From Mytilus galloprovincialis (taxonomy: Eukaryota; Mollusca; Bivalvia; Mytilida; Mytilidae): a DNA stretch of 64,000 bases. The stretch's first letter is position 1. Every line of letters starts with the position of its first letter. Both the position numbers and the translations under genes were made by a program. Below, in pieces: positions 1 to 64,000 of this stretch. The stretch is from contig NC_134846.1 of NCBI RefSeq assembly GCF_965363235.1, forward strand, positions 77,474,724 to 77,538,723. Direction: 5' to 3'. The notes under the pieces were generated by a model that saw nothing but the letters and a program-made list of their open reading frames with translations, was not told the origin of the DNA and did not search any database.

Positions 1-635
1 TAAACTTAAACTTGATATTCTTTACTTCATTCGGTAAACACTACAAAGGAAACAGTAAATGAAAATCTTTACACAAGTGTGTATAAAATCCAACAGGTAT
101 AAAACAAATATGTTGTTCATATGTAGCTATAAATTTTAACTTTTTTTGTTAAAGCTCTGTAATATATTTGCTGTGACAAAATACAGTCATAGCCCATAGT
201 TCTAAAAAATACAAAATATTTTTTTTCTGTTATGATTGGATTGATTCAATCATTATGCAGATGAAATGAAAAATGACTTGTGAATCAACATGTTAAAATC
301 ATTTCGAAAAATTGTTTTCAAAATGGCTTCTTATCAAATCTCTTGATTATCTTTCATTATCGCAACCTTTAGAAAATTGTAAACTGTGATTTGAAAAGTA
401 CTCTTTCTGGTTTATAAACCCAGTTAAACATTGTGAATTCTCATCTTAATATTTTATATAAAAATAACAAGCAAATGAAAATCTTATGGTAATAATTCTT
501 TTTTAAATATGAGTATGTATACCATTATATAAACAAAGTAGTTTTATAAAATATACAATGAACAAACCCTCTGACAAACTGTGTCTTCTACTGTTGCTTC
601 TAGTACAAAGTCAGGTAACCATATAGCACTCTTAC
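1..635. other. AT-rich TOP3A intron, no feature seen
   Basis: Part of the TOP3A intron that follows exon 22. I saw no exon on either strand, in particular no continuation of the zinc finger, and no recognisable repeat. Confidence 0.6.
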
Positions 636-2190
636 ATCCAGGATAACCCATACAACCTATGTAATGTCTGAAACAGGAGAATTAACAAATACTTTAACAT
701 GTACAGGATAACCCATACAACCTATGTAATATCTGAAACAGGAGAATCAACAAATACTTCAACATGTATAGGATAACCCATACAACCTATGTAATGTCTG
801 AAACAGGAGAATCAATAAATACTTCAACATGTATAGGATAAGACATACAACCTGTGTAATGTCTGAAACAGGAGAAATAACAAATACTTCAACATGTAAA
901 GATTAACCCAACCAACCTATGTAATGTCTGAAACAGGAGAAATAACAAATACTTCAACATGTATAGGATAACCCATACAACCTGTGTAATGTCTGAAACA
1001 GGAGAATCAACAAATTCTTTAACATGTACAGGATAACCCATACAACCTGTGTAATGTCTGAAACAGGAGAAATAACAAATACTTCAACATGTACAGGATA
1101 ACCCATACAACCTGTGTAATGTCTGAAATAGGAGAAATAACAAATACTTCAACATGTATAGGATAACCCATACAACCTGTGTAATGTCTGAAACAGGAGA
1201 ATCAACAAATTATTCAACATGTATAGGATAACCCATACAACCTGTGTAATGTCTGAAACAGGAGAATCAACAAATTCTTTAACATGTATAGGATAACCCA
1301 TACAACCTGTGTAATGTCTGAAACAGGAGAAATAACAAATACTTCAACATGTACAGGATAACCCATACAACCTGTGTAATGTCTGAAACAGGAGAATCAA
1401 CAAATTATTCAACATGTACAGGATAACCCATACAACCTGTGTAATGTCTGAAACAGGAGAATCAACAAATTATTCAACATGTACAGGATAACCCATACAA
1501 CCTGTGTAATGTCTGAAACAGGAGAATCAACAAATTCTTTAACATGTACAGGATAACCCATACAACCTGTGTAATGTCTGAAACAGGAGAAATAACAAAT
1601 ACTTCAACATGTACAGGATAACCCATACAACCTGTGTAATGTCTGAAATAGGAGAAATAACAAATACTTCAACATGTATAGGATAACCCATACAACCTGT
1701 GTAATGTCTGAAACAGGAGAATCAACAAATTATTCAACATGTATAGGATAACCCATACAACCTGTGTAATGTCTGAAACAGGAGAATCAACAAATTCTTT
1801 AACATGTATAGGATAACCCATACAACCTGTGTAATGTCTGAAACAGGAGAAATAACAAATACTTCAACATGTACAGGATAACCCATACAACCTGTGTAAT
1901 GTCTGAAACAGGAGAATCAACAAATTATTCAACATGTACAGGATAACCCATACAACCTGTGTAATGTCTGAAACAGGAGAATCAACAAATTATTCAACAT
2001 GTACAGGATAACCCATACAACCTGTGTAATGTCTGAAACAGGAGAATCAACAAATTATTCAACATGTATAGGATAACCCATACAACCTGTGTATTGTCTG
2101 AAACAGGAGAATCAACAAATTCTTTAACATGTACAGGATAAGACATACAACCTGTGTAATGTCTGAAACAGGTAAAATAACAAATACTTT
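636..2190. repeat. 65-bp satellite array, about 24 copies, with a 520-bp higher-order repeat
   Basis: Unit consensus contains AGGATAACCCATACAACCTG and TGTAATGTCTGAAACAGGAG. Units differ by small variants (AATAACAAATACTTC, ATCAACAAATTATTC, ATCAACAAATTCTTT). Positions 1021-1534 and 1541-2054 appear identical over about 514 bases by eye, which makes an 8-unit (520-bp) higher-order repeat. Edge units (before 960) are more diverged. It lies within the TOP3A intron after exon 22. Confidence 0.95.
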
Positions 2191-2413
2191 TCTGTAAAAT
2201 TAACATTCTTAAAAGATGTAAAATTTAGAGCAGGATTAATAGTTAATAGTTCTATGGACTGTTGCTTGCTTGTTCTTACAAATCTATCTATTTATCCCTT
2301 AATTAAATAGTGCCACATTATCAAGATAATATAAAATGACACTGATTCAGTATAACTATTTTCAATTATCATCTTTAGTCACATTTTTCATTTTAAATAT
2401 TTCAAATCCTCAC

Positions 2414-2501
2414 CCTTTTCCATCTTTCTTTGTTTTCAATGTCATATCTTGACCACAATTTGGACATTTCTTCACAGGTAAAGAGGCCATAATATTCAGT
2501 A
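2414..2501 (-). CDS. TOP3A: TOP3A exon 22, start of first C-terminal zinc finger
   Basis: Encodes [20 protein letters not shown] then [10 protein letters not shown], matching the topoisomerase C4 zinc finger that begins KCPQCNKDMVLKTKKNGG in the human protein. Donor AAAAGG|GTGAGG leaves one-nucleotide-short Gly. The rest of the finger is not found in the remaining 2413 bases, so the last intron in view spans the 65-bp satellite and continues past the left edge. Confidence 0.92.
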
Positions 2502-5500
2502 CTAAAAAGGCAAGAAAACATTTAATAACAGCTTCATTTCTATTGAAGGCTAACTTTATTTTCATAACAGATATCAATATTCATATTAACTTTTAACATG
2601 TTTAATGTTATATTCTATTTTTAAATTGTTATCAGTGAAAATAACTTGCAGTGTTTTGTTTTTGTTGACTGTTTTTTTGCCATGGTTTTCTGTTTTTATT
2701 GGACTATGATTTTTGATTACTGCTTTGGTAGAATCAAGTCCTTTGAGATGGAATTCATCAAATTTTACAAATAAAAAAGTCAATGAAAATATTTTTTTTT
2801 TTCACAAGTTGACAATCATAAAATTCTTTTTTTTTTTTTTTTTTTATCATTTTATTAATATTGAACAAGAATGTGTCCCCAGTACACGGATGCCCCACTC
2901 GCACTGTCATTTTCTATGTTCAGTGGACCGTGAAATTGGGGTCAGAACTCTAATTAGACATTAAAATTAGAAAGATCATATAATAAGGAACATATATACT
3001 AAGTTTCAAGTTGATTGGACTTCAACTTCATCAAAAACTACCTCGACCAAAAACTTTAACCTGAAGCGGGACGGACGGACGAACGGACGGACGAACGAAC
3101 GAAAGAACGAACGGAGCCACAGACCAGAAAACATAATGCCCCTCTACTATCGTAGGTGGGGCATAAAAATATTTAGGTCACACATCCTCCACTCAAATCA
3201 CTTTTATATGATCAAAAAAATAATGTGATAGGACTAACGTAAATAAATTACCATCTTCAACAGGCAAATCCTTAGCTTCACCCAAATATGTTGACAATGC
3301 TGTATCTAATTTGATGGCCTTGAATAAACAAAAATACCTACACTAGAAATAATCTTCAAAGAAAATTATAATTTCTAAAACTGTTTTCTACGAATTTAAA
3401 ATTTCAATAATTGTTCTAATCTTAAAAAACATTGCCACAAGAAATATCAATATATTTTTTCGAGCATAAATTCCTCATGCTTGGAGATTATCATTGATCA
3501 TCTCAACGAAATTAATTTTCTCGCTTGAGACAGTATGGCGAAAGTGAGAAAAGCAATCGAGTTGAGATGACCACCAATGATAACCTGTTCATTGCTATTT
3601 TACCTATACGTTGTTAATTTCGTTGACAAAAGGCACATGCACCTTTAGTTTCAAGCGATAATTTTTCATATCACTCTACTGGGCTGAGAAAGGAAATTAT
3701 CAGTCTTTTAGATCAATGGAAAATTTCTTAAATAGAATAAATAAAAATATTAATAAAACAGCATAATAAATGAAATAAAAATCAGATTAATATACCTGCT
3801 TACAGGCTTCCACAAACACTTCTTTGTATTTTGCTACCTGCTGCTGTAAAACATCTGTAAATAAAAATAAATTTTTCAACTAAGAGATTTCTCATTTCCT
3901 ATAATAGAATTTAGAATTTTGTAGATCTGTAATTTCTATAGAATTTGTCAACACCATTTCTTTTTTGTTAAATTTGTCTACATATCATACAATTATCAAA
4001 ATAAAAAAGAATGTGTGAGGACAAAACTGCCCCTGCTCAAGCTTTACAACAATTTAAACAAACAAATGGAAGATCTGAAAGTCAAGTGTAACACTGAATG
4101 CCCCTGTTGCCTACTGCAGGGGCATAAATAAAAGGTCTACCATCAACCAAGTCCTTGTTTACATAGTCTTCATTGTTATGTTTGTAGATGTATTCTATAA
4201 TGCAGACAAATAATCTCAGTTAAATATCCATTAAGACAGACTCCATATATATGACCAATTGAATTCCACCTTAATAAATTCACTTTCAATTAAGATTCTT
4301 GTTTATCATACCAGTGTTATTCTTCTTTCCTTCACAAATCCTGAAAAATAAATACTTGTATTCAACTACATGTATCATGTATGAAGATTTTGCATGTTCT
4401 TGAACATAAAAATTGCATTATAAATACAGTAAATTGTAAATGAAATGCAGTTCCTTTACAAAATGTCAGAAAAATGACTGAATGCTGATAATATAGAATT
4501 TTTAGTATTACAATCTATCTACTTGTTCTTCTACAAATTAATCATCTTTCATCTGTGTATTCTGTACCTTTTAAGATCAGCCTCCAGTTCTGCCCGTAAA
4601 TTTGGTTTGGACATCTGATATCCCATGGAATCATAACCTACAAAGAAGATTTTTATTTTATAAGAGAACCTAAAATATATATTAAGTTACTAATCCCAAT
4701 CTTTTCATTATTTTTAAAATCAAATTTTTAGAAATAGTCTGAAATTTTAAAATTTTTAATGTTTGGATTCAAAATAGGTCCACTAAGCCCTTAAAAAAAC
4801 CAAAACTAAGATCAGTTTCAGGGCTTTAAATCTATGTGAAATTTTCTTTACTTCAATACCTTTTAATAAAATAAAATTCATTAAATATACAGATTCAATA
4901 GTTTATTAAAGTCTCACCACATACATACAAGTATAAACACAATATAATATCAAGTACACAATATAAAATTTAGAATGCATGTGCCATTCTTAAAAGAACT
5001 ATGAGAGACTGTTATATACAATTTTAAAACAACAGAATTAAAACATAAGTTTTATTATTTATACAAAACATAAAAGTGCAATATCACCATGCACATCCAA
5101 GGATAAAACCTGATACATCTTAAGGCTGAACCATGTAACGCTGCACCATGTGTTATTGTTTGTATTTGTCTTTGTTTATTTTTTTCTGATGAGTCAGGTG
5201 TTAGTGATTGGTGTAATCTGTTGAACTGTCAAATATTTTTTAATACCTGTTATCTTTTGACATATTATTTCAAGGATTTTCAGACAATTTCAGAATTAAG
5301 GTGTTCTTAGCAGAATTTTGTAATATTTTTTCCCCAAAGTTTTATTGAAAATGTAAATACCTTCAACAAGTCCCATTCCTAATTGTCCTGGAACAAATTT
5401 CCCATCTGGCTTCACACCAACATACATTCTACTTTTAATAGTTTCAATGTGGTCAGCATGTGTTGCATCTGTTCCTGTAATCAAAAACAAAATATGAAAT

Positions 5501-8500
5501 TTTGAGGATTATAAACTACAGGCTCCAAGGAGACGCTCACCTAGTATTTATACATAAAATTGATACAACGCAATGATAAAATTTTTAATCAGGTCAAGCA
5601 AAAACATCCAACAATAAGCAATAGTGCAAAATATTTTCTTGTTTGTTTTGGTGATGAAATCTAAAATTTACGCCAAATTCCTGTCAATTAATGGCTTGTT
5701 ACCTTGACCTTTTAGCCAATGATTCTAAATATACAGGCTTCTTTCCATCCAAAGTCATATTATCCACCAGAGATTTGTAAAAATCTTATCTATTACTCAA
5801 AAGACAAAGCATTTCAGTCTATTTGATTCCAACAATATATATGAGTCTTCTTTGTTTCAAGGGTAATTTTTGGGCTTTGTTGATAAAGATAGAACATATA
5901 GTTCAAAAGACATCATTTTTTTCTAATCATAACTCATTATCAATTGACTCTTACATAAAATCTAGTTTTTATTTATATAATTATCAAACCTACCGATTCC
6001 ATGTTTATCCATCAGTGCTATAAGGTCAGCTTCTGTCAGTAAAGATGGAGGACTTGTTTCACTGGCAACCATCTGAAAAGTTAAATAATTATGCAAAGAG
6101 CTATATCACCGTGTATCATCGTACAGCAGATATAGGTACTAACCAAGCAGGCGTAAGTGATTTTGACCTTACACGGTAATGAAAATCTTTGTTTTGTTCA
6201 CGTAATATCAATCTAAACATAATTGTTGTTTTTAGAAATGATTTGGTCGTAGGTTGATGATAAGAGATGTCTCATTATTTTCTAAAAACAAGAAAGATTA
6301 CTAAAATTATGTGCAAATACTTGTCAAAGAAGTTGGCGCTTGTCTCATCCGATATAATTAGATATTCATAGCAACTCTTTTTCTGATAGAAGGCCACTGT
6401 GTATGTGTATTAAGTATAGCTGTTTCAATAATTGGCATTGAAATATTTAATACATATGTTATTTTTTGATATTTTATTCCGAAAGGAGCATTGTGTACAG
6501 TGTTTAGCTGACCACATAAATCCTTCTGTACGGTACATAGTTAAGTTGTTGTACACCGTACACAAAAAAAAATATTTCCTACTCGTTTATTACCCAAAAA
6601 GTTTCAAGGAATGAGTAATCACAGGTAGTTTTATGATTGGTAACTATTACTGTTGCCCTGTATTAGCTGTCTTTGAGATAAAACATGTAAATGTCTCAAC
6701 AACTGTATCGAAATTGAAAGTTTGTATTGACATTCACAACTATTTGCCCATGTACAAGTTAATTGTTCTTATTAGAATATCAAAGTTGTTTTATAAATAG
6801 GAAAAAAATGATGCCAAAAATATTTGGGAGCAGGAATTTCAAATGTTGAGAAATGTACATTGATAAAGCAAAACAAAGATTTTCGTTACTGTGTAAGGTC
6901 AAAATCGATCATGTCAGCTTGGTTAGTACCTATATCTGCTGTACTGATGATACATAGTGTATATCTATTCCTAATAAAGTCAGTGTCAAAACAGAAACTC
7001 TATTTGAAGTACTTGCATTGTTCATTCTTGAACGATCAAACTGTACAAATTCAAACCATTTTATATTAACTTATATTTATTGTGTATGTGCCTTAATGAT
7101 AATTTACAATATAATTATACATTATCTGAATAATAAAATTGAGAAAGGAAATGGGGAATGCGTCAAAGCGATTACAACCCGACCATAGAGCAGACAACAG
7201 CCGAAGGCCACCAATGGGTCTTCAATGAAGCGAGAATTCCCGCACCCGTAGCTGGCCCCTAAAAATATGTATACTAGTACAGTGATAATGGATGTCATAC
7301 TAAACTCTGAATTATACACAAGCAACTAAAATTAAAAATCATACAAGACGAACAAAGGCCAGAGGCTCCTGACTTCGGACAGGCGCAAAATTGCGGCGGG
7401 GTTAAACATGTTTATGAGATCTCAACCCTCCCCCAATACCTGTAGCCAATGTAGAAAAGTAAACGCATAACAATACGCACTACAAATAAATAAAGTAAAC
7501 TGAGACTTGAATTCTCACTGTTATTAATGTGGATCTTTGACTGCCATTAGAATGTAATTCTTGCAGTCATTATTTTATAAACATCATGTACATTAAAACT
7601 GAAATGAAATTCATCCCTCCCACATCTTTAAAACCATTACCATAAGTTTATCAAAAAAATTCTTAAAATAACATATTGATGTTGTGCTTCTGTTAGTATT
7701 AAAGAAAGATTTGTATTTCTAATGCCATTATAATACTGTGGATTCATTATTATTTGTTGGATACCAATTTTCCTGGAATTTATGTGTACAGGTGAACCAC
7801 GAAATTAAATGTTCAACAAATACCAAATTTTCTATAGGCTCGTAAGCAGACTGCTGTATAACCACAAAATTAAATATCCACGAAAATGTTAGTTTTCCTT
7901 AGTCCACAAAAATTGGTACCCATGAAAATAAATGAATCCACAGCATTGTTTAAAACTTTACCTCAATAGAGTTTGGTTGAAATGTATCTCCTTTGTTATA
8001 AACTGGAATAACCTAAAATAACAAGAACCATTAAAAAAAAACCCAAAAAACCTCAACAAGAGTGCACACACTGAAATGTCTCGCCTTCTTTACTAATCAT
8101 TGATATTATGTTGATAGTCCTAAGTATAAAGCTTTATTACAACTGTCACATAAACTTAACATTAACCAAATTAGCTAAACAAAGACCAATGAACCATGAA
8201 AATGAGGTCAAGGTCAGATGAACCATGCCAGGCAGACATGTACAGCTAACAAAGCTTCCATACAACAAATATAGTTGACCTACTACTTATAGTTTAAGAA
8301 AATTAGACCAAAACACAAAAACTTAACACTGTGCAATGAACCGTGCAATTGAGGTCATGGTCAAATAAAACCTGTGGGACTGACATATAGATCATAATAT
8401 ATTTCCATACACCAAATATAGTTGACTTTTGGCATATAATATTAGATAAAAAAAACCTCAACAAGAGTGCACACACTGAAATGTCTCGCCTTCTTCATTT

Positions 8501-11500
8501 TGTTCTTTACTAATCATTGATATTATGTTGATAGTCCTAAGTATAAAGCTTTATTACAACTGTCACATAAACTTAACATTAACCAAGATAGCTAAACAAA
8601 GACCAATGAACCATGAAAATGAGGTCAAGGTCAGATGAACCATGCCAGGCAGACATGTACAGCTAACAAAGCTTCCATACAACAAATATAGTTGACCTAC
8701 TACTTATAGTCTAAGAAAAATAGACCAAAACACAAAAACTTAACACTGTGCAATGAATCGTGCAATTGAGGTCATGGTCAAATAAAACCTACGGGACTGA
8801 CATATAGATCATAATATATTTCCATACACCAAATATAGTTGACTTTTGGCATATAATATTAAATAAAAAGACCAAACCTTAAAAACTTAACTTTGACCAC
8901 TAAACCATGAAAATGAGGTCAAGGTCAGATGACATCTGCCTGCTAGACATGTACACCTTACAATCATTCCATACAACAAATATAGTAGACCTATTGCATA
9001 AAGCATGAGAAAAACAGACCAAAACACAAAAACTTAACTATAACCAATGAACCATGAAAATGAGGTCAAGGTCAGATGACACCTGCCAGTTGGACATGTA
9101 CACCTTCCAGTCCTTCCATACACCAAATATACTAGCCCTATTGCTTATAGTATCTGAGATATGGACTTGACCACCAAAACTTAACCTTGTTCACTGATCC
9201 ATGAAATGAGGTCGAGGTCAAGTGAAAACTGTCTGACGGGGATGAGGACCTCGCAAGGTAAACACATACCAAATATAGTTATCCTATTACTTATAATAAG
9301 AGAGAATTTAACATTACAAAAAATCTATACTTTTTTTTCAAGTAGTCACTGAACCATGAAAGTGAGGTCAAGGACATTGAACATGGGACTGACGGAAACG
9401 TTGTAACATGAGGCATCCATATACAAAGTATGAAGCATCCAGGTCTTCCACTTTCTAAAATATCAAGCTTCAAAGAAGTTAGCTAACGCCTCTGCCACCG
9501 CCGCCGGATCACTATCTCTATTCCTATGTCGAGCTTTCTGCAACAAAAGTTGCAGGCTCGACAAAAACCATGAAATTATAATCCCTCTATAAAGCCGTTT
9601 TCCCTTTAACCATTAAAATAGATACAAACTAAAAAAATATAACTAAATTTTAGAAAAAAGATTTATGTATTGGCAATTTACAGTTTGGTTAAAACAGGTT
9701 TCACAATAATTGAGATTTTAAATGATTTAATCCTAAGGATGGTAAGATTCTTCTCTGTCTACTAAACCTTCCAACTTTCTATATATTTATATATAACATG
9801 TGTTTACCTTGGCATTCCATTTGTCATAAACATAAACTTCCAGGTAGTTCTTGGCTGTAATCATTAGTCCTTGGGCTGTGAACTGTAAACAAATGTGTGG
9901 TAAATATATATTTATGAAAATTTTGATTAACCCGGTTCATTTGTTACTTCATAAAAGATTATCAGTTAAAAAAAGCAGCAGAAAACTATTCTAAATATAG
10001 ATTGTGATAACAGAGATGTCTTACATACTAAAATACCTTAAAAAATACCACTTATGGTACTTACAGGTTGCATTTCTGTAAATATTGACAATGCAATTTC
10101 CCATAGGAACTCCTTTTACAGCTAAAACTGTACCACTTTTACTATGAAGTTTTGAAAATCTTATCCAAGAATTGAAAGTTAATATGCACTACAATTTTTT
10201 TCAAAGGTCAAAATATAGGGCTGTGCCGCATATTTTCAACGTTTATATGCCCTGACCTTTTCAGAGTTTAAACTAACACTTATTTTCTTAACTACCCCTA
10301 CCTCGAATGAAGTAAAATTGAGAAAGGAAATGGGGAATGTGTCAAAGCGACAACAACCGGACCATAGAGCAGACAACAGCTGAAGGCCACCAATGGGTCT
10401 TCAATGTAACGTGAATTCCCGCCATAGGTGTCCTTCAGCTGGCCCCTAAAAATATGTATACTAGTACAGTGATAATGGACGCCATACTAAACTCCGAATT
10501 ATACACAAGAAACTAAAATTAAAAATCATACAAGACTAACAAAGGCCAGAGGCTCCTGACTTGGGACAGGCGGAATATTGCGGCGGGGTTAAACATGTTT
10601 ATGAGATCTCAACCCTCCCCCTATACCTTTAGCCAATGTAGAAAAGTAAAGCTTACCACAGATTTCAATGTAAACAATATGCACATGTATATTTACTGGT
10701 AACATTCCTAAGTTATGTCTCTATGAGATGGAACACAGAGAGCATAACTGGGAACCGGTATGTAAACAAAATTAATTTTCTATGAATATTCAAAATCTCC
10801 CCAAAAGAGACATGGTTTGAGAAACAGCTGTATTTACAAAGTGCAACCTACAAGTGTTTAGAGAAAAATTTCTAATGATGATAATAATGTGTTCATATAA
10901 GTTCTTGATACTACCTCTTGTTATCTAAAGGATCTGTTTAATAACCAGTGCACTGGCTGGGATGTTTCTTTGAACTTCAGTGTGTGAGCTGAATCAAAAT
11001 AAAACTTTTCTATTTGTATTCATATTCAAGATTTATACAATCAAACTTAAATGTTATTCCTATCAAGTGGTAGATGTATAAAATCAAACTTACCTTTTCA
11101 TTAGCTATATCTATTTCAACAGTTGTCTCAAACCCCTGTGCATCCTGGGAAACGCATGCCAAGAAATGTCGAACCACAAATTCATATACTTTCTTTTCAT
11201 TTCCCTAAAAACACCATATCAACATTAATTTTGTTTTTACATTTATGAGAGATTCATTGACACTTTTCATTATTAGAAAAGCCACATTTATAGAAAATGG
11301 AAAATCTTCAACAAGGAAATACAAATTAATTTGTCTTTTATGCTTCTATTCTCTAATTAAGATGAACTTATTTATAGACTGCTGGTTTTTGTGATCACTT
11401 CTTCCTGTTGCCATTGATAGACTAAGTATTATTATGTAGACAAGAAAAATTCATACTGCTGTTTCAGTAAATATTTGGAGCTTAGTTAACATGTGTCTAA

Positions 11501-14500
11501 CTCTTACAGGTCATGAAATTAAAAAAAAAAACAATAACTTTAAAATTACCTTAATTTATCAACAAAAGACGTCTGTGTAATAAATACCTGTAAATTATCT
11601 GTATACTTTGTTGGATGTATAGGAGGATGGGCCTGGTCAGTTTTATTACCATTCCTTGGACTAGGACCATTTTCTAAAACTCTCCTGGCAAAATCTAGGG
11701 ACATAAAAACACATAAACATAATTGTAAAAAATAAATCAGCTTTCGTTTGCATCCTGCTTTATTTCTGAGCTTATACATGTATATGGTTTCTAATTGTTC
11801 ATCTATATTATTTGCTCCGATTTGATTAAGTTTAAAAGAATATGAATTTTAACAGATAGAAAATATTTATTCCTGATGCAATAAACAACATAGCATACTC
11901 CCTTGTTTTCACTGTTTCATATTTCTCTTCAACTTTACATGGGAGCAACCATAAAGAGAAGATAAACCTTCACATTAATTGTGTAAGCAATTATGTTTAC
12001 CTGCTAAATAATACAAGAAATTTTAATGTTCAGAGTGATTTTTATTTTCAATTTATCCTTTTTGGGGGTTTATTGTTAGGCAAGAAATGGATAATACACC
12101 TACCTCCCCAGTTATTATCCCTTGTTTGATCCTCTACTAATTTCTGTAAATCTGAGCATTAAATGGACCTTACACACCAACCTCCCCAGTTATTATCCCT
12201 TGTTTGATCCTCTACTAATTTCTGTAAATCTGAGCATTAAATGGACCTTACACCTACCTCCCCAGTTATTATCCCTTGTTTGATCCTCTACTAATTTCTG
12301 TAAATCTGAGCATTAAATGGACCTTACACCTACCTCCCCAGTTATTATCCCTGGTTTGATCTTCTACTAATTTCTGTAAATCTGAGCATTAAATGGACCT
12401 TACACACCAACCTCCCCAGTTATTATCCCTTGTTTGATCCTCTACTAATTTCTGTAAATCTGAGCATTAAATGGACCTTACACACCAACCTCCCCAGTTA
12501 TTATCCCTTGTTTGATCCTCTACTAATTTCTGTAAATCTGAGCATTAAATGGACCTTACACCTACCTCCCCAGTTATTATCCCTTGTTTGATCCTCTACT
12601 AATTTCTGTAAATCTGAGCATTAAATGGACCTTACACCTACCTCCCCAGTTATTATCCCTGGTTTGATCTTCTACTAATTTCTGTAAATCTGAGCATTAA
12701 ATGGACCTTACACACCAACCTCCCCAGTTATTATCCCTTGTTTGATCCTCTACTAATTTCTGTAAATCTGAGCATTAAATGGACCTTACACCTACCTCCC
12801 CAGTTATTATCCCTTGTTTGATCCTCTACTAATTTCTGTAAATCTGAGCATTAAATGACCAATACACCTACTTCCCCAATTATTATCCCTTGTTTGATCC
12901 TCTACTAATTTCTGTAAATCTAATTCTTTAGGAAACATATTGGTTTCTGTACGAGGATAACTTATAAATCCCTGTGTATACAACTTCTCTGCAATCTTCA
13001 TTGTTTCTTTGGCATTAATCCTCAATTTTCTCGATGCTAACTTTTCCATTTCCTAAAATATTTGATAATGATAGAAAATGGAATGCTGCTGACAGTATGT
13101 ATGTATGTATGTATGTATGTGACAATGATAAATCAGAACCAATCAATTTGATCATGCTATTAAGATGATTGAGTTTGTCTCTTCTATTGGCCTTACATCT
13201 ATTTCCTCTACTAATTTCCGTAAATCTGAGCATTAAATGGCCAATACAATCCAGTGCCTATTGGTTGTTTTCTGCTCTTTGGTTAGGTCGTTGTCTCTTT
13301 GCCTCATTCCCCATTTCAAATCTCAATTTTATATGTGGTCCAAGGACACAGTTATCATTCTTTGGTTTTCTTTGTCTAAGAATATAGTCCCTAGTGTGAA
13401 CAGTGTTTAACTTGCTTTTTTTATATACTTTCCCAATTTATTTCTTGATATTTAATGCATGAAACATTTAAAAGTAGGGAAATGAAATTACATGTTAGAA
13501 AAATTTGGGTGTGAATCTGTATGTAAGTAGTGATTTTGTCCAGTTAAAAAAGGTAAAAAATTAGCCCCCCTTAACACAGAATTGTCAATATTTTGAGTTA
13601 GAGCTGGTAGAAGTTTCTATAATTTTGATATTATTTGTCCCAATAGTAGTACACTAAACTGTAAAAAAAAAACTTTTAGATAGAGCAGGTGCAATTTTTT
13701 TAATTTGAATATTTTGTCTAAAAGAAATGCACTACGAAATAAGTGTGTTCTCGGGACATATGTTGCCAGTACAAGTCAAATGAATATCCAATGTTTTTAA
13801 ATACATTCTTTATTTCAAGGGACTTTATCTTTTAATCCATGCCTGCACATTAGTATATCTAAAAAGGGGTGGTTAACTTTTAAAATAGACTGATCAATTA
13901 AATCACACTTACAACTGTATCTAAAGCTGTTGGTCTCCATTTACTTTTTGTTTTAGATTTGACATCCACTACTTTAGCGACTGGATTCTGAAAATAGACA
14001 TATCTAATACAATTATCTATTCCTAAAACATATAGCCTACAGACTAAGCTTACAATACCATTTTCACAAACTTACATAATTGGTAACTAAATCCCTGTGC
14101 CTTTAATGGATTTGTACATGTTTATTAATTTTTTTTTTATCAAGTCACTATTTTTCGTTAATTTGTTAAAATGTTTGCCTATTTTTTTCTTCAAAGTTAT
14201 ATAAACTGTAAACATCCCCTAGGAAGTTATGGTAAGAAAGGTAACAATTCAAAGTCTTGTAACATTGATTTCTGATACTTTGAACATAAACATGTCTTAC
14301 CTCAATGCAATGTGTGTACAGCACCAGGCAAGCAAGGTGGTCAAACAGACGATTTCTATAAAAGAAACACGATTAGGCATTTCATTTAACAAAAGTTCAG
14401 ATAGTCTCTGTTCATTATGCAATAACAAACAAACCTTTCAAAGCCTTTTAAAACTATTATTCAATTCTTGTACAAGACTACCTTAACCAGTCCTTTTTAT

Positions 14501-17500
14501 TCCTAAATTATGAACATGGTAGTATAGCAGCAGTATAATCACAATGTATCATGGAGTTTGTGGGTATGATTGGTCAAACTAAAGACCTGGAAGATGCAAG
14601 ACCTAGGACCAACACTAAGATAACCCAAGACAAAAAATGTGTAATGATGGGTTAGAAAACATCTTAAAAAAAGTTACAGAGTACAGCTAAGGTTAAAACT
14701 AGACTCATTGTTTTATCACATATTATTGTCTTTTTATAGGAGCCTGCTTGACTTATCAAATAAATTTTTCTGCATTTTGATAGATATAAATGTTGAAAAC
14801 AAATAACAGCTAACTTACCTTTTCCATGTAAATTCACAATCTCCATCTTCATGACTATGAGAAACTAAAATAAAATTAAAAATATCAGTAATATGAAACC
14901 AAAAGCAAAAAACTAATATATATTTCAGGGGCAATAACTCAAAAACCAGTTGAAAGATTTGTAGGCTAATAGACTTTGAACTGCTGATCATTTTTGCATG
15001 TTCTCTTTTGACATACCATCCATATTTTCAGCCGAAAACTGAAAAATGTGTATATTTCAGGGGCAATAAGTATTGTTTGACCCCTTGTGTTCTATTTCTA
15101 GATATGGCATCCATGTTGGTAATCCATCTGGACGAAAATCACAGACTTTATATTTAATATACCACAAATGCTGCATACATGAAAACTTTGCTTTCAGCCT
15201 ATTAACCCTTTCACCGATTGCTGCCCAGACTGAAGCTACTCTGAGACGAAGGTTTCCCTGGCTACTATTACTCAAGTGGGAGATCTTCATAATAAATGTC
15301 AATAAAAACTTGTTTGTAGTTATTTGTGTATTTATTTCATTCACTAACACCCTGTTCACAGTTTTGTTTATGTTTTGATAATTTTTTCCTCTTAAAATAT
15401 TCAAATTTTCAAATTTTCAGCATTATCTAGGTGAAATTCTCAAAATTCTGCTCTTTGACCCCAAATCGTAATTTTTTAACCCAAAACGGCAAAATTTTGA
15501 AAATTTTTATGAGGCTGTACAAATTCCTCACACTAAACGATGTCCATTCCAAGTGTTTTGTACATAAAACGACATTTTATGTAAAAAAAGTATATTAGTT
15601 TGGCTTCAATTCTTCCATATTCTTTCAAAAAAAATGTTCCCTCATTTCAAATTCTCGTAAATTCCGTAAATTTCCTCTGATTTTGACAAGGTTTTCAACA
15701 AACGGAAGCGCCATGTTTACACTTTCATCCGGTATTCATCAAAGAAAGATAACTCATGTTTGCACTGTTTTGAGCGGGAAACATAAAACAGGTATTCCGA
15801 TCCCGGTAAAACGGGACTCATAGTCAGCTGTCTGAAGCATGAATCCTGGTAAACCGGGACTCATCGGCGAAAGGGTTAAGCAGTTTGAACGGAGAAGATT
15901 TTTTAAGAAAATTTTAATGGAAGACAGGGACAGATAAGCTGAAAATAGGGTTCAGAACATGTTAAATCTTACTTAATCTTCACACCTTTTAATTTCCAGA
16001 ATGGTTCTGGTATAAAAGCCTGAACTTGCTTATATCTCTCCACAACAAAGCCCATAGTTGGAAACTGACAACTACCATAACTTATCAGTTGGTCTGCTAA
16101 AACATCAGGAAAAATTTTCTGTAGACGTAAAGTCTGGAATCGGGTAAAAGAAGCACCTGTAAAGGTAAAAAAACAACGCTATTCAGTTTTCAACATTAAT
16201 TTAAATATATCTGTGCAAAATGCTATTGTTTTATGCAATAAAATCACTACAAGTAGAAGTATTCTATTTGTCGTTTGTCTTTGTGGTAAAATTTAAAGTC
16301 TACTTCATGTTCAAAGAAAATGCTGGCTTAGTTAATCACATGTACCAGATTTTCTCATCTGATCATGAGAAAGACTTTATTTATATGTTTGTCTTAATGT
16401 ATTTGTTTCATACCAAGTATGCAGTGAAGACTATTGGTATCATATATTATAACATTTTACAATCCACATCTAGTACTGTGTTTTCTATTTTGATGAAAAT
16501 TAAACATCTAGAATGCATCAACATCCATGTTTTGACTTGTAGTCGTGAAGTATATATATCTTACCTATTCTCAAGTCAAGCTCTTGTCTAACATCAACTG
16601 CATTACTAACATTTTTATCTGGTCTAATTAAATTACTACAGGCTCTTGCTATTGCTCTGAAAACATAAATAAGATTATTGAATCTTTAAATTTTTGTCAT
16701 CAGTTTTAATAAAAAGAGGCAAAGGAATACATTCAATTAAACTCAGCAGAGTCAACCTATGCTCCCCAAACCATTGTTCCTTATAAAATAGTAGGTGCTA
16801 CAAAAAAACATTAATTTTAAAACACAAACAGATAATCAGTGGAATAGAAATGTAGGAATTATTGTATTTAATTTGCAAACCTTACAAACAACCTTTCACC
16901 AAATCAATGAGCTAAAATATTGTACTAGTTGAAGGATTTGTAGTGATGGATTTAAACTAAAACTGGGTAAAAAAAAATAACAGCTTGTAATTAATCCTTC
17001 AAAATATGTACATTGATAAACTCAATTGTAACTTACTGTGGTGTTATTTCTGAAAATTTGGCTCTGTAAACTGGAATATTAGGCTTAACTGAAAAAAAGA
17101 GAAAATCTAACGGTGAACAGGAACTTGTATTGTTTTATGAATAACTCTATAGCAAGAACAGCTGTTTCTTCACTGTAATCATCCAACATAATTCTGAAGA
17201 AAAAAATCTCCAAGGTACCTTTTTAGAAACATTTGGCCAGTTGTTAAAGTAGATTGTTTTATAAAGACTTTAAGTTAACATTGGACTTTAGGGATCAAAA
17301 CTTTATAAGATTCAAGCTCAAGTTAATACACAGACATTTTTTTCGTCTCATTCAGTTTGTAAGAATTTTACTTGCAATACAATATAATCTATTACAAAAA
17401 TTAAAGAAGAATGAAAGGACATGAATGCCTATGCTCAAGCTTTGTAAGTACTCTGAAACTGCCAAACTCTGTCTACTTGGTGTGGCTCTTAGCATTGTAT

Positions 17501-20500
17501 ATGATTTTCATAAACTTTGCATCAGGCAAACGCAAACAATTAATTACAGTGCGAAATCGAAAAAAGCAACAATTTTCCACATTTTATAAAGGGCATAACT
17601 CTAAAACGGTAAGTGACTCACCATCCAAAAAAAAATTCAAACTGTCTGCAAGTTTTATTTCTTAGCATTGTGTATGAGTTTCATAACATTGGCATGAGGC
17701 AAAGTTAAGTTAGATGGTAGAAAAGAAAATGGGACCGATCAAAGGTAAAAGCAAAGACTGATGGTCAAGGGTAACACTTAGTTAATACATTTTTAAAAGA
17801 TAAGCCATGTCTGAAGGACAAAGTTCATTCTACATATGTATTTTGATAATAAAGCTTTTAAATATCTAAGTACCTGCTTTACAGACTTGGATTGCTTCAA
17901 AACCAATGTTTTCTCCCTCTCTGTCACAATCTGTCCATATAATTAAATGCTGGCAACCTCTAATTTCACGTTCTAATGTTCTCTAGTTGACAAAAATTCT
18001 GTTTTATTATGGATTTATTATAAACTTCAGAATTTAAAGATATTGTAGATAAAAATGTATTAGAATATTTCATGTATTACATTAAAAACATAATTAAAAG
18101 GATTTAAATAAAATAATTCATTACAAACAAACAAGGTCTGAATATGTTCCATACTTTCTATTTTTAAGATCTTTCAGGATCCTCTGGTTTTGCTATAATA
18201 AGGCTGAAATTTAATTAGCTAATGTAATAATACCAGAACAGAAAGTAAAAATTTGTACATATGATCCTTGAAAGCAGGATCTGTAGTTCAAATATCAGAC
18301 TGATCATAAGTAACAATCAAACATTCTTATAAGCAAACTAACATCAATTTCTTTTTTTATAAAATGTACTGATTGATAGGTATCATTGAATATACGTTTT
18401 TTTAAGTTCACAATATGATTAACTGATAACTGCAAGAGTTGGCAAAGTCATAGTGAGCAGTATGAGTTTAACATGTTTAAAACGTTTTGAACTAACAGGT
18501 TTTTACAAATCAGTGAATATCCTAATTACTCAATACATCTTCAGATGTATTATTGAAAATATGGCTACCATGCATGTAATTCTTTCACAATAAAGCAGAT
18601 AAAAAAACTTACATGTTCCTTAATATAATATCTCACCTTAATGTCGACCATGTTTGGGTGACAATGTTTTTCTACTGGAACATCAAATAAAGTAACAGGA
18701 CTGCAGCTATACCTGTAAAATCATTCAATATCATAGTATTAATATCAATTTTCAATAATAATCAAAGGATTTACTTGTCATTGACATTATAGAGTTGCTC
18801 ATATTCAGGATGATGCATTCCATTTCATATATTTCTTTTTTGATTTCAGATTTTGGGTTGATGTACGTGTGTGTGCATGTCTCATTAACATACACTCAAC
18901 CTTTTTTTTTAAGTTGCCTTTTTTTCTATTTATTAATATCCAGGGTGGATATCAGTAATCATCATGACATTTTTCATATAAGTTGGATTATTTCTTGAAG
19001 GTGAAAAAACTGATATAAGTATATGTGAAATTTTTGTAAAATCAAACTCTCCTTCCAAAGAATCACTTATTCTTATCGTTGTTACAGTTAATTACTGATT
19101 CAAATCAAGGAGGGATATTTTTTCCAAAAATAAAATGTCTAAAACGAGTAAGCTAGTTGTCATCTATTATTTCTAACATAAATTGGAGATACAATATCTA
19201 CCAATAGTTGTTCTTTGTCAGGATCTACCATGGCAACTATTCTTTTGACTGACAGCATCCTTGAATGTTTTCTGTCAGGATTTGTCACAGAAAGAGAGTA
19301 GAATACTTCAATACAAAAATTTGCACCTTTTATCCTAATGAGCATTTTTTTCTCTTGTGTTCTAATCTGAACTATGACCAATATGGATAATACAAAATGT
19401 AAGGGGCTTTTCCTCTAAAATTTGACTGACCATTTTCTGTATTGGCCTATGAAATCCATTTCCAACAAATGTCCTGATAAACTGGTCATCGACATTGTAC
19501 AGTTGTTCATATTCAGAATGTTGTATTCAAATTCATATATTTTGTTGAATTTTGAAAATCCTTCTCGCTGAAAAACAGAAATATTTGTTCATTAACTGCA
19601 GAATGGAATTAGAACTAAAGAAAGTAGATTTAGAAACAAAATGCAAGTGAAACTTTTAAATAATGATTTTTTTTTCATTTCTTGTACATTTTTATTTTAA
19701 CAACTACTGTATAGTTTCACTACCTACCCATTACAGCCGATTTCCTTGAGTGTGAAGCCAAAGGTAATATTTTTGGTTAGCTTGCTTGTTAGCTGAACCG
19801 TGAAGTCATTGTTAGGTCAGGTAAACTACTCTCCTTTAAGAGTAGACTAGTCCAGCAGATAACCAATCAATATGTCAGTTGGACTAGGCTACACACTCAA
19901 TGAAATAGGCTGTAAATGGGTCAACATTTGAAATTCATTACAGCAATGCCAGCTGAATGCCAATAGTTATCTTTTCGATTGCATATACATGTATCAATGG
20001 AAATGGGGAATGTGTCAAAGAGACAACAACCCGACCAAATAAAAAACAACAGCAGAGGGTCACCAACAGGTCTTCAATGTAGCGAGAAATTCCCGCACCC
20101 GGAGGCGTCCTTCAGCTGGCCCCTAAACAAATATATACTAGTCCAGTGATAATGAACGCCATACTAATTTCCAAATTGTACACAAGAAACTAAAATTAAA
20201 ATAATACAAGACTAACAAAGGCCAGAGGCTCCTGACTTAGGACAGGCGCAAAAAAGCGGCGGGGTTAAACATGTTTGTGAGATCTCAACCCTCCCCCTAT
20301 ACCTCTAATCTAAATCTCTATGTTTTGACTCATTCTTTTAAATGAAATATGTTCATCCCATTTTGTATGTCGTTCAATTTTCAGGATACAGTTTGAAATT
20401 TTCAAGATTGCATTTTGTGTGCTAGAAAATATGACTGTTCTACATCCAACAATGATGTCATTCCATAAATGACGCCATGCTATGATGACTATTACATTTG

Positions 20501-21078
20501 GGACCATTAAAGAAAATATAACACTGTTTAATCTTTGGTCTTTTATTTGAAAAAGATACAGCAATGAGGAGCTTGCATAAATTATATCACGGACATATGT
20601 GTCCCTCCGCCAGCAAGAGGGTAAAATAATATACCCTGTTCAAAAATAAACATTACGAAACTAGACCCCAATTAAAAAAAAAAAATCAGGGTGAATGGAC
20701 CCTGGGCGAACAGGTTTAAGGTTCATGTGGACCCAATGGCTAAAATGGCCGTATTTTCACCTCAAAATTTACTCTGAAAATAATAATCAGGGTGAATGGA
20801 CCCTGGGCGAACAGGTTTAAGGCGAACATGAATCAAAGCAAACGGACTCGTACTCACATTTGGCTATGGTGAAAGATAATTTACATATAAATGGGCCTTC
20901 ATTAAACAGTTCAATGAGATCTCATGATTAGATGTACCTTCCTGGAACTTCCTCTTGACAGAACATTTGCAATTGATTTTGCAGCATCATTTTTCTCAGC
21001 AACATTTAGGATTCTAACCATACTTTTTCCATTTACTTCAGAACAGAAATGGCGTTTAATTATTTTTAGGGCATACAT
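2414..21078 (-). CDS. TOP3A: DNA topoisomerase III alpha, 22 coding exons, 3' part outside window
   Basis: Type IA topoisomerase; in animals it works with BLM-RMI to dissolve double Holliday junctions in the nucleus and decatenates mtDNA. Exons (high to low): 20938-21078, 19431-19567, 18637-18712, 17874-17982, 17037-17088, 16565-16656, 15986-16156, 14819-14864, 14301-14355, 13913-13987, 12872-13052, 11588-11694, 11094-11204, 9808-9882, 7962-8012, 5994-6072, 5361-5474, 4568-4637, 4312-4340, 3796-3854, 3252-3318, 2414-2501. All have GT-AG borders and compatible phases, giving 661 residues collinear with my memory of the human protein. Visible are VAEKNDAAK (26-34), the Toprim motif TDCDREGEN (135-143) and SYPRTETN with the catalytic Tyr350. 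The gene runs out inside the first C4 zinc finger; the remaining finger exons are not between 1 and 2413 and must lie to the left. The introns are full of repeats listed separately. Confidence 0.96.
2864..3163 (-). mobile_element. HINE-like element, family F5
   Basis: Minus-oriented. The 5' end (high coordinate) is a hairpin with ATGCCCC/GGGGCAT arms, followed by a GTCCGTTCGTCCGTC-type microsatellite at 3068-3112. The 3' end reads CATTCTTGTT on the minus strand. Preceded at the low side by a long T-run (2829-2845). In TOP3A intron 21. Other copies: 52308-52594, 57389-57652 (same strand), 45920-46144 (plus). Confidence 0.75.
3487..3597. repeat. Long imperfect hairpin (MITE remnant or stem-loop)
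   Basis: GATTATCATTGATCATCTCAAC on the left pairs with GTTGAGATGACCACCAATGATAACC on the right, and TTTTCTCGCTT pairs with AAGTGAGAAAA inside; the loop is centred near GACAGTATGGCG. Stem about 48 bp with small bulges. It lies in the TOP3A intron between exons 20 and 21. Confidence 0.7.
3985..4125 (-). mobile_element. Short HINE-like fragment, family F8
   Basis: Ends with a hairpin of ATGCCCCTG/CAGGGGCAT arms at 4099-4125, the same 5' terminal design as related pieces at 62172-62402 and 63250-63642. Only the ends are kept. TOP3A intron 19. Confidence 0.5.
6107..6959. mobile_element. 853-bp Transib/RAG-like non-autonomous DNA transposon
   Basis: About 92-bp terminal inverted repeats, roughly 85% identical, starting CACCGTGTATCATC on the left and CACTATGTATCATC on the right (read inwards). 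Flanked by a 5-bp duplication TATAT at 6102-6106 and 6960-6964. CACNNTG termini with 5-bp target duplications are the hallmark of Transib/RAG-like elements. No transposase ORF. It sits 34 bp upstream of the acceptor of TOP3A exon 16. Confidence 0.75.
7134..7475 (+). repeat. Bivalve SINE-like interspersed repeat, copy 1
   Basis: Carries AATGGGGAATGCGTCAAAGC, GGCCCCTAAAAATATGTATA and GCGGCGGGGTTAAACATG. Near-identical copies are at 10312-10655 and 19997-20306, and a reverse, more diverged copy at 37426-37735. No coding capacity. I recognise it as a very common mussel repeat but not its formal name. Confidence 0.75.
8055..9562 (-). mobile_element. HINE-like element, family F4, with duplicated 3' end
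   Basis: Minus-oriented. The 5' hairpin at 9526-9562 has GTCGAGC/GCTCGAC arms and is followed by a GGCGGCGGTGGC tract. The 3' terminus on the minus strand reads AGTGTGTGCACTCTTGTT and occurs twice, at 8055 and again at 8460: 8055-8459 is a near-identical tandem copy of the last ~405 bases of the full element 8460-9562. The core is a tandem module with AACCATGAAAATGAGGTCAA. TOP3A intron 14. Confidence 0.7.
10312..10655 (+). repeat. Bivalve SINE-like interspersed repeat, copy 2
   Basis: Same repeat and orientation as 7134-7475; it begins at TAAAATTGAGAAAGG and ends at CCCCCTATACC. In TOP3A intron 13. Confidence 0.75.
12103..12871 (-). repeat. Exon-derived minisatellite, ten 76/78-bp copies of the TOP3A exon 11 tail plus donor
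   Basis: Copies begin (plus strand) at 12103, 12181, 12257, 12333, 12411, 12489, 12565, 12641, 12719 and 12795; the parent exon end is at 12872. On the minus strand each copy reads TTTACAG, then a 40-nt exon-like piece encoding [13 protein letters not shown], then GTAGGT or GTTGGT. Variant copies at 12333 and 12641 share the same two changes, showing a four-unit (308-bp) higher-order repeat. A partial degenerate copy lies on the other side of exon 11 at 13203-13245. Confidence 0.95.
12872..13052 (-). CDS. TOP3A: TOP3A exon 11, active-site tyrosine
   Basis: Longest exon of the gene (181 nt), residues 319-379. It contains [11 protein letters not shown] (346-356); Tyr350 is the nucleophile that forms the 5'-phosphotyrosine link. 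The exon ends TGG GGA A|GTAGGT, the A pairing with AT of exon 12 to give Asn. Immediately downstream in the transcript are ten tandem copies of the last ~40 nt of this exon with its donor (see the 76/78-bp minisatellite), so the true donor at 12871-12870 sits at the edge of an array of look-alike donors. Confidence 0.95.
13093..13121 (+). repeat. (TATG)n microsatellite
   Basis: Tandem TATG units in the TOP3A intron upstream of exon 11. Confidence 0.85.
13290..13785 (+). repeat. Interspersed repeat R, uninterrupted copy
   Basis: Similar along its length to 46310-46385 joined to 51869-52240 (for example AGTCCCTAGTGTGAACAGTG, CTAAAAGAAATGCACTA). The other copy is split by the nested HINE stack, so this one serves as its empty site. 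No coding capacity seen. Confidence 0.65.
15206..15875. mobile_element. piggyBac-type MITE, 670 bp
   Basis: Flanked by TTAA at 15202-15205 and 15876-15879. Terminal inverted repeats CCCTTTCACCGAT (left) and CCCTTTCGCCGAT (right, inverted). The right part has two direct copies of CCGGTAAAACGGGACTCAT (the second with CTGGTAAACCGGGACTCAT). TTAA duplication with CCCTTT ends matches the piggyBac superfamily. The right end is about 110 bp from the donor of TOP3A exon 7. Confidence 0.8.
17874..17982 (-). CDS. TOP3A: TOP3A exon 4, Toprim acidic motif
   Basis: Starts in phase 0 with Arg119 and encodes [20 protein letters not shown] then [17 protein letters not shown]136, D138 and E140 form the DxDxE metal-binding triad of the Toprim fold, so the exon is expected to be functional. 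Acceptor AACTAG|AGAACA and donor GCAG|GTACTT are clear. Confidence 0.95.
18774..18835 (-). pseudogene. Decayed partial duplicate of TOP3A exon 2 inside intron 2
   Basis: About 62 bp, roughly 80% identical by eye to 19485-19546 of exon 2. Read on the minus strand it stays in the same frame: [21 protein letters not shown] against [21 protein letters not shown] in the real exon. Homology stops after MTS and the frame soon ends. No clear acceptor in front of it, so I read it as a relic of a local duplication, not an alternative exon. Confidence 0.7.
19997..20306 (+). repeat. Bivalve SINE-like interspersed repeat, copy 3
   Basis: Same repeat as 7134-7475, in TOP3A intron 1. Confidence 0.75.
20684..20823. 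repeat. Two direct copies of a 38-bp hairpin-bearing sequence
   Basis: Copies at 20684-20722 and 20785-20823 contain CAGGGTGAATGGACCCTG, a 6-bp stem with a 6-base loop, then GGCGAACAGGTTTAAGG. TOP3A intron 1; function unknown. Confidence 0.7.
20938..21078 (-). CDS. TOP3A: TOP3A exon 1 with two in-frame starts (mitochondrial and nuclear forms)
   Basis: Encodes residues 1-47. The first in-frame ATG (21076-21078) is preceded directly by an in-frame TGA. It gives a basic, hydrophobic leader, [19 protein letters not shown], followed by a second Met at 21019-21021 (residue 20) that begins [15 protein letters not shown]. Human TOP3A is known to use an upstream Met for a mitochondrial form and Met26 for a nuclear form; the mussel layout looks the same. 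I chose the upstream ATG because the leader has no acidic residue until E14 and resembles a targeting peptide. An out-of-frame ATG lies between them (21030-21032). Exon ends AGGAAG|GTACAT. Confidence 0.88.
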
Positions 21079-21570
21079 TCATATTTCATAAAATATATAA
21101 ATGTCTGTTTTGATATGATGCAAACTTGTTAGACATCTGTTTATTTAAGTTCACCGCCAGTAACTTGATGAATGGGTATCATATTAACGTAGAGATAAGG
21201 AGATCGGCATAAATGACTAAACCAGTAGAACCAGACTTTCGTGTCAAGGTCATAATTGTGTGTCGTAAAATAAAGTGCTCGGTTTCGATTTTGAGGGGAA
21301 ATACTTCTTAAATGATAATAAGATACAAATTATACAATAAATATGATTTTATGAAAAATTACTATGAATTATTATTTTTATTTCATCATATGTTTATTTT
21401 GCAACAAACAATTCGCAGGTCGTGATCATTATTGCGGTTTTTTTTGCAATTTTATCCGTTGATATTCATGTAGAATAATGACGTTGACTATTACGAAAGT
21501 CGTTTCGTAATAATGTGACCGGTGAAGAACATTGCTAAAAAACGATAACCTTGCGTCTTTCATTTGAATC
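21079..21570. promoter_or_regulatory. Head-to-head shared promoter of TOP3A and the UQCC4-like gene
   Basis: Only 492 bp separate the two start codons, which face away from each other. Within it, 21490-21511 is a perfect inverted repeat with 9-bp arms ATTACGAAA/TTTCGTAAT and a GTCG loop, about 60 bp before the UQCC4-like ATG; an adjacent AATGACGTTGAC (21477-21488) resembles a CRE. No TATA box is convincing on either side. Both products act in mitochondria (TOP3A through its long form), which makes co-regulation plausible, but this is inference. Confidence 0.65.
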
Positions 21571-24500
21571 ATGTCGTTTTCAAGAAGAACAAGTATGAGG
21601 GTCTTCAACTGTGTACGAAAATTAACAAATGGAGGGTAAATATTGCAGTACAATGAACTTTTAATATGAGACAGGCATAACCTGTGTATCTGTATCTGTA
21701 TCTGTATGTTACACAGTGCAGGATCCGATCGCGGATATATGCGCACTGGAAGGAGAGCGGGTTGGTTAGTCCAACCGTTGGAGGGCAGCCGTGAAACCCT
21801 CAACTGTCTTTTGACATGCAGTTACCTCGTCCAGATGGTTCCACTCAACTATTGTTTTTGGAAAAAAAGAGTTTTTACGAATGTCTGTTTTGCAGTCTAT
21901 TAATTTATACGATCTGCTATTTCTGGTTTCTTGTCTTTCCACTATGTTTGAATATTGGAAGTCACTAAAGTTTTTTGCTTTCACTTGGCGTTTATTTCTT
22001 GTCTTTTGTAGATAATCTGTTGGATCAATAGCCGGCACCAATCCCTCAACCACTTTGTAGAACATAGTCAGCCTCTGATGTTTCCTTCGCTCTTGGAGAG
22101 GTGGCAGTTTTAGCTTAGAAAGCATATTTGTGACGCATCCGGTGTCTCTGGATTTATAGTCGTGCAGAATGAAACGTGCTCCTCTTTTCTGTATGCTTTC
22201 TATTTTTTCTATTTCCCTGATGGTGAATGGGTCCCAGATGACAGCACCGTATTCTAGTACGGATCTGTGAATGGGGACGAAGTCTGTATATGTATTATTT
22301 TTTTTACTTCAAACATGTTAATAAAGGATACGGAAATACCGTAACGTTCCCGATTTTGGTTCTGTTGTTAGGGACTTAGCTGTGACGTTCTTTAAGTTAT
22401 GACGTCATATTCAATGTAAACAAAAGAAACGCTTCCATCAGGTAACGTTTTTTTTCAAATCAAACAATTATTAAAAATGAAACTGTATTGAGTTCCAATC
22501 TTATATTTTACTAGACTGATGAATATAATTTTCTTTTCAAAGTCTCGTGCAAACAAGACAGATTTCTGCGCAAATGCGGGAAAAACCGGAACAGGAACTA
22601 GATCTGAAAAAAAAAGTTAACGATTTTGAGTTCATTAGTAGAATGAAAAATTAGGGAAATTTTCCCGATTTTTTTTTTTTTTTTTTTTTTTTTATTGATT
22701 TTTCTACCGTTATTGGGGACTTCGTCCCCATATAAAATAAATAAATAAAAAAAACCACAATAAACCTACATTTGTTTTGTAGCTGCGTAAATAGAAAACA
22801 AGAACTATCTTTAAAAAAGATATCTGACGTATTTAAATTTGAGTATATGTTTAAAACTATCATTTCGATAACCTTCAGAAGCACAAAGATACCATTTAAA
22901 TAACGTTTTCTCTGTTTGTGTTCAGTATTCTCGGTCCTCGTATCTTTCTGTTTACATTCACCAAAACCCCTCGGAAATCTCACATGCGTAGGTGCGTTCT
23001 AAAAGTCATATACGTTCGTACAACAAAGTTTACATTAAAAATTATATAATTGTCCCGAAGAAACAGCTGTCACGGATGCAAAGAGCTATTGGAGAAACAA
23101 TTATTTTAATAAAAATATAAATCTTTGTATTAAGATCTAGTCAAATATTTATAGTTTTTCACTTGCTATCCATCACAATATAATTAACGAGACGTTTTTT
23201 CAAACACAACCAAATCACCCACCATGACATGATTTTCGAGCATGCATATTCTGTTGACATAGTTAAGCGTCCTTAAGTTCAACGGGCCAGGCATGGGGTA
23301 ATTGTAATCAGTAATTGTAATCAGCTGTAATCGATTACATTTTGCAGTGTAATCCTATGTAATCAGAAATCATGCCATTTCTGATTACAAGTAATCATAA
23401 TGTAATCGATTACATTGCAAAAAACAGGTGTAATCATGATTACTTTTAGATTACTTTAAGATTACATTCATATGATTACTTGCTGATTACAAATCTTGTA
23501 TATATATGAAAATAATTTTTGATAGACAATATGAAAATAAGAAAATGTAAAGCTTGAATGAAAAATCATGAAACTGGTATTCACAATGATTGGACTTTGT
23601 TTAATGTGATAAATTGTATCATCTATATAACAAATTTGTAAAACCAAGTGTTTTATTTTGTTAACAGTTTACTAAAGGAAATTGCCTCTCCAATATTTTG
23701 TTGTGAGATTGAGCTCTTATGATACAAGAATATGCCTTGAAAGCATTTTTTTCCTTGATTGAAAACTTCTGATATTAACTCAAATTTCATTTAAGTTTAA
23801 CCAATATTTTTACAAAACTACATTGAAATTCAAATGCAGAAAACATTTAGTTCCAATTTTACTTTCATGGTCGACACAAATATATAAGCTCACTTAATTC
23901 AAAATGGAAGTTAAAACCAGATTTCATTTATTGACAAATTGAATAAATTTTGTTTTCCATAAATTCGTGTTTAATATGTGCTTTCTAATTTTTATTCTTT
24001 ATTAACTTTGAGCCTTACGGCTCATCAGTACAAACAAGTACATGTACAGTGTATACATATGGCATAATATTACAAACAAAATGGATAGTAAACAACAGGT
24101 GACGTCAGAAGTTTCATTAGTACAAAATATATTTTATTAAAATAAACTGTTTCTTAATTTAAAGAGAAATGTATATATACTTTCCTAAGTAACAAGGCTG
24201 TTTTGTGTTTTCACCTGACAATAATTATTAATTAGATCAAATATTAAAAAATTTCATACAAAATAATGACAATCAACCACTTTTAACTTTATTGATATTG
24301 TTATTAAGGCAATAAAATTTTAATACCCAAGCTCACCTATTGTTTGTTAAATAAAATGGAAGTGGTGATTAACACCTGTAAAAACATTAATGGATGTGTC
24401 AATTATGTCCCAACAGACAATAAAACTATACTTAATTAATTTTTCCTTATTTGTCCAGGTTTTTTGTTATTTAGGCAGTTGGTTAAAATTTGTAGAAAAA

Positions 24501-26829
24501 AATAAAGTTATATCTTTTACATAGAGAAAGGACATACACTTGTCTGTAATAGCTATTTTATCAAATTACACATGTTACACTGTACTTGTCTATTAATTCT
24601 TTCAATTAAGATGAATAATTTAAGGCTTATAAAAAAAATCACTAAAATAAGCTTTTTTGTGAGGATAAAAAATTATAAAAAAAAACTTTGATATTGCAAC
24701 ATACAATGTAATCATAAGTAATCTAAAGTAATCATGATTACTTTAAAGAAAAGTAATCTAATGTAATCAATTACATATGAAAAAGGGTGTAATTGTAATG
24801 TAATCGATTACATTTTATTAGCAAAGTAATTGTAATTTAATCGATTACATTTTAAAGTAATCGACCCCATCCCTGTAAAGGGCGCAAACCGAAAATATAC
24901 CGACTACATCGAAAAAATTACTATATGGACCTTAGTGGTACGGTTCTGGTGCTTAAAAACAACCTCAAATGCATGTATGATACAGATTGTGCATATAAAA
25001 GTTTGTTAAATTTGAAGTAGAAGACAATTATTATATGATATGAGGCAATACATGCTAGATTATCGTTGTGTCATATGTTTTCGTACATGTATGTCATATG
25101 TTTTCGTATTATCCATATTTCATTGCTTTCGATTTCACATGTGTATATTGTGGCAGGTTTTTCAGTTTCTATATTTGGAACAATAACAACACTACAACTT
25201 AATAACTTTAAAACATATTCAAAGTCGTTTTAAAAGATGCTAGAACAAATTTAATAAAACTGACCAGATTAGCCATTTTTATTTAATGCAAAAAATATGC
25301 CTCACTATAATAGTTATTGAGCAATATTCTGAGGGGTTACATGAAGTATAGCTATATAGTCTGCCTGCCCGACATCGGATCTTCAAGACATGTGACTGAC
25401 ATGTGTTTTTTTGTCATTTTTATTACAAACAAGCAGGTTAAAATTATCATGGTTCTTTTATAAAATGGCTGTTCAAAATCCATATATTCAATATTTTATT
25501 GACAATTCTTTTTATACACCCTTGATACACGAAGATGAAATCAGTCTTAACTTTTTACATTTAAACCCTAAGTTTTAAAAACTGCATTTTGTTTTTAAAA
25601 AAAAATAATGGCCTTTGCAGAAACCAAGTGTCAATCGGAAATAAAAATGTAACAATTTCAGCACATGAAACACCAACCTAAAACTATTTACTATTTATTT
25701 CTAGTACTGAAAAATATGAATAACCCTTAATGTGATTCAACCAATCATCAGAACCACGACTTTTGAAAATACTAATTTCCGGATCATATAGTCATTTCCT
25801 GTCCGTGAACTGATCCAATTTTTAATTCATACGAAAACATATGACACCGTTTTTGTGACATACGAAAATCGCAAAGTAATTGGAAACGGTTAAAAATCGT
25901 AGAAAGCCTTGACAAAAAAAAATCATTCGATAGAACATGCTTTTCAAATTTGAGTATACACCTGAATAAAAACTCAACAGTGAAAACTGTAAGCAGTGAA
26001 AATTGTTATTAGTACGAAAACACATTACATGATAATGCATGTATTTTCACACTCTCACCATAGAAATAGGGTCTGGTCGCGCTCATTCAAGTTCGCACCC
26101 AATCACGTTTGCCCCCTTTCACTTTCGCACCCTACACGTTCACACCCTACATGTTCACGCTCAATTTTTATTGGTTTTGTGTGTAATAACTTTGTAATCA
26201 AGTTTTGGCAAGTATATACCTATATGTATATTTCTTGTCATTGTCTCAAAATAAAGTGAGACAACGTTTTTTTTTGTGTTCAAAAAATCTTAATCATTTC
26301 TTGATAGCATGGGACAGTGTTGTGTTACAGCATTTCATAAGAACCAACTTTGAAAATCAGTTGAAATAGGTATAAACTTAATCACTTTTAATGCATTTTT
26401 TGCAGGTGTTGTTGTAGAGGAAGTAATGCCAGATACATCCATCATTCTGCTACCTTATTAGCAGAGGAAAAAATCATTGAAGAACCGATTAAGTTCTCAA
26501 CAAGTAAAGCTGCAAATGTGACTCCTTCATTCATCAAAGAAGGAAATGAAGATCCACCACCAGCAGCTCAGCCACTTATAGTTGCTGTCAGTTTGGCTGC
26601 ATTTTTAATTTATTTTGGTATTTTAAGAGAAGAAAATGATCTTGATGAACAAATGGGCATGACTTTATATGAAAGAGTGGAAGGATTGGAAGAACAGCAT
26701 TTAGAAAATTATATAGAACATTGTAATAAAAAAAAATTACCATCAGAAAAGTATGTGAAAAGACTAGAAATGCTACATAAAGAAAAAGAAGCAAGAAAGC
26801 AAAAAAATAATGCAAGTGGACAAGATTAA
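21571..26829 (+). CDS. UQCC4: UQCC4 (CCSMST1/C16orf91)-like mitochondrial complex III assembly factor, 162 aa
   Basis: Join 21571-21635 and 26406-26829. Exon 1 encodes MSFSRRTSMRVFNCVRKLTNG, basic and free of acidic residues, as expected for a mitochondrial presequence; it ends GG|GTAAAT and exon 2 starts with G after TTTTTTGCAG, completing Gly22. The body has EEPIKFSTSKAAN (47-59), one membrane segment at about 79-95 (PLIVAVSLAAFLIYFGIL) and LREENDLDEQM. From memory human CCSMST1 has RPIEFSSSKA, a membrane segment and WCYLREESEADQWL in the same order. A charged helical tail (107-155) ending KEKEARKQKNN follows. UQCC4 is an inner-membrane assembly factor of complex III. The 4.8-kb intron holds a LINE end, a HINE-like piece and a hAT-type element. 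Confidence 0.85.
21684..22290 (-). mobile_element. 5'-truncated LINE (jockey/CR1-like) 3' end
   Basis: An open minus-strand frame from about 22290 to the stop at 21766 encodes the C-terminal part of a non-LTR reverse transcriptase: RSVLEYGAVIWDPFTIREIE, then ESIQKRGARFIL, NSFFPKTIVEWNHL and TVEGFTAAL before the stop. This is the usual tail of jockey/CR1-type RT. The 3' UTR ends in an (ACAGAT)n tail, seen as GTATCT repeats at 21684-21710. The frame shows no internal stop across the ~175 codons kept, suggesting a fairly recent insertion. It lies just inside intron 1 of the UQCC4-like gene. Confidence 0.8.
22300..22733 (-). mobile_element. HINE-like element, family F7
   Basis: Minus-oriented. 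The 5' terminal hairpin GGGGAC-TTC-GTCCCC is at 22715-22729, followed on the minus strand by CAATAACGGTAGAAAAATC and a long A/T run. The distal boundary near the LINE is uncertain. Intron of the UQCC4-like gene. Confidence 0.45.
23288..24875. mobile_element. hAT-type non-autonomous element, 1588 bp
   Basis: Ends CAGGCATGGGGT (left) and CAGGGATGGGGT (right, inverted), flanked by 8-bp sequences CAACGGGC and TAAAGGGC that match at six of eight places, as expected for an aged hAT target duplication. Both subterminal regions are packed with GTAATC/GATTAC, many as GTAATCGATTAC palindromes (23299-23490 and 24707-24865), which resemble clustered transposase binding sites. No transposase ORF. In the UQCC4-like intron. 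Confidence 0.8.
24900..26405 (+). other. Remainder of UQCC4-like intron 1, no gene seen
   Basis: AT-rich. An 18-bp inverted pair, GTGTCATATGTTTTCGTA at about 25071 and its complement near 25830-25848, could mark a MITE but no target duplication is clear. At 26080-26155 a short degenerate tandem of TTCGCACCCTACACG/TTCACACCCTACATG units occurs. Confidence 0.4.
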
Positions 26830-27064
26830 CACAAATATACGTTGTATCTATATGTCTGCTTGTTTTGGTATGAACAGTTTTGTCCATTTTGAGTATTAAC
26901 ACTTGCCAAATATAATGATTTACTTTAGTGTCATGAATATTTTTCATGTTTACCAATTATATTGATATACTTATACATCTTCCCTTTCCAAGGGTTAAGA
27001 AAAAAAGGGAATCTAAACCCTTGTCTAGCGAAGATAATACTTATAGAATATCATTGTTTTAAAC

Positions 27065-27070
27065 AATAAA
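27065..27070 (+). terminator. Polyadenylation signal AATAAA of the UQCC4-like gene
   Basis: First AATAAA on the plus strand after the stop codon, about 236 bp into the 3' UTR. Confidence 0.6.
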
Positions 27071-27290
27071 TTAAGGATTTTTAAAACCATGTAGTCAATA
27101 AGTTTTATTGTGAGATGGCATATTCACCATATTTAGTCTTGTTACATGCATTCACTATTTGTTTAGTACTGAGTCTAAATGACATGTATGGTGATAATTT
27201 TAAAATTAATCTAAATAGTGTGCAGTCTACTATAACTTGATGCTCTGGTAGATGGTTGTCTCATAGGCAGTCATTCTACATTTCTTTATT

Positions 27291-27655
27291 AGTCCCCTAC
27301 CGATGAAGTAGAAGGGGATTTAATGTTGCACTCTGTCCCTCTTGTTTGTCCATCCGTCAGACTGGCAAATCAGTTTTCCAGACTTTTTTTCTTAATGCTT
27401 GAAGATATTGGTTTGATATTTGTCATATTGTTTTCATGATGACAAGTTACAGGTCGAGTTTGTTTTTCACGATTTAAGCTGTTCTCCTTGTTCAGTTAAA
27501 TCTCTTTCCCTGGAATTAAAATTTTGATGAAATACTTATTAATTACTAGATTTCTGTTCAAAAGGAAAAACTGATTTTTAACTTTCACTAGAATTAAATT
27601 TTTAATGAAATAGTTATTTATTACTAGATTTCTGTTCAAAGGGAAATAACTCATT
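27291..27655 (+). mobile_element. HINE-like 5' part, family F9
   Basis: Starts with AGTCCCCTACCGATGAAGTA followed by GAAGGGGATTT, a 5' hairpin, then GTTTGTCCATCCGTCAG. It is interrupted at 27658 by an F4 element. Confidence 0.5.
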
Positions 27656-27657
27656 TT

Positions 27658-29447
27658 TGTCAAGCCTGCTACTTTTGCGGCAGAAAGCTTGACATAGGGA
27701 TAGTGATCCAGTGTCGACATTACCTAACTTCTTAAAAGCTTAATATTTTAGAAGATAGAAGACCTGGATGCTTCATTCTTTTTATATAGATGCCTCATGG
27801 TACGAAGTTTCTGTCAGTCACATGTCCAATGTCCTTGACCTCATTTTTATGTTTCAGTGACTACTTAAAAAAAAAGTTAAGATTTTTTTTAATGTTAAAT
27901 TATCTCTTAATATAAGTAATAGTATAACTATATTTGGTATGTGCGTACCTTGCAAGGTCCTTGTGTCTGTCAAACAGTTTTCACTTGACCTCAACCTAAT
28001 TTCATGGATCAGTGAACAAGGTTAATTTTTGGTGGTCAAGTCCATATCTCAGATACTATGAGCAATAGGTCAAGTATATTCAGTGAATGGAAGGACTGCA
28101 AGGTGTACATGTCCAACTGGCAGGTGTCATCTGACCTTGACCTCATTTTCATGGTTCAGTGGTTATAGTTAAGTTTTTAACCGGATTTTTGTGACAAAAA
28201 TGTCGGTTATTGATTTGGGGATGTACGGCGGTCGGGCGGCCGGGCCGGCGACAACCAAATGTTGTCTGTGCATTTACTCATTAACCGTTCAACCAAAGCT
28301 TTTTAAATTTTAATATGTTGTTACAGACAACAAAATGAAGGTCAAGTTCAATAATGACGATTTTGACTTTTACTGTTCAGGAGTTATGGTTCTTGAAAGA
28401 TTGAAAAATGGCATTTCCAGTCGTGTCCGTGCATTTACGCATGAACTGTTCAACCAAAGCTTCCCAAATTTTAATATGTTGTTACTGATGACAAAATGAA
28501 GGTCAAGTTCAATAATGACGATTCTGACTTCTACCGTTCAGGAGTTATGGTTCTTGAAAGATTGAAAAATGGCTTTTCCAGTCGTGTCCGTGCTTTACTC
28601 ATGAACTGTTCAACCAAAGCTTCCCAAATTTTAATATGTTGTTACTGATGACTAAATGGAGGTAAAGTTTAATAATGACGATTTTGACTTTTACCGTTCA
28701 GGAGTTATCGTTCTTGAAAGATTGAAAAATGGCTTTTCCAGTTGTGTCCGTGCATTTACTCATGAACCATTCAACCGAAGCTTTTCAAATTTTAATATGT
28801 TGATACTGATGACAAAATGGAGGTCAAATTTGATATTGACGATTTTCACTTTCACCGTTCATCAGTTATAGTTCTTGTGATATTGGCAGGATACAAATAA
28901 ATGTTAATAAATTCGGTTTGCTGTCGTTGTGACAGCCTCTTGTTATGTTTTGGTCTGTTTTTCCTATACTGTATGCAATAGGTCTACTATATTTGGTGTT
29001 TGGAATGATTATGAGGTGTACATGTCTAGCTGGCTGGTGTCATCTGACCTTGATCAAGTGGTCAAAGTTTAGTTTTTGAGTTTTGACTAATTGGTCTTTT
29101 TTTCTAATACAAAATGTACTATATGCAATCGGTCATCTATATTTTGTGTATGGAAATATTTTATGATCTATATGTCAGTCATGCAGGTTTTATTTGACCG
29201 TGCTCAGTGTTAAGATTTTGTGTTTTGGTCTGTTTCTGAAACTATAAGCAATAGGTCAACTACATTTGTTGTATGATAGAATTGTAAACTGTACATGTCT
29301 ACCTCATTTTCGTGGTTCATTGGCCAATGTTTAGTTTTCTTGATTAATGTTAAGTTGATGCGACAGTTGTAATAAAGCTTTATATTTAGGACTATCAACA
29401 TAATATCAATGATAAGTAAAGAAGGCGAGACATTTCAGCGTGTTGTT
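27658..29447 (+). mobile_element. HINE-like element, family F4, carrying a nested F3 element
   Basis: 5' hairpin GTCAAGC/GCTTGAC at 27659-27693 and a 3' end with GGCGAGACATTTCAG, then TGTT near 29440. The core matches 8460-9562 in reverse. An F3 element (28179-28942) is inserted in it: the other copy reads TTAAGTTTTTGTGTTTTGGT where this one is split, an empty-site comparison. Confidence 0.75.
28179..28942 (+). mobile_element. HINE-like element, family F3, with a 160-bp tandem core
   Basis: Starts AACCGGATTTTTGTGAC and forms a hairpin with AATGTCGGTT; then a GGTCGGGCGGCCGGGCCGGC tract; then four ~160-bp core units starting near 28261, 28421, 28582 and 28742; then ATTCGGTTTGCTGTCG, where ATTCGGTT is inverted to the 5' AACCGGAT; then a hairpin CTGTC/GACAG and CTCTTG before TT. 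The whole set matches the layout described for bivalve pearl/HINE elements. Confidence 0.75.
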
Positions 29448-29785
29448 TAAAAGACATTGTAATAAGATAAATGACTTTTTGGATTTTTTTCCTTTTCCTT
29501 AGGTAATTGTTTGAAGAATTTATTGGTAGGTTTGTTTGTTATTTAATGTAGTTTACACCTTGACAATTGTTAGATCAAGTTAGAATTTCATTCCATTACA
29601 ATGAATTTTTAACCAGTATGGGGCCAAGCAATACTCACAGAATGCTTGTTTTAATAGTGATTGCAGGCTTTGTTGCTCCTCTATAGTGAATGCAGGAGAA
29701 TGTGTGTCCCAGTGCTTATATTTTATATTTCACAGTTATATATATATAATTGGGTTTTCTGCCTGCCAGAAGGATGTCCACCATT

Positions 29786-31660
29786 TTTATATGCCCGTTT
29801 ACGGGATGTTTTATGGTATACCTTGTGCGTTTGTTCGTCTGTCCGTCGTCAGACATTAACTCAAAAACAATTTAACCAATTTGCATAAAACTTTGGTTAG
29901 TAGTTTATATCTATTGACATGAGCTCCCTTTCATTTTTTATAAATTTTAGATTTAACGTTTCCAAGTTCAGGGGTTTTAATTATTAAACTAGAGGCTCTA
30001 AAGAGCCTGTGTCGCTCACCTTGGTCTATGTGAATATTAAACAAAGGACGCAGATGGATTCATGACAAAATTGTGTTTTGATGATGGTGATGTGTTTGTA
30101 CATCTTACTTTACTGAACATTCTTGCTGCTTACAATTATCTCTATCTATAATAAACTTGGCCCAGTAGTTTCAGTGGAAAATGATAGTAAAAATTTACAA
30201 ATTTTATGAAAATTGCTAAAAATTGACTATAAAGGACAATAACTCCTTAGGGGGTCAATTGACCATTTCAGTCATGTTGACTTATTTGTCAATCTTACTT
30301 TGCTGAATATTATTGCTGTTTGCAGTTTATCTCTATCTATAATTATTTTCAAGATAATAACCAAAAACAGCAAAATTTCCTTAAAATTACCAATTCAGGG
30401 GCAGCAACCCAACAACGGGTTGTCCGATTCATCTTAAAATTTCAGGGCAGATAGATCTTGACCTGATAAACAATTTTACCCATTTTCAGATTTGCACTTT
30501 ACGCTTTGGTTTTTGAGTTATAAGCCAAAAACTGCATTTTACCCCTATGTTCTATTTTTAGCCATGGCGGACATCTTGGTTGGTTGGCCAGGTCACCGGA
30601 CACATTTTTTATACTAGATACCCCAATGATGACTGTGGCCAATTTTGGTTTGATTTGGCCCAGTAGTTTCAGAGGAGAAGATTTTTGTAAAAGTTAACGA
30701 CGACGGACGCAAAGTGATGAGAAAAGCTCACTTGGTCCTTTGGGCCAGGTGAGCTTAAAAGGGGGGATTTTCCAGTTTTCAGACAATACCTCAAGAATGC
30801 TTTCTCCAACTTGTAAGAAATTTTAGTAAATTGTTTTTATCCTGCAATTTGGTGTTCTACTATACAGGAATCATACAGATACAGCCCTACAGATATCGCT
30901 ATGCTGTATTTGTATACTATACAGATATCGCTTTAATGCTCCGCCCACTGCCGGCCTGAGTATTGTATGGACCCTGCGTGACCTCAGAATATGTATTGCA
31001 GTCGCATTCCAATGACGTATTAATTGCGAATTAACGATTACTTTTATACGTTCTGTTTGTCCTCAAACATTTCTTTAGAGCAATAAGAGTCAATTCACAC
31101 CATTTTTTTGATAACATACACACATGACTCGACTCGAAACTGGTGTAGTAGCTCACTTAAAGCTCGCTGCCGCATACACCTTGTTTCCTAGCCTCGTACA
31201 AATACAGTTATTATTTATTAAAGACACTAAACAGTTATTGTATATATATCTATTGATGTAAGCTCCCTTTTGAATTTTATAAATTAAGATTTTACATATC
31301 TGAGGTATTGGGTTTTATTCATTAAAAACGGGTAATTTTCGAGTTTTGGGACAATTACTAAAAATGCTTTCAGCAATTCTCATGAAACTTTGTTTGTTTA
31401 TAGTCTGAAAACAGATTTACGTAGTATTGCGCAACAGCACAGTGTATTGCACAACAGCAAAAAATCTTTAATTGATAACATATAACCAGTTTCAAGTTCT
31501 TTGACTACTTGCATTTATTCAGAAACCTATAATATGTCAAATATTTAATTACAATCCAAATTCAGACCTGTTACAAGCTTGAATATTGTGTCCATTTTTG
31601 CCCGGCAACTTTCAGGTTTGGACCTCTGCAGGGGTGTCCAGCTGCGCTCAGCAAAGCAGT
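29786..31660 (+). mobile_element. HINE-like element, family F6, with nested insertions
   Basis: 5' hairpin around CCCG-TTTA-CGGG at 29791-29802, then GTTCGTCTGTCCGTCGTC. Two related core units (29880-29980 and 31245-31400) flank a nested F1 element in reverse (29989-30755). 31610-31655 resembles the 3' end of family F2 (CTCTGCAGGGGTGTCCAGCTGCG). The outer right boundary is uncertain. Confidence 0.5.
29989..30755 (-). mobile_element. HINE-like element, family F1, single-core copy
   Basis: Minus-oriented, 767 bp. 5' end (high side) is the hairpin AAGCTCACCTGGCCC/GGACCAAGTGAGC; the 3' end on the minus strand is AAGGTGAGCGACACAGGCTC, then the palindrome AGGCTCT-TT-AGAGCCT and CTAG before TT. Inserted into F6; 31294-31345 is the matching empty site. 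Confidence 0.8.
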
Positions 31661-31891
31661 TTATTACTCAGGGTAAAAGTTGCCTCATGACAATCTTAGT
31701 CAACTATATAGTATGAGTTTTTATAAGAAAGCATTTTTTTTTGTGTTCAATAACTTGAGTATTAGTAAATGAAAATGTACCACAAGGTTCAATTCCTCAA
31801 AAGTATAAAGGATCATGGTATTGGTTTTGAAGGTAATGGCCAATTCTGTTTAGGAATATTGAGAAAAAAATCTATTTTCAGTAGTCTATTT

Positions 31892-33880
31892 ATATACGAC
31901 AGCAAAAAAAAATTGGGATCGTATAATGGTATGACGTCGTCGTCGTCTGCTTCGTCCGAAGACAAAGGAGTATGTTCGATAAGATCCTAAAATGGCCCCC
32001 TTTTATAGCGTAAATTTCAAATTCGGATTTATCGACCAATATCACGATAAATTATAGTTAACACATTGACAAGCTAGGATATAAACCATTTTGTTGAAAA
32101 TTTTACGTTTCTACGTTTCATTATGACGTCACAAGTTGTACGAAAATAACTGTAGCTTACGTGAATGGGTCTCTTTGAAATTTAAGTATGGCTCCACCTA
32201 AGAATCATGCAGAGGGTGATACAGTGATAGTTGTCAAATTGACTTTTTTGGGCTTCATATGTTCTATTTTGATAAGAAACAAAAAAAATAACAATTACAC
32301 ATGTGTTGTACATTTGGTTGCTATGGTTACGATGGCACCATAACAACCCTTTAATTTCAGTCCTAAAACCTTAAAAATTTCTGTTTTCATCACAGATTTT
32401 TTTATAAACTGCTAATTAATTTCGATAAAACAAATATATGTTATCATAGTTCCTTATTTGTTCTAAAAATTAAAGTTGATAAACAGAAGTTGCAACTATG
32501 GCAACTCTTGTTTCCATGGCAACCAATTGTTGCAGTTTTTCATTTTCTTAAAAGGAGTCAAAATTACGTTTTTCAAATTCTATTTTCTTCCAAGAGCAGG
32601 GTCCTATAAATAACCTATTTGTTTGCATTTGTTCATTGGACCTTTGTCTATAACATATCAAAAATAATCGTTTGTAACCTCCTTTAGATTTTTCAGAAAA
32701 AAACGGTTTTTTTGTCTCATTTTTTTTTTTGCATTTTTTTTTTCTGACAATAAGCTAAATTATTTTCATGGGTTTATTGCACAATTCATTTGATTGTGTC
32801 TTTTTAGCTTGTATAACACCTAAATATTGAAACAAAGTAAAGAAAACAGTTACTTATTTATCATTATCCTCAAATCAAACTACCAGTTTCCATGGAAACA
32901 GAACACACCAATTTTGAGAATTACACATTTTTGATAAATGTATGCTTTATAATGATAAAATTTTAATCAAGCTTTTTTTTTTAATTTTTCTCCATGTAAT
33001 ACATTGTAACATCAAATTAATCAAAATATTGAAATAAAGGAAATTTGGTCGTCATTGAGACAAATGCCTACATTTACAAAATCTTCGTTTAAAATCACTT
33101 AAACAATATTTGTTCAAACTATCATTTTCTGTACAAAATCATTGTAAAGAGCAAAAATATTAAATATTGATGCTATACTTACATCTTTCAAACAACCCTT
33201 GGAAGATATTTGCCCCCCCCCCCCCTCCCCCTTCCGACAGTTAAGCTCTATATTTCATCAATGAAAGCTTTTCAGATATGTTTGTAGTGCAAGAAATAGC
33301 CTTTAAATCATTAAAAAATGAACTTATTCCTTATTTTTTTCTAGAGAATTCGATGTGAAATTCTGACAAGAAAAGGGGGGTATGAACCCTATCAATACAG
33401 TAGTAATGGTTCAAAATAAAGCTCAACACTGTTTCTAAAAAGGTCAACACATTGGTTGCTCTATAGGATCAGAATACACATGTACAAATGTATCTCATCA
33501 ACTAAACATTTTTTAAAGATCCATGACAATGAGCCATTGCGGTCAAGGTCAGACAGACATGTACACCCTACAATTGTTCACTTCAGTACACTAAAGTAGT
33601 TTTATCTTGTTTTGCTTATGATAATTGAAAAACATACCAAAACACAAAACTTAACATTGACCAATGAATCATGAAAATGAGGTCAAAAGCAGATAAAACT
33701 ACCTGGTAGGTATATTTTTTATGGTTTTGTTTAAACATTAAAATGTTGTCAAGGAAAAGGGACACCTGACAGAAGGAAACTTCTTAGCATAAGGTATCTG
33801 CATAAAAGGTTTGAAGCATCCATGTCTTCTCCCCTCTAAAATATAAAGCTTTATACAAATAGTTTACACTGCTGCAGCCA
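31892..33880 (+). other. AT-rich region: degenerate F2 5' end, X-box cluster, F4 fragment; no gene
   Basis: 31892-31960 resembles the F2 5' hairpin and (GTC)n tract. 32317-32899 contains four motifs of the RFX X-box type (see findings). 33213-33225 is a run of 13 C. 33480-33850 is a degraded minus-oriented F4 core. I saw no supported coding sequence. Confidence 0.5.
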
Positions 33881-33884
33881 GATA

Positions 33885-35607
33885 CACCATGTAGAACGCC
33901 ACTTGCGGGGTGTCGGCTATGTTTGACATGGGGTGGCAATTTTGAAGGGACGAAAAAGTAAGAAGGTAAGTTCAAGCATCAAAATTTCTTATTTCTAGAA
34001 CTCTCAGTACCGTATAATGTATTGCACGGAAGGAACCGCAACATAATCTATTTCCTGAAAGCAGAAGCAGTCGTTTTCAGTGCTCAGTTTTCTCAAACAC
34101 CTCGCCCTAGTTTTCCGTGTTGCAGATTTTGAGGCTTTATATGCAAATTTCGGTATAAAAAACTACTTTACACAGCTACCCTCCGTATCATTTATATAGA
34201 ATTGTATTCCTCTCATTGACTTATACCAAATACCAGTTTCTTAGTTAAAATTAATTGGTTTTGAAACTGCTATTCATCAAAATATAAAGTGTCGCTCGGG
34301 GTGTCAGATTTTGCGTCGCAAGGGGTAGAGGCTTGTCATAAAAAAATACATTTTCTTATAAATCGATCTCTATCTGATACTTTTTAATTCAAACACACCT
34401 ACAAAAATAGGAACATAAATAAAACTTCAGAAATTCAACCCAGAAAAACACAGGTTACATCAAATTCTTCCAATTTTATTCAATTCCGGTTCGTTTAGAG
34501 ATATGTATATAGTCAGAGTAGACCTTCAAAGTAGATATGATATGATAGATGTGTAACAGAAAACGGATAGTTCTAGCTGGGCGATTACGAACAAAATAAC
34601 TGTCTTGAATCATTTTTTCTTGTAAACCTGTTCCGTTGTATATTGTGTACAAGTCGTTGTTTTCTCATTGACAATTGTAGTATCATCGTCTTCAGGATTA
34701 CTTGAAGTTGTGTTGTCATTCGCTGAAAAAGATGCCGGTGAGTGTTTCATTGGAGAGAGTGTTCTAATTCTTTTAGGAGTAATGGATTTTTGCGGCGTGC
34801 ACGAGTGCTTTTTAGATGAACCTGCTGATGAACTATGATGCATTTTGGCTGGTGGAGGCTTCGGGCATATCTTATATTGAGGACTATTTTGTGATGTTTT
34901 GGTTTATTGAGCCATAGCCTTGACTTTTTTTTACCATGATAGTGACTGAAAAGGAAAAGAAATCGTTTACCAGCTTGAAAACTAAATATTCTAAGCCATT
35001 GTTTTTTACTATGAATGAAATCAAAAGCACATGTTTGATAAGACCAAAAACAGGCAAAATGAAAAACCCTTATTTTGTCATGGTAAAGTAGATGTGAATG
35101 AAATAAAATGTATCATATGAAGACTAATTTACAAGCAAATAAGTATTTTTTTATGACAAGCCTCTACCCCTTGCGACACAAAATCTGACACCCCGAGCGA
35201 CACTTTATATTTTGATGAATAACAGTTTTAAAACCGATTAGTTTTAACTAAGAAACTGGTATTTGGTATAAGTCAATGAGAGGAATACAATTCTATATAA
35301 ATGATACGGAGGGTAGCTGTGTAAAGTAGTTTTTTATACCGAAATTTGCATATTAAGCCTCAAAATCTGCAACACGGAAAACTAGGGCGAGGTGTTTGAG
35401 AAAACTGAGCACTGAAAACGACTGCTTCTGCTTTCAGGAAATATATTATGTTGCGGTTCCTTCCGTGCAATACATTATACGGTACTGAGAGTTCTAGAAA
35501 TAAGAAATTTTGATGCTTGAACTTACCTTCTTACTTTTTCGTCGCTTCAAAATTGCCACCCCATGTCAAACATAGCCGACACCCCGCAAGTGGCGTTCTA
35601 CATGGTG
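33885..35607. mobile_element. 1.72-kb Transib/RAG-like element with 465-bp terminal inverted repeats
   Basis: Left arm 33885-34349 and right arm 35143-35607 are exact inverted partners in length, with 8 differences in 465 (about 98.3% identity by my count). Both start CACCATGTAGAACG. Flanked by a 5-bp duplication AGATA at 33880-33884 and 35608-35612. CACNNTG ends plus 5-bp duplication fit the Transib/RAG-like group. The 793-bp centre has only a 77-codon minus-strand ORF (34610-34843), Ser/Thr/Lys-rich, with no transposase motif that I can see, so the element is non-autonomous. Confidence 0.85.
34610..34843 (-). CDS. Unrecognised 77-aa ORF inside the long-TIR element
   Basis: Starts MHHSSSAGSSKKHSCTPQKS and continues ITPKRIRTLSPMKHS, then an acidic stretch EDDDTTIV. 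Low complexity, basic N-terminal half with several S/T-P sites, acidic later. It may be the last exon of a degenerate element protein or a captured host fragment; it lies between the two terminal inverted repeats. I do not recognise it. Confidence 0.25.
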   Translation of the reverse strand: MHHSSSAGSSKKHSCTPQKSITPKRIRTLSPMKHSPASFSANDNTTSSNPEDDDTTIVNEKTTTCTQYTTEQVYKKK

Positions 35608-36547
35608 AGATAGTAATCATTAAATCTTTAAGTCTCCCATATATAGAGCTCTATTTTCACAGGCAATACAAAAATCAGTTAGCATTATTTTCTTTATAAT
35701 TCTATAAAATTTTTGTTTTTACAAATGGTCAATCAAGTCTTTTCCTTTAAAGATGCAGACACACACAAGTTAATTCAGTCCCTTCTAAACAAACCACTTG
35801 AAGCATTAGGGCAAAAATTGTATGGCCCAGTCCTTAATTTCAGATCAAAACTTCCTCAGGCTATAATTCATCCAAAAGGGTAGTATGTCCACTGTCGTAT
35901 TGATATCTTATAAAATGCTGCTTCCAAGACATTATATGTGACTGTGATAGCTCTCTGTCTGTTATGTAACTCAATATGTAGTTCCTCTAGAAAATCTACA
36001 AAACAGAAATGAAAATATTATAATACATGCAAATTAATAATGGTACATGTATGATCGATTCATGTTTAAAATAATTGTAAGAATAAAAATCATAGAAATC
36101 AAATGTCGTACTTACATTGTATAAACGCCTGTTTACTCAACAAGCATGTGACATCAAAACTTGAAACCGTTAAATTTAGTTTAATTGCTTTGGGAGAGGA
36201 AAAAGTGAAAGTAGACAGTCAGCAGTTATGAATAGATTTGATAAATAGTTAAAAAAAATCTACATCTATCTGATCCAAGTTTTCAAAAAAAAATTGACTC
36301 TTTTTAAAAAGTGTTGTTGTAATAATGTATTACCTATTGTGATGTATTTCATTGTTATAACACAAATCATTGTAATCATTGTATGAAATTTAAAACCGGC
36401 AAGTGTCCATAATTATTCTTTAATATTCTTATTCTTATTACCGGTAGTATTTTAAGTTCTGCTAATTTTTTTAGTTTTCATTTATTGACAAACCTCAGGC
36501 GTATAGAAATCAAAAGGATCAGTACTAGTTCATTTGAAAACAAATAT

Positions 36548-36715
36548 TTGCTATTGCACATTACTGTGCAATTGAAGATTTCTTGCTATTGCGCAATACT
36601 GTGCAATTGAAAATTTCTTGCTATTGCACAATACTGTGCAATTGAAGATTTCTTGCTATTGCTGAATACTGTGCAATTGAAAATGTCTTGCTATTGCACA
36701 ATACTTTATATAATA
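36548..36715 (+). repeat. 35-bp tandem repeat, five units, each a hairpin
   Basis: Units start at 36548, 36583, 36618, 36653 and 36688 with TTGCTATTGCACAATACTGT. TTGCACA-ATAC-TGTGCAA can pair within each unit. It abuts a reversed F2 core (36721-37420) and appears to be part of that composite. Confidence 0.8.
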
Positions 36716-37425
36716 ATTATGGATCCTGATTTGAACCAATTTAAAAACTGGGCCCATAATCAAAAATCTAAGTACCCGGTACATGTTTAGATAAAGCATA
36801 AAAAAAAGCCCAAGAATTCAATTTTTGTTAAAATCAAACTTAGTTTAATTTAGGACCCTTTGGACTTTAATGTAGACCAATTTGAAAACGGGACTAAAAA
36901 TTAAGAATCTACATACACAGTTAGATTTGGCATATCCATGATATCAAAAACCCCAATTATTCAATTTTTGATGAAATCAAACAAGGTTTAATTTTGGACC
37001 CCGATTTGGACCAACTTGAAAACTGGGCCAATAATCAAAAATCTAAATACATTTTCAGATTCAGCATATCAAAGAACCCCAAGGATTCAATTTTTGTTAA
37101 AATCAAACTAAGTTTAATTTTGGACCCTTTGGACCTTAATGTAGACCAATTTGAAAACAGGACCAAAAATTAAGAATCTACATACATAGTTAGATTCGGC
37201 ATATCAAAGAACCCCAATTATTTCATTTTTGATGAAATCAAACAAAGTTCAATTTTAGACCCTTTGGGCCACTTATTCCTAAACTGTTGGGACCAAAACT
37301 CCCAAAATCAAACCCAACCTTCCTTTAGTGGTCATAAACCTTGTGTTTAAATTTCATAGATTTCTATATACTTATACTAAAGTTATGGTGCGAAAACCAA
37401 GAATAATGCTTAGTATATATATTTG
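36716..37425 (-). mobile_element. HINE-like family F2 core, reversed
   Basis: Modules with GGACCAATTTGAAAACGGG and AGATTCAGCATATCAAAG-type sequence, in the opposite orientation to 38142-39240. The 5' end is cut by the SINE-like repeat at 37426. Confidence 0.6.
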
Positions 37426-37735
37426 TTTAGGGGCCAGTTGAAGGACATCTCTTGATGCGGGAATTTCTCACTGCATTGAAGACCTACTGGTGACCTTCTG
37501 TCTGTTCTATTATGTGTCTATGGTCAACACATTCCCTATTTCCATTCTCAATTTTAACCTTCATACCTTTTCTCAAAACATATTTTTGTATATATATTGG
37601 CTTATGTTCTTATGTTGTACTGTAATACCACTGTCCCAGGTTAGGGGAGGGTTGGGACCCCACTAACATGTTTAACCCCACCACATTATTTATGGATGTG
37701 CATATCCCAAGTCAGGAGCCTGTAATTCAGTGGTT
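37426..37735 (-). repeat. Bivalve SINE-like interspersed repeat, copy 4 (diverged)
   Basis: Reads TTTAGGGGCCAGTTGAAGGA and CATGTTTAACCCCACCAC, reverse of 7134-7475. Confidence 0.65.
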
Positions 37736-38141
37736 GTCGTTTGTTTATGTGTTACATATTTGTTTTTGGTTCATTTTTTTTTTTATAAGAAATCTTGAAT
37801 TGTACAGTATTGCGTAATAGATTTGTAAGATATTGACATTTGTTTTGTGTCAGAAACCTATATTATGTCAAAAAATTTATCACAATCCAAATTCAGACAG
37901 TAACAAGCATGAATATTTTGTCCAAATTTGCCCAACTGTTCAGGGTTCAACCTCTGCGGTCGTATCAGGCTGCACTCAGCGAAGCATTTTATTGTTTATA
38001 AATTATTGAATGACACTGGTTACTTTTGACTTACAAAAATATGCAGCTTTATCAAAAGTATTGAATATGGAAGAGCCCAAATAACAGCATAGACATACGA
38101 CATGGTATCTAACAAGTATATATATAAATTTTAATACTTTT

Positions 38142-39240
38142 TATACGACCGCAAAAATTGAAATTTTTTTGGTCGTATATATATTGGTATGACGTTGGCG
38201 TCGTCGTCGTCGTCGTCGTCCGAAGACATTTGGTTTTCGCACTATAACTTTAGTATAAATAAATAGAAATCTATGAAATTTAAACACAAGGTTTATGACC
38301 ATAAAAGGAAGGTTGGGATTGATTTTGGGAGTTTTGGTCCTAATAGTTAAGGAATTAGGGGCCAAACAGGGCCCAAATAAGCATTTTTCTAGGTTTTCGC
38401 ACAATAACTTTAGTATAAGTAAACAGAAATCTATGAAATTTTAACATAACGTTTATGACCACAAAAGGAAGGTTGGGATTAATTTGAAGTTTTTGGCCCC
38501 AACAGTTTAGGAATTAGGGGCCAAAAGGGTCCAAAATTAAACTTTGTTTGATTTCATCAAAAAATGAATTATGGGAGTTCTTTGATATGCCAAATCTAAC
38601 CGTGTATTTAGATTCTTAAATTTGTTGGTCCTGTTTTCAAATTGGTCTACTTTAAGGTCCAAAGGGTCCAAAATTAAACTAAGTTTGATTTTAACAAAAA
38701 ATGAATTCTTTGGGTTCTTTGATATGCTGAATCCAAACATGTACTTAGATTTTTGATTATGGGCCCAGTTTTCAAGTTGGTCCAAATCGGGGTCCAAAAT
38801 TAAACTTTGTTTGATTTCAACAAAAATTGAATATATGGGGTTCTTCAATATGCTGAATCTAACCATGTATTTAGATTTTTAATATTTGAGCCCGGTTATC
38901 AAATTGGTCCACATTGAGGTCTAAAGGGTCTAAAATTGAACACTATTTGATTTCATCAAACATTGAATTCTTGGGGTTCTATGATATGCTGAATCTAACC
39001 ATGTATTTAGATTTTGGATATTGGACTATAATAGGTTAATGTCCAATTTAAAAAAAAAATAAGTTTAAGTTCCTAGACCACATTCATTCTGTGTCAGAAA
39101 CCTATGCTGTGTCAACTATTTAATCAGAATCCAAATTCAGAGCTGTATCCAGCTTAAATGTCGTGTCCATACTTGCCCAAACTGTTCAGGGTTCGCGGAC
39201 CTCTGCGGTCGTATAAAGCTGCGCCCTGCGGAGCATATGG
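38142..39240 (+). mobile_element. HINE-like element, family F2
   Basis: 5' end TATACGACCGCA forms a hairpin with TTGGTCGTAT; then (GTC)n at 38190-38220; four core units of about 135 bp with TGATATGCTGAATCTAACCA; then TGCGGTCGTATA, the inverse of the 5' end, and a terminal hairpin GCTGCG-CCC-TGCGGAGC before ATATGG-TT. A second 3' end lies at 37945-37992. Confidence 0.75.
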
Positions 39241-39553
39241 TTATTCATATGGTTTCATTATATATATTTGTTCATTTTCAAAGTCTCATAAAGTTCATAC
39301 AATAAAAACACAGAAATATGCTTATATTTAAACATCAAATATATTATTTTTTATTTCTTAACTTGTGACTATCTGTAGTTCTAGCATTCCACTGCAAAAT
39401 GAAATGCAGTGATTTATACAATTCTGGTAACTTTTATTCACAATATTTACAAAACTTTTCATGTGATTGGTTGAAAAGTTAACTTATTATGGACACACTT
39501 TGACGATACAGGAACCCTATAGTTTTCACTTTGTCCTTCAGTTCTGCAAATTT

Positions 39554-40143
39554 TTAACTCCCCGTTCCAAAGGAACTGTGAGCTTTAGCCATCACTTTGC
39601 GTCCGTCGTCGTCGGCGTCCGTCGTTGTCGTCCGTCTGGTGTAAACTATTTCTAACATCTTCTCCTAGAACAAAGTTCGTGTTTTACTTTCTGTTTCGTC
39701 AAAAAACATGGCCACCATGGCTAAAAATAGAACATAGGGGTAAAATGCAGTTTTTGGCTTATATCTCAAAAACCAAAGCAGTTAGAGCAAATCTGACATG
39801 GGGTTACAGTGTTCATAAGGTAAGTTTAATCAGCCATGAAATTTCAGATGAATCTTATAACCCAATGTTGGGTTGCTGCCACTAAATTGGTTATTTTAAG
39901 GATATTTTTTTTGTTTTTTATCTTGAATAGTATTAATGATAAAGATAAGCTGTAAACAGCAAATATGTTAAGCAAAGTAAGATCTACAAATAAGTTCATA
40001 TTACCAAAGTTGTCAATTGACCCCTTAAAGAGTTATTGCCCTTTAAGGACAATTTTACACAATTTGTTTATCATTAACCCTTAAACGAAAGTTAAATGCC
40101 AAAAAAGTCAAGGTGAGCGATTCAGTCTCTTGAGAGCCTCTTG
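39554..40143 (+). mobile_element. HINE-like element, family F1, single-core copy
   Basis: Degraded 5' hairpin, then CGTCCGTCGTCGTCGGCGTC, one core unit (GGCCACCATGGCTAAAAATAG), then CAAGGTGAGCGATTCAG, hairpin and CTTG-TT. Confidence 0.7.
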
Positions 40144-40367
40144 TTTTGTTAATGCAATAACTCTAAAAATTTTGGTGAACTAGGCTCATCAGTTGTGGAA
40201 AAAATCAGTTGTGGTAACACAAATCACAAATTTTGATAAATATCTTCCTTTTGTGGGATTTAACATAATCTGATACAGGTATATTTATTCAGTTATTTCA
40301 CTGATTGACAAATTAAAAATACGGTAAAACTGATCATTTGTTAAAAAAAATTACACTTTCGGTTGCA

Positions 40368-40815
40368 GAGTGGTCTAAGTTTCATTTTTTATATAAATAA
40401 GGCCGTTAGTTTTATCGTTTGAATTGTTTACATTGTCATATCGGGGCCTTTATAGCTGACTATGCGGTATGGGCTTTGTTCATTGTTGAGGGCCATACGG
40501 TGACCTATATTTGTTAATGTCTGTGTCATTTTGGTCTCTTGTGGACAGTTGTCTCATTTGCAATCATACCACATCTTCTTTTTTATAAGTAGTTACTACT
40601 GTTATCACTTACCAGTCAACATTGAGGTTGCGAGTTTGAATCCGGCTCGAGCGGATGCACTCGACTCCAATCTTAATTGACTAGGATTGCCAGTTTTTCT
40701 ATCGAAGGTCGGTGGTTTTCTCCGGGCACTCCGGCTTCCTCCACCAATAAAACTTGACTGGCCGCTATCAAATAGCCTAAATGCGGTGCTTAAAAGTGGC
40801 GTTAAAACACCAAAA
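40368..40815 (+). repeat. Mussel repeat plus tRNA-related SINE
   Basis: 40368-40578 is a common mussel repeat (GGCCGTTAGTTTTATCG, ATGCGGTATGGGCTTTG). 40596-40815 looks like a SINE: GGTTGCGAGTTTGAATCCGG resembles a pol III B box, followed by CCGGGCACTCCGGCTTCCTC and a tail AAAGTGGCGTTAAAACACC known from mollusc SINEs. Family name uncertain (RUDI or MD-SINE type). Confidence 0.65.
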
Positions 40816-40862
40816 ATCAAAAATCAAACCAATCTTTATTCGGGTAGTTTTGTCCTGAAAAT

Positions 40863-40945
40863 GCATGGAATATTTGCCACTGAACATGCATGAAATATTT
40901 GCCACTGAACATACATGCAGTATTTGCCACTGAACATAAAGCAAC
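40863..40945 (+). repeat. 30-bp tandem repeat, three units
   Basis: Units of ATATTTGCCACTGAACATGC. Part of a mussel interspersed repeat tail. Confidence 0.75.
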
Positions 40946-41674
40946 CATTAATCTATCAATCTTGTGGTATGATATCATCTGGAATAAATATATACCGTAT
41001 AACCTATAAGGCATGGGTTTTCTCATTGAATCTCCTTATTTTTATAATATGCATTCAAAATTTGTTTGGGAATTCCTAGAGTCGCATTGTGTTAAGATAA
41101 CTTTTTAAACTGATAATTTTTTGCTCGGATTTTACGAAAAAGGCCTGGTTTGCTGTTATGAAATGAGTGTCAAAATAAACGGTTGCACACCATTTACGGA
41201 ATTGCCCATCAAAATGCATAGTGCTTGGATTTTCAAATAACAAACTGTGAACACTAAATTAGCTTCGTCAATTAATTAGATTGTTTGCTTTGTATACATC
41301 AATCCTTTTGCCTCACTTAAACATATACAAGAGGGGTCCTTGCTGTCATGTCATGTCAGTTTTCTAGTATTAAACTATTAACTGAAGTTAATTACAGTTA
41401 GTATTTACATGTGGAAGCTGAGATACAATATATGATTTGCCATTCTTATATATATAACACCAGACCACCTAAGAAAATAAATTCTTTTGTGTGTCCATTA
41501 ACGAAATTTGCCAATAAAAAAGAGTAGAAGATAGATGAAGTCAAAATAATGATTAATATTTGACGTATAGAATGAATGTATGGTGTACATGCCCAACAGT
41601 CGGTAAGCATCTTCATCTTACAGTCATGGGACCAGGGTGCCTGTCAGGTATCATTTGACTTTATCCTGGTTTAG

Positions 41675-41865
41675 TTAGCTAGGTTTAATCCATCATTTTC
41701 TTCATATGGAAATTGCCTGTAACAAGATCGGAATATGGCAGTTGCTTTCCATTCGTTTGGGGTGTTTGAGCTATTGATTTTGACATTTGTTATCGGACTT
41801 TCTGTTTTAATTAATTTTCCTTGAAATTCGGTATTTTCGTTACTAGTTTTTCTTTTCATAGCTTT
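41675..41865 (+). repeat. Mussel interspersed repeat, also at 61797-61960
   Basis: Shared blocks include GAATATGGCAGTTGCTTTCC against GAATATGACAGTTGTAGTCC, then ATTCGTTTG and GATTTTGACATTTG-like sequence. Flanks (41570-41670, 41900-42300) look like a degraded F4 core. Confidence 0.6.
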
Positions 41866-42320
41866 CCATTTTAATTATTTCTGAGGAGTACGTTTTTTGT
41901 TACAGTTCATTGGTCAATGTTTGCTTTTTTCCCTTTTGGTCAATATATCTGATGTTTCAGGAACAGAGCCAATATATTTGTTGTATGGAATGAAAGTAAG
42001 TTAGGTGTATATGGCTTTCTGACAGGTAAGTCTGTCTGTCTGACCCTAACTTGGCCTCATTTTCATCATTGTTCATTTGTCAATGTTAACATGGTTATGT
42101 GTATCTTCAATATTACAAGTCATAGTTGCCCTGTGAAACAAAACTAATTTAAAAAATAGAACTTTGACTAATGAACCATAAACATAAGATCTGAACAACT
42201 CTGCTAGACAACATGTGTACACAATGCCATACACTAAATATAGGTCATCTATGACTTATAATATATTGAAGACGCAGACAGATTTAACCTGTTAGAAAGC
42301 CATGTACAGTTCAATCTGAC

Positions 42321-43384
42321 AGACTACAGGTCAGGTGAGGTTTTTCTCATCACTTGGCGTCTGTCGTCCTTCGTCGTCGTCTGTTAACTTTTACAAAAAT
42401 CCTCCTCTGAAACTACTGGACCAAAAACCGAACTTGGCCACAATCATCAGTAGGGTATTTAGTTTAAAAATATGTCCGATGACAAACCCCCCAATCCCCC
42501 CCAACCCCACCCACCCCCGGGGGCCTGCCAACCAAGATGGCCGACATGGCTAAAACAGAACATGGGGTAAAATGCAGTTTTTGGCTTATATCTCTGAAAC
42601 TAAAGAGCAAATCTGACATGGGGTAAAAAATTCATCAAAATAAGATCTATCCATCCTGGAATTTTCAGACGAATCTGACAACCGGTTATTGGGTTGCTGT
42701 CCCTGAATTTGCAATTATCAAGAAATTTTGCAGTCTTGTGTTATTATCTTGAAAATTATTATAGATAAAGATAAACTATAAACAGTAATAATGTTGAACG
42801 AAGTAAGATCTACAAATAAGTCAACATGATCAAAATTGTGAGTCGACCCCTTAAGGAGTAATCGCCCTTTATAGTAATTTTTTAACAATTTTTCGTAAAT
42901 TTTTGTAATCTTTTACAAAAAGCTTCTTCTCTAAAACTACATAGACAAATTGTTCTAAACTTGGCCACAATCATCACTAGGGAATGTAGTTTAAAAATGT
43001 GTCCGATGACCCCGCCTGCCAACCAAGATGGCCGACATGGCTTAAAATAGAACATAGGGGTAAAATGCAGTTCTTGGCTTATATCTCTGAAACTAAAGCA
43101 TTTAGAGCAAATCTGACATGGGGAGATATTGTTCATCAGCTTAAGTCCCATCTTCCCTGAATTTTTTAGACGAACCAGACAAACCGTTGTTGGGCTGCTG
43201 CCCCGGCCTGAATTGGTGATTTTTAGGAAATTGTAGTTTTTGGTTAATATTAAATACCATTATAGTATCTAATAATATCTTTTAGCTAATAGTATTAATT
43301 ATGATTTTAATTGTATTTCACATGATTTCCAAAGCATCAGTATATACAGGTGAGCGACACGTACAGGCTCTTGAGAGCCTCTAG
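42321..43384 (+). mobile_element. HINE-like element, family F1, two cores
   Basis: Degraded 5' end near CAGGTGAGG, CGTCCTTCGTCGTCGTC tract, two ~480-bp cores each with CCAAGATGGCCGACATGGC, then AGGTGAGCGACACGTACAGG and CTAG at 43381-43384 before TTT. Confidence 0.75.
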
Positions 43385-43389
43385 TTTTT

Positions 43390-44785
43390 TATGTAACTGG
43401 CTCTTTTTCCATCCTTCGTTTTATAGTTTCCATTGGATAGCTGAGACTTACAAAGTCTTTACCCTTTAATATGTCAACAGGATTACACTACATAATTTTA
43501 CAATTTTCGCTAATGGGTCGAATGGTAAAAAGGGTCGAAAGGTTACCGATAGCTGAAGTTATCCCAATTCGAATGTTTCTCTCCCCGTTCATCAAGAGCC
43601 CAAATTCTAGTTTCGTAATGCGTGTTGACAAAATTTATACTTAAATCTGACAACAATTCAGCCGCACTATGTCTTTTTCCAGTAGGGTATCTAGCATCAA
43701 ACCCTTCAAGTGTTTACAGCTCATTCCAAGGTAAATTATGATACTATTTGTGTAATATCCGCCGGTGGCAACATCAAATGTCACATGTACAACAAACAAG
43801 GTCATAAATTATCGTCATTATGCATACTAAGCACCTTATATTTACACTAGAGACTAACAATTAATGGTTTCACAATTATTGAGTGCTAGGGATCAAGCCC
43901 AACCACAATATGTAAGCTTATCCACCCATATATAAATTATACATGTAGCTATTTGAGTATTTCTATACATAATTTATAATTTTAACAATGATTTGTATAG
44001 TACAATTACTATACAAATCCTTGATTTTAACAACTTTATTATAATAATGCAATCATATACAGTTATACCAAGCATGGTATCAATAAGCTACAATGAACTA
44101 AGTGTCAATATGAAGCACCTGAACCCCAATGTGGGTAGCTGCGGAACCGTAGCTCTTAGGTCTTTACATTCAGTCCGCAAATAGTCAAACATTAACATCA
44201 TGAACATAAGGACATTAAGAGCAGTCACTGAGCTACGGTTCCGCAGCTACAATGAATGTGGGTAATATTAAAAGTAATTAAAAAAAAACACAAAAAAAAA
44301 TCAATTTCATAACACAATGTGGCTAGAACATGCTCTCTTGCTTAAAACCACATGTTATGATTAAAATCCTAATGAAGATACAAGGGGAACCAATCTTGTA
44401 CAATGCATTATCAATTAGATACAATGAGAGTTATCTCCCATTGTACACAATATGGATATTAAATATATCTTCACCATTTGTCCATCATTACTGGACATCA
44501 GGTAGGTTTTGTAAAATTTTGACATCACAGGAAAACTGGTTGATGCGACAAAGAAAAAGTGATAATTGTATGATGTCAATATTTAAGTGTCTTAAATTCT
44601 CAAGTCCTTGTCAATATTTACAGTCATCTACAACTCCTATTGGTTTTCAAAAATAGCTTCAGAGTTCTAATGGTTTACTTTTATAAATTATGACTTGGAT
44701 GGAGAGTTGTCTCATTACCACATCTTCTTATATCTATCTATCTCCTAACTCAGACATGAATTAAGATTAAATAATTCTTTTTCAG
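43390..44785 (+). other. Region before the second UQCC4-like exon; exon 1 not fixed
   Basis: I looked for an exon 1 that ends with two codon nucleotides and a GT. The best local candidate is ATG at 44452 to AG at 44501 (donor GTAGGT), encoding MDIKYIFTICPSLLDI, which does not look like a targeting peptide. An inverted pair GTAGCTGCGGAACCGTAGCTC/complement occurs at 44135-44155 and 44229-44249. Confidence 0.35.
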
Positions 44786-45209
44786 AGTTATTTGCAGAGG
44801 AAGTGCTATTCACAGTTCAGCTAATCAAGTTTTACGAAGACAGAAGTTTGATCCAGTAAAATTCTGCAAAAGAAATGCATCAACACAGAGTAGTGTATTG
44901 GAAACAGTAAATTACCTGATTTGGACCCCTGTTTATCAACCATTAAGTGTTTTGTTGAGCTGTGCTGCATACATTATTTATTTCTATTATCTCAAAGAAG
45001 ACCTTTCAAATGTTGAATCTAATTTTAGAAAGATAATCTATGAACAAATTGATCCAGGAAATGAAGAGTATCAGGAAGAGATTCATTTACGGAATTATAT
45101 AAGATTACGTATCTATAACAATCTCCCAACAGATGATTACGAGAAAAGATTAACACAACTTGTGAGGGAAAGGAAAGCCAAACAAAATAAAAGATTTGAA
45201 AGCCAATGA
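44786..45209 (+). CDS. Second UQCC4-like terminal exon (paralog or alternative last exon)
   Basis: After TTCTTTTTCAG the exon starts with A, completing a split codon, then VICRGSAIHSSANQVLRRQK, DPVKFCKRNAST, QPLSVLLSCAAYIIYFYYLK (membrane segment) and a charged tail LPTDDYEKRLTQLVRERKAK. It aligns end to end with 26406-26829: CRGS, E/DPI/VKF, the QPL membrane segment, LRNYI against LENYI, KRLTQL against KRLEML. Intron phase and length (424 nt to stop) are identical. Divergence is high at the amino-acid level but the frame is intact, so it is probably under selection. If spliced to exon 1 at 21571-21635 it would give a second isoform with the same presequence; otherwise it is a separate gene with its own exon 1. 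Confidence 0.75.
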
Positions 45210-45489
45210 ATTGTGTCAATGGCATGAAAATATGATACATGTATATTAAATGACTTTCTTACAAATCTTTTTCTTTACCATTTTGTAGTACTATTAAATG
45301 TATTTTTGGTTATTTCTGCATGAACATGATAAATGCATTAATTGGTTATAATAGTACTGTAGTTGCACTGTAATTTTTATGTAAAACATAAATGTTTAGA
45401 AGAAAATGAAGTAGTTGACATTTTGTATTTTTAATTATACCTGCCATAGCAAAGGGCCTTTATTTCTTCTTTAATTCCCTTCAAATTTG

Positions 45490-45495
45490 AATAAA
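45490..45495 (+). terminator. Polyadenylation signal AATAAA after the second UQCC4-like exon
   Basis: First AATAAA on the plus strand after the stop, about 280 bp downstream, similar spacing to the first copy. Confidence 0.55.
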
Positions 45496-45612
45496 AGTTT
45501 ACCTACATTACAATGTTGCATGAAATTCAACTATGAGAACAATTTGATTTGGGAATAATTCTAAGGAGTAAGGACTTCTGTTTGTTCATTGGTGTTGAAC
45601 AGTTTATAAAAA

Positions 45613-45860
45613 AAATAAGATGTGTTGTATAAATAGCCAATGAGACAACTCTATACCTGGCACCAAATGACAAAGATTGATTGTTGTTTTACACCACTTT
45701 CAACACTACCGGTAATTTGCTATTTCATGGTGGTCAGTTTTTGTTGGTAAAGGAAGCCAGAAGGCCACTGAAAATGAAAAAGATGTAAACAACTATAGGT
45801 CACTGTGTTGCCTTCAACAATGAACAAAACCCATTCCCTGTTGGTCACCAAGTTTCTCTC
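45613..45860 (-). repeat. Reverse SINE and mussel repeat tail
   Basis: Reverse complement of the SINE body (GAAAGTGGTGTAAAACAAC; CATGAAATAGC) and of the GTGACCTATAGTTG repeat. Confidence 0.5.
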
Positions 45861-45919
45861 ATCCTAAAATGTTGTGACAATTATTTATTGTTGATCTGAT
45901 ATTATAGGGTTAGAAGTAA

Positions 45920-46144
45920 TTATGCCCCACCTACAATAGTTGCGGGGCATTATGTTTTTTTGTCTGTGTTTCCTTTGGTTTGTCTGTCTGTCTGTCCCGC
46001 TTCAGGTTTTAGTTTTGAAACTTAGTACACATGTTCCCTATGATATGATCTTTCTAATTTTAATGCTTATTTAGAGTTTTTATGTCTACTGAACATAGAA
46101 AATGATAGTGCGAGTTGGGAATCCATGTTCTGTAGACATTCTTG
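45920..46144 (+). mobile_element. HINE-like element, family F5, plus orientation
   Basis: 5' hairpin ATGCCCC/GGGGCAT at 45922-45951, (GTCT)n tract, 3' end CATTCTTG before TTTT. Compare 2864-3163. Confidence 0.7.
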
Positions 46145-47802
46145 TTTTGCTTATGTGTTATGAAACTTGACTGTTAAGTGGCCGATATTACATGCAGAAT
46201 CTTTTGTATGCAATTCACTGTTTAACAATTTAAAGGACTGTTGTTTAGTTCGTTGTGTGTACACTAAGATGGAAAACAGCATTGCAGCATTGGTGAATTC
46301 TTGTCCAGCAGGTCCGAGTACACAGTTATTTCGTTGTCCACAAATATAGTCCCAAGTGTGGACAGTGTGTAACTTGCCAATTTTTAGCTCACCTGGCCCG
46401 AAGGGCCAAGTGAGCTTTTCCCATCACTTGGCGTCCGTCATCCGTCGTCGTCGTTAACTTTTACAAAAATCTTCTCCTCTGAAACTACTGGGCCAAATTA
46501 ATCCAAACTTGGCCACAATCATCATTGGGGTATCTAGTTTTAAAAATGTGTCCGGTGACCCGGCCAACCAACCAAGATGGCCGCCATGGCTAAAAATAGA
46601 ACATAGGGGTAAAATGCAGTTTTTGGCTTATAACTCAAAAACCAAAGCATTTAGAGCAAATCTGACGTGTGGTAAAATTGTTTATCAGGTTAAGATCTAT
46701 CTGCCCTCAAATTTTCAGATGAATCCGACAACCCGTTATTGAGTTGCTGCCCCTGAACTGGTAATTTTAGGGAATTTTTGCTGTTTTTGGCTATTATCTT
46801 GAATATTATTATAGATAGAGATAAACTGTAAACAGCAATAATGTTCAGCAAAGTAAGATTTACAAATACGTCAACATGACCAAAATGGCCAGTTGACCCC
46901 TTTAAGAGTTATTGACCTTTATAGTCATTTTTTAACCATTTTTCGTAAATCTTAGTAATCTTTTACAAAAATCTTCTCCTCTGAAACTACTGGGCCAAAT
47001 TAATCCAAACTTGGCCACAATCATCTTTGGGATATCTATTTTAAAAAATATGTGGCGTGACCCGGCCGACCAACCAAGATGGCCGCCATGGCTAAAATTA
47101 GAACATAGGGGTAAAATGCAGTTTTTGGCTTATAACTCAAACACCAAAGCATTTAGAGCAAATCTGACATGCGGTAAAAGTGTTTATCAGGTCAAGATTT
47201 ATCTGTCCTGAAATTTTCAGATGAATCGAACAACCTGTTGTTGGGTTGCTGCCCCTGAATTGGTAATTTTAAGGATATTTTGCTGTTTTTGGTTATTATC
47301 TTGAATACACTGTATTATTATAGATAGAGATAAACTGTAAACAGCAATAATGTTCAGCAAAGTAAGATTTACAAATATTTAAAGTCAGCATGACCAAAAT
47401 GGTCAGTTGACCCCTGAAGGAGTTATTGCCCTTTATAGTCAATTTTTAACCATTTTTTCGTAAATCTTAGTAATCTTTTACAAAAATCTTCTTCTCTGAA
47501 ACTACTGGGCCAAATTAAACTAAACTTGACCACAATCATCATTGGGGTAACTTGTTTAAAAATGTGTGGCGTGACCTGGCCAATCAACCAAAATGGCTGC
47601 CACGGCTAATAATAGAACATAGGGGTAAAATGCAGTTTTTGGCTTATAATTCAAAAACCGAAGCATTAAGAGAAAATCTGACAGGGTTTAATTGTTTATC
47701 AGGTCAAGATCTATCTGCCCTGATGTTTTCACATGGATCGGACAACCCGTATTTAGGTTACTGTCCTGAATTGGTAATTTTAAGGAAATTTTGCCGTTTT
47801 TT

Positions 47803-49629
47803 AGCTCACCTGGCCCGAAGGGCCAAGTGAGCTTATCTCATCACTTGGCGTCCGTCGTCCGTCGTCCGGCGTCGTCCGTCGTCCGGCGTCGTCCGTCGTC
47901 CGTCGTCCGTCGTCGTTAACTTTTACAAAAATCTTCTCCTCTGAAACTACTGGGCCAAATTTAACCAAACTTGGTCACAATAATCATTGGGGTATCTAGT
48001 TTAAAAAATGTGTTCGGTTACCCGGCCAACCAACCAAGATGGCCGCCATGGCTAAAAATAGAACATAGGGGTCAAATGCAGTTTTTGGCTTATAACTCTG
48101 AAACCGAAGCATTTAGAGCAAATCTGACATGGGGTTAAATTGTTTATTAAGTCAAGATCTATCTGCCCTGAAATTTTCAGACGAATCGGACAACCCGCTG
48201 TTGGGTTGCTGCCCCTGAATTGGCAATTTTAAGGAAATTTTGCCGTTATATGGTTATTATCTTGAATATTATTATAGATAGAGATAAACTGTAAACAGCA
48301 ATAATGTTCAGCAAAGTAAGATTTACAAATAAGTCAACATGACCGAAATGGTCAGTTGACCCATATAGGAGTTATTGCCCTTTATAGTCAATTTTTAACC
48401 ATTTTTCGTAAATCTTAGTAATCTTTTACAAAAATCTTCTCCTCTGAAACTACTGGGCCAAATTTATCCAAACTTGGGCACAATTATCTTTGGGGTATCT
48501 AGTTTAAAAAATGTGTCCGGTGACCCGGCCAACCAACCAAGATGGCCGCCACGGCTAAAAATAGAACATAAGGGTAAAATGCAGTTTTTTGCTTATAACT
48601 TAAAAACCAAAGCATTTAGAGCAAATCTGACATTTGGTAAAATTGTTTATTAGGTGAAGATCTATCTACCCTGAAATTTTCAGATGAATCTGACAACCTG
48701 TTGTTGGGTTGCTGCCCCTGAATTAGTAATTTTAAGGAAATTTTGCTGTTTTTGGTTATTATCTTGTATATTATTATAGATAGAGATAAACTGTAAAAAG
48801 CCATTATGTTCAGCAAAGTAAGATTTACAAATAAGTCAACATGACCGAAATGGTCAGTTGACCCCTTTAGGAGTTATTGCCCTTTATAGTCAATTTTTAA
48901 CCATTTTTCGTAAATCTTAGTAATCTTTTACAAAAATCTTCTCCTCTGAAACTACTGGGCCAAATTAATCCAAACTTATCTACAATCATCTTTGGGGTAT
49001 CTAGTTTAAAAAATGTGTTCGATGACCCAGCCATCCAACCAAGATGGCCGCCATGGCTAAAAATAGAACATAGGGGTAAAATGCAGTTTTTGGCTTATAA
49101 CTCAAAAACCAAAGCGTTTAGAGCTAATCTGACATGGGGTTAAATTGTTTATCAGGTCAAGATCTATCTGCCCCGAAATTTTCAGATGAATCGGACAACC
49201 CGTTGTTGGGTTGCTGCCCCTGAATTGGTAATTTTAAGGAAATTTTGCTGTTTTTGGTTATTGTCTTGAATATTATTATAGATAGAGATAAACTGTAAAC
49301 AGCAATAATGTTCAGCAAAGTAAGATTTACAAATAAGTCAACATGACCGAAATGGTCAATTGACCCCCTAAGGAGTTATTGTCCTTTATAGTCAATTTTC
49401 AACAATTTTTATAAAATTTGTAAATTTTTACTAACATTTTCCACTGAAACTACTGGGCCAAGTTCATTATAGATAGAGATAATTGTAAGCAGCAAGGATG
49501 TTCAGTAAAGTAAGATGTACAAACACACCAACATCACCAAAATACAATTTTGTCATGAATCCATCTGCTTCTTTTGTTTAATAGTCACATAGACCAAGGT
49601 GAGCGACACAGGCTCTTTAGAGCCTCTAG
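47803..49629 (+). mobile_element. HINE-like family F1 element B, nested in A
   Basis: Complete: 5' hairpin, GTCCGTCGTCCGGCGTCGTC tract at 47849-47915, three ~503-bp cores (48035, 48538, 49040), AAGGTGAGCGACACAGGCTC, palindrome and CTAG. Flanks TTGCCGTTTTT and TGTTATTATC rejoin into the uninterrupted core sequence seen at 47277-47300. Confidence 0.85.
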
Positions 49630-49797
49630 TTTGTTATTATCTTGAATATTATTATAGATAGAGATAAACTGTATACAGCAATAACGTTCAGCAAAATAAG
49701 ATCTACAAATAAGTTTACATGACCAAAATAGTCAATTGACCCCTTAAGGAGTTATTGCCCTTTATAGTTAATTTTTAACATTTTTCATAAAGGTGTA

Positions 49798-50367
49798 GGT
49801 TCAGTAAGACCCCTTTTTGGCCACAAAATATAGCAGTTTAATTTACAAAATTGTTAAAATGTAAACCTTTAGTTATTTATTGGACAGTAGAATGCTTCTG
49901 CTACATAAATATGGGCTGTTTTTGACAATACAATGCACGTATATCCGGGACTAGCACCATTAAGTCATGCTAAATTCCTGAAATCTTCATAATTCTAGCA
50001 TTTTAGTTAAATTTTAGACGGTTTTCGTGTAAAACGAAAGTGGCCGCATTCGTGTTCATCCTTAATATTGAAATGTAAGTTGTATTTTATGATAATACAT
50101 AACATATATAAAGGTTGAGGATGAACACGGATGCGGCCACTTTCATTTTTACCAAAAACCATCTGAAAAGTGACATTTTTTGGCATATTAGGTAGATTTT
50201 TCATATTTGAGCTTGAATCGGATCGTTTTTAATGACTAAATCTGTTAAAATCTTTCACATAAACTAATTAATTCAAATAAAATAGACACTTGAGTGTTTA
50301 AAAAGTGGTCAAAATCTTTCGTCAGATGAACCTGAAATTTGAGGCCAAAATCGGTCCTTACCGGACC
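49798..50367. mobile_element. TA-flanked MITE (Tc1/mariner-like), 570 bp
   Basis: Imperfect terminal inverted repeats GGTTCAGTAAGACC and GGTCCGGTAAGGACC, with TTTTTGGCC/TTTTGGCC further in; TA on both sides (49796-49797, 50368-50369). A second inverted pair of about 48 bp at 50017-50064 and 50115-50162 (AAAGTGGCCGCAT inside) forms a central hairpin. Confidence 0.65.
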
Positions 50368-50378
50368 TACTCCTTTTT

Positions 50379-51657
50379 AGCTCACCTGGCCGAAAGGCCA
50401 AGTGAGCTTTTCTCATCACTTGGCGTCCGGCGTCCGTCGTCGTCCGTCGTCGTCCTGCGTTAACTTTTACAAAAATCTTCTCCTCTGAAACTACTGGGCC
50501 AAATTAATCCAAACTTGGCCACAATCATCATTGGGGTATCTAGTTTTAAAAATGTGTCCGGTGACCCGGCCAACCAACCAAGATGGCCGCCATGGCTAAA
50601 AATAGAACATAGGGGTAAAATGCAGTTTTTGGCTTATAACACAAAAACCAAAGCATTAAGGGCAAATCTGACAGGGGTAATATTGTTCATCAGGTCAAGA
50701 TCTATCTGCCCTGGAATTTTCAGATGAATCGGACATTTCGTTGTTGGGTTGCTGCCCCTGAAATGGTAATTTTAAGGAAATTTTGCTGTTTTTGGTTATT
50801 ATCTTGAATATTATTATAGATAGAGATAAACTGTAAACAGCAATAATGTTTAGCAAAGTAAGATCTACAAATAAGTCATCATGATCAAAAATGGTCAGTT
50901 GACCACTTTAGGAGTTATTGCCCTTTATAGTCAATTTTTAACCATTTTTCGTAAATCTTAGTTATCTTTTAGAAAAATCTTCTCCTCTGAAACTACTGGG
51001 CCAAATTTAATCAAACTTAGCCATAATAATCATTGGGGTATTTAGTTAAAAAAATGTGTCCGGTAACTCGGCCAACAAACCAAGATGGCCGTCATGGCTA
51101 AAAATAGAACATGGGGGTAAAATGCAGTTTTTGGCTTATAACTCAAAAACCAAAGCATTAAGAGCAAATCTGACAGGAAGTAAAATTGTTGATCAGGTCA
51201 CGATCTATCTGCCCTGGAATTTTCAGATGAATCAGATAATCGGTTGTTAGGGAGCTACCATTTGATTTTTATGGGGGGGGGGGGGGGGGGGCTAGGATGA
51301 AATTTGAAAAAAATAGGCAGGACAGGAGTTTTGAGTAAAAAAAAAAAGGCAGGATGAGACACTTTGCAAAAAAAAAGGCAGGATGACAATTTAGTCAATT
51401 GACCCCCTAAGGAGTTATTGCCCTTTATAGTCAATTTTTAACAATTTTCATAAAATTTGAAGATTTTCAATATCATTTTCCACAGAAAGTACTGTTATAG
51501 ATAGAGATAATTGTAAGCAGCAAGAATGTTTAGTAAAGTAAGATCTATAAACACATCACCATCACCAAAACACAATTTTGTCATGAATCCATCTGTGTCC
51601 ATTGTTTAATATTCACATAGACCAAGGTGAGCGACACAGGCTCTTTAGAGCCTCTAG
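50379..51657 (+). mobile_element. HINE-like family F1 element C, nested in A
   Basis: 5' hairpin with GCTCACCTGGCC/GGCCAAGTGAGC, CGTCCGTCGTCGTCCGTCG tract, two cores, an insertion of unrelated low-complexity DNA with a run of 19 G (51273-51291) and AAAGGCAGGATGA units, then the usual 3' end. Confidence 0.75.
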
Positions 51658-52307
51658 TTGTAAATTTTTAGAGAATATTTTCCACTGTAATTACTGGGCC
51701 AAGTACATTATAGATAGAGATAATTGAAGCAACAAGAATGTTCAGTAAAGTAAGATCTACAAACACATCACTATCACCAAAACACAATTATGTCATGAAT
51801 TTATCCGTGTCCATTGTTTAATATGCACAAGACCAAGGTGAGCGACACAGGCTCTTTAGAGCCTCTAGTTTCTTTATACCCCTCCCAGATTTATTTCTTC
51901 ATGTTTTATGCCTCAAATAGTAAGAAGAAGACAAAATAACACTGTGAAAATTTTTTATTCTTGAATTCTACAGTAAAGTTAGTGATTTGGTCCAGCTGAA
52001 AAGGGTTAAAAATCAGAATGTCAGAAGCTATCAAAAGATTTTTAAGACCCCTTTTACATAAAATTGTCCATATTTTGAGTTAAAACCAATGAAGTTTTCT
52101 ATAATTTGTCCGAAAAGTAGTACAACACACTGTAAAAATATTACCGAGAAAGCGCAGGTGGGATTTTTGTTATTGTCTAAAAGAAATGCACTATGAAATA
52201 ACTGTACTTGGAACAGCACATAAAAAATTATACATGGCAATCCTTTATTTTGAAAACCCTAATATTCTTACACCTCAATAGTCAATAGTTGGAGAGAGGC
52301 ACTTGAT

Positions 52308-52594
52308 AACAAGAATGTGTCCTCAGTACACGAATCACACTCGCACTATCATTTTCCATGTTCAGTGGACCGTGAAATTGGGATAAAAACCCTAATTTGG
52401 CATTAAAATTAGAAAGATCATATCATAGGGAACATGTGTACCAAGTTTGAAGTCGATTGGACTTCAACTTCATCAAAAACTACCTTGACCAAAAACTTTA
52501 ACCTGGAGCGGGACAGACGGACGAACGGACAGACAGACGGACGGACGCACAGACCAGAAAACATAATGCCCCTCTACTATCGTAGGTGGGGCAT
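52308..52594 (-). mobile_element. HINE-like element, family F5
   Basis: Same ends as 2864-3163 and about 90% similar to it; (GACG)n tract at 52513-52548. Confidence 0.75.
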
Positions 52595-52865
52595 AAAAAT
52601 CAAAACATAGCAGCGGTTTTAATTTGCCTATTCAAAAATTTGATTGCTTATTTCATAATTTTACAAGAAAATTTTCCTTTATGGTTCTTCTCATTCAGTA
52701 TCTGGTTTAAATGTATATTAATCCAAAAGAAAACAAAAAAGTTGGAATATATAGATCTTATAATTAGTTGAGCTGACATTCATAAAGGTGTGCCACAGGT
52801 AGCTTTCTAGTCCTGGACTTCTTTTGATTAATGCTTTTATATTAAACCGATAGTGTTTTTTTTAT

Positions 52866-53463
52866 TAAGCATAGCTCATAGTATAACTACGCAACTGACA
52901 ACACATTGTTGTTTTTTTTTTAAGCAGAGCTCATAGTATAACTACGCAACTGACAACACATTATTGTTGTTTTTTTTTATTAAGCAGAGCTCATAGTATA
53001 ACTACGCAACTGACAACACATTATTGTTTTTTTTATTAAGCAGAGCTCATAGTATAACTACGCAGCTGACAACACATTATTGTTTTTTTTATTAAGCAGA
53101 GCTCATAGTATAACTACGCAACTGACAACACATTATTGTTTTTTTTATTAAGCAGAGCTCATAGTATAACTACGCAACTGACAACACATTATTGTTTTTT
53201 TTATTAAGCAGAGCTCATAGTATAACTACGCAACTGACAACACATTATTGTTTTTTTTATTAAGCAGAGCTCATAGTATAACTACGCAGCTGACAACACA
53301 TTATTGTTTTTTTTATTAAGCAGAGCTCATAGTATAACTACGCAACTGACAACACATTATTGTTTTTTTTTATTAAGCAGAGCTCATAGTATAACTACGC
53401 AGCTGACAACACATTATTGTTCTGTTTATTTTATTAAGCAGAGCTCATACTAACTAAGCAGCT
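52866..53463. repeat. 56-bp satellite, eleven units with T-runs
   Basis: Units share AAGCAGAGCTCATAGTATAA and CTACGCAACTGACAACACAT, then ATTATTG and 8-9 T. GAGCTC positions recur at 56-bp steps from 52873 to 53443, with longer T-tracts in three units. A/G variants at one site (GCAACTG/GCAGCTG) alternate without simple order. Confidence 0.93.
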
Positions 53464-54370
53464 GTGTCAAATTCTGGTTAAGAATTGATCAAATACCAAT
53501 ATCCTGATATCTTCAGATAATTATGCTACATATCCCCCAAATTCAATCACAATCGTCCTTTTTGTGGTATTACACCTTCTGGTTCAATTTCATAGATCCA
53601 TTCACTTAAACTGGTCCTGGAAAACATAGCTTTGTCCTAAATGAAAGGTCAGCTATAGTTTTCATTACTTTCCATTCAGAGTTTACATTTTGATGGTGTT
53701 TTTTATAGAATGGGGGGGAAAAAATTGTCCTGGTAAAGTTCACTACACAGGGTAATTTCAGCTAGTGTTTCATCTTTTTCTCACTGGCACTTTTTTTCAT
53801 CTAGTATTTTGTCATTGTCAGATGGGGTGTGTATGTGTATGTAATTTTGAGAGTACTTTTTATAATTGCAATGATAGAAGATAACTAGGATAGTATAAAA
53901 CTGCAAAACTTGGAACAAGATCATCTGATCCTTCCAAACATTACAACTTTTCAATATCACCTCTTATTTCAAATCAATTAACAATGATTAAAGGTGCAGG
54001 GCCATATTATTTGTGAAAATAAAAAATTGACAATACTGCCATATTAAATAGATACAACTGCATACTTAAGCCCATTGACCATAATAAATAATTTGCTTTC
54101 AACTGAAAAACGTGTGAACTATTCAAAAGTGGTCCCATATACTCCAGTCAGAAACAGAAAGCACAAGTTTCACCATCACAACTTTTTTAAGGGGAGACAA
54201 GTCCATAATTTAATGTGAATCAATTTGTTTACTAATGTTCACCTATTTCCAATAAAACACAGTACACCACAAGTTCAAATAAACTTTCCTGGAATTCACA
54301 TCATACTATGTTAATACTGAACTGTTTGTGGACTGCAGTCTTTCAATACATAAGAAACAGATTAGAGACT
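53464..54370. other. Intergenic, no feature seen
   Basis: AT-rich with no ORF or repeat I recognise; it ends at the H3.3 polyadenylation signals. Confidence 0.5.
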
Positions 54371-54373
54371 ACA

Positions 54374-54390
54374 TTTATTCATAATTTATT
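54374..54390 (-). terminator. Two AATAAA signals for H3.3
   Basis: TTTATT on the plus strand at 54374-54379 and 54385-54390, giving a 3' UTR of roughly 300 nt. A polyadenylated message is expected for replacement histone H3.3. I see no replication-dependent histone stem-loop. Confidence 0.6.
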
Positions 54391-54677
54391 ACAACATGAA
54401 TGAGAGATGTCTTTTTGGAACTTTGTACATGAACAGTTAGAATGGAAAGAGTGAGAATATGTCTTTAATGTCTATATTGTTTGTCCAAAAAGTCAACTAA
54501 ATAATGCACACATACAGAAATGAAGAAATAAAAGTTAAAATGTCACACTGTGTCAACAGACAGGCATCATGATTTTCTTATTAAAATATTACTTCAAAAC
54601 TATGATTGTAAAAAATAACTTTAAAAAACATGTCCAATGTCACAATGTTAAAACATATGATATGTTTGAGATGAAGC

Positions 54678-55773
<1,096 letters not shown>

Positions 55774-56463
55774 TTATAACTGAAATTAAATATGTTTTAT
55801 ATTACATGTATTTCATGGCCATGATAGTTAATACTGATGAGTGATGTTTACTATTTATTACAAAATTACAAGTATTTACTTTAACTATCAAGATGCTTCC
55901 TTGTAAAAGATCTTCTCAAAAGTAGGCAGATTTATCTGCTACTCCGATTCCGAAGTACTTACAAAAATACTTATTAATAGCCCGCAAAATATTGCATCAT
56001 TATTTGAAACATTTTGATCATGTGAAGCTATTGTTGCATGGTCATCATGATTTGTTTAGTCTAAAGAAAAGAATTCAATGTACTGGTTCATTCCAGTTGT
56101 AAACAAACAATGGCGGGATATCCCAGTTCTAAAAATAGAACTACGCGGTTCATTGTTTTATTTCATTTAAGTTACAAAGCTTACGTTCTTAGTATTTGTG
56201 TTTCAGACTTAACATTATAGTCAACATAAGTTATAATTTACAAGTCTGAACTCATCTGAAATTTCGTTACAACAAATGACAACCCGGTAACTTTACCCAA
56301 TAGACAATAATAACAAATAAAATGGCGCCCAGAAACACATTTTACATTCATAACGCTTTTTCTTGAAGATGTCTTCAAATAAATAGAGAAATATATAGCT
56401 AGACCACTGCTTTATTTCTTATTCTACTTGTTAAAACAGTCAAAGGTTTTACACTTCTCTTAC

Positions 56464-56503
56464 CTTCGAGGTAGTTTTGCAATTTGCCGCAATTTTTTTC
56501 AAC
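56464..56503 (-). other. Non-coding first exon of H3.3
   Basis: Read on the minus strand the segment ends CTACCTCGAAG|GTAAGAG, a strong donor that fits the acceptor at 55780. The 5' end is estimated from a weak AATATA at 56529-56535. Only the donor is certain. Confidence 0.6.
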
Positions 56504-56528
56504 TAAACAAATTGGGAATACGTAATGA

Positions 56529-56686
56529 AGTATATTGAGTACAACGTCATTGTGAGAACTTTGATATCATTGGATAAGACGGTTTTTAGAGAAGGATATT
56601 CATTGGTCAATAAATATAATATATCATTGGTCAAATTTTATTACTTTCTACATTTTGATTGGATTAAAAGCTTACATTTTCATTGG
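56529..56686 (-). promoter_or_regulatory. H3.3 promoter with five CCAAT boxes and a CRE-like site
   Basis: On the minus strand CCAAT occurs at 56569-56573, 56602-56606, 56626-56630, 56658-56662 and 56682-56686; steps are 33, 24, 32 and 24 bp. A TGACG half-CRE is at 56545-56549. All five are in the same orientation toward the exon at 56464. CCAAT (NF-Y) and CRE sites are usual in vertebrate H3.3 promoters. Confidence 0.7.
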
Positions 56687-56759
56687 GTCAATTTTGTACA
56701 ACTTCAATCCGCTTTAGGATTTAGCAGTTACTTTATTTACAAAAATTGAATTAACCGAT

Positions 56760-57388
56760 TTTTTTCACTCAACATTATACACATACACATACACACCCCT
56801 ATAAATTAATTATGAAATTAAAAAAAAAGAGGCGTAATTAAGCCAGCACCCCCTTCCCTAGTCATCAAACCGCATTTTAAGGATTTATATAAGTTGCAAA
56901 ACTTTTTTCACGGCACAATAATTTGACTTGAAACACGTGTCACGCTTACTAAAAATCGTCAATCCCGTCACGCTTAGACCCCAATGAGACCCACTTGTAC
57001 CTTGGCCTTTTTGATGGGCTTATATCATTTCTATTTTGAAATATTGCGCAAAGTATAATAGAAATCATTTATAAGAGCAACAGTTTATTAGCTAAATGCT
57101 TTCATGCTCAACTTAAATGTCAATTTTAAATCTTGCCCAAGAAGTTTGATTGATCTATTAATATGATACGTCAAAATTTATTCAATAAATGATATGAGAA
57201 ATCCGTACATGTTCGAGTATATGACAGGATACATTTACAACAAAACATTTGCCTTCACAACAGACCACCGGAATTATGGAAAAAGGAGGGGCGCAAAAAC
57301 AAGAAACGAAGTGGAAGAAAGAAGCCATAAAACACATGCAGGCATAAAAGTCTTATATATATATATATAAATATATTATAATATATAG
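56760..57388. other. Intergenic, no feature seen
   Basis: AT-rich; a short AT dinucleotide run at 57352-57384. No coding signal. Confidence 0.5.
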
Positions 57389-57652
57389 AACAAGAATGTG
57401 TCCCCAGTACACGGATGACGCATCTGCACTATCATTTCATATGTTCAGTGGACAGTGAAGATGAAGTAAAAACTATAATTGGGCATTAAAATTAGAAAGA
57501 TCATATCATATAGGGAACATGTGTACTGAGTTTCAAGTTAATTGAACTTCAACTTCATCAAAAACTACCTCGACCACAAAATTTAACCTGAAGCGGGACG
57601 AATGGACGAACGGACGAAACGGACGAACGGACGCACAGACCAGAAAACATAA
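57389..57652 (-). mobile_element. HINE-like element, family F5, 5' end lost
   Basis: 3' end AACAAGAATGTGTCCCCAGT (plus strand reading) and (GACGAACG)n tract present; the 5' hairpin is missing, so truncated. Confidence 0.7.
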
Positions 57653-58017
57653 ATCCACGGTGGCTATTTATATGTATTGACTGACTCTACCTCTAAGACA
57701 TGACGGTTGTTTTTGTAAATTTGCATAAAAAAAAAGACAATAATGATAAAATTAGTTATTTGGACACGTATATATTTTCATATTTGAAATCCGACTATAT
57801 GCTCGGCTAAATTTTTCTCCCAATGTCTGCTCTATTTTTCTTTTCTTGCACTATTCTGACTGTATGCGAGAATGGTAACTATTTTTAACTATGAAGAAAA
57901 AGACTTTATGGCGTAAATTTAACATGTATTAGGCCCCTACATTGTTGAATATGAAAATTGATAATTGATAATTGATTTAGAAAAAAAACTGGTATCAGAA
58001 AAACCGCTCAGTCTTAC

Positions 58018-58075
58018 CTCGTTATCCTGTTGACTCTATATTCAATGAGGACTCTGGCTTTTCCTTTATTTATAG
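58018..58075 (-). promoter_or_regulatory. Candidate promoter with mini first exon
   Basis: On the minus strand CTATAAATAAAGG (58063-58075) is a good TATA box, and about 45 bp on comes GATAACGAG|GTAAGAC, a strong donor at 58017. No coding exon follows before H3.3, so it could be an alternative first exon of H3.3 or chance. Confidence 0.35.
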
Positions 58076-58429
58076 TGGCATTGAAGTGAAAAGCCGGAAT
58101 ACCCTTAGGTCTATCCAATTATATGCCTTTTTAGATTTAATCTTTAAACTGTTTTTCAAAATAAAGGATGACAATTGACGCCTCGAGAATTTTCCAATTG
58201 TTCTATTTATTTTCACGAATAATTATATATACAAGAACTTGTTTGTTTTTTGCCATAATCTGTTTGCTAATTGTACACTTTTCCTGGAAGCCATGCACTG
58301 TCCAATTAATAAAATAGCCAGAAGCAGGCAATACGTTCGAGGAAAATCTTCTATAATGCTAGCACGACTTATGACGTATACTCGAGCCAAGTTTCTAGAT
58401 GCACTTGTCAAGATTACCTCCATGCCAAA

Positions 58430-59070
58430 CGTGTTATTGTCCCTCCCCCCTCATTACATGCAGCCAAAGTCCTTAAACAATATATCTTTCAGTTAGTGTA
58501 AATCACATTATAACATTATATAACCTGATCAGAGGATAAATAAGGTATTGAAATTTCATTTGGGTAGCCCAAATAATAGGCAATCCTACCATGGAAAATC
58601 ATCTTTCATTTGAATTTAAACCATAGTCGAATGCAGAACATGCATGATCTTTCTTTACTCTACTGAATGTCAAATTTACAAAATATTCCTAGAAACAGTA
58701 ACGAAATCTCTTTGAGAATTTACTATCATTTATTCAAGCAGCTGACACGTTTAGAATTTCCTTATTATTTGACGTGTATAGAAAATCCTAGTTTGTCGTA
58801 ATTTGAATTGTCGATTATACATGTGGTTGTTTTGTTGGTGTGTTTCGTTTTTGTTAACTCTATAGTCCGTCGGAAATGAATAACAGTATTTTACACTCCA
58901 AACGATTTAGGCCCGTTATAGATGATAGAGGTTCCGTACTGGAAAGTTATTGTAAATCAATACACGAGACTGGATACATGAACGTTCACATACTTTATTT
59001 TTGCATCCAACATATATACAATCACAGTTCATAAAGCATATTTACAAAACAGTAATCATGGCATCATAAA
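58430..59070. other. Intergenic, no feature seen
   Basis: No supported gene or repeat. A minus-strand AATAAA lies at about 58995-59000. Confidence 0.4.
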
Positions 59071-59732
59071 TTAACCCGCCGCTGCTCGTAGATCGAGAGC
59101 GGGGCGAACCGGTGCGTCACATGGTTCTCTCTATTTTTCTCTTCTTTTTCGTTTAAAAAGTCACCTTTATAAAACATGATCATAGAAACGTTTTTGACCA
59201 AAAAATAGAAAAGGGTACTTATAAACTAAATTACTCATAAGAAATAATGACTTTTGATACCAAACACGACACAAAAAGATGAAAATGCTAAAATTCACAA
59301 TTTCTCGCATTTTTACAACATGACACAGCAATCAAAATTGGGTTTCAAATGTGGATTAAAATATAAAGATTTGTAAGACTACGTACAGTATGTTCTATAC
59401 CTCTCCACTTTCGATATAGATTTTTTTTTTGCACGTGTATTCCTCTAGCTCAGTTTAACTCAAAGATAGCTGGAAGAATTAGACCAACAATAATTTTCAA
59501 AAAAAAAAAAGGATAATAGAAACCTTGATTATATAGAAAGGACAAATAATATGTATATAGTTTTAAACAAAAGCAAGACAAAAACACCTTTATATAGTCA
59601 AACAAAACATTCTCTCAAACTGGCATCACCACAAGATGCTTGAACTTTATTTTTATATATTTTTTTTATGTTAGGTGAAAGTGTTTTTCAACAAAACGTT
59701 GGCATTTCGATATGTTAGAACCAACTTTTGTT

Positions 59733-60017
59733 CTACTGTCGCCGACTTGTTTCTTTGTTCGTTTGAGACAGACTTTCACACAGGGATGTCTACTGTCGCC
59801 GACTTGTTTCTTTGTTCGCTTGAGACAGACTTTCACACAGGGATGTCTACTGTCGCCGACTTGTTTCTTTGTTCGTTTGAGACAGACTTTCACACAGGGA
59901 TGTCTACTGTCGCCGACTTGTTTCTTTGTTCGTTTGAGACAGACTTTCACACAGGGATGTCTACTGTCGCCGACTTGTTTCTTTGTTCGTTTGAGACAGA
60001 CTTTCATACAAGGATGT
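59733..60017. repeat. 57-bp minisatellite, five copies, open in several frames
   Basis: Units start at 59733, 59790, 59847, 59904 and 59961 (CTACTGTCGCCGACTTGTTT). Because 57 is 19 codons and the unit lacks stops in several frames, long ORFs appear on both strands (minus: repeats of RHPCVKVCLKRTKKQVGDS). The first four copies differ at one base; the fifth has two changes. I do not take the ORFs as genes. Confidence 0.95.
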
Positions 60018-62150
60018 CTCAAGTATCTAGCAGTATCCGATAATTTCACGTTTTGAGATCGTAGATGTAGTCCCTCATTTAACGATAAAAGAATAGTACA
60101 AACTATTTGCATTTATCCCATTTGATTTGGAATAAAGGGTGATAGTCACACATATGCATTTCGGTCTGCTTCTTAAGTAGAATCACGTCAATCATAACTG
60201 CATGTTTAGAGTCGGTTTGCAATTTTGGTAATGCTTCCATTGTGAAATTTCCACTTGTTATCTTGTTATATATGAATTAAAGCGTTTGAATAGAACTTAT
60301 TTTGCATTTCGTTTTTTTTTGCTATTTCTTTCCATCTATAATAGTTTCTGCAAAAACGATTAAAACATTAAACATTCGTTCAAGGGCAAATACTACTCAA
60401 TTTCGCAAAACTGATAAGTTTGGGCTTTCTCTCTGACTATTATGATTTTAGTATAGCTAGTCTTTCTAAGGAAATCGCTCCCATAAAGAGACATTTGACG
60501 ATTTCTGGCTAGCTGCCTTTTTTGTAAATCATAAGTTATTCGGGTCATTATACTGTTGAAACTATCTCTATCGATAGTTTTCAAGATAATAACAAAAAAC
60601 TGTACCCCTCTCCCCCCTTCCCCCATAAAATTATGACATTTGCAGCTTTTTACTGAAAATACCAGCGTTGGCAGTCATTGATCTGCTGATCATTTTTTTA
60701 TCTAGGTCTTGCTGCTTTAGTTTTGAGATATAGGTCAAATACTGCATTTAACCCCTTTATGTATTTTTATCAATAGAAGCCATGTTTGTTGATGGACCAA
60801 GCACAAAAGTAAACAAGATACAATAAAGAACATTCTGGTTAATTTCGGTTACATTCAAATTTGTCAGAAAAGTTTTTTTTTTTAAGTTTACAATATGGCA
60901 GACAGATGACAAAGACAAACACCAAATGATGGCAAAAGGTCACATGGCCTGCCCATGCAGGTGAGGAGGAGAAACGGTTGTTGATTAATTGTTATAAATC
61001 TTGCATCCTGAGGAAATAATAATCAGCAAACACAAATTAACAAACTGTTCAAATACAGTATTAGAAAGATATTGAGAAAGAAACCAACTGCATTTTAGGC
61101 CATAGGGAAAGCTGTTTTGAAAGAAGAAAAATAGTAATACCTATGGTGTTATGGCCCGCCAATATGGACTGTGCAATTAAATTCGTTTTTCAATGACATT
61201 TTATTCATTCAATTGTTTAATGATTATTCATGTTTTGCATTTATTTTATTATTCTGGACTAGCTTTGTCGTTAATTTAGGCATAAGTGTTTAACGCGGAT
61301 AATGTGTCATAATCTTAGACAAAGTACTTAACTTATCTAATCCATTCATTTAATTATTTATGCTCTATAACAATTTGGACAATAATTTACATATACGTGT
61401 CGAACATCAATTACTCTTTTAATCTATTGTTATTTCTATTTGGCATCTGTTAATCTTCTTAATTCTTTAATTGCTTGTGCTTATATATATTGCTATTGTT
61501 TGTATGTTAAATAACATTTACTTAAGAATTTGTTGTTCAGTCTTGCCGACTGCTAACATCAAAGATTTTGGAGGGAAATATTCCTTCTTGATTTCCATAT
61601 GATCGGAACGCCAAATTACCCAGCTGTATTATTTTAAATTCTTATTTTGTTTGAGGCCCATAAATATTAAACTGAATGGGGAATGTGTCCAAGCGACACA
61701 GATGATGCCACCGTGTGTTAAGCCAATTTAAAACGCAATTATATGCGACTGTCATATAAGTTAGAGGTTTAGCGCTATAAAACCAGGTTCAATAATCCAC
61801 CATTTTCTACATTTGAAAATGCCTGTACGAAGTCAGGAATATGACAGTTGTAGTCCATTCGTTTGATGTGTTTTGTCATATGATTTTGCCATCTGATTAG
61901 CGACTTTACGGTTGATTTTTTCCTTGGATTTCAGTATTTTTGTGATTTTACTTTTTGCATATGATATAAAGTATAAAGGGACAAAACTGAATAAGATTAA
62001 TCAAAGTGCTTGCAAGCACCGAAGGGTAAAGATTGTTTTATTTTTTTCAGTGAGCAGTGCATTGTATGAAGCATTGGTTGCTGTTGATTCAACTACAATT
62101 ATGGACAAAGGAAGATAACTCCAATTAAAAAGAAATAATTTTACAATTAC
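60018..62150. other. Intergenic with repeat fragments
   Basis: 60640-60830 is a degraded reverse F1 core. 61660-61715 has a fragment of the SINE-like repeat (GAATGGGGAATGTGTCC). 61797-61960 is a copy of the repeat at 41675-41865. No gene seen. Confidence 0.5.
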
Positions 62151-62171
62151 ATCATTGATAATTTTAGAACA

Positions 62172-62402
62172 GATATTAGATTCCTATTTTTCCATTTGTA
62201 AAGGAGCATAACTCTAGAACGGTTGAAGTTACACCACCAAAATTCAAACTTGATCTGTGTTTTGTGGTAGTAAGCATTTTGTATAAGTTTCATAACATGT
62301 GGTTGAAGTAAACTAAAGTTAGAGAATGGAAACCAACTTTGGACCTAGGTACAGACGGACAAGGGTGACACTTAATGCTCCCTCCGCTACGGCAGGGGCA
62401 TA
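62172..62402 (-). mobile_element. HINE-like fragment, family F8
   Basis: 5' hairpin side ATGCCCCTGCCGTAGCGGAG on the minus strand, then GTCCGTCTGT. Similar to 63250-63642. Confidence 0.5.
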
Positions 62403-62887
62403 AACATCTGTGCATGGCTTATAACCCAATACAAACTAATGAACATTATGTTTACCCTTAAGGCAATGCTTCCTCAACTTTCATTTACTGGTATGTTTGG
62501 TTTAGATTTCTTATATGTGTACCAAATCGATGTTCAGGACATTTTCAAGATAGTATCATATTCCTTCCACAACATCCTTAATGAATGGACAACGGTCTAA
62601 ATTAATATGAACTCTATTTTCAAATTTCGGAGCAACATGGATGGCTGTCAAAATAGTATCTATTATTTATAATGAGATTTGTTTCTTTCAAAGCTGACCC
62701 AAAGGGTGACTGGGAATAGAAATATGATTGCTTTTGTTCTTTCGGGGGTTTCTTTTGGTTACTGGTAAGTGGGATGTAAATACACAGTGACATCGTGCCA
62801 GAATGGCAACATTCAATTTGATGCCAATGAGTAGAGTGATTGCCATTCTCTCTACACGCTGATATCATTGCAACAACCCTTTAAAGG

Positions 62888-62956
62888 GTCAGCAGATTGT
62901 CTGTTGCAAGGCTTCTCAACCCTTTTAGAGGTCAGCAGATTGTCTGTTGCAAGGCT
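62888..62956 (+). repeat. Two direct copies of a 26-bp sequence
   Basis: GTCAGCAGATTGTCTGTTGC plus AAGGCT at 62888-62913 and 62931-62956. Confidence 0.8.
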
Positions 62957-63249
62957 CTATCTCTGCCCCTATCCAATAAACCCTTATTTCATACAAGTTG
63001 TGATTCTGGAGAATTTTTGGAAAGAGATCTGTTGGGGCATTTCTCCATAAATCTGTTAATGTCAAAAGTTGTTATGTTCTAATATTGAAGCTACAAAGTA
63101 CAAATCTGAAATGTGTGATAATCATGTAACACTTTTGTTCAATACATAACAACTCTTGTATTTCAAAGAGTCCTGGAATATGTTGATATTTTAGTGTGCC
63201 ATTAATTGACCAAGTCCAAGTTTTACCTTGAAAGTAGAACCTAATATTT

Positions 63250-63642
63250 AAATAAATTGGGAATGTTTTCATGGGACACAGATGATGCCCCTGCTTGCAT
63301 ACAATCTTATAAAGAGACATAACTCAAGAACGGTAAAATTAAGTTACCCAAATTTATACTTGATAATAATTTTGTGGTAATAAGCATTGTGTTTCATAAC
63401 ATTAAGTTGAGGCAAACACAAGTAAGAGAGTGGAAACAAAATTTTGTAAAGGAGCATTACTCTAGAACAGCAAAAGTGATGCCACCAAAATACAAACTAG
63501 TGTTGTGTGGTTATAAGCAGAATGTATAAGTTTCATAACATTTTGTGGAGGCAAACTAAAGTTGGAAAACAGAAACCAATTTCAGGACATACAGACAGAC
63601 AAGTGTAAAACTTAACGCCCTTTCCACGACGGCAGGGGCACG
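63250..63642 (-). mobile_element. HINE-like fragment, family F8, two cores
   Basis: Two modules of the form CATAACTCAAGAACGG / CATTACTCTAGAACAG, ending in a hairpin-like CGACGGCAGGGGCA. No coding capacity. The last 350 bases of the window hold nothing I recognise. Confidence 0.5.
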
Positions 63643-64000
63643 AAAACTATATTTATAATAAAGTATCTCTCTTCTTTAATCTATACCAGTAGACCCCAAT
63701 TACATTGTATTTGGAAGTAATACATGATCTACATAGAATAACTGCAATATGGTTTTGGAAAACAAGTGCTCTCTGCATCATAGAGCTGTTTTTAGACTTC
63801 TGAAGGTTTTGGAGAAAGAAAACAAACACAGGATACAAAATGATACTCGCAAGTGAGTATGTAATTTTTAATTTAAGATAATGTACATCACTTCAAAAAT
63901 TTAGTTTAATCTACAATTACAATAATGTAGATTTGTTTATAAAACAGTGTATTTTTCAAAATCTACAGTGAATTCTTTTCACCAAACATCTAAATATAAT

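Follow-up and report, generated by a model that had tools for sequence, protein, structure and literature searches.

In the mussel TOP3A gene, the exon that carries the active site is followed by tandem copies of its own end, each with a splice donor. This arrangement raises the questions of how such an array arises and which of the competing donors splicing would be expected to use. According to an earlier note on this DNA, the array must be either ignored by splicing or a regulator of TOP3A output. Here, we describe the locus within its window (the whole 64-kb stretch of DNA that was analyzed) and compare it with splice junctions elsewhere in the genome.

Results

The TOP3A active-site exon is followed by ten copies of its own junction

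A tblastn search with a human TOP3A sequence placed the exons of the gene in order on the minus strand, from 21096 in the window to -5604, which lies beyond the window edge on the same contig. The final two segments both match a single zinc-finger stretch. A match at 52068–52157 was dropped because it was weak (E 0.64) and on the wrong strand. The active-site exon, delimited by homology and reading frame, occupies positions 12872–13052 (minus strand, 181 nt), contains the YPRTET motif, and ends with DNNWG. The next exon is located at 11588–11694 (minus strand; FARRVLENG...TKYTDNLQ). When spliced together, the two exons matched the human TOP3A structure 4cgy (E 1.2e-45) and the Pfam family Topoisom_bac (E 2.4e-23). 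With this match and with YPRTET inside the exon, the original assignment to TOP3A holds, and the proposed join from 12872 to 11694 gives the expected TOP3A protein reading, as judged by the frame of the genomic sequence.

TRF detected a tandem array at 12095–12921 with a period of 76 bp (10.8 copies, 95% matches) and, for the same array, a second period of 308 bp (98%). Cutting at AGATTTACAG yields 11 minus-strand units of a donor-side array at 12096–12921, and the unit nearest the exon is the authentic exon end. The 76/78-bp unit spans the boundary of an exon confirmed by homology and consists of the last 50 nt of this exon and the first 26 to 28 nt of the intron. The exon-side unit (12846–12921, minus strand; 50 nt of exon end at 12921–12872 and 26 nt of intron head) is followed by nine whole 76/78-bp units and by a last unit, from 12153, which fades into unique intron. 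Both TRF and the cut into units thus bear out the claim that ten extra copies of an exon tail with its splice donor form a minisatellite; the repeated exon piece is, however, 50 nt long and not 40 nt as had been stated. The intron before the exon also contains a decayed extra unit (13204–13253, minus strand) that is 88% identical to the array reference.

One edge of the array retains the authentic exon, whole and in frame. Its GT donor (12870–12871, minus strand; GGAA/GTAGGT), identified by reading frame, is the 5′-most of eleven, and GT is found at the expected place in 10 of 10 copies. The eleven donors are therefore present as described previously, but they are not equivalent: six of the ten copies read GGAG/GTAGGT and four read GGAG/GTTGGT. 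The TTTACAG within each copy, described previously as acceptor-like, is itself coding sequence.

Units could be sorted into types a, b, and c, and copies 2 to 10 run a b c a b b c a b. The authentic unit at the edge differs from these nine, as expected of a copy that lies outside homogenization. The four-unit higher-order structure noticed earlier is exact: units 3 to 6 (12462–12769, minus strand) and units 7 to 10 (12154–12461, minus strand) form two blocks that are identical over 308 bp, which supports, by inference, growth through unequal exchange. In a DNA search of the 1.38-Gb assembly (331 contigs; common words skipped), the unit was matched at the TOP3A locus only. It was therefore derived from TOP3A itself, and a dispersed or transposon origin can be dismissed within the scope of that search. 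With these properties, the TOP3A array is best assigned to a known but seldom described class, the mirage minisatellites of amphioxus.

Extra donors would lead to a stop codon and outscore the authentic donor on a rough scale

Reading through from each of the decoy donors leads to a stop codon in 10 of 10 cases. Since this stop lies inside the first added copy, all ten products would terminate at one and the same residue. Transcripts with one, two, or three 40-nt micro-exons would likewise meet a stop within the first of them; the frameshift predicted previously for micro-exon inclusion stands, but there are also two stop codons inside each 40-nt piece.

Donors were scored against a consensus with vertebrate frequencies, which gives a rough scale. 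On this scale, the authentic donor reached 1.84 bits, compared to 6.27 bits for six of the ten copies and 2.24 bits for the other four. The authentic donor is thus the weakest of eleven by this rough score, and the order has a plain basis: the real exon ends in A, and the copies end in G. Therefore, position rather than strength would have to decide between them. Strength does not explain faithful use of the authentic TOP3A donor, which counts against the account that we favor below. The active-site exon's own acceptor also had a poor score (−3.15), which counts against this account as well; the scores were −2.42 for the AG context in the copies and 2.56 for the next real acceptor.

A mirror-image array precedes the zinc-finger exon

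TOP3A contains a second array, unseen by the earlier reader, which is the mirror image of the first. It consists of 24 copies of a 65-bp unit (639–2189, minus strand), each combining the end of another TOP3A intron (..TTGATTCTCCTGTTTCAG), including its pyrimidine tract and TTTCAG, with the first 28 to 29 nt of the zinc-finger exon. This exon (574–667, minus strand; homology traced to 574) matches Zn_ribbon_Top1 in Pfam (E 3.9e-13) and starts, at 667, with the 3′-most acceptor copy. The authentic acceptor is accordingly the last of the 24, and the 23 extras lie upstream, in the intron. All 23 decoy acceptors read into a stop, while the authentic acceptor stays open. There is long-range order in this array as well, with 572 identical bases found eight units apart. 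The two TOP3A arrays thus share one feature: the intact exon sits at the exon-side edge.

Other repeats were found in and around the gene. One array with 29/139-bp periodicity (~1.7 kb, 6055–7724 of locus L008) lies within TOP3A and spans no junction. Four arrays of the window (52854–53449, 59732–60019, 27504–27658, and 36548–36705) showed no tie to a known exon when inspected by eye and for open frames. The array at 59732–60019 has a 57-bp unit, a multiple of three, in five copies, and frames are open across the whole array on both strands, at least two forward and at least one reverse. Further arrays are located at 8086–9229, 28263–28877, 36714–37267, and 38527–39019. Scans of the 64-kb window with Rfam (gathering thresholds) and for tRNAs detected nothing.

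Junction-spanning arrays recur at other exons

To estimate recurrence, exons were drawn by protein-family searches of the genome, regardless of repeats. The sample consisted of 30 exons each of myosins and kinesins with 1.5-kb flanks, 20 ABC-transporter exons with 400-bp flanks, and 20 further kinesin exons with 600-bp flanks. Exons were taken in list order (30 of 93 matches for myosin and 50 of 125 for kinesin); the 20 ABC-transporter exons were among the first 21 of 82 matches, with one near-paralogue skipped. An array at a sampled exon was counted if it contained at least 2.5 copies. By this count, 10 of the 100 exons had a junction-spanning array: 1 of 30 in myosin (L025), 8 of 50 in kinesin (L047, L050, L061, L067, L092, L095, L106, and L109), and 1 of 20 in ABC transporters (L084). 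Locus L081 has two copies only. In TOP3A, there are 2 arrays among 26 homology segments.

Arrays at L061, L067, L084, L106, and L109 are acceptor-side, and those at L025, L035, L047, L050, L092, L095, and L111 are donor-side. The arrays at L035, at L053 with L110, and at L058 with L111 appear to be built from the ends of neighboring exons that were not on the sampled list. At L053, the locus stops short of the authentic exon. The readings at L053 and L111 are presumably those of kinesins; the exon read from L111 matched no Pfam family, and that of L035 matched Myosin_head with an E value of 5.5e-6, below the curated cut-off.

Splice signals are kept in most array copies among those listed. When the seven donor-side arrays other than that of TOP3A were scored, again among the copies listed, the order of strength relative to the authentic site was mixed. 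Some copies beat the authentic donor at L047 (5.84 versus 4.76) and L095 (8.79 versus 7.31), the authentic donor tied for best at L035 (1.73), L050 (7.17), and L092 (2.45), and it was the best at L025 (2.03), where the array is old and decayed. At L111, the listed copies scored 0.8 to 0.9; the authentic donor is outside the scored set, and its first bases match a higher class. Given these mixed strengths, correct splicing of the genes would require that proximity to the exon frequently override strength or break ties.

Splice junctions are over-represented among arrays at the surveyed loci

We compared the positions of arrays with a null model in which each founding unit was placed at random within its own locus (20,000 trials). 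Arrays were accepted with units of 30 to 200 bp, at least 2.5 copies, and at least 75% matches, thresholds that were set after the first survey results had been seen. Junctions were defined as ends of homology matches. Some TOP3A ends were placed by hand, and where myosin matches fall within long open frames, as some do, the match ends may not be junctions. Some surveyed loci overlap, and the duplicate rows L041 and L051 were dropped.

There were 29 distinct arrays in 273 kb, of which 12 span a sampled junction compared to 3.57 expected (~3.4-fold, P ~1e-4). The excess persisted without TOP3A (10 of 26 versus 2.97 expected, P 2.5e-4), among kinesins only (8 of 21 versus 2.65, P 0.002), and among arrays with at least three copies and 85% (8 of 16 versus 1.8, P 1.5e-4). 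It was weaker when only the 3-kb loci were considered (5 of 19 versus 1.62, P 0.017) and not significant for myosin only (1 of 4 versus 0.18, P 0.17). Plain non-junction arrays make up 14 of the 29. Non-junction arrays with long units (126 to 191 bp) were found at L042, L044 (two), L048, L064, and L104. The 65-bp array of L051/L093 was counted as non-junction, and its reading is coding-like. Since duplications that touch an exon should be lost more often than intronic ones, we infer that purifying selection alone does not account for the junction excess.

Three TOP3B loci were inspected after this test and are outside its counts. Two exon peptides from them matched human TOP3B with an E value of 3.4e-39, compared to 1e-16 for TOP3A. 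Junction arrays were present at two of the three loci. The donor-side array (L006, 1569–3153) follows the active-site exon and has a 65-bp unit, of which TRF counts 23.6 copies before the locus ends. Both the catalytic motif and a GTAAGT donor lie within this unit, and the locus has 23 such donors. The acceptor-side array (L007, 1295–1515) consists of four 54-bp copies upstream of another exon. TOP3A and TOP3B thus have one array of each type apiece, with the donor array on the active-site exon in both. Because the affected introns interrupt the protein at different places in the two genes, the arrays look like independent events. With arrays at one exon in ten, the coincidence could be due to chance.

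Discussion

We consider it very probable that the TOP3A array is a mirage-type minisatellite, a duplicated splice junction that has grown by unequal exchange and whose extra copies leave with the intron. Its founding event would have been the tandem duplication of a ~76-bp stretch that covers the end of the active-site exon and the head of its intron, and unequal exchange would then have expanded the array in blocks of four units at most. During splicing, the exon would most likely be paired with the adjoining donor, the extra copies being removed with the intron. Such a duplication would be tolerated because one complete exon keeps its own donor and all extras fall inside the intron; with a whole exon at the edge and the rest in the intron, a junction duplication should therefore cost little and be able to expand. 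Events of the same type, involving either donors or acceptors, have occurred many times over in this genome.

In amphioxus, mirages are described in Adh3, the globin genes BflGb6 and BflGb9, and TnC, with similar repeats in PGBD5; their units are 10 to 160 bp long, and splicing is reported to be normal (PMC3087553, PMC3902484). As in TOP3A, the tandem copies reported there cross an exon-intron boundary at its 5′ or 3′ side, many of them keep AG or GT, and array boundaries escape homogenization. The TOP3A arrays, with 11 and 24 copies, are longer than the 3 and 6 copies given for BflGb6 haplotypes. They also come from another animal group and form a mirror-image pair in one gene. While the amphioxus cases appear in those reports gene by gene (PMC3087553, PMC3902484), the present survey measures how often such arrays recur across sampled exons. 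A literature search of open-licence papers found no mirage in a mollusc among the papers listed. An abalone kinase gene contains a length-variable 27-bp intronic minisatellite that the passages on it do not describe as junction-spanning (PMC6905558), and no such arrays appear in passages dealing with gastropod hemocyanin introns (PMC7931591).

Repeats at splice junctions are also described in other contexts. In human genes from segmental duplications, internal tandem repeats at exon-intron boundaries can, according to one report, alter splicing (PMC2812944); these are recent paralogues with new introns, ~30-bp units, and about four repeats on average, unlike TOP3A. Intron gain by tandem duplication is proposed in the Rogers model (named in PMC3087553) and described for potato RdRp (PMC4974935). 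There, as in TOP3A, the duplicated sequence is said to hold splice signals, but in TOP3A an existing intron has been enlarged and no new intron is seen.

The nearest case with reported use of copy donors is the minisatellite of human IFI6 (6-16), for which the original paper is reportedly that of Turri (1995). Two of its downstream repeat units reportedly serve as donors (PMC4526556). As in TOP3A, repeat units at an exon end offer several donors; in TOP3A, by comparison, use of any of the ten extra donors would result in a stop.

The IFI6 precedent lends some weight to the view that the array acts as a brake, in which a share of transcripts takes a stronger copy donor, meets the stop, and undergoes nonsense-mediated decay, so that copy number tunes TOP3A. 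The ten copy donors all outscore that of the exon itself, with a margin of 4.4 bits for six of them on the rough vertebrate scale, and an early stop is found in each of the ten decoy products. Regulation of TOP3A output is conceivable but unsupported. Amphioxus mirages are reported without disturbance of splicing (PMC3087553, PMC3902484), and similar arrays in unrelated genes (kinesins, myosin, an ABC transporter, and TOP3B) argue against a device specific to TOP3A. We therefore regard a brake as unlikely. As to the alternatives posed initially, analogy with the amphioxus arrays suggests that the array is probably ignored by splicing rather than regulatory.

It is far less probable that splicing includes some units as 40-nt exons that add to protein variety. 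Each copy does have AG and GT 40 nt apart, and its AG context is rated at least as high as the acceptor of the real exon; nevertheless, the next real acceptor scores higher, and any one to three such exons would stop translation inside the first. We assign an equally slight chance to arrays collapsed or duplicated by the assembler. Identical 308-bp blocks are what assembler duplication could in principle produce, but the units carry distinct variants in a defined order, and comparable arrays with variants of their own exist at many independent loci.

Beyond TOP3A, splice junctions may be preferred birthplaces of minisatellites in this genome, with about one exon in ten carrying an array of its own donor or acceptor and both topoisomerase III genes included, a generalization that we would neither press nor discount. 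If it is true, there would be thousands of genes in which splicing picks one site among near-identical copies. The arrays at about one in ten sampled exons amount to many natural experiments on this choice. They bear on whether the site nearest to the exon always wins, as well as on where minisatellites begin and how introns grow.
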